A stretch of 64,000 nt of DNA from Prosthecobacter sp. (GTDB lineage: Bacteria; Verrucomicrobiota; Verrucomicrobiia; Verrucomicrobiales; Verrucomicrobiaceae): NCBI GenBank assembly GCA_021733925.1, contig JAIPJY010000011.1:62001-126000 (forward strand), given 5' to 3'. Made by a program: the position numbers and the translations under genes. Positions within the stretch are counted from its first letter, which is position 1. Each line of letters opens with the position of its first letter. Shown here one piece after another: positions 1-64,000 of this stretch. The notes beneath the pieces were generated by a model, which saw only the letters and a list, made by a program, of their open reading frames with translations, was not told the DNA's origin and made no database searches.

Positions 1-2
1 CC

Positions 3-863
3 GTCGAGGCCGACAAACCCGCCCACGTGCTGACACGGACACTGCGACTGACCTCGGAGCCGGTTTGCATCACTGCCGATCTAGCCCCTGGCGGCAGCCT
101 GCGTGTCCTGGCAATAAATGACCAAGGCACCGTGTTGGACACAGCAGAAGCAATCTCAACCTCAGTGACAGATGCGCCCCTAAAATGGAACAAGGGTCCC
201 TTAACAGCCCCGGCTGCCCGCTTCCGCATCGAACTGGACCATGCGGTGCTATATGCCATCAGCGGCGGCGACTTGGTTCACCAAGAGATGCCGCCCCCCG
301 AAAATCCATTGAAGTCGGCGACACGTGTGATCCATCCCACGACGACACAAACGCTTTCATTCGATGCAGATGCCCAGGGCTGGAAAGGCGTGGATCAACT
401 CGAACACCATGCCGCAGGCGGCGCGAAAGGCGGCTACATCCACGTCTCACGCAGCGGCAGGGCGCTGCCCATTGCCCTCTCCCCGGTGACGGCCAAAGAA
501 TCACCTCTGGCGGGTGACTGGACCCAGGTCATCGGCGGCAAGGGCGCCGAGATCACCTGCCAGGTGCGTTCAGCGAAACCGGGAGGTCGTGTCAGGATCG
601 AACTGTTCGCAAATGACATCGCTCAGTGGCAGTTCGAGACGCAGACCACGTTTTCACCTGAATGGAGCAAGGCCGCAGCCACCTTGCGCTATGACTGGGA
701 CGATGCCGAAGCGCTGGCCGCAGGCTGGAAACGTGCAGCCAACAGCTTCTCATGGGCGGACACGATTCAACACATCGGCAAAGTCGTGATCGTCCCCGGC
801 GCTGCTGGAGCGCAGGAGAGTTTCGACTTGGATGAACTGAGCGTCAGTGGTTCAACCCGCTGA
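3..863 (+). CDS. C-terminal part of a secreted/carbohydrate-binding-type protein (5' truncated by window edge)
   Basis: The reading frame is open from base 3, so the GTG at 27 is probably not the real start and this is the 3' end of a longer gene. About 285 residues are visible. The first third (to about residue 85) ends in a pattern (ARFRIELDHAVLYAI) that I associate with the tail of sialidase-like or glycosidase-like proteins of the PVC group. The rest reads as a beta-rich jelly-roll-type module with alternating hydrophobic residues and many W/F/Y. No catalytic motif is visible in this fragment. It converges with the RNase E/G gene, with only 2 bases between the stops. The function is inferred weakly; coding status is firm. 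Confidence 0.7.
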   Translation, partial: VEADKPAHVLTRTLRLTSEPVCITADLAPGGSLRVLAINDQGTVLDTAEAISTSVTDAPLKWNKGPLTAPAARFRIELDHAVLYAISGGDLVHQEMPPPENPLKSATRVIHPTTTQTLSFDADAQGWKGVDQLEHHAAGGAKGGYIHVSRSGRALPIALSPVTAKESPLAGDWTQVIGGKGAEITCQVRSAKPGGRVRIELFANDIAQWQFETQTTFSPEWSKAAATLRYDWDDAEALAAGWKRAANSFSWADTIQHIGKVVIVPGAAGAQESFDLDELSVSGSTR

Positions 864-865
864 GA

Positions 866-2452
866 TCAGGGACGGATTTCTTCGCCCGTAGTCGCATTCG
901 CCAGGGTCATCTGCTCTCGATGGAAAGCAGGGTCGCTGCGGAAGGTGAGACGCGCCTGATACTTGCGTTCGAGATCCACCAGCAGCTCACCATCCTCGCT
1001 CTTGAGACGGGTCAGCACCTCGGGATGCACGATGACGATAATGCTCTTCTGATCCTCCTTGGCCCGACCCAGCACCGCGACAAGACGGCGCTGCAGCTCG
1101 ACGCTCATGGTGAGCGGCGTTTTGACCTGGCCGTGGCCTTTGCAGTACGGGCAGGGTTCATAGAGCGTGGTGCCGAGGCTCTCATTGAGACGCTGGCGGG
1201 TCATCTCCATGAGACCGAACTGCGAGATAGGCAGCACCTGGGTCTTGGCCTTGTCACGCTTGAGATGATCGATCATGAGCTTGTACACGGCCTGCTGGTC
1301 ACGGCGGTGTTTCATGTCGATGAAGTCCACCACGATCAGGCCGCCCATGTTGCGCAGGCGGAGCTGGCGCGCGACTTCGGCGGCGGCTTCGAGGTTGGTT
1401 TCGAGCAGGAGCTTGTCGACGTCCTTGTGCCCCTTGTTGCGGCCGGTGTTGACGTCAATGGAGACGAGCGCCTCAGTTTGATCGATCACGATGTAGCCAC
1501 CGCACGGCATCCACACCTGGCGGTAGAAGGCGTTGTCGATCTGCTTTTGGATCCCGTAGTGCTCAAAGATGGCGCTCTGGCCCTGGTAGAGATTGATCCG
1601 GCGTTTCGCACGGCCGGAGATGTGCGCAGCCATGCGCTGCATGCGTTCGACGGTGGCGGCGTCATCGCAGGCGACTTCATCGATGTCCTCGGTGAGGAAA
1701 TCACGCACCGTACGCTCGACGAGATCAGGCTCTTGGAAGCAGCAAACAGGGGCGTTCTGGCCGTCGCGCTTGGCGACGATCTGGTCCCACTCATCGAGGA
1801 GGATGTTCAAATCCCGCACGATGTGCCGCGCACGCTTGCCGGAAGCTTCGGTGCGCAGGATGATGCCCATGCCCTCAGGCAGGCTGATTTTTTCGATGAT
1901 CTTGCGGAGCCTCGAGCGCTCCTTCGGGTCTTCGATCTTGCGCGAGATACCGCAGGTGTCATTCAGCGGCATCAACACAAGCAGTCGGCCTGCGAGGGAG
2001 ATGTTCGTCGTGACGCGTGGCCCCTTGTTGCCCACAGGTCCTTTGGTCACCTGCACCATGATCTCGGAACCGATCGGGTACAGCGTCGGGATGTCCTTGG
2101 CCTCAATGCGTTTCTTCTTTTTGCTGCCGCCGCGATTGATCTCCTCCAGGCCGGCATCCAGCGCGGCCGGGATGGCGTCCCAGAAATGCAGGAAGGCGTT
2201 TTTGTCGAACCCGATGTCGATGAACATGGCCTTGAGGCCCTGCTCGATGTTGCGGATGCGGCCTTTGAAGACACTGCCGATGAGGCTGTTGGTGCCCACA
2301 CGCTCGATGTTGTATTCTTCGACGACGCCTTTGTCGAGCAAGGCGACGCGGTTCTCCAGTTTCTCGCAGTTGATGACGAGTCGCACACCGCTTTTGATGT
2401 CACGTTTGCCGGTGAGCAGTTCTTTGATTCTTTGAACGAAGGTCAATGCCAT
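866..2452 (-). CDS. rng: Ribonuclease E/G family endoribonuclease
   Basis: A 528-residue RNase E/G catalytic core without the long RNase E C-terminal scaffold. An S1-like RNA-binding region lies at about 35-140. The two metal-ligating aspartates fall in SIDVNTG (D333) and VDFIDM (D376), the spacing seen in RNase E. The zinc-link cysteines are in CPYC (434-437). The family cleaves single-stranded RNA in rRNA maturation and mRNA decay. It is the last gene of the minus-strand mreB-mreC-mreD-mrdA cluster, starting 35 bases after the mrdA stop; rng is also found next to mre genes in proteobacteria. Length and domain content favour RNase G over E. Start is ATG at 2452. Confidence 0.93.
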   Translation of the reverse strand: MALTFVQRIKELLTGKRDIKSGVRLVINCEKLENRVALLDKGVVEEYNIERVGTNSLIGSVFKGRIRNIEQGLKAMFIDIGFDKNAFLHFWDAIPAALDAGLEEINRGGSKKKKRIEAKDIPTLYPIGSEIMVQVTKGPVGNKGPRVTTNISLAGRLLVLMPLNDTCGISRKIEDPKERSRLRKIIEKISLPEGMGIILRTEASGKRARHIVRDLNILLDEWDQIVAKRDGQNAPVCCFQEPDLVERTVRDFLTEDIDEVACDDAATVERMQRMAAHISGRAKRRINLYQGQSAIFEHYGIQKQIDNAFYRQVWMPCGGYIVIDQTEALVSIDVNTGRNKGHKDVDKLLLETNLEAAAEVARQLRLRNMGGLIVVDFIDMKHRRDQQAVYKLMIDHLKRDKAKTQVLPISQFGLMEMTRQRLNESLGTTLYEPCPYCKGHGQVKTPLTMSVELQRRLVAVLGRAKEDQKSIIVIVHPEVLTRLKSEDGELLVDLERKYQARLTFRSDPAFHREQMTLANATTGEEIRP

Positions 2453-2487
2453 GGTGTAAAATCTCCCTGAAAATGTGATGCAGCTCT

Positions 2488-4773
2488 TCAGCGAAAGAGC
2501 TTGCGGAAAAATCCGCCACCGCTTGGAGCGGAATCGGATGGTTGGTTCTCTTGGGAGCTCCCCCGGCTGAAGATACCGACCCTGCGCACTGGCACGGCCT
2601 TGGGCACTTTCTGTTCGGAGCTGCTTCCCGCCGATCCCGCTGAATTGGCTTTCCGTCTGATGTTGGGCGTCGTGTTCACACGCGGCGCGTCAGCATCATC
2701 CGGTTCTGGCGCGGACACACCCGTGCCCACGTCTAAATCTTCATCCTCGGTGATTCCCTCAGGCACCGCAGCATCGGCGTATTGGACGGAGGAAATATGA
2801 TTGAAATTACCTTCCGCAGGTTCCATCGCCGTGATGTCGACAATGAACTTGGGATTTTCCAAAGCCAGACATTGTTCGAGCACGCGGCGCGCCACCGGCG
2901 CGGCGCAACCTCCGCCGGATTTGCCATTTTGCACCAGCACGGCAACGGCAAATTTGGGGTCCTTGTAGGGAGCGAAGCAGATGAACCAGGTGTGATTGTC
3001 GTCATGCCTGACTCCCCGCTCATCACGCCGCCAGTTCTGCGCGGTGCCGGTCTTGCCAGCAACCTCCACTCCGGTGATGCGCGCACCTTTGCCCGTGCCT
3101 GAAGGATCGTTGACGACCTTCCACATGCCCCTGCGAATCACTTCGATCTGTTCGGGTTTCACACTGGCAGAAAGATCTCCCCGGAGACTCGGTGGGTTTT
3201 CCAGCACCGCCTGATCATGATCCATCACCCGCTTCAGCAGATGCGGACTCCATGCCTTGCCTCCATTGGCGACAGTGGCGCTGACCGAGGCCATTTGCAG
3301 CGGAGAAGCGAGCACCAGGCCTTGCCCGATGGATGTATTGGCCGTGTAGCCATCACTCCAGCGTTCAGCAGGACGGTGTGCGCGCAACCAGTCTGGATTG
3401 GGCAAAATACCAGGGTCTTCATCATCCAGTTCAATGCCTGTTTTGGTGCCCACCCCGAGAATTTTACCCACCTTCGTGATGTTGCCGATGCCCGCGGCAT
3501 TGCCATAGCGGTAGAAGAAGCAGTTGCAGGAATATTTGATGGCATCACTGAGACTGAGGCTGCCATGAGTGCCGCCGCTCTGGCGCTGAATCCAGCACTG
3601 CATCGCTTTATTGCCATAGGTGACGCTGCCGCTGCAGTTGAAGTGGTTCATGTTGATGCCGGCGAGGCAGCCTGCAAAAGAGATCGGAATTTTGAAGGTC
3701 GAGCCCGGCACATGCCCTCTGACCGCGCGATTGATCAGCGGAATGGTGGGATTGCTCATCAGCGCATCCCAGTCGGATTGCTGGATGCTGGGAATGAACT
3801 GATTCGGGTCATAGGAGGGGACGGAAACCATCGCCATCACCTCTCCGGAGCTGGGCTCAATCACGACTACAGCACCACGGCCGATCTTGGCGTCGCGCAA
3901 GGCCCTGTCGGCTATGAGCTGCATGCGTACATCAAGCGTCAGATAAACGTCGTTGCCCTTGCGCGGCTCCACGTATTCCTCGTCCACTTCACCGACCGGC
4001 CTGCCGCGCTGGTCTCGCTGCATGACGCGCACACCGGGCTTGCCCCGCAGGTAATTGTCGAAACTTTTCTCCACGCCAGCAACTCCGAAGTCATCCGGCA
4101 CGTAGTAGTCCCAGCCCTTGCGGTCTTCGGTCGAGGCGCGCTGGTCGTCTGGCAGCCGCACATAGCCGAGGATATGGCAGGCGACTGATTTCAGGGGATA
4201 CACGCGCGAGGCACGCTCGGCGACGGTGACACCCGGCAATCCCAAATTGTGTTCGGCGATGCGGCTAAACTCAGCAAAGGTCAGATCATCACGATACACC
4301 CACGGCACCGCGCCACCAAAGCTGCGGTAATGCACGCGCAGCGATTCCACGGCGTAGTCCTTGTGAACCCCCATTTCGAGCATGCGTTTGGTGATCGTCT
4401 CCTCGAAAATCTTGTAGATGTCGAGCTCGGGCTTCATCCGCTTGATGCCTCTTTCAGAGATCTCAAAGGTGATTTCCGGAATGCCTGTCTTGTTCTTCTT
4501 GGCAACGCGCTTGTACTCGGTGACGACCTCCGCAAGATTGATGCGGACCTCAAAGCTGGCCTTGTTGGTGGCAAGAACGATGCCGTTGCGATCCTTGATC
4601 TCCCCACGCGGCCCGGGAATGCGCGCACGTTCCTTTTTCGCCCCAGGGATCATCTTGGCAAATTCCTCCCGGCGGTCAATCTGCAGCGACCACAGCCGGA
4701 ACACGAGCAGTCCAAACCCGCACATCATGGCGAGGGAGAACATATATAGGCGAAAGCGATATTTAACGACCAT
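2488..4773 (-). CDS. mrdA: Penicillin-binding protein 2 (elongation-specific peptidoglycan transpeptidase)
   Basis: A 761-residue class B PBP. An N-terminal transmembrane helix (about 9-30) is followed by the PBP dimerisation domain (PRGEIKDRNG at 55-64) and the transpeptidase domain with all three active-site motifs: STFK (358-361, catalytic Ser358), SCN (415-417) and KTGT (574-577). The enzyme cross-links peptidoglycan during lateral wall growth with MreBCD and RodA. About 100 residues after the transpeptidase domain are low complexity, Ser/Pro/Asp-rich and end in a basic tail, an extension beyond the usual family length. The start overlaps the mreD stop by 11 bases, indicating co-translation. 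No rodA lies in this cluster. Confidence 0.95.
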   Translation of the reverse strand: MVVKYRFRLYMFSLAMMCGFGLLVFRLWSLQIDRREEFAKMIPGAKKERARIPGPRGEIKDRNGIVLATNKASFEVRINLAEVVTEYKRVAKKNKTGIPEITFEISERGIKRMKPELDIYKIFEETITKRMLEMGVHKDYAVESLRVHYRSFGGAVPWVYRDDLTFAEFSRIAEHNLGLPGVTVAERASRVYPLKSVACHILGYVRLPDDQRASTEDRKGWDYYVPDDFGVAGVEKSFDNYLRGKPGVRVMQRDQRGRPVGEVDEEYVEPRKGNDVYLTLDVRMQLIADRALRDAKIGRGAVVVIEPSSGEVMAMVSVPSYDPNQFIPSIQQSDWDALMSNPTIPLINRAVRGHVPGSTFKIPISFAGCLAGINMNHFNCSGSVTYGNKAMQCWIQRQSGGTHGSLSLSDAIKYSCNCFFYRYGNAAGIGNITKVGKILGVGTKTGIELDDEDPGILPNPDWLRAHRPAERWSDGYTANTSIGQGLVLASPLQMASVSATVANGGKAWSPHLLKRVMDHDQAVLENPPSLRGDLSASVKPEQIEVIRRGMWKVVNDPSGTGKGARITGVEVAGKTGTAQNWRRDERGVRHDDNHTWFICFAPYKDPKFAVAVLVQNGKSGGGCAAPVARRVLEQCLALENPKFIVDITAMEPAEGNFNHISSVQYADAAVPEGITEDEDLDVGTGVSAPEPDDADAPRVNTTPNIRRKANSAGSAGSSSEQKVPKAVPVRRVGIFSRGSSQENQPSDSAPSGGGFFRKLFR

Positions 4774-5377
4774 CGAAGCGGTACCTCAGGCCTTCGTATT
4801 TGATTTCATAACTCGACAGGCGGGCGAGCGAATAGAGCAGCAAAAAGATGAGCGGCGCTGCGAGCATGGCAAGCAGGGAGTCGGTGATCATCTTTGACCA
4901 TACGCCCGCTGGAAACTGAAGGGAACCACGCAGGAACGTGATAATGAGATACTGCGCAAGCAGCCACACAAAGATGGCCAGTCCTACCATGAGCACCGGG
5001 AGTTCAAGGCGGCCACGTTTGAACAACGGGCGAATGCCCTGCAGCAGGGTGCCGAGCATGCCAAACAGCACGATGGAAAGGCCAAACGGCAGCGGATGAC
5101 TGCCCGCACCCAGTTCAACGTCTGCGCCGGTGCCAAACACATCCTCAGCACCCGACAGGCTTTCCATGACTCCGGGCAGATGGCGTGCATCCCAGACAAA
5201 ACCGGTGATGAACGCGAGCAGCAGCATCATCGAAAACGGCGCGGCCACTGAGGCACTGAAGAAAAACACCGCCGGCAGAAACAGCGTGGCGAACTGGGCG
5301 ATCTCCAGCCCAGGAATGAACTCCTGCACCATGAAGGTGAGCAGCAGTAAGATGATGGAGATCGGGTGAAACAACAT
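4763..5377 (-). CDS. mreD: MreD-like rod-shape membrane protein
   Basis: A 204-residue, very hydrophobic protein with about five to six predicted membrane helices and a short cytoplasmic tail. MreD sequences are poorly conserved, so the assignment rests mainly on membrane topology, size and position between mreC and the PBP2 gene, the standard mreCD-mrdA order. MreD links the cytoplasmic MreB filament and periplasmic MreC to the elongasome. It begins 6 bases after the mreC stop and its 3' end overlaps mrdA by 11 bases, so the genes are almost certainly one transcript. Confidence 0.78.
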   Translation of the reverse strand: MLFHPISIILLLLTFMVQEFIPGLEIAQFATLFLPAVFFFSASVAAPFSMMLLLAFITGFVWDARHLPGVMESLSGAEDVFGTGADVELGAGSHPLPFGLSIVLFGMLGTLLQGIRPLFKRGRLELPVLMVGLAIFVWLLAQYLIITFLRGSLQFPAGVWSKMITDSLLAMLAAPLIFLLLYSLARLSSYEIKYEGLRYRFDGR

Positions 5378-5383
5378 GGCGGC

Positions 5384-6235
5384 TCAGGGCTTGGCACGTG
5401 CCTGTGTCGTTGCAGGCTCCGGCGTGGGTTCGGCAACCTGCATTTCAATCACAAAGACATAATCCAAGGTGGAGAAATCTACGGCCGGTTCGATCACGGC
5501 CTCTCCAGATATCTCACGGTTTTCAAAACGCTTCACCCGGCCCAGCAGCAGATTCTCTGGAAAGACACCGCCTTCACCGGAGGAATAGACACCCGCACCA
5601 GCATTGATGTTCGAGTTGCGATGGAGAAAACGCAGATGCAGCTCAGGGCGCACTTCCAGCGCGGCTCGTTCGCCGCCGAGAATCCCCTGCTCCAGCGTGC
5701 CTTCGATCTTGGCTGACACACGGCACATTTCATCCGTCAGCAAAATCACCTTGGTCATGTGCGGAGCCAAAATGGATGTTTTGCCCACCAGACCGACAGA
5801 CGTAATCACCGGACTGTCCGTGCCGATGCCATCGAGTGAACCTTTGTCGATGATCAAACTGTTCCACCAGGTGCTGGAGCTGCGGCGGATCACCTTGGCG
5901 GCCGTCATTTTGAAAGGTGCCGACTGCTTGAATTCAATGAGCTGCCGCAGTTTGGCATTCTCTTCGATGATCTGGTTGTACTTCTGCTGGATGATACGCA
6001 GCCGCTCCAACTGGACACGCTGCTCATCATTTTCCCGCTTCAATTCGACCGGGTTGACCTGCGGAGCCAAGGCGGACTCCGCCGCGTGATCCATCGCCCC
6101 ACTGCTATGGATGAAAGGTGACAGCAGACTCATGACACGAGACTGGATCTGCCGGGTCGTCGCAGTGTCAAAGGTGAACACGGCAACCAACCCTGCCACG
6201 AAGATCAGAAGCGCGAGGATGTTGAGCTTTTTCAT
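5384..6235 (-). CDS. mreC: Rod shape-determining protein MreC
   Basis: 283 residues with one N-terminal membrane helix (about 5-25), a predicted coiled coil (about 70-105, rich in E/R/Q/L) and the MreC beta-domain, where WWNSLIIDKGSLDGI and ITSVGLVGK are typical family signatures. It is the periplasmic scaffold of the elongasome that activates PBP2. The C-terminus carries a short Pro/Thr/Ala tail. A strong Shine-Dalgarno-like GGAGGAAA precedes the ATG at 6235. It lies 83 bases downstream of mreB. Confidence 0.94.
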   Translation of the reverse strand: MKKLNILALLIFVAGLVAVFTFDTATTRQIQSRVMSLLSPFIHSSGAMDHAAESALAPQVNPVELKRENDEQRVQLERLRIIQQKYNQIIEENAKLRQLIEFKQSAPFKMTAAKVIRRSSSTWWNSLIIDKGSLDGIGTDSPVITSVGLVGKTSILAPHMTKVILLTDEMCRVSAKIEGTLEQGILGGERAALEVRPELHLRFLHRNSNINAGAGVYSSGEGGVFPENLLLGRVKRFENREISGEAVIEPAVDFSTLDYVFVIEMQVAEPTPEPATTQARAKP

Positions 6236-6318
6236 GATTGGCCTTTCCTCCGGGCTGGTTGCGGCGCTGTTTGAGGGTCACTTTCAATCAAACGCGGTGC
6301 AGCAGCCCGAAATGGTCA

Positions 6319-7350
6319 TCAGACTTCGGTCGTGCTCACTTTGCGCAGGAATTCAAGCTCGCTAAGAACCCGACCAGTACCTTCGCCGACGGCGCTGAGC
6401 GGATCTTCCGCCACATGCACAGGGAGCGCTGTTTCTTCCTGCAGCAATTTGTCGAGGCCGCGCAGCAGAGCACCGCCACCGGCAAGCATGATGCCACGAT
6501 CCACCAAGTCGGCGGAGAGTTCCGGCGGGCAGCGTTCCAGCGTCGTGCGCACGGCGTCGATGATCGCATTCAGCGGCTCCAGCATGGCCTCGCGGACTTC
6601 CTGGCTCGTAATCGTGATGGTCTTCGGCAGACCGGCCACCATGTCGCGCCCTTTGACTTCCATGGTTGTTTCCTTGCCCAGCGGGAAGGCGGAACCAATG
6701 CGCAGTTTGATCTCTTCCGCAGTGCGCTCACCAATCATGAGATTGTAGGCACGCTTCATGTAATTGATGATCGCTTCGTCGAGTTCATCACCCGCCACAC
6801 GCACGCTGCGGCTGTAAACGATGCCGGAGAGCGAGATGATCGCCACCTCCGTGGTGCCACCGCCGATGTCGACGATCATGTTGCCCGCAGCTTCCTGCAC
6901 CGGCAAACCCACCCCAATGGCCGCAGCCATCGGTTCTTCGATCAGATAAACTTCACGCGCACCCGCCTGCTCCGCACTCTCCTTCACCGCACGCTTCTCA
7001 ACTTCCGTGATGCCTGAAGGCACGGCAATGACCACGCGTGGCCCGCGCATCTTGCGCCCGCCACCCTGGACCTTTTTGATGAAGTGGCGCAGCATGGCCT
7101 CCGTCACACGGAAATCGGCGATCACACCGTCTTTCAACGGGCGGATGGCCGTGATGCCACCCGGAGTTCGTCCGAGCATGCGCTTGGCATCATCTCCCAC
7201 AGCGACCACTTCGTTGGTGCCGGTTTTAACCGCCACCACTGAAGGTTCTCTGAGGACGATGCCGTGATCTTTTACATAAACGAGGGTGTTTGCCGTGCCG
7301 AGATCGATGCCGAGGTCTTGGGCGACGAAGCCGAAAAGTTTGCCGAACAT
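6319..7350 (-). CDS. mreB: Rod shape-determining actin homologue MreB
   Basis: 343 residues from ATG 7350. This start is preferred over an in-frame upstream start at 7419 because MreB proteins begin just before the amphipathic segment seen here as [11 protein letters not shown], followed by the phosphate-1 motif [10 protein letters not shown]. The other actin-fold motifs are present: VVAVPSGI, the phosphate-2 region [10 protein letters not shown] and the adenosine-site loop [12 protein letters not shown]. MreB forms membrane-associated antiparallel filaments that guide lateral wall synthesis. It is the first gene of the mreBCD-mrdA-rng unit, with 204 bases between it and recF. Its presence predicts a rod-shaped or elongated cell. 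Confidence 0.96.
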
Positions 7351-7554
7351 TGAGAATAAATGGGAAAGGTGTTGATGCGAACAGGTATCAGAATCCAAAT
7401 GCGCAGCGGAGAATTCCAACTGTTTTGAGAATCACGAAAAGCAACGCGCGCACGACATTCTAACCCATATTAAAGCTAAAACCGCCTGAAATTGCGTCAA
7501 GGGATGTTTCTAAGAAGCTTGGAATTGGCAATTTCGGGCCAAAAGCCGCCTTTT

Positions 7555-8625
7555 TCAGCCTCGAATTCGGCTGAAAATTGACTTTTCGATCCCATAGACC
7601 CGCCCCGCCAGCCGATCCGCGTCCGCCCAGTCCAAATTCGTCGTCGTGATGATTTTCTGGGTCCCCGGCGGCAGACAGGACAGCAGAGCCCTACGACGAT
7701 GCGCATCCAGCTCGCCAAAAACGTCGTCCATCAGCATCAGCGGCGCTGAACCGCAGGCATGCTCCAGCACCTGCGCCTGGGCGAGTTTCAACGCCAGAGC
7801 AAACGAGCGCTGCTGACCTTCGGAAGCATAGGTGGTCGCATCCAGATCGTTCAAGCGCATCCCAATGTCATCCCGATGCGGCCCGAAGGCCGTCGAACGC
7901 GTGCGTGCTTCTTCATCCCGCATCGTCAGCAAGGCCTCAAACAAACTCAGCGTGGCATCACTCGTGCGCTGATACGCGATGCACACCTTCTCCACCCCCT
8001 CACTCAGCTTTGAATGCGCCAATGACACCTCCGGCCCCAGGGCGGCACACAGTTCCGCTCGCCGCTGCCAGAGCGTCTGGGCAAAGCCGTCCATCACTCG
8101 CGCAAACGCATCTGCCTGTTTCCACCCGATGCTGGCATCTCGTTTCAGCACATGATTGCGACCACGCAAGGCGCGCTCATAACCGCGCAGCGCATGCAGA
8201 TAATCAGGAAACATCTGGCTCGCCGCGAAGTCGAGAAACCTGCGCCGATGCTCCGCACCACCACGCAGCAAATTCATGTCGCGATGATCCATCCACACCA
8301 CCACGCCTGATGCAGCCAGATAGTCCGCTGATTTGCCGCAAACAGCACCATCGACTGCCAGCCTCCGCGTCGTGGCTGACTGCGCATAGCGCAGCCGTTT
8401 GCCGTGCCAGTGCGCCTCCACCAAACATGTGGCAGCGTCAAAGCGCACCATCTCAGCACGATTCGATGTTCTGGGCGACTGCAGGCGCAGCAGCACGCAC
8501 GCGGCTTCGATGAGGGATGTTTTTCCCTGGGCATTCCGCCCCACCAGCAGCGTCACATCGGGATGCAGTTCCACCTTCGCCTCGGCGAAGCAGCGGAAAT
8601 CGCGCACAAACAGATCGGAGAGCAT
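7555..8625 (-). CDS. recF: DNA replication and repair protein RecF
   Basis: 356 residues with the SMC-like ATPase layout of RecF: Walker A GRNAQGKT (29-36), the ABC-type signature region around EGQQRSFALALKLA and Walker B LMLMDDVFGELD. RecF loads RecA at gaps with RecO and RecR. It sits alone rather than next to dnaA/dnaN/gyrB, as often happens outside the classic origin cluster. The ATG at 8625 is 53 bases from the divergent hisS start, so the two genes probably share a promoter region. The stretch 7351-7554 downstream contains no gene. Confidence 0.93.
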   Translation of the reverse strand: MLSDLFVRDFRCFAEAKVELHPDVTLLVGRNAQGKTSLIEAACVLLRLQSPRTSNRAEMVRFDAATCLVEAHWHGKRLRYAQSATTRRLAVDGAVCGKSADYLAASGVVVWMDHRDMNLLRGGAEHRRRFLDFAASQMFPDYLHALRGYERALRGRNHVLKRDASIGWKQADAFARVMDGFAQTLWQRRAELCAALGPEVSLAHSKLSEGVEKVCIAYQRTSDATLSLFEALLTMRDEEARTRSTAFGPHRDDIGMRLNDLDATTYASEGQQRSFALALKLAQAQVLEHACGSAPLMLMDDVFGELDAHRRRALLSCLPPGTQKIITTTNLDWADADRLAGRVYGIEKSIFSRIRG

Positions 8626-8678
8626 GCAGTCAGGTGGTTACGCCACACGCCGCATTTCCGGTTGCGTACCTCAGTGGC

Positions 8679-9992
8679 ATGAAGATGAATCCCGCCCCCT
8701 CTATGGAACCCATCCAAACAGTCAAAGGCTTTCGTGACTTCTTCCCTGAAGAATGCGCCGTGCGCAATTACATTTTCGACACCTGGCGCTCCGTCGCACG
8801 CCGCTATGGTTTCATGGAGTATGAAGGCCCGGTCCTTGAGCAGACCGACCTGTTTCGCAAGAAGAGCGGTGACGAGATCACCAGCCAGCTTTTTTGTTTC
8901 ACAACGCAAGGAAAGGATGATGTCTCTCTGCGCCCGGAAGTGACCCCTTCCCTGGCCCGCATGGCCACCGCACGTCAGCGTGACTTCAAGAAGCCCATCA
9001 AGTGGTTTCAAATCGGCTCCTGCTTCCGCTATGAGGCCCCGCAGGCAGGACGCACGCGCGAGTTTGTGCAGTTAAATGCAGACATCCTTGGCGATGCCTC
9101 GCCTGCAACCGATGCCGAGCTGATCGCGATGGCAGTTGATGTGATGCGCGAGTTTGGCGTGAGCTCTGACGACTTCGAGATCCGCCTCAGCAACCGCGAA
9201 ATCTGGACCGGCTTCCTTGCCCAGTTCAACATCACCGCCGAACACACCTCCACTTTCCTGCAGACCATCGACAAAATCGAACGTGCGCGGTCCGAAGAGA
9301 CGGAGAAGAAGCTCAACGCCATCGGCCTCACGCTGGCGGATGTGCGCGCTTTCATGGCCTCCGCAGATGAGAATCACCCGGCCTTCGCAGCACTGCGCGA
9401 AAACCTCAGCGCACGCGGCATCTGGCAGCACGTCCGCATTGATGCCACCATCGTGCGCGGCCTGGCTTATTACACGGGAACCGTGTTTGAAGTGTTCGAC
9501 CGCAAGCACGGTCTCCGTGCCGTGGCCGGCGGTGGCCGCTATGACAAGCTCTGCTCCCTGATGAGCGATGGCAAAGTGGACATGCCCGCCGCAGGTTTTG
9601 CGATGGGCGACGTGGTGCTCAAACTGCTTCTTGAAAAGACTCCCGGCGCACAAATGAAGCTCACCAGCGCCTTGCTGGCGGCAAGCAGCATCGACGCCTA
9701 CGTCGTGGTCGTGGACGAGGCCCAGCGCGGTCATGCTCTCGCCGCGGTGCAGGCCCTGCGTGCCGCAGGCATCCGCATCGACTACAGCTTTGGCGCGCAA
9801 AAAGTCGGCAAGCAGTTTCAAGCCGCTGAGGATCGCAAAGCTCGCTTCGCCATCGTCTTCGGTGCCGAGTACCCCGAAGTCGTCATCAAGAACTTGATCG
9901 CCCGCTCGCAGAGCTCCGTGCCGGTGGCTGGTCTTGTCGAAGAAGTGCAGCGGCTGCTCGCCGAACCCGCCATCGGTCCGTTGATCGCCTGA
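8679..9992 (+). CDS. hisS: Histidyl-tRNA synthetase
   Basis: A class II aminoacyl-tRNA synthetase of 437 residues from ATG 8679. The frame is open further upstream, but the region before 8679 is the divergent promoter and encodes no family-like sequence; ATGs at 8685 and 8703 are also possible. Visible motifs are the N-terminal GFRDFFPEE, motif 2 around LRPEVTPSLAR and QIGSCFRYE, the HisA motif GLAYYTGTVFEV, and the C-terminal anticodon-binding domain with DYSFGAQKVGKQF and AIVFG. It charges tRNA-His. It is divergent from recF, and the next gene begins 49 bases downstream. Confidence 0.95.
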   Translation: MKMNPAPSMEPIQTVKGFRDFFPEECAVRNYIFDTWRSVARRYGFMEYEGPVLEQTDLFRKKSGDEITSQLFCFTTQGKDDVSLRPEVTPSLARMATARQRDFKKPIKWFQIGSCFRYEAPQAGRTREFVQLNADILGDASPATDAELIAMAVDVMREFGVSSDDFEIRLSNREIWTGFLAQFNITAEHTSTFLQTIDKIERARSEETEKKLNAIGLTLADVRAFMASADENHPAFAALRENLSARGIWQHVRIDATIVRGLAYYTGTVFEVFDRKHGLRAVAGGGRYDKLCSLMSDGKVDMPAAGFAMGDVVLKLLLEKTPGAQMKLTSALLAASSIDAYVVVVDEAQRGHALAAVQALRAAGIRIDYSFGAQKVGKQFQAAEDRKARFAIVFGAEYPEVVIKNLIARSQSSVPVAGLVEEVQRLLAEPAIGPLIA

Positions 9993-10041
9993 TCGAAAGG
10001 CAAGCAAGTGTCATTCATGAGCGTTGGTTTGAGCCAATCTC

Positions 10042-13000
10042 ATGAAGTCCCTCCTGTTTTTTCTCGGCCTCGCAGCCATCACCGCACAAGCGCAGCCGGC
10101 CTTCCGCGCAGGCGTCTCCGCTATCGACATCACGCCCACGACGTTCCCACGGATCATTGCGGGCGGCTTTCTCGAAGGACGTGGCGACAAGATCGTGGAC
10201 CGGCTGCATGTGCGCAGTTTTGTGCTGGATGACGGGAAGATGAAAATCGCCTTTGCCATCGTGGACACCTGCATGATGGAGCAGTCGCTCATCGATGAGG
10301 CCAAGGCGCTCGCATCCAAACAATGCGGTATTCCGGTGGACCGCATGATGGTCAGCGCCACGCACACGCACTCCGCACCTGCCGCGATGGGCTGCCTAGG
10401 CACGCGCAAAGACACGGAGTATGGCAAATTCCTCACGCCAAAAATTGCCGAAGCCATCGTGGCGGCGGACAAGGCGCTGCAGCCCGCACGCATCGGCTGG
10501 AGCAGCTTTGATGACTGGGAGCACACGCACAACCGCCGCTGGATTCGCCTGTCTGGCAAGGAAGTCGTCGATCCCTTCGGCAAACCCACCGGCCGCGCGA
10601 ACATGCACCCCGGCTACCTCAGCAAAGACGTCGTAGGTCCCAGCGGCCCCGTCGATCCTCAGCTCTCCGTCATCTCGTTGCAAACCACCGACGGCAAGCC
10701 GCTTGGCGTGCTGGCCAACTACTCACAGCACTACTTCGGCAGCAGCCCGGTTTCAGCGGACTACTACGGCCTGTTCTGCAAACACCTCGCCGCCAAACTC
10801 AATCAACAAGGCGACGGCAACGGCCCCTTCGTCTGCGCCATGAGCCAGGGCACCAGCGGCGACCAGATGTGGATGGACTACGGCGCGGAGAAAAAGAACA
10901 TCACCCTCGACACCTACTCCGAAGCCGTGGCCGACAGCGCCATGAAAGCCCTGCAAACCGTGAAGTATCTCGATCACGCCCCGCTCGGCATGATAGAGAA
11001 AACACTCGAACTCAACTACCGCATCCCCGACGAAAAACGCCTCGCATGGGCCCGTCCCATCGCCGCAAAAATCGAAAACGACCTCCCAAAAAACAAAGAG
11101 GAAGTCTATGCCCGCGAAGCCCTGATCCTCCACGAGCGGCAGAAGACGACCGTGAAACTCCAAGCCATCCGCATCGGCGACCTCAGCATCGCCACCCTGC
11201 CAAACGAAGTGTATGCGATCACGGGGCTAAAATTGAGGAAATCATCGCCATTCCAAATTCACTTTAACATCGAACTGGCCAATGGTGCGGAGGGGTACAT
11301 CCCTCCTCGGGAACAACATGAACTTGGGGGCTATACCACATGGCCAGCACGAACCGCCGGGCTCATCGAATGGTCGGAATCGTCGATGGTCGATGAACTC
11401 CACAAAGCCCTTGCTGCCTTTTTGAGACAACCCGCGCAGTTCCCAAGCCCCAAAGATGGCGACTATGCCCAGCGTGTTTATGAGACCAATCCCGTGGCCT
11501 ACTATCGAATGGACGGCGTCGGCGTGTGCCAGTGGGACCCAAAACACAAGGGCTGCTTTTTGCGAATGCCGGAGGGACATGCCGTTTATCTTCCCGGAGC
11601 TGGCAGCGGCAGCGGGTACGGCGATGAATCAGCCTTGAAAGCCTCCGCCTTTTCGGGCCCGCATGAGATCAACCGCTCGGTTCATGTCGCCGGCGGTCAC
11701 TTGTCGACCGACTGGACGCGCGGTTTGCAGGAAAGAAATGAAAACGGCGGGATCACTCCGGGCGAAGTCCCGAGCGCAGCAACAATCGCCCTCTGGTTCT
11801 GGCTCGGACATGAGAGCGGCGCGAGCGACCGCACTGGCGAGCTGATCAATGCACTCGGCGTGAGTTTGAAGGCGCACCAGGATGCTCAGCATCGCGTGCG
11901 GCTCGCCTTGGGTGGTGAGGAATCGAAGGAGGAGCTGGTTGCGGACGACTGGCATTTTGCGGTGTTGATCCGCGATGGCGACTCAGTGAGAGTGCATATC
12001 GATGGCGCTGAAAAACCGTCGTTGGAGGGGAAGGCTGGAAAAGCGGCCGATGATGTTTTCTTTGCCAAAGGACTCGAAGGGCGGCTCGACGAGATCACCG
12101 TCTGGAAGCAAGTCCTCGAGCCCTCCGTGATCTCGAAGTTGTGGGACATCTCGAAAGTCGCGCAGGACAATGCACGGCATGCGGTCAAGCGGAGGGAGCG
12201 GGCAATACAAGCTCAGGCACAAGCCTCGGCCATGTTGAAGGGTCATGAAAACTGGTCGGCCTCATTGCGATTCCGCAACACCAAGGCAAACAACGTCAGC
12301 CCCGTGACCGCCTATCTCATCTCACGCGGTCCCAAGGGCGATCATCAGGCTCCGGGCGACCACCTCGGTATTGGTGGAAACTACAAAGACGCGCAGCCGG
12401 GCAGGCTCTTTGTTTTCAACGGCAATGCGGCGGACCAAATTGTGTACGGAAAAACGCTCATCGCCCCGGGATCGTGGAATGAGGCGAGTCTTGAACGCCA
12501 GGGGACACGCGTGAAAGTAATGCTAAACGGGAAGGCGGAGATCGACGCCGAGCTTGCGGTCACCGCTCCAGACGCCACGGAGCTTTTCTTTGGAAAGCGT
12601 TGCGATGACTTCGCTCCGTTGCAGGGCGAGTTCTCGAATGTGGTGGTCACTGGCTTGGAAAAGCCAACCGCAACCCCGCCTCCAAAGCTGCAGACCGCCA
12701 CACCCCCGCTCTCCCCCGAGGAATCCGCAAAAAAGTGGCATCTGCGCGAAGGCTACCGCATCAAACTCGTCGCAGCAGAACCCGTGGTGCTCGACCCCGT
12801 GGCCTTTGACTGGGATTCAAAAGGCCGCCTATGGGTCATCGAGATGGCCGACTACCCCCTTGGCATGGACGGCAACGGCAAGGCCGGCGGTCGCGTGGTC
12901 ATGCTCGAAGACACCAACGCCGACGGCCGCTACGACAAGCGCACAGTCATCGTAAACGACCTCAGCTATCCCACCGGCATCCTGACCTGGCGCGATGGCG

Positions 13001-15492
13001 TCATCGTCACCGCTGCGCCAGACATCTTCTTCATCAAGCCGAACGGTGAAAAACAAATTCTCTTCACCGGCTTCAGCACGGGCAATCAACAACTCCGCGT
13101 CAACGGCCTCCGCTGGGGCATGGACGGCTGGGTGTACTGCGCGGCAGGCGCGCACAACAGCGGCTACAACAAAACCACGCAGATTGAATCCAAGCTCACC
13201 GGCCAGAAGATCGACCTCGGCAGCCGCGACTTCCGCTTCAAGCCCGACACAGGCGAGTTTGATCCACAAAGCGGCCCCTCGCAGTTCGGCCGCGCCCGCG
13301 ATGACTGGGGCCACTGGTTCGGCGTGCAGAACAGCTTCCCCCTCTGGCACTACGTCCTGCAGGACCACTACCTGCGCCGGAACCCTCACGTCATTCCGCC
13401 CGACCCCATTCACCAGCTCTTCCCGCGCAATCCGCCAGTTTACCCCGCCAGCAGCATGGAAAAGCGCTTTCACAGCTTCGACCAGTCGGGACGCTTCACC
13501 AGCGCCTGCGGCATCGAAGTGTATCGCGATCGCCTGCTCTTCACCGATGGCAAAACCCACGCCTTCACCTGCGAGCCCTTCCACAACGTCGTTCAACATC
13601 ACATCCTCGAAGACGACGGCGTCACCTTCAAAGCCACGCGCGATCCCGCCGAGTCAAAGATGGACTTCCTCGCCAGCGAAGACCGCTGGTGCCGCCCCGT
13701 CATGGTCCGCACCGGCCCCGACGGCGCACTGTGGGTGGCAGACATGTACCGCTACATGATCGAGCACCCTCAGTGGCTGCCCCAAAACGGCAAGGACGAA
13801 CTGCTGCCCCACTACCGCGAAGGAGATGACAAGGGCAGGATTTGGAAAATCACGCGCGCTCCAGAACCGCCTAAAGGCGGGACTACAGAACAGGGCTTGG
13901 CTTCCTCGAATGGCTGGCAGCGTGACAAGGCACAGATGCAGCTTGCATGGAGCGGTGAGACCCCTGCCATCGAAGATCTCCTTCAATCCAAGCAGCCCAC
14001 AACACGGGCACAGGCGGCGTGGACGTTGCTCGCTATGAAGAAAATCAGCGCTGCCACCTGTCTAAAACTGCTCTCAGATGAATCCCCCCGTGTGCGCGAG
14101 CAGGCATTGCAGATGGCGGAGAAACTGGACTGGAAAGACGATGATGCACGTTCGCTCCATCAGGCGCTCATGAAACTCGTGGGAGACGCCGATACGAAGG
14201 TGCGGCTGCAACTGGCCTGCTCAGTCGGCGAATGGCACGAGCAAAGAATGAGCACAGTCCTGGTCGAATTGCTGAAACGTGATGGCGGCAATCACATTAT
14301 GCTGGGTGCGATCCTCAGTTCGGCCTCCGAACACCTGCTCGAAATCACCCAGCATGCTCCAGACGCAGCTTTTGAGCCCCTGGTCGGCATGGCCATTCAT
14401 GCCTGGTATGAAGCAGCGCTTTCAAACCTGTGCGAAAGGATGATGATCCACAACGAGTTTAAGGACTCACTCGTGCCAAGACTGCGGCTGCTGCACCAAT
14501 TTCTTCTGGCCGCTCAATCGCAAGGAACCACGATTCTGAAGATGAAGGAACGTGCCAGAACGGAACGGCTCGCCTCCTGTCTCGACGAACTGATGACCGG
14601 ACACATCAACGCGGCGATGACCGTTCCCTGGGATTGGAAGGATGCTCCGCTAGCCGACCTTATCTTGATGGGTGAGATCCCCGTCATGGTTCCGGGACGC
14701 GAAGCCAAGGGTTATGAGATGCTCAAAAACTGGCTGGCCAATTCTCGCGCCGACCTTCAGCAGTCCGCCGTGATCATTCTGGGCCGACATCCGAAACCCG
14801 AGACAGACGATCTCATTTTGGAAAAGCTTCCCACCGCAACCCCCATGCTGAAGCAAGACATTCTCGCAGCTCTGCTCAGCCATGAAGACGGCGCATTGAA
14901 ACTCCTGGCAGGAGTGAAGAGCGGCAAACTGCAGCCCGCCGGCCTGATGGATGCCTCCATGCAAACTCGCTTGCTTCAGCATCCTTCCAAATCGGTGAAG
15001 GCACTCGCCAAAGAAGTTCTCCAAGCTTCAGGGCCATCGAAGCGGGCTGATGTGCTGGCAAAGTTCCAACCAGCCCTAAAACTCTCAGGCGACGCTGCCA
15101 AAGGAAGGACCGTGTTCGCACAGGTATGCATCAGCTGCCACAAGCTCGACGGAGTAGGCATCGAACTCGGCCCGGACTTGCGCAGTGTGGTTCAGCATGA
15201 TGCGGAAAAGCTCATGAACTCCATCCTCGACCCGAGCGCGATCATTGAGCCGGGATTCATGGCATATAACTGCACGCTCAAAAACGGCGAGCAGCTCTAT
15301 GGAGTGATCGCGACGGAAACGAGCGCGAGCCTGACGCTGAAGATGGCCGGCAATCTGACGAAGTCCGTACTGCGCAGCGAGATCGCGAGTTTGCAGAGCA
15401 CCGGCACCTCCTTGATGCCGGAGGGCCTCGAAGCCGCGCTCACCCCTCAGTCGCTGGCGGATTTGATCGCGTATTTGAAAGTGGCCAAGTGA
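10042..15492 (+). CDS. Giant secreted fusion: ceramidase-like + LamG-like domains + PVC-type dehydrogenase + HEAT repeats + cytochrome c domain
   Basis: 1816 residues with a signal peptide (MKSLLFFLGLAAITAQAQ). Order of regions: about 20-460, a neutral/alkaline ceramidase N-terminal-like domain (AGVSAIDITPT, VSATHTHSAPA); about 470-880, two concanavalin/LamG-like beta domains (ATIALWFWLG and a second copy near GHENWSASLRFRN); about 890-1270, the PVC membrane-bound dehydrogenase beta-propeller (FDWDSKGRLWVIEMADYP); about 1290-1680, alpha-helical HEAT-like repeats; and the C-terminal PVC haem domain with CISCH (C1696, C1699, H1700). Ceramidase-like and dehydrogenase/cytochrome parts are commonly separate genes. 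It likely acts in the periplasm or outer membrane in polymer or lipid oxidation; the substrate is unknown. A DUF1501 gene follows 62 bases downstream. Confidence 0.88.
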   Translation: MKSLLFFLGLAAITAQAQPAFRAGVSAIDITPTTFPRIIAGGFLEGRGDKIVDRLHVRSFVLDDGKMKIAFAIVDTCMMEQSLIDEAKALASKQCGIPVDRMMVSATHTHSAPAAMGCLGTRKDTEYGKFLTPKIAEAIVAADKALQPARIGWSSFDDWEHTHNRRWIRLSGKEVVDPFGKPTGRANMHPGYLSKDVVGPSGPVDPQLSVISLQTTDGKPLGVLANYSQHYFGSSPVSADYYGLFCKHLAAKLNQQGDGNGPFVCAMSQGTSGDQMWMDYGAEKKNITLDTYSEAVADSAMKALQTVKYLDHAPLGMIEKTLELNYRIPDEKRLAWARPIAAKIENDLPKNKEEVYAREALILHERQKTTVKLQAIRIGDLSIATLPNEVYAITGLKLRKSSPFQIHFNIELANGAEGYIPPREQHELGGYTTWPARTAGLIEWSESSMVDELHKALAAFLRQPAQFPSPKDGDYAQRVYETNPVAYYRMDGVGVCQWDPKHKGCFLRMPEGHAVYLPGAGSGSGYGDESALKASAFSGPHEINRSVHVAGGHLSTDWTRGLQERNENGGITPGEVPSAATIALWFWLGHESGASDRTGELINALGVSLKAHQDAQHRVRLALGGEESKEELVADDWHFAVLIRDGDSVRVHIDGAEKPSLEGKAGKAADDVFFAKGLEGRLDEITVWKQVLEPSVISKLWDISKVAQDNARHAVKRRERAIQAQAQASAMLKGHENWSASLRFRNTKANNVSPVTAYLISRGPKGDHQAPGDHLGIGGNYKDAQPGRLFVFNGNAADQIVYGKTLIAPGSWNEASLERQGTRVKVMLNGKAEIDAELAVTAPDATELFFGKRCDDFAPLQGEFSNVVVTGLEKPTATPPPKLQTATPPLSPEESAKKWHLREGYRIKLVAAEPVVLDPVAFDWDSKGRLWVIEMADYPLGMDGNGKAGGRVVMLEDTNADGRYDKRTVIVNDLSYPTGILTWRDGVIVTAAPDIFFIKPNGEKQILFTGFSTGNQQLRVNGLRWGMDGWVYCAAGAHNSGYNKTTQIESKLTGQKIDLGSRDFRFKPDTGEFDPQSGPSQFGRARDDWGHWFGVQNSFPLWHYVLQDHYLRRNPHVIPPDPIHQLFPRNPPVYPASSMEKRFHSFDQSGRFTSACGIEVYRDRLLFTDGKTHAFTCEPFHNVVQHHILEDDGVTFKATRDPAESKMDFLASEDRWCRPVMVRTGPDGALWVADMYRYMIEHPQWLPQNGKDELLPHYREGDDKGRIWKITRAPEPPKGGTTEQGLASSNGWQRDKAQMQLAWSGETPAIEDLLQSKQPTTRAQAAWTLLAMKKISAATCLKLLSDESPRVREQALQMAEKLDWKDDDARSLHQALMKLVGDADTKVRLQLACSVGEWHEQRMSTVLVELLKRDGGNHIMLGAILSSASEHLLEITQHAPDAAFEPLVGMAIHAWYEAALSNLCERMMIHNEFKDSLVPRLRLLHQFLLAAQSQGTTILKMKERARTERLASCLDELMTGHINAAMTVPWDWKDAPLADLILMGEIPVMVPGREAKGYEMLKNWLANSRADLQQSAVIILGRHPKPETDDLILEKLPTATPMLKQDILAALLSHEDGALKLLAGVKSGKLQPAGLMDASMQTRLLQHPSKSVKALAKEVLQASGPSKRADVLAKFQPALKLSGDAAKGRTVFAQVCISCHKLDGVGIELGPDLRSVVQHDAEKLMNSILDPSAIIEPGFMAYNCTLKNGEQLYGVIATETSASLTLKMAGNLTKSVLRSEIASLQSTGTSLMPEGLEAALTPQSLADLIAYLKVAK
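13867..13891. repeat. Short palindromic (REP-like) repeat inside a coding region
   Basis: CCGCC-TAAA-GGCGG is a perfect 5-bp stem followed by GACTAC. It falls in frame in the linker between the propeller and HEAT region of the giant fusion, encoding PPKGGTTE. The 10-mer AGGCGGGACT recurs at 41614-41623, and the reverse complement (GTAGT...TCCCGC) resembles the element at 22482. Classification as a dispersed repeat is my inference. Confidence 0.45.
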
Positions 15493-15554
15493 GCGCCGGG
15501 ATGAGTTTTATACCACGCGGTTAGAGTTCCCCATTCCCCTGCGTATTGGCTTCG

Positions 15555-16955
15555 ATGCCATCTCCCGATCATCCCTGCGCCGGCCACAGCGCCCCGCATG
15601 CATTCACCTTCATGAACCCACGTGTGCGGGATGGCGTGGTCGTCCACAGCCGGCGCTCGGTTTTAAAAACGAGCCTCGCTGGCCTGGGCGGCCTCACCCT
15701 GCCTGCTCTCACGCAGCTGCGCGCAGAAGGCAAAGTCACCAAGGGCGGCAAATCGGTGATCCTGCTCTGGATGACCGGCGGCCCCTCGCAGATCGACACC
15801 TGGGACCCAAAACCCGATCGCCCACGCGAGATTCGCGGCCCCTTCAAAACGATCCCCACCAAGCTGCCCGGCACCCACATCTGCGAGTACCTGCCGAAGC
15901 AGGCCGCCATGCTGGACAAGTTCACGCTCATCCGCTCCGTCGACTGCCGCTTCAGCAACCATGAGCCCAACATGGTCATGCAGACCGCCAATCTCGCCAA
16001 CGAGCCGCGCACCAATCCGAAGGCGAAGTACTATCCCTCCTTTGGCAGCATCGTGGCAAAGCATCGCGGGTCGAATCATCCGGCCATGCCGCCGTATGTC
16101 GTGCTGAACATGAAATCGCGCTCACACGTCGCATGGGGCGGCTATCTCGGCACGCAGTATGACCCCTTCGATGGCAGCAGCGCCACCAAGCTCTTCCAGC
16201 TTCCCTCCGGCCTCAGCATGGACCGCCTGCACGCACGCCAGACACTGAGCCGGCAAATGGACGGCCTGCGCGCCGAGATCGACGCCAGCGGCATGATGGG
16301 CGCCATGGACAGCTTCTCCCAGACCGCCTTCGACATCGTCGCCGGTGGCCGCGCGCAGGAAGCCTTTGATCTGAGCAAGGAACCGCAAAAAGTACGCGAC
16401 CGCTACGGCGAGCATGACTGGGCCAAACAAGCGCTGCTCGCGCGTCGGCTCGTGGAGCGCGGCTCGTCCTTCGTCACCATCGACCTCAGCAATCACGGCG
16501 CCTCTGGCACCTGGGACAATCACGGCGACAATATCCCGCCCTACGGCGGCATCTGGAGCGGCCTGCGCCCGCTGCTGCCTGTGTTCGACCACGTCATCAC
16601 CACGCTCGTCAGCGACCTCGCCGAACGCGGCATGCTCGATGACACTCTCGTCATCACCATGGGCGAGTTTGGCCGCACGCCCACCCTTGGCACTCAGGGC
16701 AGCACCGATGGCCGCAATCACTGGCCGCACGTCATGTCCATGTCACTCGCCGGCGGCGGTTTTCGTCACGGCCAGGTCATCGGCGCCTCTGATAAAGACG
16801 GCGGCCAGATTGACGAACGCCCCGTCACCCCCGGTGATCTCGCCGCCACCATCTACCACCACATGGGCGTCCCGCTTGATGCGACCTACACCGATCATCA
16901 GGGCAGGCCGAACTTCGTTGTGGATCAGGGCGCGCCGTTGCGGGAGCTGATTTAA
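15555..16955 (+). CDS. DUF1501 family Tat-exported protein
   Basis: 466 residues from ATG 15555 (a TTG at 15546 and an ATG at 15612 are alternatives). A twin-arginine signal (SRRSVLKTSLAG) follows a short N-terminal extension, predicting folded export. The body is the DUF1501 fold related to sulfatases and alkaline phosphatases: LLWMTGGPSQIDTWDPK near the start, LVERGSSFVTIDLSNHG, VITMGEFGRTP and DGRNHWPHVMSMSLAGGG. No enzymatic activity is established for the family. Such genes normally pair with cytochrome-domain partners in Verrucomicrobia and Planctomycetes; here the partner is the cytochrome-ended fusion directly upstream, suggesting a two-gene unit. Confidence 0.9.
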   Translation: MPSPDHPCAGHSAPHAFTFMNPRVRDGVVVHSRRSVLKTSLAGLGGLTLPALTQLRAEGKVTKGGKSVILLWMTGGPSQIDTWDPKPDRPREIRGPFKTIPTKLPGTHICEYLPKQAAMLDKFTLIRSVDCRFSNHEPNMVMQTANLANEPRTNPKAKYYPSFGSIVAKHRGSNHPAMPPYVVLNMKSRSHVAWGGYLGTQYDPFDGSSATKLFQLPSGLSMDRLHARQTLSRQMDGLRAEIDASGMMGAMDSFSQTAFDIVAGGRAQEAFDLSKEPQKVRDRYGEHDWAKQALLARRLVERGSSFVTIDLSNHGASGTWDNHGDNIPPYGGIWSGLRPLLPVFDHVITTLVSDLAERGMLDDTLVITMGEFGRTPTLGTQGSTDGRNHWPHVMSMSLAGGGFRHGQVIGASDKDGGQIDERPVTPGDLAATIYHHMGVPLDATYTDHQGRPNFVVDQGAPLRELI

Positions 16956-17072
16956 GCCAGAGCATGGCGTTCGCTTCCCCTCGCTAGGACCAGAGCCTAT
17001 TGTCCACACTCTCTTTCATTCTTTACACGATGACGGCTAGATGTCAGTCTTCGACATCGTTCGTGTTCCCGC

Positions 17073-18209
17073 ATGCAGATGATCTTCGCTGTTCCCAAAG
17101 AAACCCATGCAGGAGAAACACGCACCGCGCTGGTGCCGGAGCACGTGGCAAAGCTGACGGGGCTGGGGGCGAAGATCGAAGTGGAATCCGGCCTCGGGCT
17201 TTTCTGCGGTCACACCGACGCTGATTACACGACGGCAGGCGCAACGGTGCGGACGGACCGTGCGGCCATGCTGGCTGCGGCGGATGTCATCCTGCAGGTG
17301 CGCAAGCCAACAGTCGATGAGGTGAACGCCCTGCGTGAAGGCGCAGTGTTCATCGCGTTGCTCGATCCCTTTCAATCACCGGAATTAATCCGCGCGCTGG
17401 CAGCACGCGGGGTCAGCGCCATCAGCATGGAAATGGTGCCTCGCAGCACGCGGGCGCAGAAGATGGACGTGCTGTCCTCTCAGGCGAGTCTGGCGGGCTA
17501 TGCCGCCGTGATCGCGGCAGCAGGACAATCCGGGAAGATTTTCCCCATGATGATGACACCCGCAGGTACAATCAAACCGGTGAAAGTTTTCATCATCGGC
17601 GCAGGCGTGGCGGGATTGCAGGCCATCGCCACCGCCAAACGGCTCGGCGCAAAAGTAGAGGCCTTTGACACACGGCCGGTCGTCGAAGAGCAGGTGAAAT
17701 CACTCGGCGCGAAGTTTGTAAAAATCGACGTGGGAGAGACCGGGCAGACCGAAGGCGGTTATGCAAAGGCTCTCACCGACGACCAGCTCAAGCTCCAGCG
17801 CGAAGGCATGGCGCGCGTTTGCGCAGAGTCGGATATCGTCATCACGGCGGCACAGGTGTTTGGCAGGCGCGCGCCGGTGCTGCTCACCAGCGAGATGCTG
17901 GATGCCATGAAACCCGGCAGCGTGGTGGTGGATCTCGCGGTCGAGAGCGGCGGCAATGTCGAAGGCGTGGTCGCAGGTCAGATCATCGAGCGCAAGGGCG
18001 TGAAGATCATCGGCACCGCGAGCCTGCCAGCCAATGTGCCCGTGCATGCCAGCCAGATGTACTCGTCCAACATCACCGCACTGCTGACAGAGTTCTGGGA
18101 CAAGGAGGCGCAGTCGCTGAAGTTGAACCTGCACGATGACATTCTCAAAAGCTGCGTCGTCACCCACGGCGGGCGCATCGTGAACGAAAAACTCGCCACC
18201 GCCACCTGA
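17073..18209 (+). CDS. pntAA: NAD(P) transhydrogenase subunit alpha part 1 (NAD-binding)
   Basis: 378 residues forming dI, the soluble NAD(H)-binding component of the proton-translocating transhydrogenase. It resembles alanine dehydrogenase N-terminal and C-terminal domains: FAVPKETHAGETRTALVP at the start, the Rossmann motif VFIIGAGVAGLQAIATAKRLGA and the following VEAFDTRP. Hydride passes from NADH to NADP+ on the beta subunit, driven by proton motive force. The alpha subunit is split into two genes as in Rhodospirillum and many other bacteria. The next gene starts 6 bases after the stop. Confidence 0.95.
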   Translation: MQMIFAVPKETHAGETRTALVPEHVAKLTGLGAKIEVESGLGLFCGHTDADYTTAGATVRTDRAAMLAAADVILQVRKPTVDEVNALREGAVFIALLDPFQSPELIRALAARGVSAISMEMVPRSTRAQKMDVLSSQASLAGYAAVIAAAGQSGKIFPMMMTPAGTIKPVKVFIIGAGVAGLQAIATAKRLGAKVEAFDTRPVVEEQVKSLGAKFVKIDVGETGQTEGGYAKALTDDQLKLQREGMARVCAESDIVITAAQVFGRRAPVLLTSEMLDAMKPGSVVVDLAVESGGNVEGVVAGQIIERKGVKIIGTASLPANVPVHASQMYSSNITALLTEFWDKEAQSLKLNLHDDILKSCVVTHGGRIVNEKLATAT

Positions 18210-18215
18210 CCTGCC

Positions 18216-18497
18216 ATGACCGTGGAAATGCTCATCCTTGTCGTCTTCGTGCTGTCGATCTTTCTCGGCTTCGAACTCATCTCCAAGGTGCCGTCCATGC
18301 TGCACACGCCGCTGATGTCCGGCACCAATGCGATCCACGGCATCATCCTGCTCGGCGGCATGCTGGCGCTCGCGGAAGCCGACGGCTTCATGCAATACAC
18401 CGCCGGATTCGTCGCCGTCGTGCTGGGTTCAGCCAATGTGTTCGGCGGCTTCATGGTCACCGACCGCATGCTGCAAATGTTCAAACGCAAGAAGTGA
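18216..18497 (+). CDS. pntAB: NAD(P) transhydrogenase subunit alpha part 2 (membrane)
   Basis: 93 residues with three predicted membrane helices, the small membrane part of dII. The segment SGTNAIHGIILLGGM matches the conserved family motif, and NVFGGFMVTDRMLQMFK the conserved C-terminus. Together with the N-terminal helices of PntB it forms the proton channel. Six bases separate it from pntAA, and pntB begins 43 bases downstream, giving a three-gene operon. Confidence 0.95.
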   Translation: MTVEMLILVVFVLSIFLGFELISKVPSMLHTPLMSGTNAIHGIILLGGMLALAEADGFMQYTAGFVAVVLGSANVFGGFMVTDRMLQMFKRKK

Positions 18498-18540
18498 AAC
18501 AACCGGAACGAAGTGGAGATAGACGAAGTCAAACGCCCCC

Positions 18541-19932
18541 ATGATCACCTCCTTTGTCTTTCTCATCGCATCTGTTCTGTTCATCGTCGGCATCAAGTTG
18601 CTGGCATCACCCAAGACCGCGCGGCAGGGAAATCTCATCGCCGGCCTGGGCATGGCTCTCGCCTTGCTGGCGGTGCTGCCACAGCTCCACAATTCGCACG
18701 GTGAAAGCGTCTCACTATGGAAGTGGTTCCTCATCCTCGTGGGCATCGTTCTGGGCTTGGTCATCGGTGCCGCAGGTGCCTACAAGGTCAAGATGACCTC
18801 AATGCCGCAGATGGTGGCTCTCTTCAATGGCGCCGGCGGCGGCGCGGCGGCCTTGGTGGCCGCAATCGAATTCGCGCATCTCACGTCAGATTCGAGCCTG
18901 AAGTTTGTGATCTCCATGCTCTGCGCGGCGCTGATCGGTGCCGTCTCGCTGTCCGGCAGCATCATCGCCTTTTTGAAGCTCGAAGGCCGCTTTGAAAAAC
19001 CCGTGACCTATCCCGCGCAGCAGTTGTTGAACGGCCTGCTCTTCGTGGTCAGCCTCTTGCTCGCACTCGCGATGGCCTCAGGCTCGCATAGCATGGCGCT
19101 CATGATCCTGTTCCTCGTGATCGCGCTCGCCCTCGGCGTCCTGATGGTCATGCCCATCGGCGGCGCAGACATGCCGGTGGTCATTTCGCTGCTGAACTCC
19201 TTCACCGGCCTCGCCGTCGCAGCAGACGGTTTTGCCATCGACAACATCGCCATGATCATCGCTGGCACGCTCGTCGGCTCCTCCGGCACACTCCTGACCC
19301 TGGCGATGTGCAAGGCCATGAACCGCCCCGTGACAAATGTGCTCTTCAGCGCCTTCGGCAAAGTGGATGCCACCACCAGCACGGCAGCCGCTGCCACGGG
19401 CAGTGTGAAATCCGTGCAGGCCGATGAGGCAGCCCTGCTCCTCGGCATGGCCAGTCGCGTGGTCATCGTACCCGGCTACGGACTCGCCGTCGCGCAGGCA
19501 CAGCATCAGGTGCGGCAGCTCGCGGATGAACTCGCCAAAAAAGGCGTCGAAGTCAGCTTTGCCATCCACCCCGTTGCCGGACGTATGCCTGGCCACATGA
19601 ACGTGCTCCTCGCTGAGGCCGATGTGCCCTACGACCAGCTGATTGAAATGGAATCGATCAACCCCGAGATGGAGCGCGTGGACGTCTGCCTCGTCATCGG
19701 TGCCAACGACGTGGTGAATCCCGCCGCTCACGAAGACAAAACCAGCCCCATCTACGGCATGCCCATCATCGAAGCCGAGAAAGCCGGCACCGTCATCGTG
19801 ATGAAGCGCAGCATGGGCAAAGGCTTCGCCGGCATCGAAAACGCCCTCTTCCTCCGCGACAACTGCCGCATGCTCTTCGGCGATGCCAAGACCTCCCTGC
19901 AGGAACTCGTGACGCTGGTGAAGGACGGTTAA
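18541..19932 (+). CDS. pntB: NAD(P) transhydrogenase subunit beta
   Basis: 463 residues: about nine membrane helices (to about residue 260) and a C-terminal NADP(H)-binding dIII domain with VVIVPGYGLAVAQAQH, FAIHPVAGRMPGHMNVLLAEA and VIGANDVVNPAA, all hallmark motifs. The membrane part contains the conserved NSFTGLAVAADGFAI. With pntAA and pntAB it supplies NADPH at the expense of the proton gradient. It ends the operon; no hairpin terminator is evident directly after the stop. Confidence 0.96.
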   Translation: MITSFVFLIASVLFIVGIKLLASPKTARQGNLIAGLGMALALLAVLPQLHNSHGESVSLWKWFLILVGIVLGLVIGAAGAYKVKMTSMPQMVALFNGAGGGAAALVAAIEFAHLTSDSSLKFVISMLCAALIGAVSLSGSIIAFLKLEGRFEKPVTYPAQQLLNGLLFVVSLLLALAMASGSHSMALMILFLVIALALGVLMVMPIGGADMPVVISLLNSFTGLAVAADGFAIDNIAMIIAGTLVGSSGTLLTLAMCKAMNRPVTNVLFSAFGKVDATTSTAAAATGSVKSVQADEAALLLGMASRVVIVPGYGLAVAQAQHQVRQLADELAKKGVEVSFAIHPVAGRMPGHMNVLLAEADVPYDQLIEMESINPEMERVDVCLVIGANDVVNPAAHEDKTSPIYGMPIIEAEKAGTVIVMKRSMGKGFAGIENALFLRDNCRMLFGDAKTSLQELVTLVKDG

Positions 19933-20318
19933 GCGGTCGCAATGACACATGCTTCACCCCCTTCTCCTATCGAGACTTGCACAATGGGCTGACCTCCATG
20001 TCTTGAAGGCCAAAGGCCTTCCGCATCATAGCGAAGGGATGCCGAGCGATAGCGAGTGCTTCCCTGGTACTCACCAGCACCATCCGGGCAGCAAACCCAG
20101 CGCATTCTTCGCGCACCGCAATCACCAGCAGCGTCATCAACGCACCACCGCTGCTGCCTGTGTTGCCAAAACTCCCAATCCATACTCTCGATCGAATGCC
20201 ATTCTTGTCAGTCTATTGCACAACGGCCAACAACAGCAGGCTTTTGCCTCCTGCTGATTGCGTCATTCGCATTTGCGTTCATCTTGCCAAATCAGATTCC
20301 ATCTGACAGCCTGCACCC
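19933..20318. other. Intergenic stretch without a supported gene
   Basis: 386 bases between pntB and the antitoxin gene. ORFs here have poor protein character and no recognisable family. A perfect 7-bp hairpin (GAAGGCC-AAA-GGCCTTC) at 20005-20021, about 70 bases after pntB, could attenuate or end the pnt transcript but lacks a T-run. The last 80 bases before 20319 are more AT-rich and probably hold the promoter of the next gene. Confidence 0.5.
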
Positions 20319-20594
20319 ATGAAAACGCTGACCGTCACCGAGGTGGCCCGAAACTTCAGTTCCGTCATGAACGGCGTGGAAGCCGATCAGGAGGAGATCG
20401 TTCTCATGCGCAATCACAAGCCTATCGCCCGGCTTGTACCTGAACCCAAGGCGCAAAATGCCCTGGAAGTCCTCGGGGATCTCTATCGCACTCTCGATGA
20501 CGACACGGCAGACGCCCTGTCCGAAGTGGTGAATTCCAGCAGGAAGGCCAAACGCGGCACCCTCAACGAGTTGCGCAGTCCGTGGGCTTTCTGA
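20319..20594 (+). CDS. Phd/YefM-type antitoxin-like protein (no adjacent toxin)
   Basis: 91 residues. The N-terminal 50 residues match the Phd/YefM fold: KTLTVTEVARNFSSVMN, then EEIVLMRNHKPIARLVPEP. In toxin-antitoxin modules this domain binds the operator DNA and the tail neutralises a PIN, RelE or Doc toxin encoded directly downstream. Here the next ORF, 93 bases downstream, is a phosphoesterase and no toxin-like ORF is seen on either side. It is therefore either an orphan antitoxin, a remnant of a module, or a stand-alone regulator. ATG 20319 is well placed. Confidence 0.85.
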   Translation: MKTLTVTEVARNFSSVMNGVEADQEEIVLMRNHKPIARLVPEPKAQNALEVLGDLYRTLDDDTADALSEVVNSSRKAKRGTLNELRSPWAF

Positions 20595-20687
20595 AGTCTT
20601 TAACCAACTTCCTCATGAATCAGGTGGCGAAGAAAGAACTGGTTTGCGGACGCTTGGAAAGCGGGCCTCCAGATGTTAATTGGACCA

Positions 20688-21455
20688 ATGCGCATTCATG
20701 TGGTCAGCGATCTGCATCAGGAATTCGGCGAGGTGCCATTGCCAAGGGTGGATTGTGACTGCGTGGTGCTGGCAGGAGACGTCTCCACCAAGACCAATGG
20801 GCTGAAATGGATCCTGCGGGAAATCACGGATGTTCCGGTCATCTACATCTGCGGGAATCACGAGTTCTACGGCGAGAATTATCCCAGCCTTTTTGACAAG
20901 CTGCGCGAGCAGTCCCGCGGCACCCATGTTCACTTCTTGGAAAACGAGTCCGTGACAATCGGGGGCGTGCGATTCTTCGGCAGCACTCTCTGGACGGACA
21001 TGGCGCTCATGGGTGATTGGATGGACGGGGCGGCAGCGGCCGCAGCCGAGATGAATGACTACAAAAGAGCGCGCAACTCCAGTCGCGGATACAAACGCCT
21101 CTCACCTCGTGACACTCGTCTGGCACATCTGGCGTCGGTTCAAGCTCTGAGAGACTTCCTCAGCAGCGGCGATCCACGTACTTCCGTTGTCGTCACTCAT
21201 CATGCCCCTTCCCTTTTGTCACTGCCTGAACGCAGGCGCACTGAGCCGATCAGCTGTGCCTACGCCTCCCATCTCGACGCTTTGATTCACGAGTTTCAGC
21301 CACAGCTCTGGATTCATGTCCACATTCATCACAACAACGACTACCGCATTGGAGAAACACGCATTCTGGCGAACCCTCGGGCTTATCCGGATGCTCCCAA
21401 TAAGGGCTTCATCCCAGATCTCACTGTCGAGATCGCGTCCGAAACACCCTCCTAG
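20688..21455 (+). CDS. Calcineurin-like metallophosphoesterase
   Basis: 255 residues from ATG 20688 (MRIHVVSDLHQEFGE); an in-frame ATG at 20673 is less likely because the family begins at the beta strand before D-x-H. Metal-site motifs are DLH (8-10), LAGDVST, CGNHEFYG and VTHHAPS. The last motif, normally GHTH, is read here as IHVHIHH, with valine in place of glycine; the following RIGETRILANPRAYP is typical. The likely activity is hydrolysis of a phosphomonoester or diester; the substrate is unknown. Confidence 0.87.
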   Translation: MRIHVVSDLHQEFGEVPLPRVDCDCVVLAGDVSTKTNGLKWILREITDVPVIYICGNHEFYGENYPSLFDKLREQSRGTHVHFLENESVTIGGVRFFGSTLWTDMALMGDWMDGAAAAAAEMNDYKRARNSSRGYKRLSPRDTRLAHLASVQALRDFLSSGDPRTSVVVTHHAPSLLSLPERRRTEPISCAYASHLDALIHEFQPQLWIHVHIHHNNDYRIGETRILANPRAYPDAPNKGFIPDLTVEIASETPS

Positions 21456-21492
21456 CACTGGCACAAATCAGTTCGCACACCACATTCCCACC

Positions 21493-22485
21493 ATGCGCCT
21501 CCTCCTCACCGCCCTCCTCCTTGCCACAGTCATTCACGCCCAGCAGCCTGCTGCGCCAAAGCCGAAACCGCAGGCCTTCACAGACCCGGCACAGACCGAC
21601 GATGATTTCGCCATTCAGGGCGAGTATGTCGGCGAAATCGACGGCAAAACCTACGGCGTGCAGGTCTGGGCGCAGGGCGGCGGGAAATTCGAGGCCGTGA
21701 GCCATCTCGGCGGCCTGCCCGGCGCGGGCTGGGATGGAGACCGGGCCACAATCACCCGTGTCATCGGCACACGGGCCGAAGGCGAAAAGAGCGCGGCATT
21801 TGAATCGCCAGATGGTTCCATCAAAGCCGAGGTGAACGGCGCGAGCATCCTGGTGAACAATGCTGACGGGTTGAAAATCATGGAACTCAACCGCACGAAC
21901 CGCGAATCACCCACCCTGGGCGCCCAGCCGCCGGAGAACGCTGTCGTACTGTTTGACGGCAAGGGCGTGAACCGTTTCCCCAAATCGCGTGTGGATGAAA
22001 AAATCGGTGCTCTGATGGAGGGCATCACCAGTGAGGACACGTTTGGCGATTGCAGCCTGCATGCGGAGTTCCTCCTGCCCTACATGCCCGATGCCCGTGG
22101 CCAGGGCCGGGGAAACAGCGGTCTCTATCTGCAGGGCCGCTATGAGGTGCAGATGCTCGACAGCTTCGCCCTCGAAGGAAAGGACAACGAGTGCGGCGGC
22201 CTGTACAAGATCGCTTCTCCGAAAGTGAACATGTGCCTGCCACCCCTCACCTGGCAGACTTACGACATCGACTTTACCGCCGCCCGCTACGATGCCGGAG
22301 GCCAGAAGACCGCGAATGCCAGGATCACAGTCAAACACAACGGCGTGGCGATTCACGAGAACCAGGAACTGCCCGGCGCGACGACCTCAGCCCCCAACAA
22401 AGAGGCCAACACCCCGGGGCCGGTTTACCTCCAGAACCACGGAAATCCCGTCCGTTACCGCAATATCTGGGTGGTTAGAAAGTAG
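21493..22485 (+). CDS. Secreted DUF1080 (3-keto-disaccharide hydrolase-like) protein
   Basis: 330 residues from ATG 21493, with a signal peptide (MRLLLTALLLATVIHAQ). An N-terminal region of about 130 residues has no clear family. The DUF1080 concanavalin-like domain follows, with NAVVLFDGKGVNRF, RGNSGLYLQGRYEVQMLDS, CGGLYKIASPKVNMCLPPLTWQTYDI and the C-terminal VYLQNHGNPVRYRNIWV. DUF1080 proteins are abundant in Verrucomicrobia and Planctomycetes, and some hydrolyse 3-keto-glycosides. The TAG stop lies inside a palindromic repeat. The long in-frame extension upstream overlaps the phosphoesterase gene and was rejected. Confidence 0.9.
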   Translation: MRLLLTALLLATVIHAQQPAAPKPKPQAFTDPAQTDDDFAIQGEYVGEIDGKTYGVQVWAQGGGKFEAVSHLGGLPGAGWDGDRATITRVIGTRAEGEKSAAFESPDGSIKAEVNGASILVNNADGLKIMELNRTNRESPTLGAQPPENAVVLFDGKGVNRFPKSRVDEKIGALMEGITSEDTFGDCSLHAEFLLPYMPDARGQGRGNSGLYLQGRYEVQMLDSFALEGKDNECGGLYKIASPKVNMCLPPLTWQTYDIDFTAARYDAGGQKTANARITVKHNGVAIHENQELPGATTSAPNKEANTPGPVYLQNHGNPVRYRNIWVVRK

Positions 22486-22503
22486 TGCGAGCGTCCCGCT
22501 TGC
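22482..22503. repeat. REP-like palindrome overlapping a stop codon
   Basis: GTAGT followed by GCGAGCG-TCC-CGCTTGC, an imperfect 7-bp stem with one mismatch. The TAG stop of the DUF1080 gene is part of it. It resembles the reverse complement of the element at 13867 (GTAGT-CCCGCC). It may act as a 3' mRNA hairpin. Confidence 0.45.
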
Positions 22504-22679
22504 AGGAGGTAATGGGGCAAAATGCGCCGCATAATTGTGAATAACTCACCCAGCTGTGAATACAGGGGTCGCATTTTTTCGCGAATAATTATGGCAATCG
22601 GACTGAGAATCCATTATTTAGGACTCATTAACTACCTGTTCCACCTGTGTTCGGAACTGGATTTTGTATACGCCTGCCC

Positions 22680-23636
22680 ATGTCTGCTGCCAAGAATGGC
22701 TCAAAAAAATCAGCCAAGCGCCCTTCCCGCAAGCGCAAGGGAATGGGCACCCACGTGATCGACTATCTGCCGGAATCTCCGGTCATTCGTGAGCATGAAG
22801 CCGTGGAACGCCGCCGCCGTGGCTTTCGCACCGCCATGTGGCTGATCACCGCGATGATCGTCGTCGGCATCGGCTGGGTCACGTGGCATGAAGCGCTGGA
22901 AAAGAACTCGCAGTTCATGCTGAAAACCGTGGAGGTGAACACGGAGGGCACCCTCACGCGGCAGCAGCTCGTGGCCGCCACCGGCCTCACCGAAGCAACC
23001 AACCTGCTCACCATGAATCTGCGCGAAGTGCGCGCAAAGATCGAACGCCTGCCTCAGGTGAAGTCGGCGGTGATTCAGCGCGACTACCACGGCAAGCTCA
23101 CACTCGATGTCGTGCAGCGCATGCCGGTGGCCTGGATGGAATGCCCCAAGCACAAGCTCATGGGTCCTCTGAGCGGCAAGGGCTGCCTGATTGATGCCGA
23201 GGGTGCCCTGGTTCCCTGCAACGTCATCACCCGGGAATACCTCGCGATGCCCCGCATCCAATTCCCGGATCTCAGCGAAGCCATCCCCGGCAGCCCATCG
23301 ACAGACATGCAGGTGCATGCTGCGCTGCGCTTGATGGGGAAGCTGCAAAGCCGCCAGCAGGATGACCATCCCGCACTGGAAGTGATCGAAATTCCCAATT
23401 CATGGTCGCTGGTCGCACATTTCAACGGAGACACCAAGATCACCTTCGGCGTCGATGACCTCGATCCCCAGCTGGCGCGCTTTGATCGCGTCATGTATGA
23501 AGCACGCGCGCGCAAATGGCGCGTCGCCACGCTGAACCTGATCGCCAGCATCAACACTCCCGTCACTTTTCATGAAACGCCGGATGTCACCGGGCTGAAC
23601 TTGGCGGATACCGCCTCCACTCCACCCGCACGCTGA
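22680..23636 (+). CDS. ftsQ: Cell division protein FtsQ (POTRA-domain divisome protein)
   Basis: 318 residues from ATG 22680. A very basic cytoplasmic N-terminus (KKSAKRPSRKRKG) precedes one membrane helix (about 50-70), then a POTRA domain (FMLKTVEVNTEGTLTRQQL, LPQVKSAVIQRDYHGKLTLDV) and the FtsQ beta domain. It connects early and late divisome proteins. It is 5 bases upstream of ftsA, the canonical ftsQ-ftsA-ftsZ order, but no murC, murB or ddl precedes it. The 194 bases upstream are AT-rich and are the likely promoter. Sequence divergence from model FtsQ is large, so position contributes to the call. Confidence 0.88.
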   Translation: MSAAKNGSKKSAKRPSRKRKGMGTHVIDYLPESPVIREHEAVERRRRGFRTAMWLITAMIVVGIGWVTWHEALEKNSQFMLKTVEVNTEGTLTRQQLVAATGLTEATNLLTMNLREVRAKIERLPQVKSAVIQRDYHGKLTLDVVQRMPVAWMECPKHKLMGPLSGKGCLIDAEGALVPCNVITREYLAMPRIQFPDLSEAIPGSPSTDMQVHAALRLMGKLQSRQQDDHPALEVIEIPNSWSLVAHFNGDTKITFGVDDLDPQLARFDRVMYEARARKWRVATLNLIASINTPVTFHETPDVTGLNLADTASTPPAR

Positions 23637-23641
23637 ATCTC

Positions 23642-24859
23642 ATGGCCAAAAGCACCATTTACGCAGGTCTTGAAATCGGAACGCACAAGATCTGTGTCGT
23701 CGTGGGTGAAGCCAAGCGCGATGGAGCCATCAAGATTCTCGGCGTCGGCCAGGCTCCTTCCCGTGGCGTGCGCAAAGGCGAGATCGTGGATTTCGAAAAG
23801 GTCCAGACCTGCGTGAACGATGCACTCGTACGTGCAGAGGACCGCAGCGATGTGATGATCCGCAATGTCTTCCTCGGCGTCACCGGTGCTCACATCGAGA
23901 GCTTGAACAACCGCGGCCGTCACCGCCTGCCGGACGAGCAGACGGAAATCAGCGAGGACGATGTGGAAGAGGCAAAGGAGATCGCCCGCAGCGTCTCGAT
24001 CCCCCAGTCGAATGTCTTTCTTCACAGCGTCACACGGCAGTACATCGTGGATGGCCAGGAGGCCGTGCGCCAGCCCATCGGGCGTGAGGGCCGCGTGCTG
24101 GAGGCGGACTACCACATCATCCACGGCGTGCGTGGCCGTGTACAGAATGCGATCCGCTGTGTGCGTGAAATTCCTCTCGAAGTGGAGGACGTCGTCTTCA
24201 ATCCCGTCGCAGCGGCACAGGTCGTGCTGACACGTGAGGCAAAAATGCAGGGTGCGCTCATGATCGACTTCGGTGCCGGCACTTGTGACTACGTCTTGTA
24301 CGAAGACGGCATGATCACCGCCTCCGGCTGCGTCCCCCTCGGCGGCGATCACATCACCAATGACGTCTCGATGGCGCTGCAGATCCCGAACGGTCGCGCC
24401 GAACGCCTCAAGGTCGAGGAAGGCAGCGTCTTGTATGACGAGGTCCCTGAAGGCGAGATGCTCAGCATCGAAGACGACACCGGCTTGATTCTCGGCGAGA
24501 TCGAACGGGCGTTTTTGAATGAGGTCATGAACCTCCGCACTAAAGAAATACTTATCCAGGTGCGGGTGCGGGTGGAGGATCACCTCGGCCGTCTCGGAGC
24601 AGGCATTTATCTCACAGGCGGGGTCAGCATGATGAAAGGGATTGACGTGGTGGCCCGTGAAGTGTTTGGAATCAAAGTCACGCGCGCAGGTTCGGCTCCC
24701 GTCAGCGGCATCACCGCCACTTTCGAGAATCCGCAATACTCCGCTCCAATCGGCCTCATTCGTTATGCGCAGATTCTGGACAGCGAGAAGCCCTTTCTCT
24801 CCCCCCTGAAGCGCCTTGGCAGACGCATGCAGGAACTCCTCTCATCCGTCACCCTTTAA
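23642..24859 (+). CDS. ftsA: Cell division protein FtsA
   Basis: 405 residues of the actin-like FtsA family: phosphate-1 motif AGLEIGTHKICVVVGE, SHS2/1C domain (GVTGAHIESLNNRG), phosphate-2 MIDFGAGTCDYVLYEDG, GGDHITNDVS and the adenosine motif YLTGGVSMMKGI. A C-terminal basic amphipathic stretch (PLKRLGRRMQELLSS) fits the membrane-targeting sequence that tethers FtsZ. It lies between ftsQ and ftsZ, 36 bases before the latter. Confidence 0.95.
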   Translation: MAKSTIYAGLEIGTHKICVVVGEAKRDGAIKILGVGQAPSRGVRKGEIVDFEKVQTCVNDALVRAEDRSDVMIRNVFLGVTGAHIESLNNRGRHRLPDEQTEISEDDVEEAKEIARSVSIPQSNVFLHSVTRQYIVDGQEAVRQPIGREGRVLEADYHIIHGVRGRVQNAIRCVREIPLEVEDVVFNPVAAAQVVLTREAKMQGALMIDFGAGTCDYVLYEDGMITASGCVPLGGDHITNDVSMALQIPNGRAERLKVEEGSVLYDEVPEGEMLSIEDDTGLILGEIERAFLNEVMNLRTKEILIQVRVRVEDHLGRLGAGIYLTGGVSMMKGIDVVAREVFGIKVTRAGSAPVSGITATFENPQYSAPIGLIRYAQILDSEKPFLSPLKRLGRRMQELLSSVTL

Positions 24860-24895
24860 GTAAAGACAGCAGCCCAGCCCTAACCACCCACGATT

Positions 24896-26587
24896 ATGGT
24901 AGAATACGACCGCTCCCAATCTCCCGAAGGTGCCAGCACGGCGGCACCTCGCATCTGCATCGTCGGCATCGGCGGCGCAGGTTCCAACGTTGTCGATCGC
25001 ATCACTCTGGACCGCATCGTCGATGCCACCCTGGTCTGCGCGCACACAGACGTACGTGTCCTCGGCCACTCGATGGCACCGGTGAAAATCCAGCTGGGTG
25101 CCGAGCTCATGAAGGGCATTGGTGCCGGTGGCGATCCCGATCTCGGACGTGAGGCCGCGCTCTTCTCGCGCGATCAGATCCGTCAGGCCATCGAAAATCA
25201 CGACATCATTTTTATCAGCGCCGGACTCGGCGGCGGCACCGGCAGCGGAGCGGCTCCTGTCATTGCTGAAATCGCCAAAAACACCGGTGCTCTGGTCCTC
25301 GTCGTCGCCACCATGCCCTTCAGCTTCGAAGGCCGCCGTCGTCTCGCCCAGGCCGAGGAGGCGCTCGAACTGCTGCAAAAGCGTGCGGATGCCCTCGTGC
25401 TGTTTGAAAACAACCGCATGGGCGAGCTCATCCTGCCAAAGGATGGCATTCAGAAAGCCTTCAATCAGGCCGATCAGCTCATTGCCCAGAGCCTGCGCGC
25501 CATCTCCACCATCACCATCACTCCCGGTCTGGTGAAGCTCGGTCTCGACGACCTCACTTCCGCTCTGGCCAATGCCAACGGCCGCTGCCTCTTTGGCTTC
25601 GGCGAAGCCCGCGGTCAGAACCGTGGTTCCGAGGCGCTCAAGAAAGCTCTCAAGAGCCCGCTCATCGACTCCGGCCGTCTCCTTCATCAAACCAAGAACC
25701 TCTTGGTCCACGTCGCCGGTGGCGAATCGCTCACTCTGGTCGAAGTCGAGGGTGTCATGAAGCAGCTGGGACGTCACGTGCCGGATCAGACCCACATTCT
25801 CTTCGGCCTCGGCGTCGATGCGAAGCTGGGAGACGCCATTGCCGTCACACTCATCAGTTCGCTCGGACTCAACCAGCTCAACGCTCACGCCACCGCAGCA
25901 CCGCCTTCGGAAATGCTCCAGCCCCGCGCTGAAGCACCGGCTCCCGCCCCTGCCCCGGCTCCCAAACGCGAGATCCCGGTGAAGAAAGCCCCTTCACCCT
26001 ATGCCCCTCCGGCCGAGTCGGCGCCTGATCTGCTCTTCAAGTCCGACGAGTTCGCCTCAGTCCCTGCAGCTGGCGATGCATTCCCTTTGAACAGCCTCCA
26101 GGCGGAAGCAGCGAAAGCCCCCACCCTGGAGCAGCCCGTGGCACATGTCGAAGAGCCGCCTCCCTTTGACACTTTTGAGGAGCCTGCTCCTCCCCCAGTG
26201 CTCGCTCCCGCTCCTGAAACAGCCCGCATTCCCGTGCGCACCCCTGCCGCTAAGGAACTTGCTGATGCCGCTCGCAGCAACAGCAAGGAATCCACCCTCG
26301 CCGCCGTCGTGGCCCGCAGCGTCACCTTGCAGACCGAAGCCGCTGAAGCCCAGGATGACCTCATTTCCTTCGACGAACCCGAGCCCGAGTTCGAATCCCA
26401 GCCAGCATCCTCAGGGTCGAGCGCTACCGCCGTCCTCTCCCGCAAATCCACAGCCGAAAGCCAGCAGACCTTCAGCCTCGGCGAAGAAGACCGTGGCCGC
26501 TTCAAGGACACCGAACCTTCCATCGTGCAAGGTGAGGACCTCGACGTCCCAACCTGGATGCGCCTGAAGAAAAAGCTCCGCCGCTAA
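24896..26587 (+). CDS. ftsZ: Cell division GTPase FtsZ (divergent)
   Basis: 563 residues, longer than the usual 380-420 because of a Pro/Ala/Glu-rich linker (about 335-545). The GTPase domain has [11 protein letters not shown] (24-34) and the signature GGGTGSG (112-118), the tubulin form rather than the usual FtsZ GGGTGTG. The T7 catalytic loop reads [10 protein letters not shown] (211-220) where FtsZ normally has GLINVDFADV: the Asn and first Asp of the catalytic trio (E. coli N207, D209) are Lys214 and Gly216, while Asp219 aligns with D212. The usual NTD is HTD (50-52). The C-terminal peptide [14 protein letters not shown] is a normal FtsA-binding tail. Synteny leaves little doubt it is FtsZ. 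Confidence 0.93.
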
Positions 26588-26618
26588 AACTCCGGCTCAG
26601 GCGCGTTTGTTCTCACAC

Positions 26619-27938
26619 ATGAACGCCCCTTTCACGCGCCGTCGCCTTCTTCAAACACTGCCCCTCGCCGCATGCGCGGGCAGTTTCCACATCCATGTTC
26701 GCTCCCAGGAGTCGAAAAAATCATGGATCACCGGCAATCCGGCCATCGACAAGCCTCGTGAAGTCGCCCTCAGCCTCCTGAAGCCCACACAGGCCCAGAT
26801 CGAGCACGCCTGGGAGCTCCATTTCGGCTCCGTCGTCTTTGAAAGCTACGGCTTCGCCCCCCGCTGCGCCATCGATGCCGAGGCGATGAACGAAGCCATC
26901 AAATCCGGCATGGGTGCCGACGAGATCACCGACCTCCGCGAGTCCATGTCCATGAACCGCAACGCGACCAATGAACGCGAGCGCAAGGAATTCCTCGATG
27001 CCTTCCACGCCGCCGGCGTGACCTGCATTTTCCAAAACACCGGCGAAGAAGGCAGCGACCCGCTGCGCCTCATCAAACGCCTCGCGCATTTCACCAAAGC
27101 CACAGACTTGCTGAATCCGACACTCTCAAAGGTCGTTTTGTCCGAGGAAATTGTAGCCCTCAAGAAGTCAGGAAACGTCGGCCTCTGCTTCACCACCAAC
27201 GGTGTCCCCCTGATGCAAGACTGGGAAAGCGTGCGCAACGAGCTGCGCTACGTACGCATTTTCCACGAACTCGGCACCCGCATGATGCACCTGACCTACA
27301 ACCGCCGCAATCCCATCGGCGATGGTGCCGGCGAACCCCACGACGGCGGCCTGAGTGATTTCGGCCACGCCGCCGTCGCCGAGATGAACAAAATCGGCGT
27401 CATCGTCGATGTGGCACACAGTGGCTGGAAGACGGCCTACGATGCAGCCAAGAGCAGCACGCGCCCCATGGTCGCCAGCCACACCACCTGCTGCGGCGTT
27501 TACGAGCACTTCCGCGGCAAGCCGGACGATACCATCAAGGCCATCTGCGACACCGACGGCCTCGTCGGCATCTGCTGCATCCCCCGCTTCCTCGGCGGCA
27601 AAGGCGACATCACCACCCTGCTCGATCACCTCGACCATCTCATCAAAAAATTCGGCGCCAAGCACGCCGCCATCGGCTGCGATGTGGCCTACACCTCCCG
27701 TTTTGACAAAGAAGAGCGCGCCAAGCTGCTCAAAGCCCCCGGCGGCAAGGCCGACAAATGGGAGCATCTCTGGCCCAAGGACGACTATGTGACGAGCATC
27801 GAGGCAGAGCAGAGCATCGCCTGGTCCAACTGGCCGCTTTTCACCCTCGGCATGATCATGCGAGGCCATAGCGACGAGGCCATTAAGCAGGTCATCGGAG
27901 GCAATATGCTGCGGGTGCTGAAGGCGAACCAGGTCTGA
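26619..27938 (+). CDS. Membrane dipeptidase-like (peptidase M19) protein, Tat-exported
   Basis: 439 residues from ATG 26619 with a twin-arginine signal (FTRRRLLQTLPLAACAG). The M19 renal-dipeptidase fold is indicated by MMHLTYNRRNPIGDG, IVDVAHSGWKTAYDAA, RPMVASHTTCCGVYEH and AIGCDVAYTSRFD, which carry the zinc-binding His and Asp positions. The N-terminal His-x-Asp zinc pair typical of the family is not obvious in the first 120 residues. Family members hydrolyse dipeptides, often with D-residues, in the periplasm. It follows ftsZ by 31 bases, but there is no known functional link to division. Confidence 0.85.
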   Translation: MNAPFTRRRLLQTLPLAACAGSFHIHVRSQESKKSWITGNPAIDKPREVALSLLKPTQAQIEHAWELHFGSVVFESYGFAPRCAIDAEAMNEAIKSGMGADEITDLRESMSMNRNATNERERKEFLDAFHAAGVTCIFQNTGEEGSDPLRLIKRLAHFTKATDLLNPTLSKVVLSEEIVALKKSGNVGLCFTTNGVPLMQDWESVRNELRYVRIFHELGTRMMHLTYNRRNPIGDGAGEPHDGGLSDFGHAAVAEMNKIGVIVDVAHSGWKTAYDAAKSSTRPMVASHTTCCGVYEHFRGKPDDTIKAICDTDGLVGICCIPRFLGGKGDITTLLDHLDHLIKKFGAKHAAIGCDVAYTSRFDKEERAKLLKAPGGKADKWEHLWPKDDYVTSIEAEQSIAWSNWPLFTLGMIMRGHSDEAIKQVIGGNMLRVLKANQV

Positions 27939-28040
27939 GGATGTGAAAAAACGGCACTTTGCTGTCTGCAAGGTGGCACGTGTGCTGCGCGTATGGATTT
28001 TGGAGGGATTTGATGTAGAATCACCTCTCCGAACCCCCAC

Positions 28041-31000
28041 ATGACCCTGCGTTTCCAGTTTCCCTCTCTCGTTTTGGGCGGCCTTGCCGTCGCAACTTCC
28101 CTTGTGTCAGCGGCCGAGACATTTCCGCCCGACCAGATCGAGTTTTTTGAGAAAAACATCCGTCCCGTGCTCGCGGAGCGCTGCTACGAGTGCCATGGCG
28201 CGCATAAGCATCAAAACGGGCTGCGGCTCGACTCACGCGCAGCGATTTTGCAGGGCAGCGAGTATGGCAAGGTCGTCGAACCCGGCAACCCGAGCGCCAG
28301 TAAGCTGATTAAGGCGATCAATCACGTCGCTGGTGTCGAGTCGATGCCCAAGAAGGGTGACAAGCTGCCTGCGCCGCAGATCGCCGCGATTGAAAAATGG
28401 ATCAGCATGGGTCTGCCCTGGCCAGTGGAGGCCGCCGTGGCTGAGCATGCTAAAGCGGACCCGATGCAGCATTGGGCCTTCAAGCCGGTGCAAAAGCCCG
28501 CGCTTCCAGCCGGTTTTTCAGGCAATCCAATCGATGCGTTTGTCGGAGCCAAGCTCAAGGCTGCGGGACTTGATTTCGCCGCGCCTGCTGACCCGGCCAC
28601 GGTGACGCGTCGCATCTACCTAACCCTTACCGGATTGCCGCCAACCTTTGAGGAAGTGAAGAAGAATCCTGCGCCGCAGGCGCTGGTCTCTCAACTGCTC
28701 GCCCAACCCGCCTATGGCGAGAGATGGGCGCGTGTGTGGCTGGATGTGGTTCGCTATGCTGATACGAATGGGTATCAGGTGGCGGGACGCAGCAATTTCT
28801 ACCCCTATGCCTATACGTATCGCGACTGGATCGTGAAGGCCCTGAATGATGACATGCCCTATGACCAGTTTGTGAGCTATCAGCTTGCGGCGGATCGCAT
28901 GACCGAAGCCACGCCGAATTCGCCCAACCTTGCGGCGCTGGGCTTCTACAATGTCGGCGAGCGTTTCATCAATGACCGCCTGCTGATCGCTGATGACCGC
29001 ATTGATGTCATTGGCCGAGGCCTCCTCGGTCTCACGATTGCCTGCGCGCGCTGTCACGATCACAAATTCGATCCGATCCCTAGCCGTGACTACTATGCGA
29101 TTTACAGCATCCTGAACAGCAGCGATGAGCCGGATGACACCGTGATGCCCATCATCGGCAAGGCGGCGAATGAGAAGGATGGGCTGGACTACGATGCGAA
29201 GGTGGCTGAGATCGCGAAGAAGGAACTCGATTTCAAACGCACCGTCTATGACGAGTTCCGCAAACCGGAGCGTCTGGCTGAATACCTCGCTTTCGCCCAG
29301 GACTCGGTGGAGATTAAAGACAGTACCGTATTCAAAGGCAAGGCAGGCCAGATAAAGCTGCGTGACCGTGTGGCCAGCCAGTGGCGCGATTTCCTCAAGC
29401 GCTATGCCCTCACTGCCAAGCCTCACGCGGCCATGGTTGCCTGGAATCGCTTTGCCAAAGTTCCTGAGGCGGAGTTTGCCGCGAAATCAGCCGCCATTGT
29501 GCAGGAGCTGGCCAAGCCGGAAAGCGGCTGCACGCCTGAGATCGCCGCCGCCTTTGCGCAGACGCCGCCGAAGTCGATGAAGGACGTCGCCCTGGCGTAC
29601 GCACACATCATTCTCGACAGCAAAGTGGAGCCGATGCGCGAGTTGATGCAGGACAAGCTCTCGCCCATGTCGGTGCCGGTGGAAGGAGCAAACGCCTTCT
29701 TCACCCGCAAGGACAGCGAGACCGTGGTGCGCCTCAACAACGAACGCACGAAGCTCGACAGCACGCATCCTGGTGCGCCGCCGCGCGCCATGGTGATGGT
29801 GGACAAACCGAAGCCGCAGGATGTGCGCGTCTTCATCCGTGGCAATCCGGGTCGGCAGGGTGATCCCGCGCCACGTGCCTGGCTCACGATGTTCGGCGGC
29901 GAAAAGTTCACCGAAGGCAGCGGTCGTCTCGAACTCGCCAAGCACATCGCTAGCAAAGACAATCCGCTGACCGCACGCGTCATTGTGAACCGCGTGTGGC
30001 TGCAGCATTTCGGCAAGCCCCTCGTCTCCCAGCCCAGTGACTTCGGAGTGCAGACCGCGAAGCCCGTGCAGGCAGATCTGCTGGACTACCTGGCCGCCAC
30101 CTTCATGGAAAATGGGTGGAGCTTGAAGAAGCTGCACACGCTCATCCTCACCTCCCGCACCTTCCAGCAGAGCAGCCACGCCACGCCGGAAAAGCTCACG
30201 AAGGACGCTGAGAACGATCTGCTCAGCCGCTTCAATCGCCAGCGCCTGGATTATGAAACGATGCGCGATGCCATCCTCTCCGCCACCGGCGAATTGAACA
30301 CCCACAGGCATGGCGGACGCGCCACAGAGCTGAATGCCAAGGATGCCGACACCCTGCGCACTGTTTATCTCAAGGTGGACCGCTATGATCAGGCCAGCGT
30401 GCCGGCGATGTTTGACTTCGCCAATCCAGACGGCCACAGCCCGCAGCGTTTCAACACCACCGTGCCGCAGCAGGCGCTGTTTTTGATGAACAGCCCCTTC
30501 ATGCGGGCCCGTGCCGATGCCATCGCCAAAGAAACGCCGCTCGCGGGGACCACGCTCGATTCCGAAGCGATCAGCGCGATGTACCACCGCATCCTCGCCC
30601 GCGATCCGAAGCCTGATGAAGTCGAACTGGCCCAGCGCTTCGCCGCCGATGCCACCGCGCTCAATGCTGAGAAGCCCTTCCGCTGGAGCTACGGCACGAT
30701 GAAGTTTGCACGCAGTCCCGAAGGCAAGCCGTCCTTCGCCGAGTTCCAGGCCTTCACGCAGCTGACGGATCGTGGCGGTGGTGGCCAGAAAGTCTGGAGC
30801 CCTGCAGCCAAAATCCCGGATCCTAAATGGGGTCATGCCTTCTGGGCCAACTACGGCGCCCACGCCGCTCCAAGTGAATACATCGTCACTGCCCGCTGGC
30901 ACGTGCCGACCGACATGAAGATCTCCATCGACAGTGTCTTGAGCCGCAGCAGCGATCGTGGCGATGGCGTCCGTGCCTGGATCTACAATGCCCGCACCGG

Positions 31001-31301
31001 CATTCTGGCCGAACAGCTTTGCACCCCGCAGAATAAAAAGATCCCCATCAAGCTCACCACCGATGTGAAGCGCGGCGACATCCTCTGCTTCATCGTTCAC
31101 AACGAAGGCGGCACCGACAGCGACAGCTTCGACTGGGAGCCCACCCTCAGCCGCGCCGACACCGGCGAAGTGCTCACCAACGCCAAGGACGACTTCTGCG
31201 ACGCCAGCCGCTGGCCCTTCGGCCGAGCCAAGCCCCAAAGCGCCCTCAGCCAGCTCGCGCAAGTGCTGCTCATGAGCAATGAGTTCATGTTTGAGGATTG
31301 A
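28041..31301 (+). CDS. PSCyt1-DUF1549-DUF1553 (PSD1) secreted cytochrome-domain protein
   Basis: 1086 residues with a signal peptide ending near VSAAE. It opens with a planctomycete-type cytochrome c domain with CYECH (C48, C51, H52), then DUF1549 (PSCyt2; YGERWARVWLDVVRYADTNGY, CARCHDHKFDPI with a second CxxCH) and DUF1553 (PSD1; NPLTARVIVNRVWLQHFG, SDFGVQTAKP, QQALFLMNSPFM). About 180 residues between DUF1553 and the C-terminus (FAEFQAFTQLTDRG...WHVPTDMKISIDSV) look like an added beta domain. The family usually sits beside a DUF1501 gene; here none is adjacent (nearest are at 15.5 and 38.1 kb). Probable periplasmic redox or polymer-degradation role; the reaction is unknown. Confidence 0.92.
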   Translation: MTLRFQFPSLVLGGLAVATSLVSAAETFPPDQIEFFEKNIRPVLAERCYECHGAHKHQNGLRLDSRAAILQGSEYGKVVEPGNPSASKLIKAINHVAGVESMPKKGDKLPAPQIAAIEKWISMGLPWPVEAAVAEHAKADPMQHWAFKPVQKPALPAGFSGNPIDAFVGAKLKAAGLDFAAPADPATVTRRIYLTLTGLPPTFEEVKKNPAPQALVSQLLAQPAYGERWARVWLDVVRYADTNGYQVAGRSNFYPYAYTYRDWIVKALNDDMPYDQFVSYQLAADRMTEATPNSPNLAALGFYNVGERFINDRLLIADDRIDVIGRGLLGLTIACARCHDHKFDPIPSRDYYAIYSILNSSDEPDDTVMPIIGKAANEKDGLDYDAKVAEIAKKELDFKRTVYDEFRKPERLAEYLAFAQDSVEIKDSTVFKGKAGQIKLRDRVASQWRDFLKRYALTAKPHAAMVAWNRFAKVPEAEFAAKSAAIVQELAKPESGCTPEIAAAFAQTPPKSMKDVALAYAHIILDSKVEPMRELMQDKLSPMSVPVEGANAFFTRKDSETVVRLNNERTKLDSTHPGAPPRAMVMVDKPKPQDVRVFIRGNPGRQGDPAPRAWLTMFGGEKFTEGSGRLELAKHIASKDNPLTARVIVNRVWLQHFGKPLVSQPSDFGVQTAKPVQADLLDYLAATFMENGWSLKKLHTLILTSRTFQQSSHATPEKLTKDAENDLLSRFNRQRLDYETMRDAILSATGELNTHRHGGRATELNAKDADTLRTVYLKVDRYDQASVPAMFDFANPDGHSPQRFNTTVPQQALFLMNSPFMRARADAIAKETPLAGTTLDSEAISAMYHRILARDPKPDEVELAQRFAADATALNAEKPFRWSYGTMKFARSPEGKPSFAEFQAFTQLTDRGGGGQKVWSPAAKIPDPKWGHAFWANYGAHAAPSEYIVTARWHVPTDMKISIDSVLSRSSDRGDGVRAWIYNARTGILAEQLCTPQNKKIPIKLTTDVKRGDILCFIVHNEGGTDSDSFDWEPTLSRADTGEVLTNAKDDFCDASRWPFGRAKPQSALSQLAQVLLMSNEFMFED

Positions 31302-31336
31302 GGCTCTTCCTCCCAAAATTCGCTCTCGACACTGAT

Positions 31337-31352
31337 CTACTCATCCGAGTAG
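31337..31352. promoter_or_regulatory. Perfect inverted repeat upstream of a small lipoprotein gene
   Basis: CTACTC-ATCC-GAGTAG, a perfect 6-bp dyad ending 10 bases before the ATG at 31363. The position suits an operator or an mRNA hairpin controlling initiation. There is no T-run, so it is unlikely to terminate the upstream gene. Confidence 0.35.
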
Positions 31353-31362
31353 CATTCAGGGC

Positions 31363-31596
31363 ATGAAATCGCCCCGTGCTCGTTTCTGCCTGCGTTGTGC
31401 CGCCGTCTGCTCTTCGCTGGGGCTGTTGATCGGCTGCGCGTGGTTCGCCCACAAGCAGGCCAATCCGGCCATGATGCCTGGCTCCAAAAGCGGTCCCATT
31501 CTCATGCCTGGCAGCAAATCGTTCACCGGTGGTACCACGATCACCTCAGGTGCTTTGCAGACCGACAAGCCGCTGCTGCCGCCTGTGAAGCCATGA
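31363..31596 (+). CDS. Small lipoprotein with MPGSKS repeats
   Basis: 77 residues. A basic start and a hydrophobic run end in a lipobox-like LLIGC, predicting a lipoprotein. The mature part carries two copies of MPGSKS (MMPGSKSGPILMPGSKS), a Gly/Thr stretch and a Pro-rich end PPVKP. Its stop overlaps the next ATG as ATGA (31593-31596), predicting translational coupling. A same-length relative with a similar layout lies at 32188. Function unknown; probably envelope. Confidence 0.72.
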   Translation: MKSPRARFCLRCAAVCSSLGLLIGCAWFAHKQANPAMMPGSKSGPILMPGSKSFTGGTTITSGALQTDKPLLPPVKP

Positions 31597-32204
31597 AAAG
31601 GGCATCCACACGCTCTCGTGACGCCTTGCTGGCATGCGCGTTTGCACTACTCGCAAGTGATTTGCCAGAGCAGGCTATGGCAGCATCCACCAAGGACTAC
31701 GGCGATATTGTGAGCTGGATAGATGCAGGAACGGATGAGGTTGGTGCTCTGGCTTCCCCATTACCACAGTTGCTCTTTTCACTGCCTCCTTCAAGAATTC
31801 GAACGAGTTCGTTGCATCTCTCATGGCTGTCCGACACAGAACTTCACCCTTTTCAAGAATGTGTGAATCCTGATGCTCGGCTCATTGACCTCACCAACCA
31901 AGTGGAAGTCCTTGATCCGGCTTTCTGGGAACTGGTATCAACTGACGGTTTGATTATTGATATCACGGCACGACCTAAAGACCCCATCCCGGGTGGTCAC
32001 GTCATTTACAGCCCCCTCTTCAATGACAAACCACGGTGGGAAGCCTTCTGGAAAAACAGTCTGCCTGTGCCTAGCTCCTTACGTTCCATGGCATTCACAC
32101 GAGAGTTATTGCAGGAAGATGACAAACTGTCCAGGAGTGCAGCGAGGAGATTCTGCCGTTCTTCCTGGAACTGTCTTTGCATCAGCCATGAAGACGACAT
32201 CTAA
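31593..32204 (+). CDS. Hypothetical exported protein, translationally coupled
   Basis: 203 residues from ATG 31593, which overlaps the stop of the small lipoprotein gene. A signal-like N-terminus (RDALLACAFALLASDLPEQAMAA) precedes a soluble, moderately acidic domain with W, P and D-rich loops (PIPGGHVIYSPLFNDKPRWEAF). No family recognised. The 3' end overlaps the next small gene by 17 bases. The coding stretch appears less GC-rich than its neighbours, consistent with later acquisition. The start is supported only by the ATGA overlap. Confidence 0.6.
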   Translation: MKRASTRSRDALLACAFALLASDLPEQAMAASTKDYGDIVSWIDAGTDEVGALASPLPQLLFSLPPSRIRTSSLHLSWLSDTELHPFQECVNPDARLIDLTNQVEVLDPAFWELVSTDGLIIDITARPKDPIPGGHVIYSPLFNDKPRWEAFWKNSLPVPSSLRSMAFTRELLQEDDKLSRSAARRFCRSSWNCLCISHEDDI

Positions 32205-32421
32205 ACTCTTCCGCATCGGGGTACTGGCGTCATCTCTCACGCTGCTGACAACCTATGTGATCCATTCGCAATCCAGAGGCAGAATAGCGTCTCCTCAAGC
32301 GGAGGAAAAATTCATGCTGCCAAGCTCCAAGGCTCTGACCCAGCCCGTCTTTTCAACTCGAAAGGTTGAGTCAACCACCCCGGCTGCCGATCCTTCCGCA
32401 CCTCCAGCGCAAAAGCCATGA
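32188..32421 (+). CDS. Small exported protein, probable paralogue of the 31363 lipoprotein
   Basis: 77 residues, exactly the length of the product at 31363. N-terminal membrane/signal segment (LFRIGVLASSLTLLTTYVI), then FMLPSSKALTQPVFSTRK in the position of the MPGSKS repeats, and a Pro-rich end PPAQKP. It lacks the lipobox cysteine. It ends with an ATGA overlap (32418-32421) onto the hydroxylase gene, mirroring the arrangement upstream. The relationship is my reading from layout and short motifs. Confidence 0.6.
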   Translation: MKTTSKLFRIGVLASSLTLLTTYVIHSQSRGRIASPQAEEKFMLPSSKALTQPVFSTRKVESTTPAADPSAPPAQKP

Positions 32422-33200
32422 ACCAGCCAGCCGTCATTCTCTCCACCGGCCTGAGCTTGCTCTTTCTCGTAGCGCTGTTCCGTCCGCTGGAGAAGCTGTT
32501 TCCTGCGCAGGAAGGACAGAAATTTTTCCGCCCGGCATTCTGGACGGACCTGTGTTTCCTCCTCGGCCAGTACTTGCTCTGGAGCGGTCTCGTATTCTGG
32601 GCGCTGAACCACTTCCGAGGCTGGCTGGATGGCATCGTGCCTGCTCATTTCCGGGCCGGTGTCGCGGCGCAGTCGTGGTGGCTGCAGGCCCTTGAGATGA
32701 TCGTGCTGAGTGACTTCCTCATCTACTGGGCTCATCGGCTGCAGCACACGGTTCCCTTCCTCTGGCGCTTTCACTCGATCCATCACAGTGCGGAGCATCT
32801 GGACTGGCTGGCGGCGCACCGGGAGCATCCGCTGGATACGATCTACACGGTGGGAATCATCAATCTGCCTGCGTTCATCCTGGGCTTTCCGCTGGAGACG
32901 CTGGCGGGGTTCCTCGCGTTTCGTGGACTGTGGGCCATCTTCATTCATTCGAACGTGCGCCTGCCGATCGGTCCGCTGGGCATGATCCTTGGCGCGCCGG
33001 CATTGCATCACTGGCACCATGACAAGGCACGAGACGCGGGAAATTATGCGAACATTTCGCCGTTCATGGACATCCTTTTTGGCACTTACCGCTGCCCCGA
33101 TCATGAGCCTGAGGCTTTCGGCATTCACGAGCCGATTTCCAAACACTACCTGGGGCAGCTCTGGCATCCGTTTCGCCGCCGGAAGAGGGATGCAGCATGA
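32418..33200 (+). CDS. Sterol desaturase / fatty acid hydroxylase family membrane protein
   Basis: 260 residues with four to five membrane helices and the full histidine set of the family: HRLQH, HSIHHS, HREHP and HHWHHDKARDAGNYAN. The histidines bind a di-iron centre that hydroxylates or desaturates lipids. PFMDILFGTY near the end is a family signature. It starts inside the stop of the small exported protein gene, so the two are probably co-translated. The substrate could be a sterol, hopanoid, carotenoid or fatty acid. Confidence 0.9.
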   Translation: MNQPAVILSTGLSLLFLVALFRPLEKLFPAQEGQKFFRPAFWTDLCFLLGQYLLWSGLVFWALNHFRGWLDGIVPAHFRAGVAAQSWWLQALEMIVLSDFLIYWAHRLQHTVPFLWRFHSIHHSAEHLDWLAAHREHPLDTIYTVGIINLPAFILGFPLETLAGFLAFRGLWAIFIHSNVRLPIGPLGMILGAPALHHWHHDKARDAGNYANISPFMDILFGTYRCPDHEPEAFGIHEPISKHYLGQLWHPFRRRKRDAA

Positions 33201-33212
33201 TCCCCGCCCCAG

Positions 33213-33253
33213 GCATGTGCCAGCCGACATGAAAATCTCCATCGACAGTGTCT
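33213..33253 (+). pseudogene. Relic of the C-terminal part of a PSCyt/PSD1 gene
   Basis: 41 bases match 30899-30939 inside the PSCyt gene with only four differences, including an uninterrupted 19-base block (ATCTCCATCGACAGTGTCT). Translated, it preserves HVPADMKISIDSV against HVPTDMKISIDSV. Similarity fades on both sides and no ORF continues. It lies just after the hydroxylase gene, 2.3 kb from its source. The rest of 33201-33447 shows no gene I can support. Confidence 0.5.
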
Positions 33254-33447
33254 GCCCCGCAACACCGTGTGCGACGGCTGCGACTGAAGCAGCCGGTAGG
33301 AGAACATGGCCCGAAGCAGCAGGAGGCGCTCTTCGCCTTCCGAGCCAGGCTCCACGCGGCTCTCCATTCCCCTGGCCGCAATGAGATCGGCGGGCGGCCT
33401 GCGGGAAGGTGAGAAATCATTGTCCCATCAGTCCCGCCTGGACATGA

Positions 33448-33481
33448 AATGACCCGGCAGAGCGAGTTCCGCCGGGTCATT
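33448..33481. terminator. Strong hairpin downstream of the PEP-CTERM gene
   Basis: A perfect 11-bp inverted repeat (AATGACCCGGC / GCCGGGTCATT) with a 12-base loop, 17 bases beyond the stop of the minus-strand gene at 33499. The T-run is weak on both strands, so it may be a 3'-end stabiliser as well as a terminator. It lies between two convergent units and could serve both. Confidence 0.7.
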
Positions 33482-33498
33482 CCGTAGTGACAGATCAA

Positions 33499-34131
33499 TC
33501 AAGCCCGGCGGCGGCGGAACACCGCCACGCCAGCGAACAGCCCCATGAGCAGAACTCGTGAAGGCTCCGGCACGGCGGACGCCGCGACGGTCAGGCTGGC
33601 GTTGTCATAGAACGCGCCCGATGGCAGCACCACCTTGCTGACACCCATGAGTGAAAGCGCCTGGTTCACCGAGAAGCCGGACACGGTCTGATCCACCAGG
33701 ATGCTGTATAATAGCGCGTCTTGGGAGTCGTAGAACTCCACATTGGTGCCAAAGGGCGTGCCAAGAGTGCTGTTGTCCAGAGTCAGGGCGAAAGACGAGA
33801 TGTCCTGCGGAGCCGAAAAGCTGAACAACACAGCCTGATCCACGGCGTCCAAGGCATTACCGGAGATGGCAGCGCCATAGCCTCGAGCGGAGGGATCTCC
33901 GACTGTGATCGCGGGAGCGGTCAAGTCAGGACGGAAACTGGGAAGCGGCAACGGGTCGCCGTTCGCATCGACCGTCTCAATGTAGGCGTAGGCCGCCGAG
34001 ACTGTCCCGGCCAAGGAATCACCCGAGAAGGAAGGGGTGGCGTCGCTGGTGAAGGAATAGCTCAACACGGTCGCAGCCTGCGAGCTGGCGCACATGGCGG
34101 CAACCATCAGGAATGGAATTAATTGTTTCAT
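33499..34131 (-). CDS. PEP-CTERM sorting domain protein
   Basis: 210 residues. Signal peptide (LIPFLMVAAMCASSQA), a beta-rich body and a C-terminal PEP-CTERM signal: VPEPS, a hydrophobic helix (RVLLMGLFAGVAVF) and a terminal RRRR. Such proteins are exported and processed by an exosortase at the envelope, often with exopolysaccharide production. It is the last gene of the phosphatase operon, 23 bases after the alkaline phosphatase stop. The body has no recognised enzymatic domain. Confidence 0.88.
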   Translation of the reverse strand: MKQLIPFLMVAAMCASSQAATVLSYSFTSDATPSFSGDSLAGTVSAAYAYIETVDANGDPLPLPSFRPDLTAPAITVGDPSARGYGAAISGNALDAVDQAVLFSFSAPQDISSFALTLDNSTLGTPFGTNVEFYDSQDALLYSILVDQTVSGFSVNQALSLMGVSKVVLPSGAFYDNASLTVAASAVPEPSRVLLMGLFAGVAVFRRRRA

Positions 34132-34154
34132 GGGAAACGGAGATGGGCTGTGGA

Positions 34155-36080
34155 TTACTTCGAACCGCCGATCGCGGCCTGCATGGCCTTGAAGAACGCG
34201 TCCGTGTTGTCGAACACACCGGTGAAGGCTGCAGCGCCACGACCACCTGCGGAGAGCGGGATGTCGGAAGCGGTGTGGACGGCGCTTTGCACGCCGGTGC
34301 CGGGCTGCTGGCCGGTAACCAAGTAGCCGGTGGTGGTGTTACGTGCCTGGGGAGACACGTTGTAGCTGGGGCTGGAGCGCCAGGTTTCGTAACGGTCGGA
34401 GTTGCCAGCGTAGCCAATGATCATGCGGTAGTCCACGTCCATCGTGGTCGGGTAGCCGTCGCCTGCGATCGTGTAGGCGGGGAACTTGGCGTTATCGTAA
34501 GTGCCGACGATGCCTTTGAGGCTGCCCACGGCCGTGCTCTGCAGAGCGGCGTCGGTGACAGTGCTGCCGCCACTGATGGCAATACCAGCGCACTCATGGT
34601 CAGCGGTGACGATGATAAGCGTGTCCGGATTGGCCGCCTGGAAGGCGATGCACTTAGCGACGGCCTTGTCGAACTCAATGGCGTCATGCACCCAGCGCTC
34701 AGTGTCCATGTTGTGGGCCTGCTTGTCGATGGAGGCACCTTCGATCATCATGACGAAACCGTTGGCGTTTTTGCTGAGCACCGTGAGGGCCTTGTCGGTC
34801 ATTTCTTCCAACAGGGGCTGGTCAGGATAGGTGGCGATGAGGCTGCCGGGAGCGATGGTGGCAGCATTGCGGCGATGCGCGATTTTGTCGTAGCTGACGT
34901 CCATGTGGCCGGAGTTGAAGAGGCCGAGGAGCTTGGTTTCGCTGCCGGTCATGGCGTTGAGGCCTGCAAGGTCAGGGGCGTAGTAGAAGCCTGCGGTCTG
35001 GAAGTCGGCGATCAGGTTGCGATTAGGATCCACCGCACCGGCGGGGACGCTCCAGCCTGCCTGCACGTCCGAAGGAACGACATAATCACCACCGCTTGAA
35101 GTGGAGCTGTTCACACGGCCGCTGCCGGCACCTGCGCTGCCATCGAGAGGCAGGAACCACTTGCGGCCACCGCCCATCAGGACGTGGAGGTTGTGATTGG
35201 CGACGGCTTCGTCGAGATACATGTCACAGATGCCGGTGCCAGCGCCGCGGTCCTGGGTGGACACAGCGAAGGCGGCCGGAGTGGCGTCTTCCACGTCAGC
35301 CGTGGACACGATGCCGAGCCATTTGCCCTGAGTGCGGGCGAGGTAGCTGCCCATGTGCTCGATGCGAGGATTGTCCCACTTGTCAGTGGTGTCATCCGGG
35401 AAAACGCCTTCCTGGCCATTGTTGGCCTTGTTGCCCGTGGAATAGCAATGAGCGCCAGGTGCGGAGTCCGTCACGATGGAGTTCAGGGAGTGGGTGACCA
35501 CGATGCCGGTGACCGGCAGAGTGTCGATGGCGAGAGGCTCGTTCGACTTGCCAAGGGATGCGCCCTTGGAGACGATGCGGGCCGCGGTGCGGTGGGCGAT
35601 GCCCGTGCCGTCACCGATGAGCCAGATGATGTTCTTCGCCTTGCGACCAGCATTGAGCGTGATGCTGGCGATTTCGAAGTTGCCCGTGCCGGTTGCGACC
35701 AAGCTATCGCTCTGAGTGGCCTCGACGACGAGTGTTTTCACACCAGCTGTTGAGTTGGAGTATCCACGAATCGTGGCGCTGAACTTGTCACCACCGATGG
35801 AGGTGATGGCGGAGGCACCGCCGGCTGCTGTGACAGGGGTGCCGTTGACCTTGAAAACGACACTGGTGATCGTCTTGCCTGCATCCGCCTGGATGGTGGC
35901 CTGGAGGTCAAAACGCTGCGCGGGAAGAAAACGCGAGATGTAGGGAGGGGTGGCATCGGCGTAGGTGAACAGCGCGCTGGGGGGATTGAGGCGTGTCACG
36001 GTGGGGGCAGCGAAGGCGTTGCCAAGGGCGAAAAGCCCGGTGATGGCGGCAATTAATTTGCCTGAGTTTTGTAACTTCAT
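34155..36080 (-). CDS. Alkaline phosphatase with an N-terminal Ig-like domain
   Basis: 641 residues from ATG 36080; the frame is open further upstream, but the upstream part overlaps another gene and is not protein-like. Signal peptide (LIAAITGLFALGNAFA), then about 110 residues of Ig-like beta domain, then the alkaline phosphatase domain: NIIWLIGDGTGIAHRTAARI, the nucleophile region VTDSAPGA, MIEGASIDKQAHNMD and VTADHECAG. It releases inorganic phosphate from organic esters in the periplasm or outside. The start overlaps the stop of the upstream gene as ATGA (36077-36080). Confidence 0.92.
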   Translation of the reverse strand: MKLQNSGKLIAAITGLFALGNAFAAPTVTRLNPPSALFTYADATPPYISRFLPAQRFDLQATIQADAGKTITSVVFKVNGTPVTAAGGASAITSIGGDKFSATIRGYSNSTAGVKTLVVEATQSDSLVATGTGNFEIASITLNAGRKAKNIIWLIGDGTGIAHRTAARIVSKGASLGKSNEPLAIDTLPVTGIVVTHSLNSIVTDSAPGAHCYSTGNKANNGQEGVFPDDTTDKWDNPRIEHMGSYLARTQGKWLGIVSTADVEDATPAAFAVSTQDRGAGTGICDMYLDEAVANHNLHVLMGGGRKWFLPLDGSAGAGSGRVNSSTSSGGDYVVPSDVQAGWSVPAGAVDPNRNLIADFQTAGFYYAPDLAGLNAMTGSETKLLGLFNSGHMDVSYDKIAHRRNAATIAPGSLIATYPDQPLLEEMTDKALTVLSKNANGFVMMIEGASIDKQAHNMDTERWVHDAIEFDKAVAKCIAFQAANPDTLIIVTADHECAGIAISGGSTVTDAALQSTAVGSLKGIVGTYDNAKFPAYTIAGDGYPTTMDVDYRMIIGYAGNSDRYETWRSSPSYNVSPQARNTTTGYLVTGQQPGTGVQSAVHTASDIPLSAGGRGAAAFTGVFDNTDAFFKAMQAAIGGSK

Positions 36081-36784
36081 AGTTTGTCGGGATGGTGGGT
36101 GGTGCTGTTTCTGTTTCTTCGTGGGTTGAAGAAAGGGGGTGGGGTGGTCGAGGGGGGCAGTGCGCCGAGATCGTTCGGGATCGGAATGGCCCTGCCGAGC
36201 TGCAGCGCGACTGGTTTTCGAAGCTCTAGCGGAACCCCCGTGGCGGCATCCGTGACCGCATCGCATTGAAGGCGTATGTGGGAGACGCGTCCGCTCTGCT
36301 CCTGCCTTGGTCCGAGTTCCAGCGTGCCGTAAAGAGTCAATTTCTCCTGCCGCCATGCAGGTGCGCTGTTCTTTTTCACCGGCAGGATGACCTGGACCAG
36401 GCTGGGCGGCAGACTGTCCGCGAGTCCTTCTTCGCGTTCATCATAAGCGTGCTGTGTTTCACAGAAGAAAAAAATGGCAGGGTCAATGTTGTCGTTGCGC
36501 AGCATGAACCCCGTGAGAGCCACTCGTTTGCCAGCAAGCGCCCAGGCTTTGGCGGTGTATTCCAGCCCTTTCGGTCCTGCGGGCATCACAAAAATCTCTT
36601 CAAACTTCAAGGCGACACTCGAAGAGTCTTCATACGGCACGACAGGAGACGCAACCGCTGAAGCAGCGGCGTCCGAATCACGGTTTTGCGCCACCGTTGC
36701 CGCATCTTTGCCAGCCAGCATGAGCAACCCCAATCCGGTCAGGAGGATCACTGGCAAAACGAATGATAGCGACTTCAAATTCAT
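36077..36784 (-). CDS. Membrane-anchored hypothetical protein upstream of alkaline phosphatase
   Basis: 235 residues. An N-terminal hydrophobic helix (LSFVLPVILLTGLGLLMLAG) anchors a periplasmic domain. The core AWALAGKRVALTGFMLRNDN resembles the start of DUF3299-type OB-like domains (a GKRV-x-GFM pattern), which is a weak inference. The C-terminus is Pro/Asn/Arg-rich. It is the first gene of the phosphatase/PEP-CTERM operon and is ATGA-coupled to the phosphatase, so a shared role is likely. Confidence 0.72.
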   Translation of the reverse strand: MNLKSLSFVLPVILLTGLGLLMLAGKDAATVAQNRDSDAAASAVASPVVPYEDSSSVALKFEEIFVMPAGPKGLEYTAKAWALAGKRVALTGFMLRNDNIDPAIFFFCETQHAYDEREEGLADSLPPSLVQVILPVKKNSAPAWRQEKLTLYGTLELGPRQEQSGRVSHIRLQCDAVTDAATGVPLELRKPVALQLGRAIPIPNDLGALPPSTTPPPFFNPRRNRNSTTHHPDKL

Positions 36785-36946
36785 GAGTCACGATTCGAGC
36801 ATCCAGCTGCTGACCCAGCAAACGAACTAATTAAACGCTTTCGTTGATGATTCGAAACCGTTGCAATTTAGCACCCGCCTTTGGCATAGATTACAATAAC
36901 TTCAGACTATCTTCTTCTAATGCAGACAACACATGCCTGTAAGTTG

Positions 36947-36974
36947 ATGTAACTTCATTGTTAACTTTGTGTCA
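36947..36974 (-). promoter_or_regulatory. Three direct hexamers resembling a Pho-type operator
   Basis: Read on the minus strand: TGACAC, TTAACA and TTACAT, starting 10 and 12 bases apart (36974, 36964, 36952), that is, on roughly one face of the helix. PhoP/PhoB sites are direct repeats of about 11-base period with TTAACA or CTGTCA cores. They lie about 165-190 bases upstream of the phosphatase operon start and also precede the divergent gene at 37073. An inverted repeat AAGTT-GATGT-AACTT (36941-36955) overlaps. The rest of 36785-37072 is AT-rich with no gene. Confidence 0.4.
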
Positions 36975-37072
36975 CTTGCCAATCGGACAATTATATTTAT
37001 CCAGACTCAGTGAGTTCATCTTATCCGCAAATCAAAGCAGCAGCAGACAATTCGCGGCATTTGACCGCCTTG

Positions 37073-37963
37073 ATGTTTTCGCAATTTAAAACGTCAATCC
37101 GGGAGCCGCTTCAGTCCAGGAGGTGCGCCCGTACGTTGGGAGCTCACTATTTCACCAGGTTAGTCCCGTTTGTCCTCACTCTCACAGGAAGTCTGAGCTG
37201 GGCGCAGGAGCACTCGGCGTTCCTTCCCCCGAGGGCCTACGCAGCAGAGCGCTATGAGGCAGGGTGGAACAAAAATCCATTCACACTGAAGACAGCTCCT
37301 GCTTTGGTGCCGCAGGCTTCTTTTGCCAAAGATTTTGCCATTGCCTCCATCTATGGTGAAAGGCGTGATCCAACTGTCTCCATCGTGAACGTCAAGACCC
37401 ATGAGCGGTTCCTGCTTAAAGCTGGAAAGCCAAACGCACATGGAATCGAACTCAAAGAAACAAGCGTCGGAATTAGGCGCAAAGATACAGTCGTTCGTAT
37501 CGCGAAGGGTGATGAACTCTGCGAGGTGCATTATGACAACGGTTACTTGATGCAGCTCGCCGCCTCCGCAGGCGCACGAGCAGACACTGCCACCCTGCAA
37601 CTCAGGCAGCAAATCATGCAGCAGCAACCGGGACAGCCAACAACACCACAGCAGCAGCAGTCCTTTGTTCGTGGCATCAACCCAAACCCTGGCGCGCCGG
37701 GATTCGCTCGAACGCCTTTGCCGAACAGCCAGCCTGCATATGCCAACGGCTCAATCGCACCGCAGTACTCCGGCTCATCGTATGCCTCAGTTGGTGGCGA
37801 ACCGAACGCAGGCGGTGACCACTCGTTGCCAACGAGCAGCGGTAGCGGCAAAAAAACAGCTTCTTTGGCCGATCAAATTGCTGGTATGTCGATGCTCCCT
37901 CCAAGGCGTTATACGTTCAGGACAGGAAATGAGCCCCTCATTCCTCACCTCGATCCCCAGTGA
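37073..37963 (+). CDS. Hypothetical exported protein with Gln-rich C-terminal half
   Basis: 296 residues from ATG 37073, chosen because it puts the hydrophobic signal (FTRLVPFVLTLTGSLSWAQ) about 30 residues from the start; a GTG at 37010 would add 21 residues. The central part (NPFTLKTAP, FAIASIYGERRDPTVSIVN, THERFLLKAG, GDELCEVHYDNG) looks like a small beta domain reminiscent of type II secretion GspC-like periplasmic domains, a weak inference. The remainder is Gln/Pro/Ser-rich and disordered. It is divergent from the phosphatase operon. Confidence 0.65.
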   Translation: MFSQFKTSIREPLQSRRCARTLGAHYFTRLVPFVLTLTGSLSWAQEHSAFLPPRAYAAERYEAGWNKNPFTLKTAPALVPQASFAKDFAIASIYGERRDPTVSIVNVKTHERFLLKAGKPNAHGIELKETSVGIRRKDTVVRIAKGDELCEVHYDNGYLMQLAASAGARADTATLQLRQQIMQQQPGQPTTPQQQQSFVRGINPNPGAPGFARTPLPNSQPAYANGSIAPQYSGSSYASVGGEPNAGGDHSLPTSSGSGKKTASLADQIAGMSMLPPRRYTFRTGNEPLIPHLDPQ

Positions 37964-38133
37964 ACTGAATTTCACAGGAGTGAGAGCCACAGGCTGTGAG
38001 TGAGCAGGATTCCCGCCCCCGGCATGGACTTTCCTGCCCAACCTGGACGAACTTCCCCCAAAATGGCAAGATCAGCCCTTCCTTGTCGTAGATGCACCCG
38101 ATATTGACCTTCCATTTTAACCCCTAGCACACC

Positions 38134-39603
38134 ATGTTCCGCATCCCAGGCGTTCCCGGCAAAGACCTTTGCGACAAAAATCTCGGCTTCTCGCGCCGTG
38201 ACATTCTGCGCGTGGGCGGTGGTTCCATGATGGGCCTCACGCTCAACAATGTGCTCCGTGGCCAGGCCATGGCGGCGAACTCTCCAAACGCAGGCCGTGC
38301 GGGATGGGGCAAGGCCAAGCATGTGCTCATGATTTATCTGCAGGGCGGCCCCAGCCATCTGGACTTGTGGGACCCGAAGGAAAACGTGCCGGACAAGGTG
38401 CGCAGTGCTTTCAAAACGATCCCGACGAAGGTTCCAGGCAAGCACTTCACGGAGATCCTTCCGGGCCTCGCGAAAGTGAACGACAAGTTCACCATGATCA
38501 ATTCGATGAGCTACACGCCGAATGGTCTCTTCAATCACACGGCGGCGATTTATCAGATCATGACCGGCTACACGACGGACAAGGTCAGCCCTTCCGGTCA
38601 GCTGGAGCCGCCGAATGCGAAGGACTTCCCGAACTTCGGCAGCAACATTGTGCGCCTGAAGCCGCTGAAGGAGCCGATGCTTCCCTTCGTGCAGCTTCCA
38701 CGTCCGTTGCAGGAATCCAACGTCGTCGGCAAAGGCGGCGGTGCAGGTTTCCTTGGCAAGGCCTACGAGCCCTACACGCTCTTCCCGGATGGCGATGACC
38801 TCGACATGGGCAAGATGGACCGCATCAAGATCGACGATCTCCAACTGCGCCCCGACCTCTTCAGCGTGCGCCTTGAGCGCCGTGCGAAGCTGCGCGATGC
38901 CATCAATGACCAGATGCCGCAAATCGAAGCTGCGGTGAAGGACATGAGCCTGGACAGCTACTACAGCCAGGCTTTGAACCTCATCTCCAGCGGCCGTGCG
39001 CGCGATGCCTTCGCCCTTGACCGTGAGCCTGAGAAACTGCGTGATCGCTATGGCCGCAACACCTTTGGTCAGAGCTGTCTGCTCGCCCGCCGCCTGCTCG
39101 AAGCCGGCACTCGCGTGGTCGAAGTCATCTGGCCCAAGGTCGCGAACTCTGATAACCATTCATGGGACCACCACGTGGGCCTGACCGAGCGTATGAAGAA
39201 CAAGTCCGGCCCGATGCTGGACCAGGGTCTCAGCGCTTTGTTTGACGATCTGGATGCCAGCGGCCTGCTCGATGAAACCATCGTCGTCGCGCTCGGCGAA
39301 TTCGGTCGCAGCCCGGAAAAGGGCGTGTCCACCAGCGGCAATGGCAACAGCGCCGACGGTCGTGACCACTGGCCTTACTGCTACACCGCCATCGTCGGTG
39401 GTGCCGGCATCAAGCGCGGCTACATCCACGGCAAATCAGACGCCACCGGCTCCGCCCCTGCCGAAGACGCCGTGCATCCGACCGAACTCCTCGCCACCAT
39501 TTACCACGCCGTGGGCATCGACCCCGAGACGATTGTTTACAATCATCTCAACCAGCCGCGTGAGCTGGTGAAGGCCAAGCCGGTGACGAAGCTGTTTGCT
39601 TGA
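38134..39603 (+). CDS. DUF1501 family protein
   Basis: 489 residues. A twin-arginine-like segment ([14 protein letters not shown]) follows a short leader. DUF1501 body: [65 protein letters not shown] and [19 protein letters not shown]. Related to the product at 15555 but clearly distinct. The family is associated with PSCyt1/PSD1 proteins; here no such gene is adjacent, only a relic near 33.2 kb. It ends at a strong terminator. Confidence 0.92.
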
Positions 39604-39616
39604 TCTAATCGTAATC

Positions 39617-39650
39617 AAAGAGGCAGGGCGAAAGTCCTGCCTCTTTTTTG
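39617..39650. terminator. Bidirectional rho-independent terminator
   Basis: AAAGAGGCAGG - loop - CCTGCCTCTTT, an 11-bp stem followed by further Ts on the plus strand and preceded by an A-rich run on the same strand, so it also works on the minus strand. It lies between the convergent DUF1501 and lipocalin genes. Confidence 0.92.
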
Positions 39651-40190
39651 TTACTCTGACTTCTGCGGCACCTTCGCCAGCAAGCTTGTATCGTATCCCT
39701 GCTTCGCCATCCGCTCCAGAATGCCGCGATAAGTGGCTTCATCGAGCACCGGCTTGCGGCTGAGAACCCAGGCCATTTTGCGGTTGGGATAGCCAATCAC
39801 GCTCCACTGGTAGTCCTTGTCGAGGTCGATGATGAGATAAGGCACCCGCAGCGGCCAGACGAACTGCACGCGCCACTCGGCGTTGGTGGCTTTGTTGTGA
39901 ACCCAGGCCACACCTTTCCACTGCTCCAGCGGTGCATCGAGGCTGCCGCGACGGAACAGGAAGATGTTGTCCATCTTGCCGTCTGGGCGCAGCGCGTAGC
40001 GGTCCAGCGTGCCCACCTTGCCCTTTTCCAGGGAGTACGGAATGTTCGCAAAGACGTACCAGTCGCCCATGTAGTGCTTCAGATCGACGTGAGGCACCGT
40101 TAGCAGCGGAGCTTGTTTTATGGAACTGCAGGAGTTGAGGCTGAGCAACGAAAGCAGCAGACAGCCGAGGGCCGATGATCGAAAGGACAT
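39651..40190 (-). CDS. blc: Bacterial lipocalin lipoprotein (Blc-like)
   Basis: 179 residues from ATG 40190, which places a lipobox-type LLSLNSC about 20 residues in; a longer frame to 40241 is less suitable. The lipocalin start motif is HYMGDWYVFANIP (GDWY for the usual G-x-W), followed by DNIFLFRRGS, NAEWRVQFVWPLRVPYLIIDLDKDYQWSVIG and a C-terminal helix. Blc-type lipocalins are outer-membrane lipoproteins that bind lysophospholipids or fatty acids. A 57-base divergent region separates it from the DUF2071 gene. Confidence 0.9.
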   Translation of the reverse strand: MSFRSSALGCLLLSLLSLNSCSSIKQAPLLTVPHVDLKHYMGDWYVFANIPYSLEKGKVGTLDRYALRPDGKMDNIFLFRRGSLDAPLEQWKGVAWVHNKATNAEWRVQFVWPLRVPYLIIDLDKDYQWSVIGYPNRKMAWVLSRKPVLDEATYRGILERMAKQGYDTSLLAKVPQKSE

Positions 40191-40247
40191 GCCTGATGAA
40201 CGAATCCGAACGGTGCCTGGGCGCATATTCAGGCGTATCATCTCGGC

Positions 40248-40985
40248 ATGGCTTTCACACCCACACTCGAATCACGCCTCGCCGTCCGTGAGCAGCCATC
40301 GCGCTCGCATGTGATGCCGCAACGTTGGGAGAAGCTTGCCTTTTTACACTGGCGCTGGGATGTGGCGGAGATTCAGCGCACGCTACCTCCCGGATTGTTC
40401 GTGGATACATTTCAAGGCGACGCCTGGCTTGCCATCGTGCCGTTTTACATGCGCGGCATTCGTCCGCGTTTCTGCCCGCCTGTGCCCGGCATCAGCGACT
40501 TCCTTGAGCTCAATGTGCGCACCTACGTGCATGATGCGCAGGGTCGGCCAGGCGTGTGGTTTTACTCGCTGGATTGCAATCAACCTCTGGCGGTGTGGAC
40601 CGCGCGGAACTTCTTCCATCTGCCCTATCAGCATGCCCGAATGAGCGCAAAGGTCAGCGATGGCTGCATTGACTACCGCTGCCAGCGGCGCGGAGAGGTG
40701 GCCGAGTCACGCTTTCGCTATCGCATCGCCACAGATTCGCAGGCTGCGGTGCCAGGCTCACTCGCATTTTTCCTCGCCGAACGATATCTGCTCTTCTCCC
40801 AGACGCCACGCGGCATCCGCTGCGGTCAGGTGCATCACACGCCCTACCCGCTCGCAGAGGTTGAGCTGGAGACATGGGATGTGAATCCGCTGCTGCAGGC
40901 CGGATTCGCTGACCCACAGCGACAGCCTGATCACATTATTGGCTCGTCAGGTGTCAGGGTGGTGGTGTATCCGCTCACCGCATGA
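40248..40985 (+). CDS. DUF2071 (YqjF-like) protein
   Basis: 245 residues matching DUF2071: WEKLAFLHWRWDVAEIQRTLPPGL, DAWLAIVPFYMRGIRPR, FLELNVRTYVHD, GVWFYSLDCNQPLAVWTARNFF and YLLFSQTPRGIRCGQVHH. The fold resembles acetoacetate decarboxylase, but activity is unknown. It appears cytoplasmic, with no signal peptide. Its end overlaps the convergent gene at 40975 by 11 bases. Confidence 0.9.
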   Translation: MAFTPTLESRLAVREQPSRSHVMPQRWEKLAFLHWRWDVAEIQRTLPPGLFVDTFQGDAWLAIVPFYMRGIRPRFCPPVPGISDFLELNVRTYVHDAQGRPGVWFYSLDCNQPLAVWTARNFFHLPYQHARMSAKVSDGCIDYRCQRRGEVAESRFRYRIATDSQAAVPGSLAFFLAERYLLFSQTPRGIRCGQVHHTPYPLAEVELETWDVNPLLQAGFADPQRQPDHIIGSSGVRVVVYPLTA

Positions 40986-41562
40986 AGACCGAGATACCTT
41001 TGTCAACAAGGGGCTTGGCGGCGCGCAGCTTTTTGTCGGTGGATGAGAGCTGCTTGTCGCCTATGAGATACTCCGGAACGTTTTCCGTGGAAGGACTGAA
41101 ACGGATGCTCACTTTTCCATCGAGTTTGCCGCCTTCAAAGTTCGCATAGCCGCCGTAGTCCCAATCAAACCCGGCGATCTTGAAGGGCTTGCCGTTGATC
41201 TTCTCGATTTCTTCGACGGTCATTCCCGACTTGAGACCGTTGTCAAACTTCCAGGCCTTGCCCAGGACGCGGATGTCGAACACGACCTGCTTCTTGTCAG
41301 TGTCCGGATCCCACACGATCTCCAGTTCGCGATCCGTGCCCGCAAACAGTTTCGCGCCATCAATTTCCTCGCCTTCAGCGCCGGGAATTTTCTGCAGTTT
41401 GAGATTCTGCCTCCCATAGACACGCTCGATGTCCGTGGCGGTCATGCCCGGCTTGATCAGGCCCACGCGCTTCCCGAGCACGATCGAGTTGTTCTTGGCA
41501 TCGACCTCTTCGGCATGAAGAAAGGCGGTGAACAGCAGCAGGCAGGTGAGGATTCGGTGCAT
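40975..41562 (-). CDS. Exported protein with two BamE/SmpA-like repeats
   Basis: 195 residues with a signal peptide (ILTCLLLFTAFLHAEE). Two similar segments, VGLIKPGMTATDIERVYG and NGLKSGMTVEEIEKING, follow the GM-T-x-x-E-(I/V) pattern of SmpA/BamE-like domains, suggesting an internal duplication. The surrounding sequence is beta-rich. It is probably periplasmic. It overlaps the convergent DUF2071 gene by 11 bases. The repeat call is from pattern only. Confidence 0.7.
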   Translation of the reverse strand: MHRILTCLLLFTAFLHAEEVDAKNNSIVLGKRVGLIKPGMTATDIERVYGRQNLKLQKIPGAEGEEIDGAKLFAGTDRELEIVWDPDTDKKQVVFDIRVLGKAWKFDNGLKSGMTVEEIEKINGKPFKIAGFDWDYGGYANFEGGKLDGKVSIRFSPSTENVPEYLIGDKQLSSTDKKLRAAKPLVDKGISVFMR

Positions 41563-41606
41563 GCCTCAAATACATCGGTGGGAGGTTTCTAAATCAAGCG
41601 CCATTT

Positions 41607-41623
41607 CCCGCAGAGGCGGGACT
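41607..41623. repeat. REP-like palindrome in intergenic space
   Basis: CCCGC-AGAG-GCGGG followed by ACTT. It shares AGGCGGGACT with the element at 13875-13884. It sits between the exported BamE-like gene and the end of the glycosyltransferase operon. Confidence 0.4.
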
Positions 41624-41654
41624 TCCGGGTCAATGTGCCACACCGAGTGCGCGG

Positions 41655-42410
41655 TCAGACGGAGTCTTTGCCGCGCCGCCAGCAGCGCCACCAAAGCTGC
41701 TTGACGGTTTCGACCGCATTGATCAGACGGACGTGCAATCCCACCCAGGTGCCGGCGTAGTGATGGATCGCATAGGAGTTCAGCCTCCTGGCAAGCACGC
41801 GACGTTCGTCCTTAAATCGCATGGATGGAGGGGCCGGATAAAACGGTTCGTGCGAATGGATGATGATGTCGTCGTGATCGCGTGCGTAAGTCTCTGCCAG
41901 TTCGTCGAAGATCTGGATGGTCATGCGGATGACGTGAAAAGCATGCGGTTCGAAACGTCGACGCTGACGGAACCGGTCAGTCATGGCCTGCATGATTTGC
42001 AGCAACAACGGGTGACCCACAGGTGAGGCAATGAACGCATTGAGGATGAACGGACGTCCGCGCATGGGAATGCCGATGCCGCCATTCTCCACACCGATGG
42101 TGAGGCGGTCGTCCGAGAGGAGGGAGTCCAAAGGACGGAGCGCCTCGAAATCCACGTCTGTGTAAAGACCGCCGAAACAGTGAACGTAAGCGAGGCGAAT
42201 GAAGTCAATTTTGACGATTGGTGGAGAGAATCGGTGAAAGGCTTCCTCAAACTGCGGATAGTGTTCGTGGATCAGGCGATCATTGTCAGCATCGCTCCAA
42301 AGTCGATACTCCCAGCCAGGATGGTGCCTGATCCAGGAATCTTGGAATTCGAGCATGGACGTAGGAACGTCAGCGGTCTTCCAGGACTGATGGATAATGC
42401 GGGGGATCAT
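41655..42410 (-). CDS. GT32-type glycosyltransferase
   Basis: 251 residues from ATG 42410. The OCH1/DXD sugar-binding region is clear: IPRIIHQSWKT at the start, YRLWSDADN, IVKIDFIRLAYVHCFGGLYTDVDFEA with the DxD (DVD) that binds the nucleotide sugar metal, then NGGIGIPMRGRPF. Such enzymes add mannose, galactose or similar sugars to glycans or lipids, including inositol-phosphoceramide-type lipids in eukaryotes. It is the last gene of the six-gene operon and overlaps the upstream gene by ATGA. A longer frame to 42536 was rejected because it lies inside that gene. Confidence 0.88.
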   Translation of the reverse strand: MIPRIIHQSWKTADVPTSMLEFQDSWIRHHPGWEYRLWSDADNDRLIHEHYPQFEEAFHRFSPPIVKIDFIRLAYVHCFGGLYTDVDFEALRPLDSLLSDDRLTIGVENGGIGIPMRGRPFILNAFIASPVGHPLLLQIMQAMTDRFRQRRRFEPHAFHVIRMTIQIFDELAETYARDHDDIIIHSHEPFYPAPPSMRFKDERRVLARRLNSYAIHHYAGTWVGLHVRLINAVETVKQLWWRCWRRGKDSV

Positions 42411-43672
42411 GGTTTGAGCATGGGCTTCATGCGATGTTCGAGCCATTCCATGAGCGCATCGACCGACGGACGGCCGCCCACCAAGAGCTCGGTGCATGCT
42501 GCGGCCTTTTGATGGATAGCGACGTCCTCCAGACAACGTCGCAGCAGTGGCAGCGCACGTTTGACGTTGAACTGACGAATGTCGATACTCACACCGGCAC
42601 CAAATCGTTTCACGCGTTCGGCATTGTCAGGCTGGTCAAAAGCCATCGATACGATGAACTGGGGAAGTCCCGCTCTGAAGCACTGGGACAGAGTGCCAAT
42701 GCCACCGTGATGCACACAAGCACTGGCGCGCGGGAGCAGCACGCTGAATGGCGCGTACTGAACTGCCATAATGGATGCTGGCAGATTGTCGGGAATTTGA
42801 GCTGGATCACGACTTACAAATACCCCTCGGCAGCCGAGCTGAGAACAAAGCTCCACGGCTGTTTCAAAAAATGGTCTGGCGTGCACATGTCCTGTTCCAA
42901 GAGTGAACACGACCGGTTTGCTTCCTGCCTCCAGAAACGCCTCGAACTCGGGAGAGAGAGCGGTTTCAGTGCGGAGGTCCTCCAAAGGGAAGTCCCACTG
43001 AAAGTAATTCACCGGCCAGTCTGGCTGGGGTTTGCCGTACCATTCCGGGAAGAGCGCCAAGGTCCCGTCCGGCGACGACCACCAGTCACGCCGGAGGTTT
43101 TTTGGGGGCTTCACCTTGTGCAGCGCGCACTGTTTCCGTATCTGCGGCATGGCAAAACGGTCATAGGGTCGTATGGCCGAAAGGAAAAAGCTGCGTGCGA
43201 ACACTGGAAGCATTCTCAGCAAACGCCAGCAAGGGATGCAGCAGGAGATCTCGTGAGCGCTGATGAAAGCCAGGGGATGAAGCACCACGGAAACCAGAGG
43301 CAGGCCGTGCTTTTCCCGCAGCAGCGGCGCAACGAAGTTGTTCTGCGGTGAAATCAGCAAGTCTGGCAAACCTTCTCGCTCCACATAGGTGGCAAAGGCA
43401 TCCGTGTAACTGCCGATGCAGTCGCCAGCGTAGGCAAAGCCCGCCTGAAAGCCTTTGTGTGCATCCCACAGCATTGAGTTGCTCAAGAACTCTTCATACT
43501 TGGCGTTCACCATTGGCACGTATTCAAGGCCTGCTTTTTCAGCCAACAACTGGAAGGCATCGACCCAGATCATGGTCACTTGGTGCCCACGCTGCATGAG
43601 TTGCCGGCCCAGCCAGATGTAAGGCAGCACATCACCCGCAGTGCCGTGAGGAAGCAGGATGATTTTACTCAT
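42407..43672 (-). CDS. UGT/GT1-type glycosyltransferase, paralogue 3 of 3
   Basis: 421 residues from ATG 43672. N-terminal SKIILLPHGTAGDVLPYIWLG is the acceptor-domain start of sterol-glucosyltransferase-like GT1 enzymes; the donor site reads HHGGIGTLSQ...GLPQFIVSMAFDQPDNAERV. A block shared by all three paralogues (WWxSPDGxLxLFPxW then PQPDWPxN) lies in the middle. Overlaps: 8 bases with the upstream gene and 4 with the GT32 gene. The sequence is the most divergent of the three. Confidence 0.9.
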   Translation of the reverse strand: MSKIILLPHGTAGDVLPYIWLGRQLMQRGHQVTMIWVDAFQLLAEKAGLEYVPMVNAKYEEFLSNSMLWDAHKGFQAGFAYAGDCIGSYTDAFATYVEREGLPDLLISPQNNFVAPLLREKHGLPLVSVVLHPLAFISAHEISCCIPCWRLLRMLPVFARSFFLSAIRPYDRFAMPQIRKQCALHKVKPPKNLRRDWWSSPDGTLALFPEWYGKPQPDWPVNYFQWDFPLEDLRTETALSPEFEAFLEAGSKPVVFTLGTGHVHARPFFETAVELCSQLGCRGVFVSRDPAQIPDNLPASIMAVQYAPFSVLLPRASACVHHGGIGTLSQCFRAGLPQFIVSMAFDQPDNAERVKRFGAGVSIDIRQFNVKRALPLLRRCLEDVAIHQKAAACTELLVGGRPSVDALMEWLEHRMKPMLKP

Positions 43673-44942
43673 GCAGTTTTGGTTTTTCGCTGCCGGGGGT
43701 GATTTTTTCTTCAAGCCATGCCAGCAATGTGCCGATGTCTCTGGTGGCTCCGGTCCGGGCCATCATTTGCTTCGCGTTTTGCCGCATCTGCTGATCTGAA
43801 AGGCAGCGCTGCAGCAAGGGCAGGGCCTGCTCAGGTGAAAAGCGGCTGGAGCGGATGCTCAGGCCAACACCGAGGCGCTCCAGGCGCTCCGCGTTGTCGT
43901 GCTGGTCCAGCGCCATGTCCACCACGAGCTGCGGCACTCCAGCCGCCAGACTTTGCGCGATGGTGCCGATGCCTCCATGATGCACAAACGCGCTGGCATG
44001 TGGCAGCAGCGCGCTAAATGGGGCGTAGGCAGCCACGAAAATGGAGGGCGGGAGATCGGCGGGCACCTGCGCCGTTTTTAAAGTCAGAAAAACAGCGCGG
44101 CATCCGAGTTTTTCCGTCAACGAGACTGCGGTTTCAAAAAAACGTTGGGCGTGGTGGTGCCCCGTGCCCGGCGTGAAGACCACGGGGGGCTCACCTGCAT
44201 CCAAAAATGCTTTCAGTTCCGGATCCAGCGGGTGCTCTGCCGCCATGTCTTCCAGCGGGAAATCCCATTGCAGCAGGTTTTGCGGCCAGTCGGGCTGCGG
44301 CGCTGCAAACCAAGCGGGGAACAGGACGAGAACGCCGTCGGGCGAGTGCCACCACTGGCGCCAAAGACTCCACGGCTTGGTGACGCCATTTTTGGCACAG
44401 CATCTCCTCACCGCAAACAGAGCAAAGAAATCGAGCGGGTTTGGAAAAGCGAGAACCGCCTTGCGCAGCCATATGGGCAATATACGCAGCCAGCGAAACG
44501 CCGGAATAACCAGCGGCACATCGTGCGGACTCACGAACATCATCGGATAGAGATGCACGCTCACCAGTGGAAGGCGCCGCTTTTCGCGCAGCAGCCTGGC
44601 ACCGAAACAGATCATCGGTGCCAGCATCAAATCAGGCATGCCTTCCCTGGCGATGATGGACTCAACCGCTTCGACATAATCACAGGTGGCATGACCCGCG
44701 TGCTGATAGGCCACCTTTGAGCCATGGCCTGGCCGCCACAAATTCGGGTCCTGCAACATCTGCTCCGTGGCATCATTGCCAACGGCCACAAAATTCAGTC
44801 CGGCACTGATGACCCGCTTCTCGTGAATGCGCGCCGTGATCATGGTCACACGATGTCCCCGGCGCTTCAGCAACCGGCCAAGCCAGATAAATGGGAAAAC
44901 GCTGCCTGAAGTGCCAAAGGGCAGCAGCAGGACATGGCTCAT
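43665..44942 (-). CDS. UGT/GT1-type glycosyltransferase, paralogue 2 of 3
   Basis: 425 residues from ATG 44942. SHVLLLPFGTSGSVFPFIWLG at the start; donor motif HHGGIGTIAQ...GVPQLVVDMALDQHDNAERL; shared central block PQPDWPQNLLQWDFPLEDM. GT1 enzymes of this type transfer a hexose to a hydrophobic acceptor such as a sterol, hopanoid, diacylglycerol or antibiotic. Its start overlaps the preceding gene's stop as ATGA, and its end overlaps the next start by 8 bases (ATGAGTAA). Confidence 0.9.
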   Translation of the reverse strand: MSHVLLLPFGTSGSVFPFIWLGRLLKRRGHRVTMITARIHEKRVISAGLNFVAVGNDATEQMLQDPNLWRPGHGSKVAYQHAGHATCDYVEAVESIIAREGMPDLMLAPMICFGARLLREKRRLPLVSVHLYPMMFVSPHDVPLVIPAFRWLRILPIWLRKAVLAFPNPLDFFALFAVRRCCAKNGVTKPWSLWRQWWHSPDGVLVLFPAWFAAPQPDWPQNLLQWDFPLEDMAAEHPLDPELKAFLDAGEPPVVFTPGTGHHHAQRFFETAVSLTEKLGCRAVFLTLKTAQVPADLPPSIFVAAYAPFSALLPHASAFVHHGGIGTIAQSLAAGVPQLVVDMALDQHDNAERLERLGVGLSIRSSRFSPEQALPLLQRCLSDQQMRQNAKQMMARTGATRDIGTLLAWLEEKITPGSEKPKLHE

Positions 44943-46195
44943 GCGACGTGAATAGAGGGCTTCATGGTTGATTCGATCCACGTCAGCAGCAGTTCAAAGG
45001 AAGGTGCTTGACGCAGTTTGGCCGCACATCCTAGCGCAGCCTGACGAACCGTAACACCCTGCAGCAGTTGTTTCAACTCATGAGCCACGCGCTCGGGTGT
45101 GAACTGCCGCACGCTGAGACCTGTACCAGCGCCGAGGCGCTCCAAACGATTCGCATTGTCGGGCTGATCATGGGCCATCGCCATGATGAGTTGCGGCACA
45201 GCGGCGGCGAAGCCCTGTGACATGGTGCCGATGCCGCCGTGATGTACAAACACTGCGGCATATTTCAGCAGCGTACTGAACGGCGCGTATTCGACGGTGA
45301 GAATGTCCGCAGGCAGATTCGGTGGCACCTGTTTCGGCTCACGCGTGACAAAGACAGCACGACAGCCGATGCGCTTTACGGCTTCCGCAGCGACGGCAAA
45401 AAAGCGTGATGCCTGCACATTGGCGCTGCCAGGGGTGAAGACGACCGGACGCTCACCGGACGCGAGAAATGCCTGCAACTCTGGCTGAAGCGCCTGTTCA
45501 CTCGCGAGATCTTCAAGTGGGAAGGTCCATTGCAGCAGGTTCGCCGGCCAGTCGGGCTGCGGCTGCGCAAACCATGCGGGAAAGAGCGCAAGCACGCCAT
45601 CAGGCGAATCCCACCACTCACGCCACAAACTGCGCGGTGGTTTGACGCCGTTCGCTTCACAGATGCGGCGGACTTTGGGAAGCGCGAAGAGATCGACGGG
45701 GTTCGGCAGTGAGAAGACCAGCTTTTTGAACCATATCGGAAGCATGTTGAAAAGGCGCATGGCCGGATGCAGCAGCGGCGTCTCATGCACACTCAGAAAA
45801 ACTGCTGGCTGCAGATGCACGGTGATCAGCGGGATGCCGTGTTTTTCGCGGGCTAGACGCCCCGCGAATGCGGTGACAGGGGCCAGCATCAGATCGACCT
45901 TCCCGCAGCTTTCGATGGCCGCGAGATAGGGCACCACGGATTTGGCAGCGAAATCAAACACGACCTTGGTGCCAATGCCGGACTTCCAGATGCGCGGGTC
46001 GCGGATCATGGCCTCGAACTCGTCCCTATCCCCCAGCGAAATGAATTCGATGCCGGCTTTGCGCGCCTGCTCCTCAAACAGACATGCCGTGATCATTCTC
46101 ACACGATGTCCACGTGCCATGAGCTGTCGTCCCAGCCAGATGAAAGGGAACACATCGCCGGCACTGCCGAAGGGAAGCAGAAGGATCTCAGCCAT
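44939..46195 (-). CDS. UGT/GT1-type glycosyltransferase, paralogue 1 of 3
   Basis: 418 residues. AEILLLPFGSAGDVFPFIWLG; donor motif HHGGIGTMSQ...AVPQLIMAMAHDQPDNANRL; shared block PQPDWPANLLQWTFPLEDL. First of three tandem paralogues, which probably arose by tandem duplication. Its start (ATGGCTGA) overlaps the stop of the MFS gene by 8 bases, so translation is coupled to the putative lipid carrier. Confidence 0.9.
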   Translation of the reverse strand: MAEILLLPFGSAGDVFPFIWLGRQLMARGHRVRMITACLFEEQARKAGIEFISLGDRDEFEAMIRDPRIWKSGIGTKVVFDFAAKSVVPYLAAIESCGKVDLMLAPVTAFAGRLAREKHGIPLITVHLQPAVFLSVHETPLLHPAMRLFNMLPIWFKKLVFSLPNPVDLFALPKVRRICEANGVKPPRSLWREWWDSPDGVLALFPAWFAQPQPDWPANLLQWTFPLEDLASEQALQPELQAFLASGERPVVFTPGSANVQASRFFAVAAEAVKRIGCRAVFVTREPKQVPPNLPADILTVEYAPFSTLLKYAAVFVHHGGIGTMSQGFAAAVPQLIMAMAHDQPDNANRLERLGAGTGLSVRQFTPERVAHELKQLLQGVTVRQAALGCAAKLRQAPSFELLLTWIESTMKPSIHVA

Positions 46196-47477
46196 GCCTG
46201 CTATTCAGACTGCCGTGTACCCAGCGTTTCAGCAATGCAGGCAGCGCCTGCGGACGTGACATGGTCACATAAATGCCGCCGACCACCGCACTGGCTCCGC
46301 AAAACCAGAAGATGTCTCCCGGCGTCCAGCCCAGGCGGGTGTTCAGCTCTTTTTGCAGCACAGCGGCAGCGCTGATGCCCACCCATGACAGCCATGAGGC
46401 CGCACCCTGCACCGAGCCTTTGCGATCTGCTGGCGGCCTATGCTGCAGCACTGCGGCCAATGGCACGATGAACATGCCACCGCCGATGCCCAGCAGGGTG
46501 AGGCATACGGTGAATGCCGATTTGGAGATGTCTGCCAGCCCAAGTGCGAAACCCATCGCAGCCATGAGGAAGGCCCCGAGCGGGATGAGGCCATACTCCA
46601 CATGATCCCCGCTCAATTTCCCCGCGAGCATGCTGCCCGCCGCCATGCCGATGGCGAGTGCGACCTGCAGCGCGCTGTTTTCCATCGGCTTGATGTGCAG
46701 CACCTGCTCCGCATAGAGCACCAGATTCATCTGAATGAGCACGGCGATGAAAAAGAAACCCGTGTTGCCGAGATTCGCCCGCCACAGATCGCGATCCTTG
46801 CGCATCCATTTAAACTCGCGCCACAAGTCGCCGAGGAAGTTGAGGCGCAGCGGCTTGTCCGGGCTCGCGGCAGGCACTCGCGTGATGCCCAGGCTCATGA
46901 ACCAGCCGATGATTGCCAGAGCCAGCAGAATACCGCCCGCCCATGCCGGTTTGCCCGCAAAGCTTTCCGCCAGCCATGCTGCGGCCAGAGTGCCGAAGAT
47001 CGCCGCCAGGAAAGTGAGCATCTCGATCACGCCATTGGCCCAAGAGAGCTTGGCAGCGGGCACCACTTCTGGCAGCGAGCCGTACTTGGATGCCGCAAAG
47101 AACGCGCTATGCACGCCCATGAGGCAGATGCTGATGAGCTGAAGGGCCATCCTGCCGGAGGCCAGTGCATAGGTGGCGAAGATCATGATGCCGATCTCCA
47201 TCGTCTTCACGCCGATCATCACGTGCCGTTTGCTGAACCTGTCCGCCATCCAGCCGCCCAGCATGGAGAGCAGCAGAAATGGAATGGCAAAGTACATCCC
47301 GGAATCTGACACCAGAGCGTCGAGCTGCTCCTTTGGCAGCTTCTGCGCGATCACCAGATAGATGACCAGCCATTTGAGCACGTTGTCAGAAAAAGCCCCC
47401 TGAAACTGCGTGCCCATCAGGCTCCAGAAGCCGCGCTGCCAGCCGGATGTATTGGTCGGAGAGGAAGAATCGTTCAT
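46188..47477 (-). CDS. MFS transporter of the LplT-like type
   Basis: 429 residues from ATG 47477 with about 12 membrane helices. FWSLMGTQFQGAFSDNVLKWLVIYLV at the start matches the LplT/acyl-ACP-synthetase-linked MFS group (the TQFLGAFNDN pattern), and GGWMADRFSKRHVMIG is the MFS loop 2-3 motif. LplT flips lysophospholipids across the inner membrane, which suggests a lipid substrate here. It is the second gene of the operon, ATGA-coupled to the membrane protein before it and overlapping the first glycosyltransferase by 8 bases. A frame extending to 47714 is inside the preceding gene. Confidence 0.87.
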   Translation of the reverse strand: MNDSSSPTNTSGWQRGFWSLMGTQFQGAFSDNVLKWLVIYLVIAQKLPKEQLDALVSDSGMYFAIPFLLLSMLGGWMADRFSKRHVMIGVKTMEIGIMIFATYALASGRMALQLISICLMGVHSAFFAASKYGSLPEVVPAAKLSWANGVIEMLTFLAAIFGTLAAAWLAESFAGKPAWAGGILLALAIIGWFMSLGITRVPAASPDKPLRLNFLGDLWREFKWMRKDRDLWRANLGNTGFFFIAVLIQMNLVLYAEQVLHIKPMENSALQVALAIGMAAGSMLAGKLSGDHVEYGLIPLGAFLMAAMGFALGLADISKSAFTVCLTLLGIGGGMFIVPLAAVLQHRPPADRKGSVQGAASWLSWVGISAAAVLQKELNTRLGWTPGDIFWFCGASAVVGGIYVTMSRPQALPALLKRWVHGSLNSRHG

Positions 47478-48136
47478 GCGCGTTTGGCGGCGGCTTGTTC
47501 GGGCGTGGGGCAGATTTTCTTCAACGCGAAGTGCGTCGGCACAAAGACCACGAAAGTAAGCAGTGCAAGCCACGTCACCAGATAAAGTTCCGGGCTCATC
47601 CATGTCTGCGGCTGGGCATCGTCCATGCCGAAGACGTAGTTCACATTGCGCGGCAGATTGGGGTCTGAAAGACTGGCACCAGCCTTTGGCAGCCAAAAGT
47701 AGGCCACGAGACACAAGCCCGACGCCAGGGCCGTCCAGCCTTTGAGCGCACGTTTGTCATAGCCCAGCCTGAACACGAGGAAGGCCAGCAGGAACGGCAG
47801 CCAGCCATGGAAGAGCGACAAGCCGCGCAGGAACAGCGGCTTGGTGCCATCAAACATGTAGGCCGTCATACCCGTCATTTTGAAGCCGCAGAGCTGCACG
47901 CCATAATCCAAGCACCAAAGCGCCTGCGGCATCAGGATTCCCACAGCTGGCAGCGAGATGAGCAGCGGGCTTTCCAACCACACTCCGGCAAGCGTGAGCA
48001 GCAGGGCGATGTCGCAGAAATAGAGAAAGTTCGTCAGGCCGTAATGGTACCAATAAACAGGAATCAAAGCCGCCATGAAAGCGGTGTAGGCGAGCTTGAG
48101 CCAGCGCGGGATCGCGGAGGAAGTGGGTGGTTTCAT
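47474..48136 (-). CDS. Multi-pass membrane protein, operon leader
   Basis: 220 residues from ATG 48136 with about six membrane helices. Conserved-looking polar residues sit at or in helices: YWYHYGLTNFLYFCDIALLL, MPQALWCLDYGVQL and LSLFHGWLPFLLAFLVF, with His, Tyr and Asp at membrane faces that could line an active site. I recognise no named family. It heads the six-gene glycosyltransferase operon and is ATGA-coupled to the MFS gene, so a role in making or moving the glycosylated lipid is plausible. The upstream 84 bases to the PQQ-repeat gene are the likely promoter. Confidence 0.78.
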   Translation of the reverse strand: MKPPTSSAIPRWLKLAYTAFMAALIPVYWYHYGLTNFLYFCDIALLLTLAGVWLESPLLISLPAVGILMPQALWCLDYGVQLCGFKMTGMTAYMFDGTKPLFLRGLSLFHGWLPFLLAFLVFRLGYDKRALKGWTALASGLCLVAYFWLPKAGASLSDPNLPRNVNYVFGMDDAQPQTWMSPELYLVTWLALLTFVVFVPTHFALKKICPTPEQAAAKRA

Positions 48137-48220
48137 GCGAATGGACCTTCCCGCCATTTGTTCAGACTGACCAATCGACCCTCTGTAAGCTTGTATTGAG
48201 AAAATGCATGAACCGGCGCG

Positions 48221-49396
48221 CTACTGGACGGCCAGGCAGACCATGTCGCCAGCGGCATTCCGCACGTAGATGTGACCGTTGGCAAGCACCGGCACGCTCC
48301 AGCAACGTCCGGTGAGCACCGAGGTGCGGGAGAGAGGCTCAAATTTGGCCGCGCTGGCCTTGGCGATGATGAGTTCGCCCTTGGCGGTCAGGATGATGAG
48401 CTTGCCGTCGGCAGCCATGAGCGAGCAGAAACCGACGTCTGCGGCGCTCCATTTCTCGGTCCCTGTGGCGAAGTCGATGCACTTTAGGCTGGCGGATTTG
48501 TCTGCATCGCCATCGCTGCCATACAGATGGCCGTCGATCAGCACGCTGGAGTTGAACTGGTTTTTCATCACACGGCTGCGCCAGATCTCCTTGGGTTCGG
48601 CGGAGGCAAGATCAAGCAGGGCGCAGCCCTTGTTGTAGCCAGAGGAGATGAAAAGCTGGGTGCCGCTGAGGATGGGATCCGCCGCATTTACCCCGTAGCT
48701 GGTGGACCAGGTGTGCTCCCACAAAACGCTGCCATTGCTGGGATCGACGCCTTTGTAGGCGCGGCCAGAACTCAACACAACCTGCGCCTTGCCGTTTAAC
48801 GTGATCGGATAGGGCGTGCAGTAGCCTGAGTTGGCCTTGTCGCTGGTCCATACAGTTTTGCCCGTGGCCTTCTCGACCGCCGTGCCGGCTTTGCCGACGT
48901 TCACGATGAGAAGCTTGCCCTCGACGAGCGGTGACCCTGCGAAACCCCAGTCCGGAATGTCGGCCTCGGTTTCCTTCTGGATGTTTTTCTGCCAGACGAT
49001 CTTTCCTGTGGCTGCCTCAAAACACATCAGATCTCCCCAGCGGCTCAAATGGTACGCCTTACCGTCTTCAATCGTCGGCGTGGCCGAGGTGCCGCCTTCG
49101 TAATACTTGTCCCCCAGATCGGCGGCGTAAGCGTGCTTCCACACCTGCTTGCCGCTCACGGCGTCGAAGCAGAAGACCGTGTCCTTGCCATCCGCATGCC
49201 CCGTGGTGTACACACGACCGGCAGCCACGGTGAAGGAGGCAAAGCCGATGCCAATCTGTGCTTCCCAGACTTTTTTGACCGTCGTTCCGGCCAGTTTCTC
49301 ATTCGAAATGCCGTCATGATTGGGTCCGCGCCAGATCGGCCAGTCGGCGGCTTGCAGGGTGGTGGCGGCAGCAAGGAGAAGGAGAGCGAGTTTCAT
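48221..49396 (-). CDS. PQQ-repeat beta-propeller protein (BamB-like)
   Basis: 391 residues from ATG 49396, with a signal peptide (LALLLLAAATTLQAAD) directly followed by WPIWRGPNHDGIS, the usual N-terminus of planctomycete/verrucomicrobial PQQ-like proteins. Several PQQ-type blades carry A/TGK.VW patterns (VSGKQVWK, ATGKIVWQ, ATGKTVWT, GTEKWSA). No catalytic calcium or PQQ site is evident, so it is more likely a structural propeller than a dehydrogenase. The true BamB role needs Bam partners, and none are adjacent. Confidence 0.85.
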   Translation of the reverse strand: MKLALLLLAAATTLQAADWPIWRGPNHDGISNEKLAGTTVKKVWEAQIGIGFASFTVAAGRVYTTGHADGKDTVFCFDAVSGKQVWKHAYAADLGDKYYEGGTSATPTIEDGKAYHLSRWGDLMCFEAATGKIVWQKNIQKETEADIPDWGFAGSPLVEGKLLIVNVGKAGTAVEKATGKTVWTSDKANSGYCTPYPITLNGKAQVVLSSGRAYKGVDPSNGSVLWEHTWSTSYGVNAADPILSGTQLFISSGYNKGCALLDLASAEPKEIWRSRVMKNQFNSSVLIDGHLYGSDGDADKSASLKCIDFATGTEKWSAADVGFCSLMAADGKLIILTAKGELIIAKASAAKFEPLSRTSVLTGRCWSVPVLANGHIYVRNAAGDMVCLAVQ

Positions 49397-49526
49397 GCGC
49401 AGGAATGGAGCGGGAACGGCCTGAAATGGCAAGCTTGATCTCGATTGCGCCCCACTGTTCCATTCCTGCGCTGGAAGTGCTGTTTGCACTCGCCGTCCGC
49501 CTGTTCATGTGCTTTTTCAACCGCCC

Positions 49527-51320
49527 ATGCCCGCCGCCGCCACGATCACCAACATCTCCTGCTATCAATTCGCCGAACTTTCCGGATTGAAGGACCTGCG
49601 CGCACAACTGCTGGAGCACTGCAAAGGCTGGGGGCTCAAGGGCACGATTTTGCTGAGCACGGAAGGCATCAACATGTTCGTGGCCGGGGTGCGGGAGAAT
49701 GTGGATGCACTCGTGGATGAGCTGCGCGGCATTCCGGGGCTGGCAGGACTGAAGCCGAAATACAGCGAGAGCGCGGAGCAGCCGTTCCGCCGCATGCTGG
49801 TGCGCATCAAGCAGGAGATCATCGCCTTCGGGGTCGAGGGCATCGAACCAGCGAAGTACACCTCGCCACGCTTGGAGCCCAAGGTCCTGAAACAGTGGCT
49901 GGATGAAGGCCGCCCGGTGATTCTGTATGACACACGCAATGATTACGAAGTGAAGCTTGGCACCTTCAAAGGTGCCGTCGTGGCAGGGGTCGATTCCTTC
50001 CGCCAATTCCCCGAGGCCGTGCGCAAGCTGCCACCGGAGATGAAGAAGGCGGAGATCGTATCTTTCTGCACCGGCGGCATCCGCTGCGAAAAAGCCGCCC
50101 CCTTCATGGAGCGTGAGGGCTTTGAGCATGTGTGGCAGCTTGAAGGCGGCATTTTGAAGTACTTCGAGGAATGCGGCAGCGCTCACTATGACGGCGAATG
50201 CTTTGTCTTCGACCAACGCGTAGGCGTCGATCCCGGCCTGCATGAGACGGCCTCCTCACAGTGCTTCGCCTGTCAGACACCTCTCACAGCCGAAGAGCAG
50301 GCAGATCCTCGCTATGTGGAGCACGTCTCCTGCCCGTACTGCTTCAAAACCTCCGAAGAACAGCAGCGCGAGAATCTGGCGCAGCGCCATGCGGCGATCC
50401 GCCAGGCGGTAACACCGCTGCCGGGCAGTGTGCCTTATGATCAAACGCGGCCGCTGAACGTGCCGGAGGCCTGCGATCACGGCACGATCTTGGACTGCCT
50501 CTGCCATGTGATGCCGCACATCCCGCGTGAGCAATGGCTCGCGGTCTGCGAAGAAGGACGCATCGTGACGGATGATCAGGTGATCGTGCCGGCACATCAA
50601 ATCGTGCGTGCCGGAGAGCGCTACCTGCACCTGAAGCCTGCGCAGCGTGAGCCGGATGTGAATGCGGACATCCGCGTGCTGTTTGAAGATGAGGCGATCA
50701 TCGTGCTCAACAAACCCGCGCCGCTGCCTGTGCATGTGGGCGGCAGGTTCAACCGCAACACGCTGCAGTTCATCCTCAACACCGTCTGGCATCCGCTGAA
50801 ACCTCGTAGCGTCCATCGATTGGATGCCAACACGACTGGCGTGACCGTGCTGTGCAAGACGCGGCACTTCGCCAGCTTTGTGCAGCCGCAGTTTGAGCGT
50901 GGCGAAGTCGAAAAACTCTATCTCGCCCGCGTGAAGGGGCACCCGCCGCAGGATGCCTTCGTCTGCGATGCTCCCATCAGCGGCGAAGCTGGCAAACTGG
51001 GTGGGCGCAACGTCGATGCCGAAGGACAAGAGGCCAAAACCGAGTTCCGCGTGCTGCGACGTGACGCCGATGGCACCGCACTCCTTGAGGCGCGTCCGCT
51101 CACCGGGCGGACGAATCAAATCCGCATCCACCTCTGGCATCTCGGATTCCCGATCATTGGTGATGCCGCCTATCTGGCCGATGGCGCAGTCGGCGAGACA
51201 CAGACCCTGGCTGTGGGCGATCCGCCGCTCTGCCTGCATGCCCTGCGCATCGTGTTCACACATCCTTTGACGAAGGAACGCGTGACGTTTGCCACGGAGC
51301 CGCCAGAATGGGCGGCATGA
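49527..51320 (+). CDS. Fusion of TrhO-type tRNA U34 hydroxylase (rhodanese) and RluA-type pseudouridine synthase
   Basis: 597 residues from ATG 49527 (a GTG at 49509 is possible). Residues 1-280 match TrhO/YceA: KGTILLSTEGIN near 38-49, rhodanese loop CTGGIRCEKA with active Cys181, and the C-terminal CFAC/CPYC cysteine clusters (247-272). Residues about 310-375 look like a small S4-like RNA-binding unit. Residues 380-597 are an RluA synthase with HRLDANTTG (430-438, catalytic Asp433) and LTGRTNQIRIHLWHLGFPIIGD. TrhO makes 5-hydroxyuridine at tRNA position 34; RluA enzymes isomerise uridine in rRNA or tRNA. The fusion implies both act on the same or linked RNA. Confidence 0.9.
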   Translation: MPAAATITNISCYQFAELSGLKDLRAQLLEHCKGWGLKGTILLSTEGINMFVAGVRENVDALVDELRGIPGLAGLKPKYSESAEQPFRRMLVRIKQEIIAFGVEGIEPAKYTSPRLEPKVLKQWLDEGRPVILYDTRNDYEVKLGTFKGAVVAGVDSFRQFPEAVRKLPPEMKKAEIVSFCTGGIRCEKAAPFMEREGFEHVWQLEGGILKYFEECGSAHYDGECFVFDQRVGVDPGLHETASSQCFACQTPLTAEEQADPRYVEHVSCPYCFKTSEEQQRENLAQRHAAIRQAVTPLPGSVPYDQTRPLNVPEACDHGTILDCLCHVMPHIPREQWLAVCEEGRIVTDDQVIVPAHQIVRAGERYLHLKPAQREPDVNADIRVLFEDEAIIVLNKPAPLPVHVGGRFNRNTLQFILNTVWHPLKPRSVHRLDANTTGVTVLCKTRHFASFVQPQFERGEVEKLYLARVKGHPPQDAFVCDAPISGEAGKLGGRNVDAEGQEAKTEFRVLRRDADGTALLEARPLTGRTNQIRIHLWHLGFPIIGDAAYLADGAVGETQTLAVGDPPLCLHALRIVFTHPLTKERVTFATEPPEWAA

Positions 51321-52537
51321 ACCGCACGCTTGCTGATCCCACTTATCGCCAGAGCCTGAAGACGCTCTACCGCGACACGTTGCTGCACGACGTGATGCCG
51401 TTCTGGATGCGGCATGGCATGGATCCTGAGTTTGACGGCATCATCACCTCACTGGACCGCGATGGATCGATTTTGGACACGGACAAGAGCATCTGGTTCC
51501 AGGGACGTGCCGCGTGGACACTGGCAACGCTGTACAACACCGTGGAGAAACGCAGCGACTGGATCGAGGCGGCGGGATCGTGCCTGGCGTTTCTGGAGAA
51601 GCACGGCTACGCGACGGATGGCAAAATGTTCTTCACCGTGACACGCGAAGGCAGGCCGCTGCGGATGCGGCGCTATGTGTTCAGTGAAGCGTTTGCGGCC
51701 ATTGCCCATGCAGCCTATGCGAAGGCCACTGGCGATGAAAGCTATGCCGAGCGAGCCAAGAAGGACTTCGCCACTTATTTGAAATTCTCCTTCGAGAAAG
51801 GTCTCATGCACCCGAAGATCGAGCCGAACACGCGGCCCATGATGAGCATCGGCGCAGTGATGATCGGCATCGCCACAGCGCAAGAACTTCGCGCCAACCT
51901 GGGTGATGTGAAGATTTCAGGGCATAGCTGCTCCGAGTGGGCGGACCGCTTCATTTTGGAGATCCAGCAGTTCTTCTTCAAACCGGACATCGGTGCATTG
52001 ATGGAGGTCGTTTCACCAGATGGATCTCTCATAGACCATTTCGACGGGCGCACGCTGAATCCGGGCCATGCCCTGGAGTGTGCGTGGTTCATCCTGCATG
52101 AGGGTCGCTGGCGCGGTGAAAAAAGCTACCTCAAGCTTGGTCTGGAGATCCTCGACTGCATGTGGCAGCGCGGCTGGGACGAGGAACACGGCGGACTCTT
52201 CCATTTCCGCGATGTGCAGGGCAAACCGGTGCAGGAATACTGGCACGACATGAAATTCTGGTGGCCGCACAACGAGGCCATCATCGCCACGCATCTGGCC
52301 TGGCACATCACGGGGGATGCCAAGTACGCGCAGTGGCACCAGCAAGTGCATGACTGGAGCTTCGCGCATTTCCCCGACCCGACACACGGCGAATGGTTCG
52401 GCTATCTGCATCGTGATGGCACACCTTCGTCCCAGCTGAAGGGCAACATGTGGAAGGGGCCGTTCCATCTTCCGCGCATGCTTTGGTATTGCGGGCAATT
52501 GCTGGAAGAACACGGCACCCCGTCAGAATCCCTGTAA
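51317..52537 (+). CDS. AGE-family (N-acylglucosamine 2-epimerase) sugar epimerase
   Basis: 406 residues from ATG 51317, which overlaps the preceding TGA as ATGA; an ATG at 51308 would give 409. The alpha6/alpha6 barrel family is marked by IWFQGRAAWTLATLYN, RYVFSEAFAAIAHAAYA, LNPGHALECAWFILHEG, EYWHDMKFWWPHNEAIIATH and HGEWFGYLHRDGTP. The His and Glu residues in these blocks are the catalytic set. Members interconvert GlcNAc/ManNAc or epimerise cellobiose or mannose/glucose. The substrate cannot be set from sequence. Coupling to a tRNA-modification gene looks fortuitous. Confidence 0.9.
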   Translation: MNRTLADPTYRQSLKTLYRDTLLHDVMPFWMRHGMDPEFDGIITSLDRDGSILDTDKSIWFQGRAAWTLATLYNTVEKRSDWIEAAGSCLAFLEKHGYATDGKMFFTVTREGRPLRMRRYVFSEAFAAIAHAAYAKATGDESYAERAKKDFATYLKFSFEKGLMHPKIEPNTRPMMSIGAVMIGIATAQELRANLGDVKISGHSCSEWADRFILEIQQFFFKPDIGALMEVVSPDGSLIDHFDGRTLNPGHALECAWFILHEGRWRGEKSYLKLGLEILDCMWQRGWDEEHGGLFHFRDVQGKPVQEYWHDMKFWWPHNEAIIATHLAWHITGDAKYAQWHQQVHDWSFAHFPDPTHGEWFGYLHRDGTPSSQLKGNMWKGPFHLPRMLWYCGQLLEEHGTPSESL

Positions 52538-52595
52538 CAATAGCCTGAGAGCGGGGTTGAGCACCTGAGCGGCGCCCGCTAGATTCATCCCACCC

Positions 52596-53648
52596 ATGGC
52601 CATTTCCATCGACGACATCCTCCAAGCCGCCGAAGAGCATCAGGCGAGCGATATTTTCCTGCAGGAGGGCGAGGTGCCGCGAATGAAGATCGCCGAACAG
52701 CTCATGATTTTTGGCGACGAGCCGCTGCTGCTGCCACAGATGGCCGGGCTCTGGCAGGCCTGCGGCGGGGATACGCTCAATGATACGGACCGTGACTCCG
52801 GACTGGTCTCCCGCACCCACGTGCGCTTCCGTGTCAATCTGCACAAAGTACTGGGCCGCATGGCGGCTGTACTGCGCCGCATCCGCACGGATATTCCAGC
52901 CCTGAACACTCTGGGCGCGCCGGACTGGCTGCTGCAACGCTGGGCGCAGAAACAAAACGGCATGATTCTCGTCACCGGTGCCACGGGTCAGGGCAAGTCA
53001 ACCACGCTGGCGGCGCTGTTGCAGTGGATGAATGAAAACATCGCCCGTCACGTGGTGACGATCGAGGATCCCGTGGAGTACATTTTTTCCAATAACCGCT
53101 GCCTGTTTACGCAGCGTGAGGTGGGCCGCGACACGCCGAACTTTGCCCGCGGGCTGCGCAGTGCCATGCGTCAGGCGCCGGATGTGATCTTTGTGGGGGA
53201 AATCCGCGACCAGGAAACGGCCCTCACCGCGCTCCAGGCCTGCGAGACCGGCCATCTCGTGCTCGCCTCGTTGCATTCCGCCAACGTCTCCGAAACTATG
53301 GAGCGTTTTGTGAATCTCTTCCCGCAGGATCAGATCGGCATGGGTCTGCACATGCTGGCACACCAACTGGTCGGAGTTTTGTGTCAAAAACTCGTCCAAA
53401 ATGTCCATGGCAAGCTCTTCATGCTGACAGAATACATGGAAAATGGCGGAGCAGCACGTGACTGGATCGCGAAGCGCAGCATGGCAAACATCACGGACTA
53501 CATGAGCCGTGGCAGCGACCCCAACACGCGCACATTCCTGCAGTCCACCGTTGCAGCCTTCCAGAGCGGCATCATCTCCGAAGAAGAAGCGGTCGCCTCC
53601 ACCGGCAACGAGGCTGAATTCCGCCGCGCTGCCCGTGGCATTTCCTGA
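52596..53648 (+). CDS. PilT-family twitching/retraction ATPase, first copy
   Basis: 350 residues. An N-terminal PAS-like PilT domain is followed by a RecA-like ATPase: Walker A GATGQGKSTT (128-137; family usual is GPTGSGKSTT), Asp box VVTIEDPVEYIF, Walker B VIFVGEIRDQET and His box GHLVLASLHS. PilT hexamers power type IV pilus retraction; PilU-like paralogues assist. The N-terminal 45 residues are less conserved than in PilT. The second copy begins 14 bases downstream. No pilin or pilM-Q genes are in the window. Confidence 0.9.
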   Translation: MAISIDDILQAAEEHQASDIFLQEGEVPRMKIAEQLMIFGDEPLLLPQMAGLWQACGGDTLNDTDRDSGLVSRTHVRFRVNLHKVLGRMAAVLRRIRTDIPALNTLGAPDWLLQRWAQKQNGMILVTGATGQGKSTTLAALLQWMNENIARHVVTIEDPVEYIFSNNRCLFTQREVGRDTPNFARGLRSAMRQAPDVIFVGEIRDQETALTALQACETGHLVLASLHSANVSETMERFVNLFPQDQIGMGLHMLAHQLVGVLCQKLVQNVHGKLFMLTEYMENGGAARDWIAKRSMANITDYMSRGSDPNTRTFLQSTVAAFQSGIISEEEAVASTGNEAEFRRAARGIS

Positions 53649-53662
53649 CCCCCTGATTTAAC

Positions 53663-54757
53663 ATGCGCTCTCACGACCTCATTGAATACCTTGCCATGGT
53701 CACAGATCAGGGCGGCTCGGATCTGCACCTCAGCGTGGGTGCCGCGCCCACGGCGCGCATCTTCGGCCAGCTCCAGCCGCTGACGGATGAGATCCTCGAC
53801 ATCGGCGACGTTCGCGACCTGGTTTTTGGTGTCCTCAAGGAAACCCAACGCGCCAAACTGGAGCAGGACTGGGAGCTGGATTTCGCCATTCAGGTGGAAA
53901 ACCTCGGACGCTTCCGTGGCAATGCCTGCTACGTGGTCGGCCGCGTCGAAGCCTCCTTTCGCTTCATTCCTGAGGTGATCCCTGAACTGCGTGATCTTGG
54001 ACACGGCCCGACGGTGGAAAGCCTGTGCAACCTGCGCGACGGCCTGATCCTCGTCACCGGTACCAGCAACTCCGGCAAAACGACCACGCTGAGCTCGATG
54101 ACGCAGCAGATCTCACGGGAGCGGCAAGTTAACATCGTCAGCATCGAAGACCCCATCGAGTACGTGTTCAAACATTCGCGCAGCCTCATACGGCAGCGCC
54201 AGGTGGGCAGTGACACACACTCCTTTGCGCAGGCCCTGCGCAGCGCGCTGCGTCAGGATGCGAATGTCATCATCATCAGCGAACTGCGTGATCTCGAGAC
54301 CATCAGCACCGCCCTTACCGCCGCCGAGACAGGCCACCTCGTGATCAGCACCCTGCACACCCAGGACGCTCCTTCGACCGTCATGCGTGTGATGGATGCC
54401 TTCCCGGAAGATCAGCAGGACTTTGTGGCCTCACAGCTGGCCAACTGCCTGCAAGGCGTGATCTGTCAGAACCTGATGCCGCGGCTTGATCAAGAGGGAC
54501 GGGTGATGGCCTCGGAAATCATGGTCAACAACCCGGGCATCGCCTCCTGCATCCGCTCCCGCCGGCTCCAGCAGCTTCCCAGCCTGATTCAAATCGGTGC
54601 CAACGACGGCATGCACACCATTGATGACAGCGTGACCCATCTCGCGATTCACGGCTTCATTTCACTCGACGATGCGCTGCTGCGTGCACGTGACAAAAAT
54701 TTTGTAACCACCAGCTACGAGCGCAAGATGCGGGAGCGTGAAGCTCGGCAGCGCTGA
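53663..54757 (+). CDS. PilT-family twitching/retraction ATPase, second copy
   Basis: 364 residues with MVTDQGGSDLHLSVGAAP at the N-terminus (the standard PilT opening), Walker A GTSNSGKT (133-140), Asp box IVSIEDPIEYVF, Walker B region VIIISELRDLET (Ser in place of the usual Gly before ELRD) and His box GHLVISTLHT. The closeness of the two genes suggests a PilT/PilU-like pair. It ends in the Arg/Glu-rich KMREREARQR and is followed by a strong terminator. Confidence 0.9.
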   Translation: MRSHDLIEYLAMVTDQGGSDLHLSVGAAPTARIFGQLQPLTDEILDIGDVRDLVFGVLKETQRAKLEQDWELDFAIQVENLGRFRGNACYVVGRVEASFRFIPEVIPELRDLGHGPTVESLCNLRDGLILVTGTSNSGKTTTLSSMTQQISRERQVNIVSIEDPIEYVFKHSRSLIRQRQVGSDTHSFAQALRSALRQDANVIIISELRDLETISTALTAAETGHLVISTLHTQDAPSTVMRVMDAFPEDQQDFVASQLANCLQGVICQNLMPRLDQEGRVMASEIMVNNPGIASCIRSRRLQQLPSLIQIGANDGMHTIDDSVTHLAIHGFISLDDALLRARDKNFVTTSYERKMREREARQR

Positions 54758-54763
54758 AGCACA

Positions 54764-54797
54764 AAAAAGCGGAACCCGTTTCCCGGTTCCGCCTTTT
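54764..54797. terminator. Bidirectional rho-independent terminator
   Basis: GCGGAACC (54769-54776) pairs perfectly with GGTTCCGC (54785-54792); an A-run precedes and a T-run follows, so it can end both the PilT pair and the convergent small gene. Confidence 0.9.
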
Positions 54798-54827
54798 CAA
54801 ACGCTGAGCGAGTCAGCAACGTGGTCA

Positions 54828-55007
54828 TTACTTGTTCTTGGCGTCGAACTTGGCTTTGCATTTTTCGCAGCAGAAGGCGACGGTTTTGCCGTCTTTGCCG
54901 GTGCTGGTGATGCTGGAGTCAGCAGGCTTGCCGCTGATCGGGCATTTGTCGGCGGCCATGGCGATCGAAGTGATTGAGAGGGCGCAGATGGTGAGCAGTG
55001 TTTTCAT
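54828..55007 (-). CDS. Small exported Cys-rich protein (YHS/TRASH-like metal-binding)
   Basis: 59 residues from ATG 55007, with a signal peptide (LLTICALSITSIAMAAD). The mature 40 residues have CPISGKPAD, then FCCEKCKAKF, a spacing like YHS/TRASH-type metal-binding modules (C-P-x-(S/T)-G-K ... CC-x-x-C). It probably binds a transition metal in the periplasm. It stands alone between the PilT genes and the MFS gene; the frame to 55223 was rejected as promoter-spanning. Confidence 0.8.
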   Translation of the reverse strand: MKTLLTICALSITSIAMAADKCPISGKPADSSITSTGKDGKTVAFCCEKCKAKFDAKNK

Positions 55008-55149
55008 CGAGGTATGTGGGTATGGGTGTGGCCGGTGAAATGACCGGCCAGTGCTCGAAACGTATGAAACCGGGCGTTTCTTATAGGTCTTCGATCTTTC
55101 CCTGACCAACCGCCGTGGCACCAGCCGCGCTCTTTCAATACGTCCAGCC

Positions 55150-56493
55150 ATGAGTTTCCTCTCCCGTGAAGCCACCGTCGCCAGCCCCGGATTCAGCCGC
55201 TGGCTCGTCCCGCCCTCCGCCATTGCTGTTCACATGTGCATCGGACAGGTGTATGGTTTCAGTGTGTTCAAGAAGCCGCTGGCCAGGGCGCTGGGCATCA
55301 CCGCACCCATTCCCGGTGACTGGAGCGTGGCCGAAATTGGCGTGGCGTACTCGATCGCGCTCGCCCTGCTCGGGCTGTCTGCAGCGTTCTTTGGCAAGTG
55401 GGTCGAACGCAGCGGGCCGCGTAAAACGATGCTCGCCAGTTTGCTCTTCTTTTGCGGTGGTTTGGTGCTTACCGCGCTGGCCGTGCACTGGCACCAGCTC
55501 TGGCTGCTGTATGCGGGTTATGGGTTGATCGGCGGCATCGGACTGGGCCTGGGTTACATTGCACCCGTCTCCACCCTGATGAAATGGTTCCCTGACCGCC
55601 CCGGCATGGCCACCGGCATGGCGATCATGGGCTTTGGCGGCGGCGCGCTCATCGGCGGCCCGCTGGCTGAGGAGTTGATGAAGTACTTTGCCACCGACGT
55701 CTCCGTCGGGGCCATTGAGGCGCTGCTGGTGATGGCGGGGCTCTATGCCGTCTCGATGCTGTTTGGTGCTATGATCGTCCGTGTGCCGCCGGAAGGCTGG
55801 AAACCCGCAGGCTGGGTGCCGACGGAACATGTCTCAAAACTAGTGACAACAGCAAATGTCTCCGTGGACACAGCCTGGAAGACACCGCAGTTCTGGCTGC
55901 TCTGGGTTGTGCTCTGCATGAATGTGAGCGCCGGCATTGGCATTCTCGGCCAGGCCTCGCCCATGATTCAGGACATGTTCAAGGTCACGCCTGAGGCTGC
56001 GGCCGGATACGTCGGCCTGCTTTCACTCTGCAATCTCGGCGGCCGGTTTTTCTGGTCCTCCATGTCCGACTTCATCGGGCGCAAGGGCATCTACTGCATC
56101 TACTTCATTCTCGGGGCCGCCTTGTATGCCAGCGTACCATGGATTCAGGGCCAGGGCAGCGTGACGCTCTTCGTCGTGGCCACCGGGTTGATCCTCACGA
56201 TGTATGGCGGTGGTTTTGCCACGATCCCGGCGTACCTGCGCGATCTCTTTGGCAGCTATCAGGTCGGCGCGATCCATGGCCGTCTCATCACCGCCTGGTC
56301 GGTGGCGGCGATTCTTGGGCCCCAGCTCATGGACCGCCTTTCCATGGCCAACAAAAAAGTCATGCCGCCGGAACAGGCTTACAACTCGATCTTTCACCTC
56401 ATGGTCGGCCTGCTCGTCGTCGGTTTGATCTCCAACCTGCTCGTCCGCCCCGTCGATCCCAAGCACCACCTCGCTGAAAACGCCCAAGCCTGA
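55150..56493 (+). CDS. OFA-family MFS transporter (oxalate/formate antiporter-like)
   Basis: 447 residues with about 12 membrane helices. Motifs of the OFA group: HMCIGQVYGFSVFKKPL in helix 1, FFGKWVERSGPRKTM in loop 2-3, YGLIGGIGLGLGYIAPVSTLMKWFPDRPG in helices 4-5 and FGSYQVGAIHGRLITAWSVA near the end. Members exchange oxalate, formate, pyruvate or other small carboxylates. The substrate here is unknown. A 39-residue ORF starts 7 bases after the stop and probably encodes a partner subunit. Confidence 0.92.
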   Translation: MSFLSREATVASPGFSRWLVPPSAIAVHMCIGQVYGFSVFKKPLARALGITAPIPGDWSVAEIGVAYSIALALLGLSAAFFGKWVERSGPRKTMLASLLFFCGGLVLTALAVHWHQLWLLYAGYGLIGGIGLGLGYIAPVSTLMKWFPDRPGMATGMAIMGFGGGALIGGPLAEELMKYFATDVSVGAIEALLVMAGLYAVSMLFGAMIVRVPPEGWKPAGWVPTEHVSKLVTTANVSVDTAWKTPQFWLLWVVLCMNVSAGIGILGQASPMIQDMFKVTPEAAAGYVGLLSLCNLGGRFFWSSMSDFIGRKGIYCIYFILGAALYASVPWIQGQGSVTLFVVATGLILTMYGGGFATIPAYLRDLFGSYQVGAIHGRLITAWSVAAILGPQLMDRLSMANKKVMPPEQAYNSIFHLMVGLLVVGLISNLLVRPVDPKHHLAENAQA

Positions 56494-56499
56494 CTCACC

Positions 56500-56619
56500 A
56501 TGAAAGCCCTCACCCTTCTCCTCGCCTGGACATGGATCACCGTGCCGCTCGGCTGGGGCGTGTATCAGTCTGTGCAGAAATCGTTGCCGCTGTTTGGCAT
56601 CACGGCAGTTGCGAAGTAG
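56500..56619 (+). CDS. 39-residue MFS-associated membrane protein (small subunit)
   Basis: 39 residues: MKALTLLLAWTWITVPLGW starts one membrane helix, and the rest (VYQSVQKSLPLFG) is a short amphipathic tail. ATG 56500 is 6 bases after the stop of the OFA transporter gene. A family of very small proteins with a W-x-x-VPLGWGVYQ core is known beside this kind of MFS gene and is annotated as MFS transporter small subunit. Identity rests on that motif and on position. Confidence 0.75.
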   Translation: MKALTLLLAWTWITVPLGWGVYQSVQKSLPLFGITAVAK

Positions 56620-56646
56620 TGCAGGCATCGCTTTGTTGCGCCCCAC

Positions 56647-57945
56647 ATGCTTTCGAACGTTACTTTCTTTCTCGCCCGCCGCTACCTGCGCGCGAAGCGT
56701 TCGTTTGTCTCGGTCATCACCGTTATCTCCATCCTCGGTGTCGCGGTCGGCGTGCTGATGATGATCGTGGTCAGTTCGGTCATGAAGGGTTTCGAAGGTG
56801 AGTTCCGCAAAACGCTCATCGGTTCAGAGCCGCACATGCTGCTGCATCCGCTGGATAATAAGCCCACCGATGCCAAATCCGCAGCCGACGTGCTCGCCAA
56901 GGTGCGCCTGCAGCCGGATGTGCTCGCCGCCAGCAGTTACATCGGCAGCTCGATGTTTGCGGAGCGCGATGGCCTGCAGTCCGGCATGGATGTCCTGGGA
57001 CTGCCGGAGGATGGCGCGAAATTTTACATGGCCAAGGTCGCCAAACACAAGGGCGAAGGCTCACTGGAGCTCACTCCCGGCGGTGTGGTCAGTGCCGATT
57101 ACGTGGCGGGCGGACTCAATGCGCATCCCGGAGACATGATCAGCGTCTATGCCTCCAGCAATGTCACCAGCGCGGTGAAACGTTTCCGCATCGCCTCAGA
57201 TGAGCAGGATGAAACGAAGCGCCATGCCGCCTATGAGGAGATCAAGCTGAATCCCAGGGAGATCAAGCTGCTGGGCACCACGCGGATGGAATCCGCCGGC
57301 ACCTACGGCTACGTCACCCTCGAAACAGCGCAGGAGATCTTCGGCTTTGGCGATCAGGTCAGCGGTGTGCTTATCGAATTAAAACAGCCGGGCGAGGTTA
57401 AGGAAGTGATCAATCGCTTCACTGCTGCGGGAGTTGTTCCCGCCACATGGACAGCCTCGCTGTGGACCGATGCTGGAGATGCGCGCCTGGCCGCGATGAG
57501 CAATGAACGTGTGATGATGTGGATCGTGCTTCTGATCATCGCCGTCGTCGCCGCATTCTCGGTGATGAACACGACGATCACCGTCACGACGCAGAAAAGG
57601 CGTGAGATTGGTGTGCTGACCGCGCTCGGCTCGCGGCAGAGTCAGATCATTGGCATCTTTGTTTCACAGGCCGCCTTCGTTGGCATTCTCGGAACGCTGG
57701 TGGGACTTGTGCTCAGTGGACTTGTGCTGCAGTTCCGTGATGACATTCGCATGGGCATTGCGGTCTTGAGTGGCGGCAGTGCCAACGCCGACTCCGGCAT
57801 GTTCCTCGCCACCATCCCGGCCCAGATCGAACCTTGGTTCATCGTCGTCACCTGCCTGGGATCCATCACATTCTGCCTGCTCGCCGCTCTGCCACCTGCA
57901 TGGCTGGCATCTCGCGTGGACCCTGCGGTGGCGCTGCGGGACTGA
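56647..57945 (+). CDS. LolC/E-type ABC permease, first copy
   Basis: 432 residues. Membrane helix 1 within FFLARRYLRAKRSFVSVITVISILGVAVGVLMMIVV is the LolC/LolE opening; a large periplasmic MacB-like domain (about 45-270) and three C-terminal FtsX-type helices follow, with NTTITVTTQKRREIGVLTALGSRQSQIIGIF and the ending PAWLASRVDPAVALRD. LolCDE extracts lipoproteins from the inner membrane. No LolD ATPase gene is in the window. The next copy starts 39 bases downstream. Confidence 0.9.
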   Translation: MLSNVTFFLARRYLRAKRSFVSVITVISILGVAVGVLMMIVVSSVMKGFEGEFRKTLIGSEPHMLLHPLDNKPTDAKSAADVLAKVRLQPDVLAASSYIGSSMFAERDGLQSGMDVLGLPEDGAKFYMAKVAKHKGEGSLELTPGGVVSADYVAGGLNAHPGDMISVYASSNVTSAVKRFRIASDEQDETKRHAAYEEIKLNPREIKLLGTTRMESAGTYGYVTLETAQEIFGFGDQVSGVLIELKQPGEVKEVINRFTAAGVVPATWTASLWTDAGDARLAAMSNERVMMWIVLLIIAVVAAFSVMNTTITVTTQKRREIGVLTALGSRQSQIIGIFVSQAAFVGILGTLVGLVLSGLVLQFRDDIRMGIAVLSGGSANADSGMFLATIPAQIEPWFIVVTCLGSITFCLLAALPPAWLASRVDPAVALRD

Positions 57946-57984
57946 TCGCAAGCGTCCTCCATCCTAACGATTTCCAAGCCTCTC

Positions 57985-59379
57985 ATGACCAGCGCCCCCC
58001 TCTTCCTCGCCTTGCGCTACCTGCGGCCCACGCGCTCGTTCATCTCGGTCATCACCGTGATTTCGATGCTCGGGGTCATGCTTGGCGTCGGCGTGCTGGT
58101 CTTTGTGATGTCTGTGTTCAGTGGCTGGCAGCGTGAGTACCGGCAGATGCTCATCGGCTTTGAGCCGCATGCCATGGTGGAGCCTTTGGGTGCGCTGGAC
58201 AGCGAGCCCGGCGGCCCGAAACCCGTCGATTGGCGCGAGCTGCGAAAAACCCTCGCGCAGCGACCCGAAGTCGTTTCCGCCGTGCCTGTGGCCGAAAGAA
58301 CAAAGGAGGGTCACACAGGCATCCTCGTCGTCGAAAACTCCGGCAGTCTGCAAGGTGTCAGCGTCATCGGCATGACCGACGACAAAGACAACGCACTGCT
58401 GCAAAAGCTCAAAAAGCACATCAAGACGGATGCGCTGGGAGACACTGAAAGCATTGATGAAAAAGGTGAGAAAGTGTACCGACAAGGAAAATTCGACCTC
58501 ATAGACGACACGATCGTCCTCAGCGACAAATTCGCGAAGGAACTCGGGGCGAAGGTTGGCGACACGCTCGTCGTGCATGCCGCTGAGAGCGTGAACCAGT
58601 TCATCCAAAAGTACCGTGAGATCCCCGAAAATGAAGACAGGAAAAAGCGTGCCGCAGCTCTCGACGACGTCACTATCCTGTCAAAGGACCTCACACTCGT
58701 TGCCACGCTGCGTGCTGACACCGCCGGAGAACGTGGCTACGTGCCGCTGCATGTCGCTCAGGAGTACTTCAATCTCGACAGTGACATCAGCGGGATCGAG
58801 CTGGAACTGAAAGACCCGGACAATGCAGAAAACATCATGATCAAGATGTACAAGTCCGGAGTACTGCCGGAGAGCTGGGGCTATCGCACCTGGGAGCAGG
58901 AGCACGGCCTGATGCTGGAGTCCGTCGAGAACCAGCGCACGATGATGTGGTTCCTGCTGCTGTTCATCATGCTCGTCGCCGCCATCTGCGTGATGAACAC
59001 CACCATCACCGTCACGGTGAAAAAGCGCCGGGAGATCGGCATCCTCACCGCGCTGGGCACGCGGGCGTGGCAGATCGTCGCCATCTTTGTCTCGCAGGCC
59101 GGCATCGTCGCCCTTGTCGGTGTCGTGGCCGGGCTCGCGAGCGGCTTCTTCGTCCTCAGCATTCGCAACTGGATCCGCGATCAAATCTCCAGCGCCACCG
59201 GCCGGGACATCTTCCCGCAGGACATCTACTTCCTCTCCAGCATCCCCGCCCATACCAGCCTCAGCGACCTACTCATCATCTGCACCACCGCCGTCGCCCT
59301 CTGCCTCCTGGCAGCGCTGGTTCCTGCATGGTTCGCCGCACGTGTGGATCCTGCAGTGGCCTTGCGGGATGGAGGCTAG
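57985..59379 (+). CDS. LolC/E-type ABC permease, second copy
   Basis: 464 residues of the same layout: LFLALRYLRPTRSFISVITVISMLGVMLGVGVLVFVMSVFSGW, a large periplasmic domain containing an extra charged segment (about 150-230, rich in K/E/D), then MNTTITVTVKKRREIGILTALGTRAWQI and ARVDPAVALRDGG at the end. With the upstream copy it likely forms a heterodimer like LolC-LolE. The LolD partner must be encoded elsewhere if this is a functional Lol system. Confidence 0.9.
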   Translation: MTSAPLFLALRYLRPTRSFISVITVISMLGVMLGVGVLVFVMSVFSGWQREYRQMLIGFEPHAMVEPLGALDSEPGGPKPVDWRELRKTLAQRPEVVSAVPVAERTKEGHTGILVVENSGSLQGVSVIGMTDDKDNALLQKLKKHIKTDALGDTESIDEKGEKVYRQGKFDLIDDTIVLSDKFAKELGAKVGDTLVVHAAESVNQFIQKYREIPENEDRKKRAAALDDVTILSKDLTLVATLRADTAGERGYVPLHVAQEYFNLDSDISGIELELKDPDNAENIMIKMYKSGVLPESWGYRTWEQEHGLMLESVENQRTMMWFLLLFIMLVAAICVMNTTITVTVKKRREIGILTALGTRAWQIVAIFVSQAGIVALVGVVAGLASGFFVLSIRNWIRDQISSATGRDIFPQDIYFLSSIPAHTSLSDLLIICTTAVALCLLAALVPAWFAARVDPAVALRDGG

Positions 59380-59382
59380 GGT

Positions 59383-59874
59383 TCAGTCTGGTTGATCCCT
59401 GAACAAATCTCCCAACCACCGAACCATCCCCTTTCGGCGTCCGCTGTTTTTAACCTGGTCCATAGAATCTTGGGAATTGGGCGATGGGTACTTAGCCTCA
59501 TCGGGCTGGAACAGGCGATGGAAAGGCAGGATATACGGAGAAGCGATCCAAGAGATGCCATCATTTTCCTGCTTCACGTGCAAAGCATAACATCCATGAG
59601 TGTCGTGAGGGCCAGCACCAGCAAAGGGTGGCAGCCAAAGGATTTGGAACTCACCGTCCCCCTCCCACCCAAGCGCTTTGAGTTTGTCAGTAACCTTCGC
59701 AAGAAGACTCGGCGCGAACTTCCAATCACCGAACAAATCACGCGCCAATGGCATAAATGAAAGGTCATCCAGATATTCGTATGCGTAGCAGTGGTAATTT
59801 TGGACACACTCTGGTGTACCGAAACGCGCCTCCCAGAACTCGCTGGTTTGCCTACCGGATGATGACACGCTCAT
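59383..59874 (-). CDS. Hypothetical protein in an AT-rich insert
   Basis: 163 residues from ATG 59874. Aromatic- and Trp-rich with good protein character (SEFWEARFGTPECVQNYHCYAYEYLDD, FGDWKFAPSLLAKVTDKLKALGWEGDGEFQILWLPPF), ending in Lys/Arg/Trp (GMVRWLGDLF). No signal peptide or recognised family. The gene and the bases upstream are richer in AT than the neighbours, a sign of recent acquisition. A plus-strand ORF in the same place is less protein-like. Its stop is 3 bases from the convergent LolC/E gene. Confidence 0.6.
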   Translation of the reverse strand: MSVSSSGRQTSEFWEARFGTPECVQNYHCYAYEYLDDLSFMPLARDLFGDWKFAPSLLAKVTDKLKALGWEGDGEFQILWLPPFAGAGPHDTHGCYALHVKQENDGISWIASPYILPFHRLFQPDEAKYPSPNSQDSMDQVKNSGRRKGMVRWLGDLFRDQPD

Positions 59875-59930
59875 ATGTAACAAACTGTTTGGATCATATG
59901 TGAATTTATTAACGTGTCAGTAAGCATATG
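59872..59930 (-). promoter_or_regulatory. Three CATATG palindromes over the start of the AT-rich gene
   Basis: CATATG occurs at 59872-59877, 59895-59900 and 59925-59930; the first covers the ATG start. Each copy is followed by T on the plus strand. Such clustering within 60 bases is unlikely by chance in GC-rich DNA, although the local AT content raises the odds. They may be operator half-sites or promoter -10-like blocks for the minus-strand gene. 59931-60024 is AT-rich with no gene. Confidence 0.3.
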
Positions 59931-60024
59931 TGCACAAAGGAACATGTAACCAACACATTCAGCAAGACCACCAATTAGTCAGCATATATTCAATTAGCAA
60001 AAGTGGTATTCGACTGACCCGGTC

Positions 60025-61812
60025 TCATTTCGTCACCACGCGTTTGCGCCATTGCTCCAACCGCTTCGCCATCGTCTCCGCTGTGACGGATTCGACGACG
60101 CCGTCGATCAGGGTTTTCTTTTGATCGAAGATCGTCTCTCCCCGCACGCGGTAGTAGAACTGGCTCCCGGACTGCATGTTGGTGTCATGGACGAAGCCGA
60201 CAAAATGGCGCGGCTCAAAGGTCTCGCGCCAGGAGTAAAACGGACCGATGCGGTTCAGGATGCGCAGTTCTCCCGAGTTGATTTCAACCCGACGGCTCTG
60301 CAGCAATGTCCACAGTCCCGTTCCAAGAATGAGCGGTGAGGTGATGCCCCAGATAAGCCGAAAGATCAGCGGAGCCCCCTGATACGTCATCACCACAAAC
60401 GCCGCGAACCAGATGCTGCCAAACAGCAGCAGGAACCAGCTCGTGGAGCGGTTCCGGCCCGCCGGGCAGTCGAGGACAGTGGGTATGCCATCCGAATCAA
60501 ATTCCGCATTGATGCCACGTGCCTGCAATCGCGAGACCAAGTCTTCCGTGCTCAAATCAACGGTCACCACCGGGGCAATTGCGGTGGACTCCCCTCCCTC
60601 ATCTTTGTCGGCAAACATGGGCAGCGGGAGGACCGACGGCTTGCCACCCTGGGAAGAACTGACCTCAAGCAACCACTCATGCCGCTCTCCATTGGTCGTG
60701 GTGAAGGAGGCTTGATCCTCGACAGAACCTGGTAATCCACGCGGAATCTCAATGCGCAGCGGCAGTGCAACACCGCTGCTGTCACGTCGTGCCTCGGCGG
60801 CGGATAGCGTCTCTTTGTGCTCCCAGATCGTTTCCTTGGACCACATCTGCGAATTCCCGCTTCTGCGTGTGATATGCCGCTGACAAAGCACACGCACAGA
60901 AATCGAGCTCATGGGCGAAAGCACACGATCGAAGCGCAGATCGCCTTCCAGCGCCGAGCCTGTTCCTGCCGGAAAGCGCTTGAGCTGCAAAGACGGATGC
61001 CCGAAGGCAAGGCGTGATTTCACCCGCTTCCAGGCGATGCGAAGTGGAATCAATGCAAGCAATGACGGCAACAGCGCAAACACGGCCAGCGCCGACTTCG
61101 CCAGCTCGCCGCCAAAAACCACCGCGAAAGCCAGCGGCAGCTGTATCGCCAAAATCCAGCCCGCAATACCGAGAATGAAGGGCAGATAGTCCTTCGTGGA
61201 GTGAATCGTGTCACCCACCCACTCCGTCCGCCAGCGCCACGGTTCATCAGGATGCTGCGCTTTCAGCTTTTGGTTCAAGCGCTCCTTGCGCGAATGCAGC
61301 CAGCCCCCGATGGAAACCACAAATCCCACCAGCGGGAAGATCGTCGGGAAAATCGATATGATAAGCAGCAGACCCCAACGAAGCTCGCGAAACAGCACGG
61401 CCTGCTCCGGCTTGGATGGATTGACAAAGCAGCGGAACGGCTGGTCCTTGCCCTCCAATGCCTTGATCTGCTGAAACGCCTGCTCCTGAAAGTCTCCGAT
61501 ATTGTCAGAACCGCCGAGGAAGCTCACTTCATCACCATGGTACCGACGCCGGTCAAAGTCATAGCGATAACTGGCTGTCACGCTGTAGCTCGTGCCGCCT
61601 TCGTCACTCGTGGAAGATTTGAGCTCTGCAGATTCAATCCAGCACGGCACCTCCTCCCAACCACGTGCCGACCACCACGAACCGATCGCCGGAAAATAAG
61701 TAAACGCGCCAATGGCCAGGCCAGCCAGGATGAAGGGCAGGCCAAACAGCACAGCACAGCCGCCGCTGAACTTTTTCGCGGAGCGGGCCGAGGAACGAAT
61801 GGGACGCAACAT
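60025..61812 (-). CDS. DUF3592-type membrane protein
   Basis: 595 residues from ATG 61812. A first membrane helix (VLFGLPFILAGLAIGAFTYF) is followed by a DUF3592-type periplasmic module (ARGWEEVPCWIESAELK, SYSVTASYRYDFDRRRYHGDEVSF, PFRCFVNPSKPEQAVLFRE), more helices, a long soluble domain (about 290-430) and two final helices before a C-terminal soluble part. Homologues with this core are widespread but uncharacterised. The frame beyond 61812 reaches into the divergent region. It is divergent from the gene at 61858 by 45 bases. Confidence 0.82.
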   Translation of the reverse strand: MLRPIRSSARSAKKFSGGCAVLFGLPFILAGLAIGAFTYFPAIGSWWSARGWEEVPCWIESAELKSSTSDEGGTSYSVTASYRYDFDRRRYHGDEVSFLGGSDNIGDFQEQAFQQIKALEGKDQPFRCFVNPSKPEQAVLFRELRWGLLLIISIFPTIFPLVGFVVSIGGWLHSRKERLNQKLKAQHPDEPWRWRTEWVGDTIHSTKDYLPFILGIAGWILAIQLPLAFAVVFGGELAKSALAVFALLPSLLALIPLRIAWKRVKSRLAFGHPSLQLKRFPAGTGSALEGDLRFDRVLSPMSSISVRVLCQRHITRRSGNSQMWSKETIWEHKETLSAAEARRDSSGVALPLRIEIPRGLPGSVEDQASFTTTNGERHEWLLEVSSSQGGKPSVLPLPMFADKDEGGESTAIAPVVTVDLSTEDLVSRLQARGINAEFDSDGIPTVLDCPAGRNRSTSWFLLLFGSIWFAAFVVMTYQGAPLIFRLIWGITSPLILGTGLWTLLQSRRVEINSGELRILNRIGPFYSWRETFEPRHFVGFVHDTNMQSGSQFYYRVRGETIFDQKKTLIDGVVESVTAETMAKRLEQWRKRVVTK

Positions 61813-61857
61813 CCTCACACCATGGCACAATCCGACTGACTTCCGCAACAACCGCGT

Positions 61858-62547
61858 ATGATGCAGGCAATGCCTCCCGCCTTTCATCCCTACGGCCCAT
61901 CCCACAAGGCGGTGCTCGCCATCACGCTGGCTCTGTTCATCGTGATGCTGCTGCTCTCCCGCACCCGCTGGGCGAAGCTCTCGCAGCGTGTGCTGGGAAC
62001 CACTCTACTGGCTTTGTATCCGGTCGGCATGGTGGTGCATGCGTGGTACGGTTCGCTCACTGTGCTGACGGCACTGCCGTTGCAGTTCTGTGACATCGCC
62101 ACACTGGCAGGCGGCATCGCTCTCTGGACGCGCCGCCCGTTTTTTTGCGAGGTGGTCTATTTTTTTGGCATCGCGGGCACCCTTCAGGGGCTGCTGACAC
62201 CCGCACTGGTGTATGAGTTTCCGGATCCGCGTTTCATTTTGTTTTTCATCATGCACGGCGGTGTGCCGATCACGGCGTTCTATGTCGTCACCGCCATGGG
62301 TGTGAGCCCGCGCCCCGGAGCCGTGCTGCGCATCTTGACCTTTTCCGTCGCCTGGTATGCCGTGATCGCTGTCGTGAACTACGCTCTGGGCGCAAACTAC
62401 GCTTTTCAATGCTCAAAACCAGTGCAAGCCAGCCTGTTTGACCAGCTCGGGCCATGGCCTTGGTACAATTTCAGCACAATCGGCCTTGGCCTCGTATTTT
62501 ACACCCTTCTTTACCTCCCCTTTGCCTTCCTTAAGGCCAGAGACTGA
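61858..62547 (+). CDS. TIGR02206/YwaF-type integral membrane protein
   Basis: 229 residues with six to seven helices. ALPLQFCDIATLAGGIALWT, EVVYFFGIAGTLQGLLTPAL, RFILFFIMHGGVPITAFYVV and NYALGANYAFQCSKP are the conserved blocks of this family, with His and Asp residues inside membrane segments. Function unknown. An ATG at 61870 (MPPAFHPYG) is an alternative start. It precedes speA by 120 bases. Confidence 0.88.
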   Translation: MMQAMPPAFHPYGPSHKAVLAITLALFIVMLLLSRTRWAKLSQRVLGTTLLALYPVGMVVHAWYGSLTVLTALPLQFCDIATLAGGIALWTRRPFFCEVVYFFGIAGTLQGLLTPALVYEFPDPRFILFFIMHGGVPITAFYVVTAMGVSPRPGAVLRILTFSVAWYAVIAVVNYALGANYAFQCSKPVQASLFDQLGPWPWYNFSTIGLGLVFYTLLYLPFAFLKARD

Positions 62548-62667
62548 GGCCTCGGCCAACTCCGGGCGTTTTACCCACCCGCCCCCGCTCCGAGATGTCG
62601 CTTTGCATTTCCAAATTTGCCCCCATAATCGCGGCCCTTGAAAGCCCCTCCAACCCCGCCCACGAAA

Positions 62668-64000
62668 ATGAAAAACCCCGCATGGACCACCGACGACAGC
62701 GCCGAGCTTTATGGCATCCACGAGTGGGGTCATGAGTATTTTGACATCGCGAAAACCGGTGAAGTGGTGGTCAAACTCAAGGACGGCAAGAAGACGAAGT
62801 CCGTCTCACTCGCGTCCATCGTCAAAGGTCTGCGCGAGCGCGGCACCCAGCTGCCGCTGCTGATCCGTTTCGGCGATCTGCTGCGCTGGCGCATCGACGA
62901 ACTGAACGAAGGCTTCGCCTCCGCGATCAAGGAAGGCAAATACCAGGGCGTCTATCGTGGTGTTTACCCCATCAAGGTGAACCAGCAGCAGGAAGTCATC
63001 GAAGAAATCACCCGCTACGGCCGCAAGTATCACTACGGCCTCGAAGCCGGCAGCAAGCCGGAGCTTATCGCTGCGCTGAGCTACATGCACGATCCGGAGG
63101 CGTACATCGTGTGCAATGGCTACAAGGACGAAGAGTTCATCGACCTCGCGCTGTTTGCCCAAAAGATGGGCCTGCAGGTCATCCTGGTGCTCGAAATGCC
63201 AACAGAGCTGGACTTGATCCTGGAACGTTGTGAAAAAATGGGCGTGCGTCCGACACTCGGCGTGCGTTTCCGCCTCAGCGCTGAAAGCGCCGGCCACTGG
63301 AGCGGCTCCGGCGGGGATGCCAGCATGTTCGGCCTGAACATCTCTCAGCTCATGCAAGTCGTCGATCAACTGCGCGACAAAGGCATGCTCGACTGCCTGC
63401 GCATGCTGCATTACCACCAGGGCTCACAGATTCCAAACATCCGTGCCATTCGCCAGGCGGTCACCGAAGCGACACGCGTTTACGTGGGTCTGGTGCAAGA
63501 AGGCGCGCGCATGGGCATTCTCGATCTCGGCGGCGGTCTCGCAATCAGCTATGACGGACTCAAAGGCGCCAGCGAAGCCAGCAGCAACTACGGCACCAAG
63601 GAATACTGCGCCGACATCATCGAAGCGATCACCGAAGTGACCGCCGAGGCTGGTGTGCCGCACCCGGACCTCATCACCGAGTCTGGCCGCGCCATCGTGG
63701 CCTACTACTCCGTGTTGATCATCAACATCCTCGACATCAACCGCTTTGAGCCGCGCCAAGGAATCGCCGATGTCGAACTCGACAAGGACGCCCCTCCCCT
63801 GCTGCGCAATCTTCACGAGCTGCGCCTGGATGCGGAAAAGCATGCCTCCAAAACTTCCCGCGATCGTCTGCAGGAAATCTACAACGACGCCATCTACTAC
63901 CGCGACAAGCTGCGCAGCGAATTCAACTACGGCAAAGTCAACCTGCGTGAACGTGCACACGGCGAGGAGCTTTACTGGGACATCCTCACCTGGGTTTCCA
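62668..64000 (+). CDS. speA: Biosynthetic arginine decarboxylase (5' part, truncated by window end)
   Basis: 444 codons are present with no stop before the window ends; the full family length is about 630-660. A PLP enzyme of the SpeA type: YGIHEWGHEYFDI near the start, the PLP lysine in YPIKVNQQ (Lys103), GLEAGSKPELIAAL, VRFRLSAESAGHWSGSGGD, LHYHQGSQIPN, ILDLGGGLAISYDG and ESGRAIVAYYSVLI. It converts arginine to agmatine, the first step of the agmatine route to putrescine. ATG 62668 is the first start in frame with the N-terminal motif. Confidence 0.95.
   Translation, partial: MKNPAWTTDDSAELYGIHEWGHEYFDIAKTGEVVVKLKDGKKTKSVSLASIVKGLRERGTQLPLLIRFGDLLRWRIDELNEGFASAIKEGKYQGVYRGVYPIKVNQQQEVIEEITRYGRKYHYGLEAGSKPELIAALSYMHDPEAYIVCNGYKDEEFIDLALFAQKMGLQVILVLEMPTELDLILERCEKMGVRPTLGVRFRLSAESAGHWSGSGGDASMFGLNISQLMQVVDQLRDKGMLDCLRMLHYHQGSQIPNIRAIRQAVTEATRVYVGLVQEGARMGILDLGGGLAISYDGLKGASEASSNYGTKEYCADIIEAITEVTAEAGVPHPDLITESGRAIVAYYSVLIINILDINRFEPRQGIADVELDKDAPPLLRNLHELRLDAEKHASKTSRDRLQEIYNDAIYYRDKLRSEFNYGKVNLRERAHGEELYWDILTWVS

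Follow-up and report, generated by a model that had tools for sequence, protein, structure and literature searches.

In Escherichia coli lysophospholipids are flipped by the carrier LplT, which associates with Aas in a complex, and fused forms of the two are known (PMC11416262). Human TMEM164 has recently been identified as the gene of a long-known CoA-independent transacylase activity (PMC11592020), and this activity is described as cysteine-dependent. Among glycosyltransferases, RhlB adds rhamnose to a hydroxyacyl lipid, and clusters of rhlA-rhlB-rhlC with transport genes occur in B. thailandensis (PMC2804600). A related Pantoea gene pair produces a hexose lipid (PMC4863597) and in P. aeruginosa RhlB His263 is essential and the active site lies near the nucleotide sugar (PMC13185158). 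The Prosthecobacter locus described here is assembled from variants of these known kinds of part; the combination, together with a conserved glycosyltransferase copy in which a motif aspartate is replaced by serine, is new as far as could be tested. No description of the combination was found in the literature searched, whose coverage excludes most subscription papers, and the earlier note's remark that it knew of no described system of this composition stands within that coverage.

The locus lies in the window, by which we mean the whole stretch of 64,000 nucleotides analysed, on contig 115 of a host assembly that totals 7.3 million bases across 127 contigs and is 93% complete. Six genes, here called g1 to g6, occupy positions 41655–48136 of the minus strand, with all reading frames present in the sequence. 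Adjacent genes overlap at 47474–47477 (4 bases), 46188–46195 (8), 44939–44942 (4), 43665–43672 (8) and 42407–42410 (4), exactly as had been reported. ATG is the start codon at the overlaps; upstream in-frame alternatives exist, for example for g1 from 48157. All six genes are under purifying selection, with pairwise dN/dS of 0.06–0.17 against related genes where dS could be estimated (dS was saturated in three of six g5 pairs and one of two g6 pairs). Between 41400 and 48500 the promoter-like sites (3, all on the plus strand, versus 1.9 in shuffled sequence) are close to chance in number and hence no promoter was located; terminator-like sites (7 versus 7.3) are likewise near chance. Pfam agrees with the classes first assigned to five of the six genes. 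The exception is g1, listed originally as a membrane protein, which matches zero families and is re-identified below as a TMEM164-superfamily candidate.

The arrangement is conserved yet variable within the genus. With g4, g2, g1 and g6 we searched 115 genomes, the window's own and its relatives; counting the window's own, 48 of them belong to the genus. Of these 48, 20 have an LplT-like MFS gene followed directly by a GT1 gene: the window's own and those that we number G001, G002, G004, G008, G011, G012, G014, G016, G020, G022, G025, G026, G027, G029, G030, G031, G032, G036 and G047. Confinement of the order to a single strain, which would have counted against the original proposal, is thus not what is seen. 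g1 lies upstream of the MFS–GT1 pair in 19 of the 20 operons (G025 holds a fragment; G026 gave no match). Across the 20 operon loci fetched, g1 and g2 overlap by 4 bases in all 16 where both genes were picked, and g2 and g3 by 8 bases in 15 of 19, the other four having gaps of 46–75 bases; the start was taken in these counts as the start codon closest to the homologous position. The recurrence of both overlaps supports the idea of a conserved overlapping unit. Its downstream part varies: there is one GT1 copy in eight of the 20 operons, three in five, four in five and five in G011, while the G036 array is spread across two contigs, fragments included. Seven of the 20 have a close relative of g6 (E 1e-70 or better), two of them in two copies. 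Given one to five GT1 genes and a close GT32 relative in seven operons, the six genes of the window represent one of several forms that this array takes.

The components also occur apart. g1 and g2 are separated in G013 and G028, a GT1 gene sits among the usual neighbours without g1–g2 in G015 and G028 (loci L067 and L069), and g3-type GT1 genes are solitary in many genomes. Reading 16 short loci of phylum members revealed no recurrent partner of solitary GT1 genes, and in 20 loci of relatives the recurrence of neighbours around a solitary GT1 was confined to close kin, except at L067 and L069 with their usual operon neighbours. A PDCT-like gene, with no match in the window's own genome, lies immediately upstream of g1/g2 in six genus genomes (G008, G011, G014, G016, G026 and G036).

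The product of g1 (47474–48136, minus strand, as are all features below) is likely to be a TMEM164-like membrane protein of the ATGY superfamily and a candidate lipid transacylase, with a modest sequence signal. It is tied to the superfamily by its predicted fold, its invariant Cys and His and a profile–profile score. The predicted structure has a TMEM164-like fold, and Cys41 (codon 48014–48016) and His110 (codon 47807–47809), both invariant in an alignment of 38 rows from which 14 of the initial 52 had been omitted, align with the invariant Cys67 and His122 of 15 bacterial TMEM164 rows; they are the candidate catalytic residues. The hhalign probability for g1 against TMEM164 is 55–74%. In 5 of the 15 TMEM164 rows Ser replaces the Asp that follows the Cys, and the invariant His5 of the TMEM164 rows falls outside the part aligned with g1. 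g1 itself matches no Pfam family; the TMEM164 family (PF14808, cut-off 25 bits) is touched by 2 of the 38 g1 relatives below its cut-off (best E 0.002; one seen singly at 14.2 bits). Foldseek comparisons of the g1 model with the PDB and with viral models found nothing below E 0.001, hmmsearch of the PDB with the 38-row profile gave no match and another PDB sequence search with the g1 profile returned a single chance-level row (E 0.098). The likely common fold and the coincidence of the invariant Cys and His columns are what g1 shares with TMEM164 and LhaT. Unlike them, it belongs to a separate family that has no Pfam model and scores below the PF14808 cut-off, and it has an LplT-like operon partner.

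Other assignments of g1 were considered and rejected. Weak Pfam matches of its relatives (PAP2_3, PsbJ, DUF3935 and others) were taken as chance; PAP2_3 is touched by 2 of 18 relatives with a best E of 0.012, as weak as the TMEM164 match. DUF1405 (PF07187), the domain of LhaT, was discarded as the family of g1, with occurrences in none of 145 phylum genomes, own included. The best viral Foldseek row was a nucleopolyhedrovirus protein (E 0.38, probability 0.90, TM 0.47). The window also encodes a TMEM164 protein of its own. VIA-align was applied to g1 with no positive control, the single-sequence model of that TMEM164 protein having a pLDDT of 45.3.

Judged from its sequence, g2 (46188–47477; MFS_1, 95 bits) encodes an LplT-like MFS carrier, yet one under the LplT cut-off. 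Its best NCBIfam match is the N-terminal transporter part of the Aas-fusion model PRK08633 (316 bits), while the LplT equivalog PRK11195 ranks third at 127 bits and its cut-off of 297 is missed; the previous naming of g2 as LplT-like is borne out for a lysolipid-type carrier and falls short of LplT proper. A PDB sequence search with g2 gave no match. The likeness to LplT–Aas lies in the carrier itself and, in some relatives, in its linkage or fusion to a PlsC- or Aas-type acyltransferase. Such linkage is absent from the window's operon, which, unlike LplT–Aas, pairs the carrier with a TMEM164-like protein and glycosyltransferases. An MFS–acyltransferase (MFS–PlsC) fusion is encoded elsewhere in the window's genome (L216).

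The g1–g2 pair extends beyond the array: other genera, and another family of the order, have it with no GT1 beside it. Scanning public genomes gave 327 g1 relatives. The 80 best were retained, most of them Verrucomicrobia and 15 of Hymenobacter type, and 78 of the 80 loci were mapped, L108 and L148 having no picked g1. Genes on the same strand with gaps below 150 bases were assigned to the same run, from which contig ends may hide neighbours. Among these 78 loci, drawn from the best 80 of 327, the g1 run contains an LplT-like or Aas-type gene in 38 and no LplT-like gene in 40, the latter including all 15 of Hymenobacter type; a GT1 gene is present in 14, a PAP2/PDCT-like gene in nine, a PlsC-type acyltransferase in eight and a gene nearest to the Aas fusion in five, with three full fusions of 1140–1144 residues. 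Domain matches for one example of each class were PAP2_C and AtPDCT1_2 (PAP2/PDCT-like), Acyltransferase (PlsC-type) and MFS, acyltransferase and AMP-binding (fusion). A transacylase that leaves lysolipids beside a carrier of lysolipids would make a coherent pair, if the two are coupled.

Three GT1 paralogues follow: g3 (44939–46195), g4 (43665–44942) and g5 (42407–43672), with mutual identities of 47–53% and Pfam matches to EryCIII-like_C, Glyco_transf_28 and UDPGT. Over nearly their full length all three resemble the GT1 encoded in an rhl-type cluster on a Burkholderia glumae plasmid (33–36% identity, 203–229 bits), g3 with 36% identity over 365 residues; the host's other GT1 (contig 5) reaches only 41–49 bits against g3–g5. 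The B. glumae cluster comprises, in order, genes for an alpha/beta hydrolase, GT1, a DHA2 MFS protein, GT2, an outer-membrane protein and HlyD. The reference record does not name rhlB and the assignment comes from this make-up, which matches that of the rhlA-rhlB-rhlC clusters; we therefore call g3–g5 RhlB-like GT1s, by sequence not clearly sterol or hopanoid enzymes. This likeness suggests an acyl-lipid acceptor and lends no special support to a sterol or hopanoid. With the rhl clusters the operon shares an RhlB-like GT1, an MFS gene and a glycosyltransferase of a second family. It differs in having three GT1 paralogues, GT32 in place of GT2, an LplT-type rather than a DHA2-type MFS gene and g1 in addition, and in lacking RhlA: a tblastn search of the window and 140 fetched loci (L036–L175) at E 1e-3 gave no RhlA match. 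Four of the 20 operon loci of the genus contain an alpha/beta hydrolase, which by BLAST is not RhlA.

A GT1 tree of 70 rows, built by a quick method (three of 73 rows were dropped, two G036 fragments and a truncated G060 row, and row G015x was trimmed to residues 1–430), sets g3 and the single-copy genes apart from a group of 32 array copies (support 100) that includes g4 and g5. g3 is the ancestral-type array copy; g5 falls in a clade of eight rows. Asp14, which belongs to the GSxGDVxP motif, is kept in g3 and g5 and in 57 of the 70 rows overall; Ser replaces it in the other 13, namely g4 (codon 44901–44903) and 12 more. Exactly one Ser14 copy is present in each of the 12 multi-copy arrays (one G036 fragment lacks the position), and the thirteenth Ser14 row is the solitary gene of G015. 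His342 of g3-type rows, beside the DQ motif, is changed to Leu in 12 of the 13 Ser14 rows. Against four relatives g4 has a dN/dS of 0.13–0.14. A single origin of Ser14 is not supported, as the tree needs two changes and an Asp row on a long branch (G011_4of5) sits inside the Ser14 rows.

Asp14 of g3 aligns with Asp13 of GtfD in the same motif, and likewise with GtfA-type chains; in the g3–g5 profile the motif Asp aligns with that of yeast sterol glucosyltransferase. In GtfD, the GtfA-type enzymes and the sterol glucosyltransferase this residue is the general base; for Asp14 of the RhlB-type enzymes a catalytic role is a prediction. The N-terminal motif Asp and the HHGGxGT/DQ stretch are common to g3, g5 and those enzymes, whereas overall similarity is low and g4 has Ser at the Asp position. 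g4 may have a changed catalytic base or may be a non-catalytic partner. With Ser14 at a predicted catalytic Asp, the idea of three sequential transferases becomes doubtful: three GT1 paralogues there are, but their sequential action is in question. The final gene, g6 (41655–42410), is a GT32-type glycosyltransferase, as had been noted: it matches Gly_transf_sug (PF04488, presumably equivalent to CAZy family GT32) at 55.5 bits against a cut-off of 23, and its YTDVDF segment contains the DVD form of the DxD motif.

We favour, tentatively and stopping a little short of calling it probable, a lysolipid remodelling pair (g1–g2) to which an RhlB-like glycolipid synthase array has been added. Gene order, overlaps, family assignments, likeness in fold and motif, the Ser14 pattern and purifying selection are computed results, while the acyl transfer, the transport and its direction, the acceptor, sugars, product and partnership are inferred. 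g1, with a membrane active site of Cys41 and His110, would transfer acyl chains between lipids independently of CoA and leave a lysolipid, which g2 would carry across the inner membrane. Re-acylation of the lysolipid would fall, in some relatives, to a PlsC- or Aas-type acyltransferase beside or fused to g2; in the host the MFS–PlsC fusion encoded elsewhere could take this role. The GT1 row would have been joined to this pair within the genus. g3, as the ancestral-type synthase, would place the first sugar on an acyl lipid, and g4 and g5, as later copies, would act on the g3 product or on another acceptor, g4 using a different base or serving as a non-catalytic partner of g3 or g5. A hexose added by g6 would extend the glycan. 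Counting against this scheme, no LplT-like gene accompanies g1 in 40 of 78 loci (best 80 of 327), g3-type GT1 genes often stand alone, g2 is under the LplT cut-off, g1 and g2 are apart in G013 and G028 and no RhlA was matched in the window or the 140 fetched loci. Of the stepwise lipid glycosylation with transport proposed in the earlier note, the lipid theme and the carrier are retained; sterol or hopanoid gains no special support and stepwise action is doubtful.

The operon might instead hold two independent modules on one transcript, housekeeping remodelling by g1–g2 and an array making a surface glycolipid or glycan unrelated to lysolipids. The occurrence of g1–g2 without GT1 in other genera, the many lone g3-type genes, the usual neighbourhood without g1–g2 in G015 and G028 and the variation of the array from one to five copies while g1 and g2 remain single all fit such a division. 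The overlaps at g1/g2 and g2/g3 that recur across the genus imply more than a loose neighbourhood, however, and the GT1s are nearest to a lipid-glycosylating type; we regard this explanation as rather unlikely, if a serious one. A tighter association is doubtful to a somewhat greater degree: here the TMEM164-type transacylase, the lysolipid flippase and the RhlB-like glycosyltransferases would work as one machine with an obligate Asp-less partner, which might regulate, present the substrate or catalyse with a changed base. g1 could also be a lipoprotein N-acyltransferase like LhaT (YpjA), which PMC12345273 places in the same ATGY superfamily as TMEM164; g2 would then return the lysolipid left by the reaction, in the way that LplT follows Lnt. 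Lipoprotein maturation by Lnt is named as a source of lyso-PE in PMC11416262. The host genome, however, has an Lnt above the curated cut-off (269.6 bits versus 132.9) and DUF1405 is absent from all 145 phylum genomes, which makes this role for g1 improbable.

An acceptor of the sterol, hopanoid or other polycyclic kind, glycosylated step by step as first suggested, would accord with the presence of yeast sterol glucosyltransferase among the three best PDB profile matches (6.4e-22) and with one partial squalene-hopene-cyclase N-domain on contig 104 (57 bits, cut-off 26.2, positions 1–144 of 291). Yet this sole cyclase-type match is on another contig than the operon, and the GT1s score 229–260 bits against the RhlB type versus about 60 bits against any PDB GT1, so that a polycyclic acceptor seems to us a poor prospect. 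Least probable is that the GT1s glycosylate a small molecule, a secondary metabolite or xenobiotic, exported by g2. Among the NCBIfam models, those of macrolide type hit the GT1s and those of efflux type hit g2, in every case below cut-off, but g2 is nearest to lipid-transport models, lipid enzymes recur as neighbours and the first 70 residues of each predicted window gene, which are weak evidence, contain no polyketide or peptide synthase.

A remodelling pair with an added glycolipid synthase array would have several consequences. A bacterial TMEM164-like family often found beside a lysolipid-type carrier would make transacylase chemistry testable in bacteria, and the g1–carrier neighbourhood would suggest that TMEM164-type enzymes need a return path for lysolipids. 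The Ser14 glycosyltransferase, present once per array, offers a ready test of a GT1 that works without its Asp or acts as a silent partner, and the product would be a lipid to seek in Verrucomicrobia. As a separate observation, the Hymenobacter-type g1 loci have a recurrent gene of BioF/Kbl/serine-palmitoyltransferase type, below cut-off for every model, which lies 2.7–3.7 kb downstream in 4 of the 15 loci and at 9.4 kb in a fifth.

The start of g1, the TMEM164-like candidate that opens the operon, is preceded at a distance of 84 bases, and in the same direction, by a gene for a BamB/PQQ-type beta-propeller protein (48221-49489, minus strand; PQQ_2, 113.5 bits). Relatives of this protein occur in nine of the 20 fetched operon loci, in which an LplT-like MFS gene is followed by a GT1 gene. 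The operon is followed by a gene for a small protein (40975-41562, minus strand) with a sub-threshold match to BamE. Its relatives are found in eight of the 20 loci and also adjoin two GT1 genes that stand without g1-g2 (L067 and L069).

Also close to the operon is a gene for a lipocalin of the Blc type (39651-40241, minus strand; Lipocalin_2, 129 bits, with the Blc model below its cut-off), which recurs in half of the fetched loci (10 of 20). Lysophosphatidylethanolamines have been reported as ligands of E. coli Blc (PMC8177097), in keeping with a lysolipid theme. The window's own genome also encodes an LplT-like MFS protein fused to a PlsC-type acyltransferase (L216, 1119-3602); an AMP-binding domain was not found in this fusion protein.

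For the RhlB-like enzymes, a hydroxylated lipid would suit as a candidate acceptor; compare the fatty acid hydroxylase-type gene at 32418-33200 (plus strand; PF04116, 112 bits). An RhlB-like GT1 sharing 37-42% identity with g3-g5 is encoded on plasmid pCMU01 of Methylorubrum extorquens CM4 (L225, 3688-6248), where its gene and that of an alpha/beta hydrolase overlap by four bases. BLAST ruled out RhlA as the identity of this hydrolase.

In four Hymenobacter loci (L149, L156, L166 and L171) a g1 relative is followed, 2.7-3.7 kb further downstream, by a gene of the BioF/Kbl/serine-palmitoyltransferase type. All NCBIfam models fall below cut-off for this gene, so that a sphingolipid link is only a lead. 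About 14 kb from the operon, the window also encodes a clear TMEM164-family protein (61858-62547, plus strand; PF14808, E = 5.5e-41).
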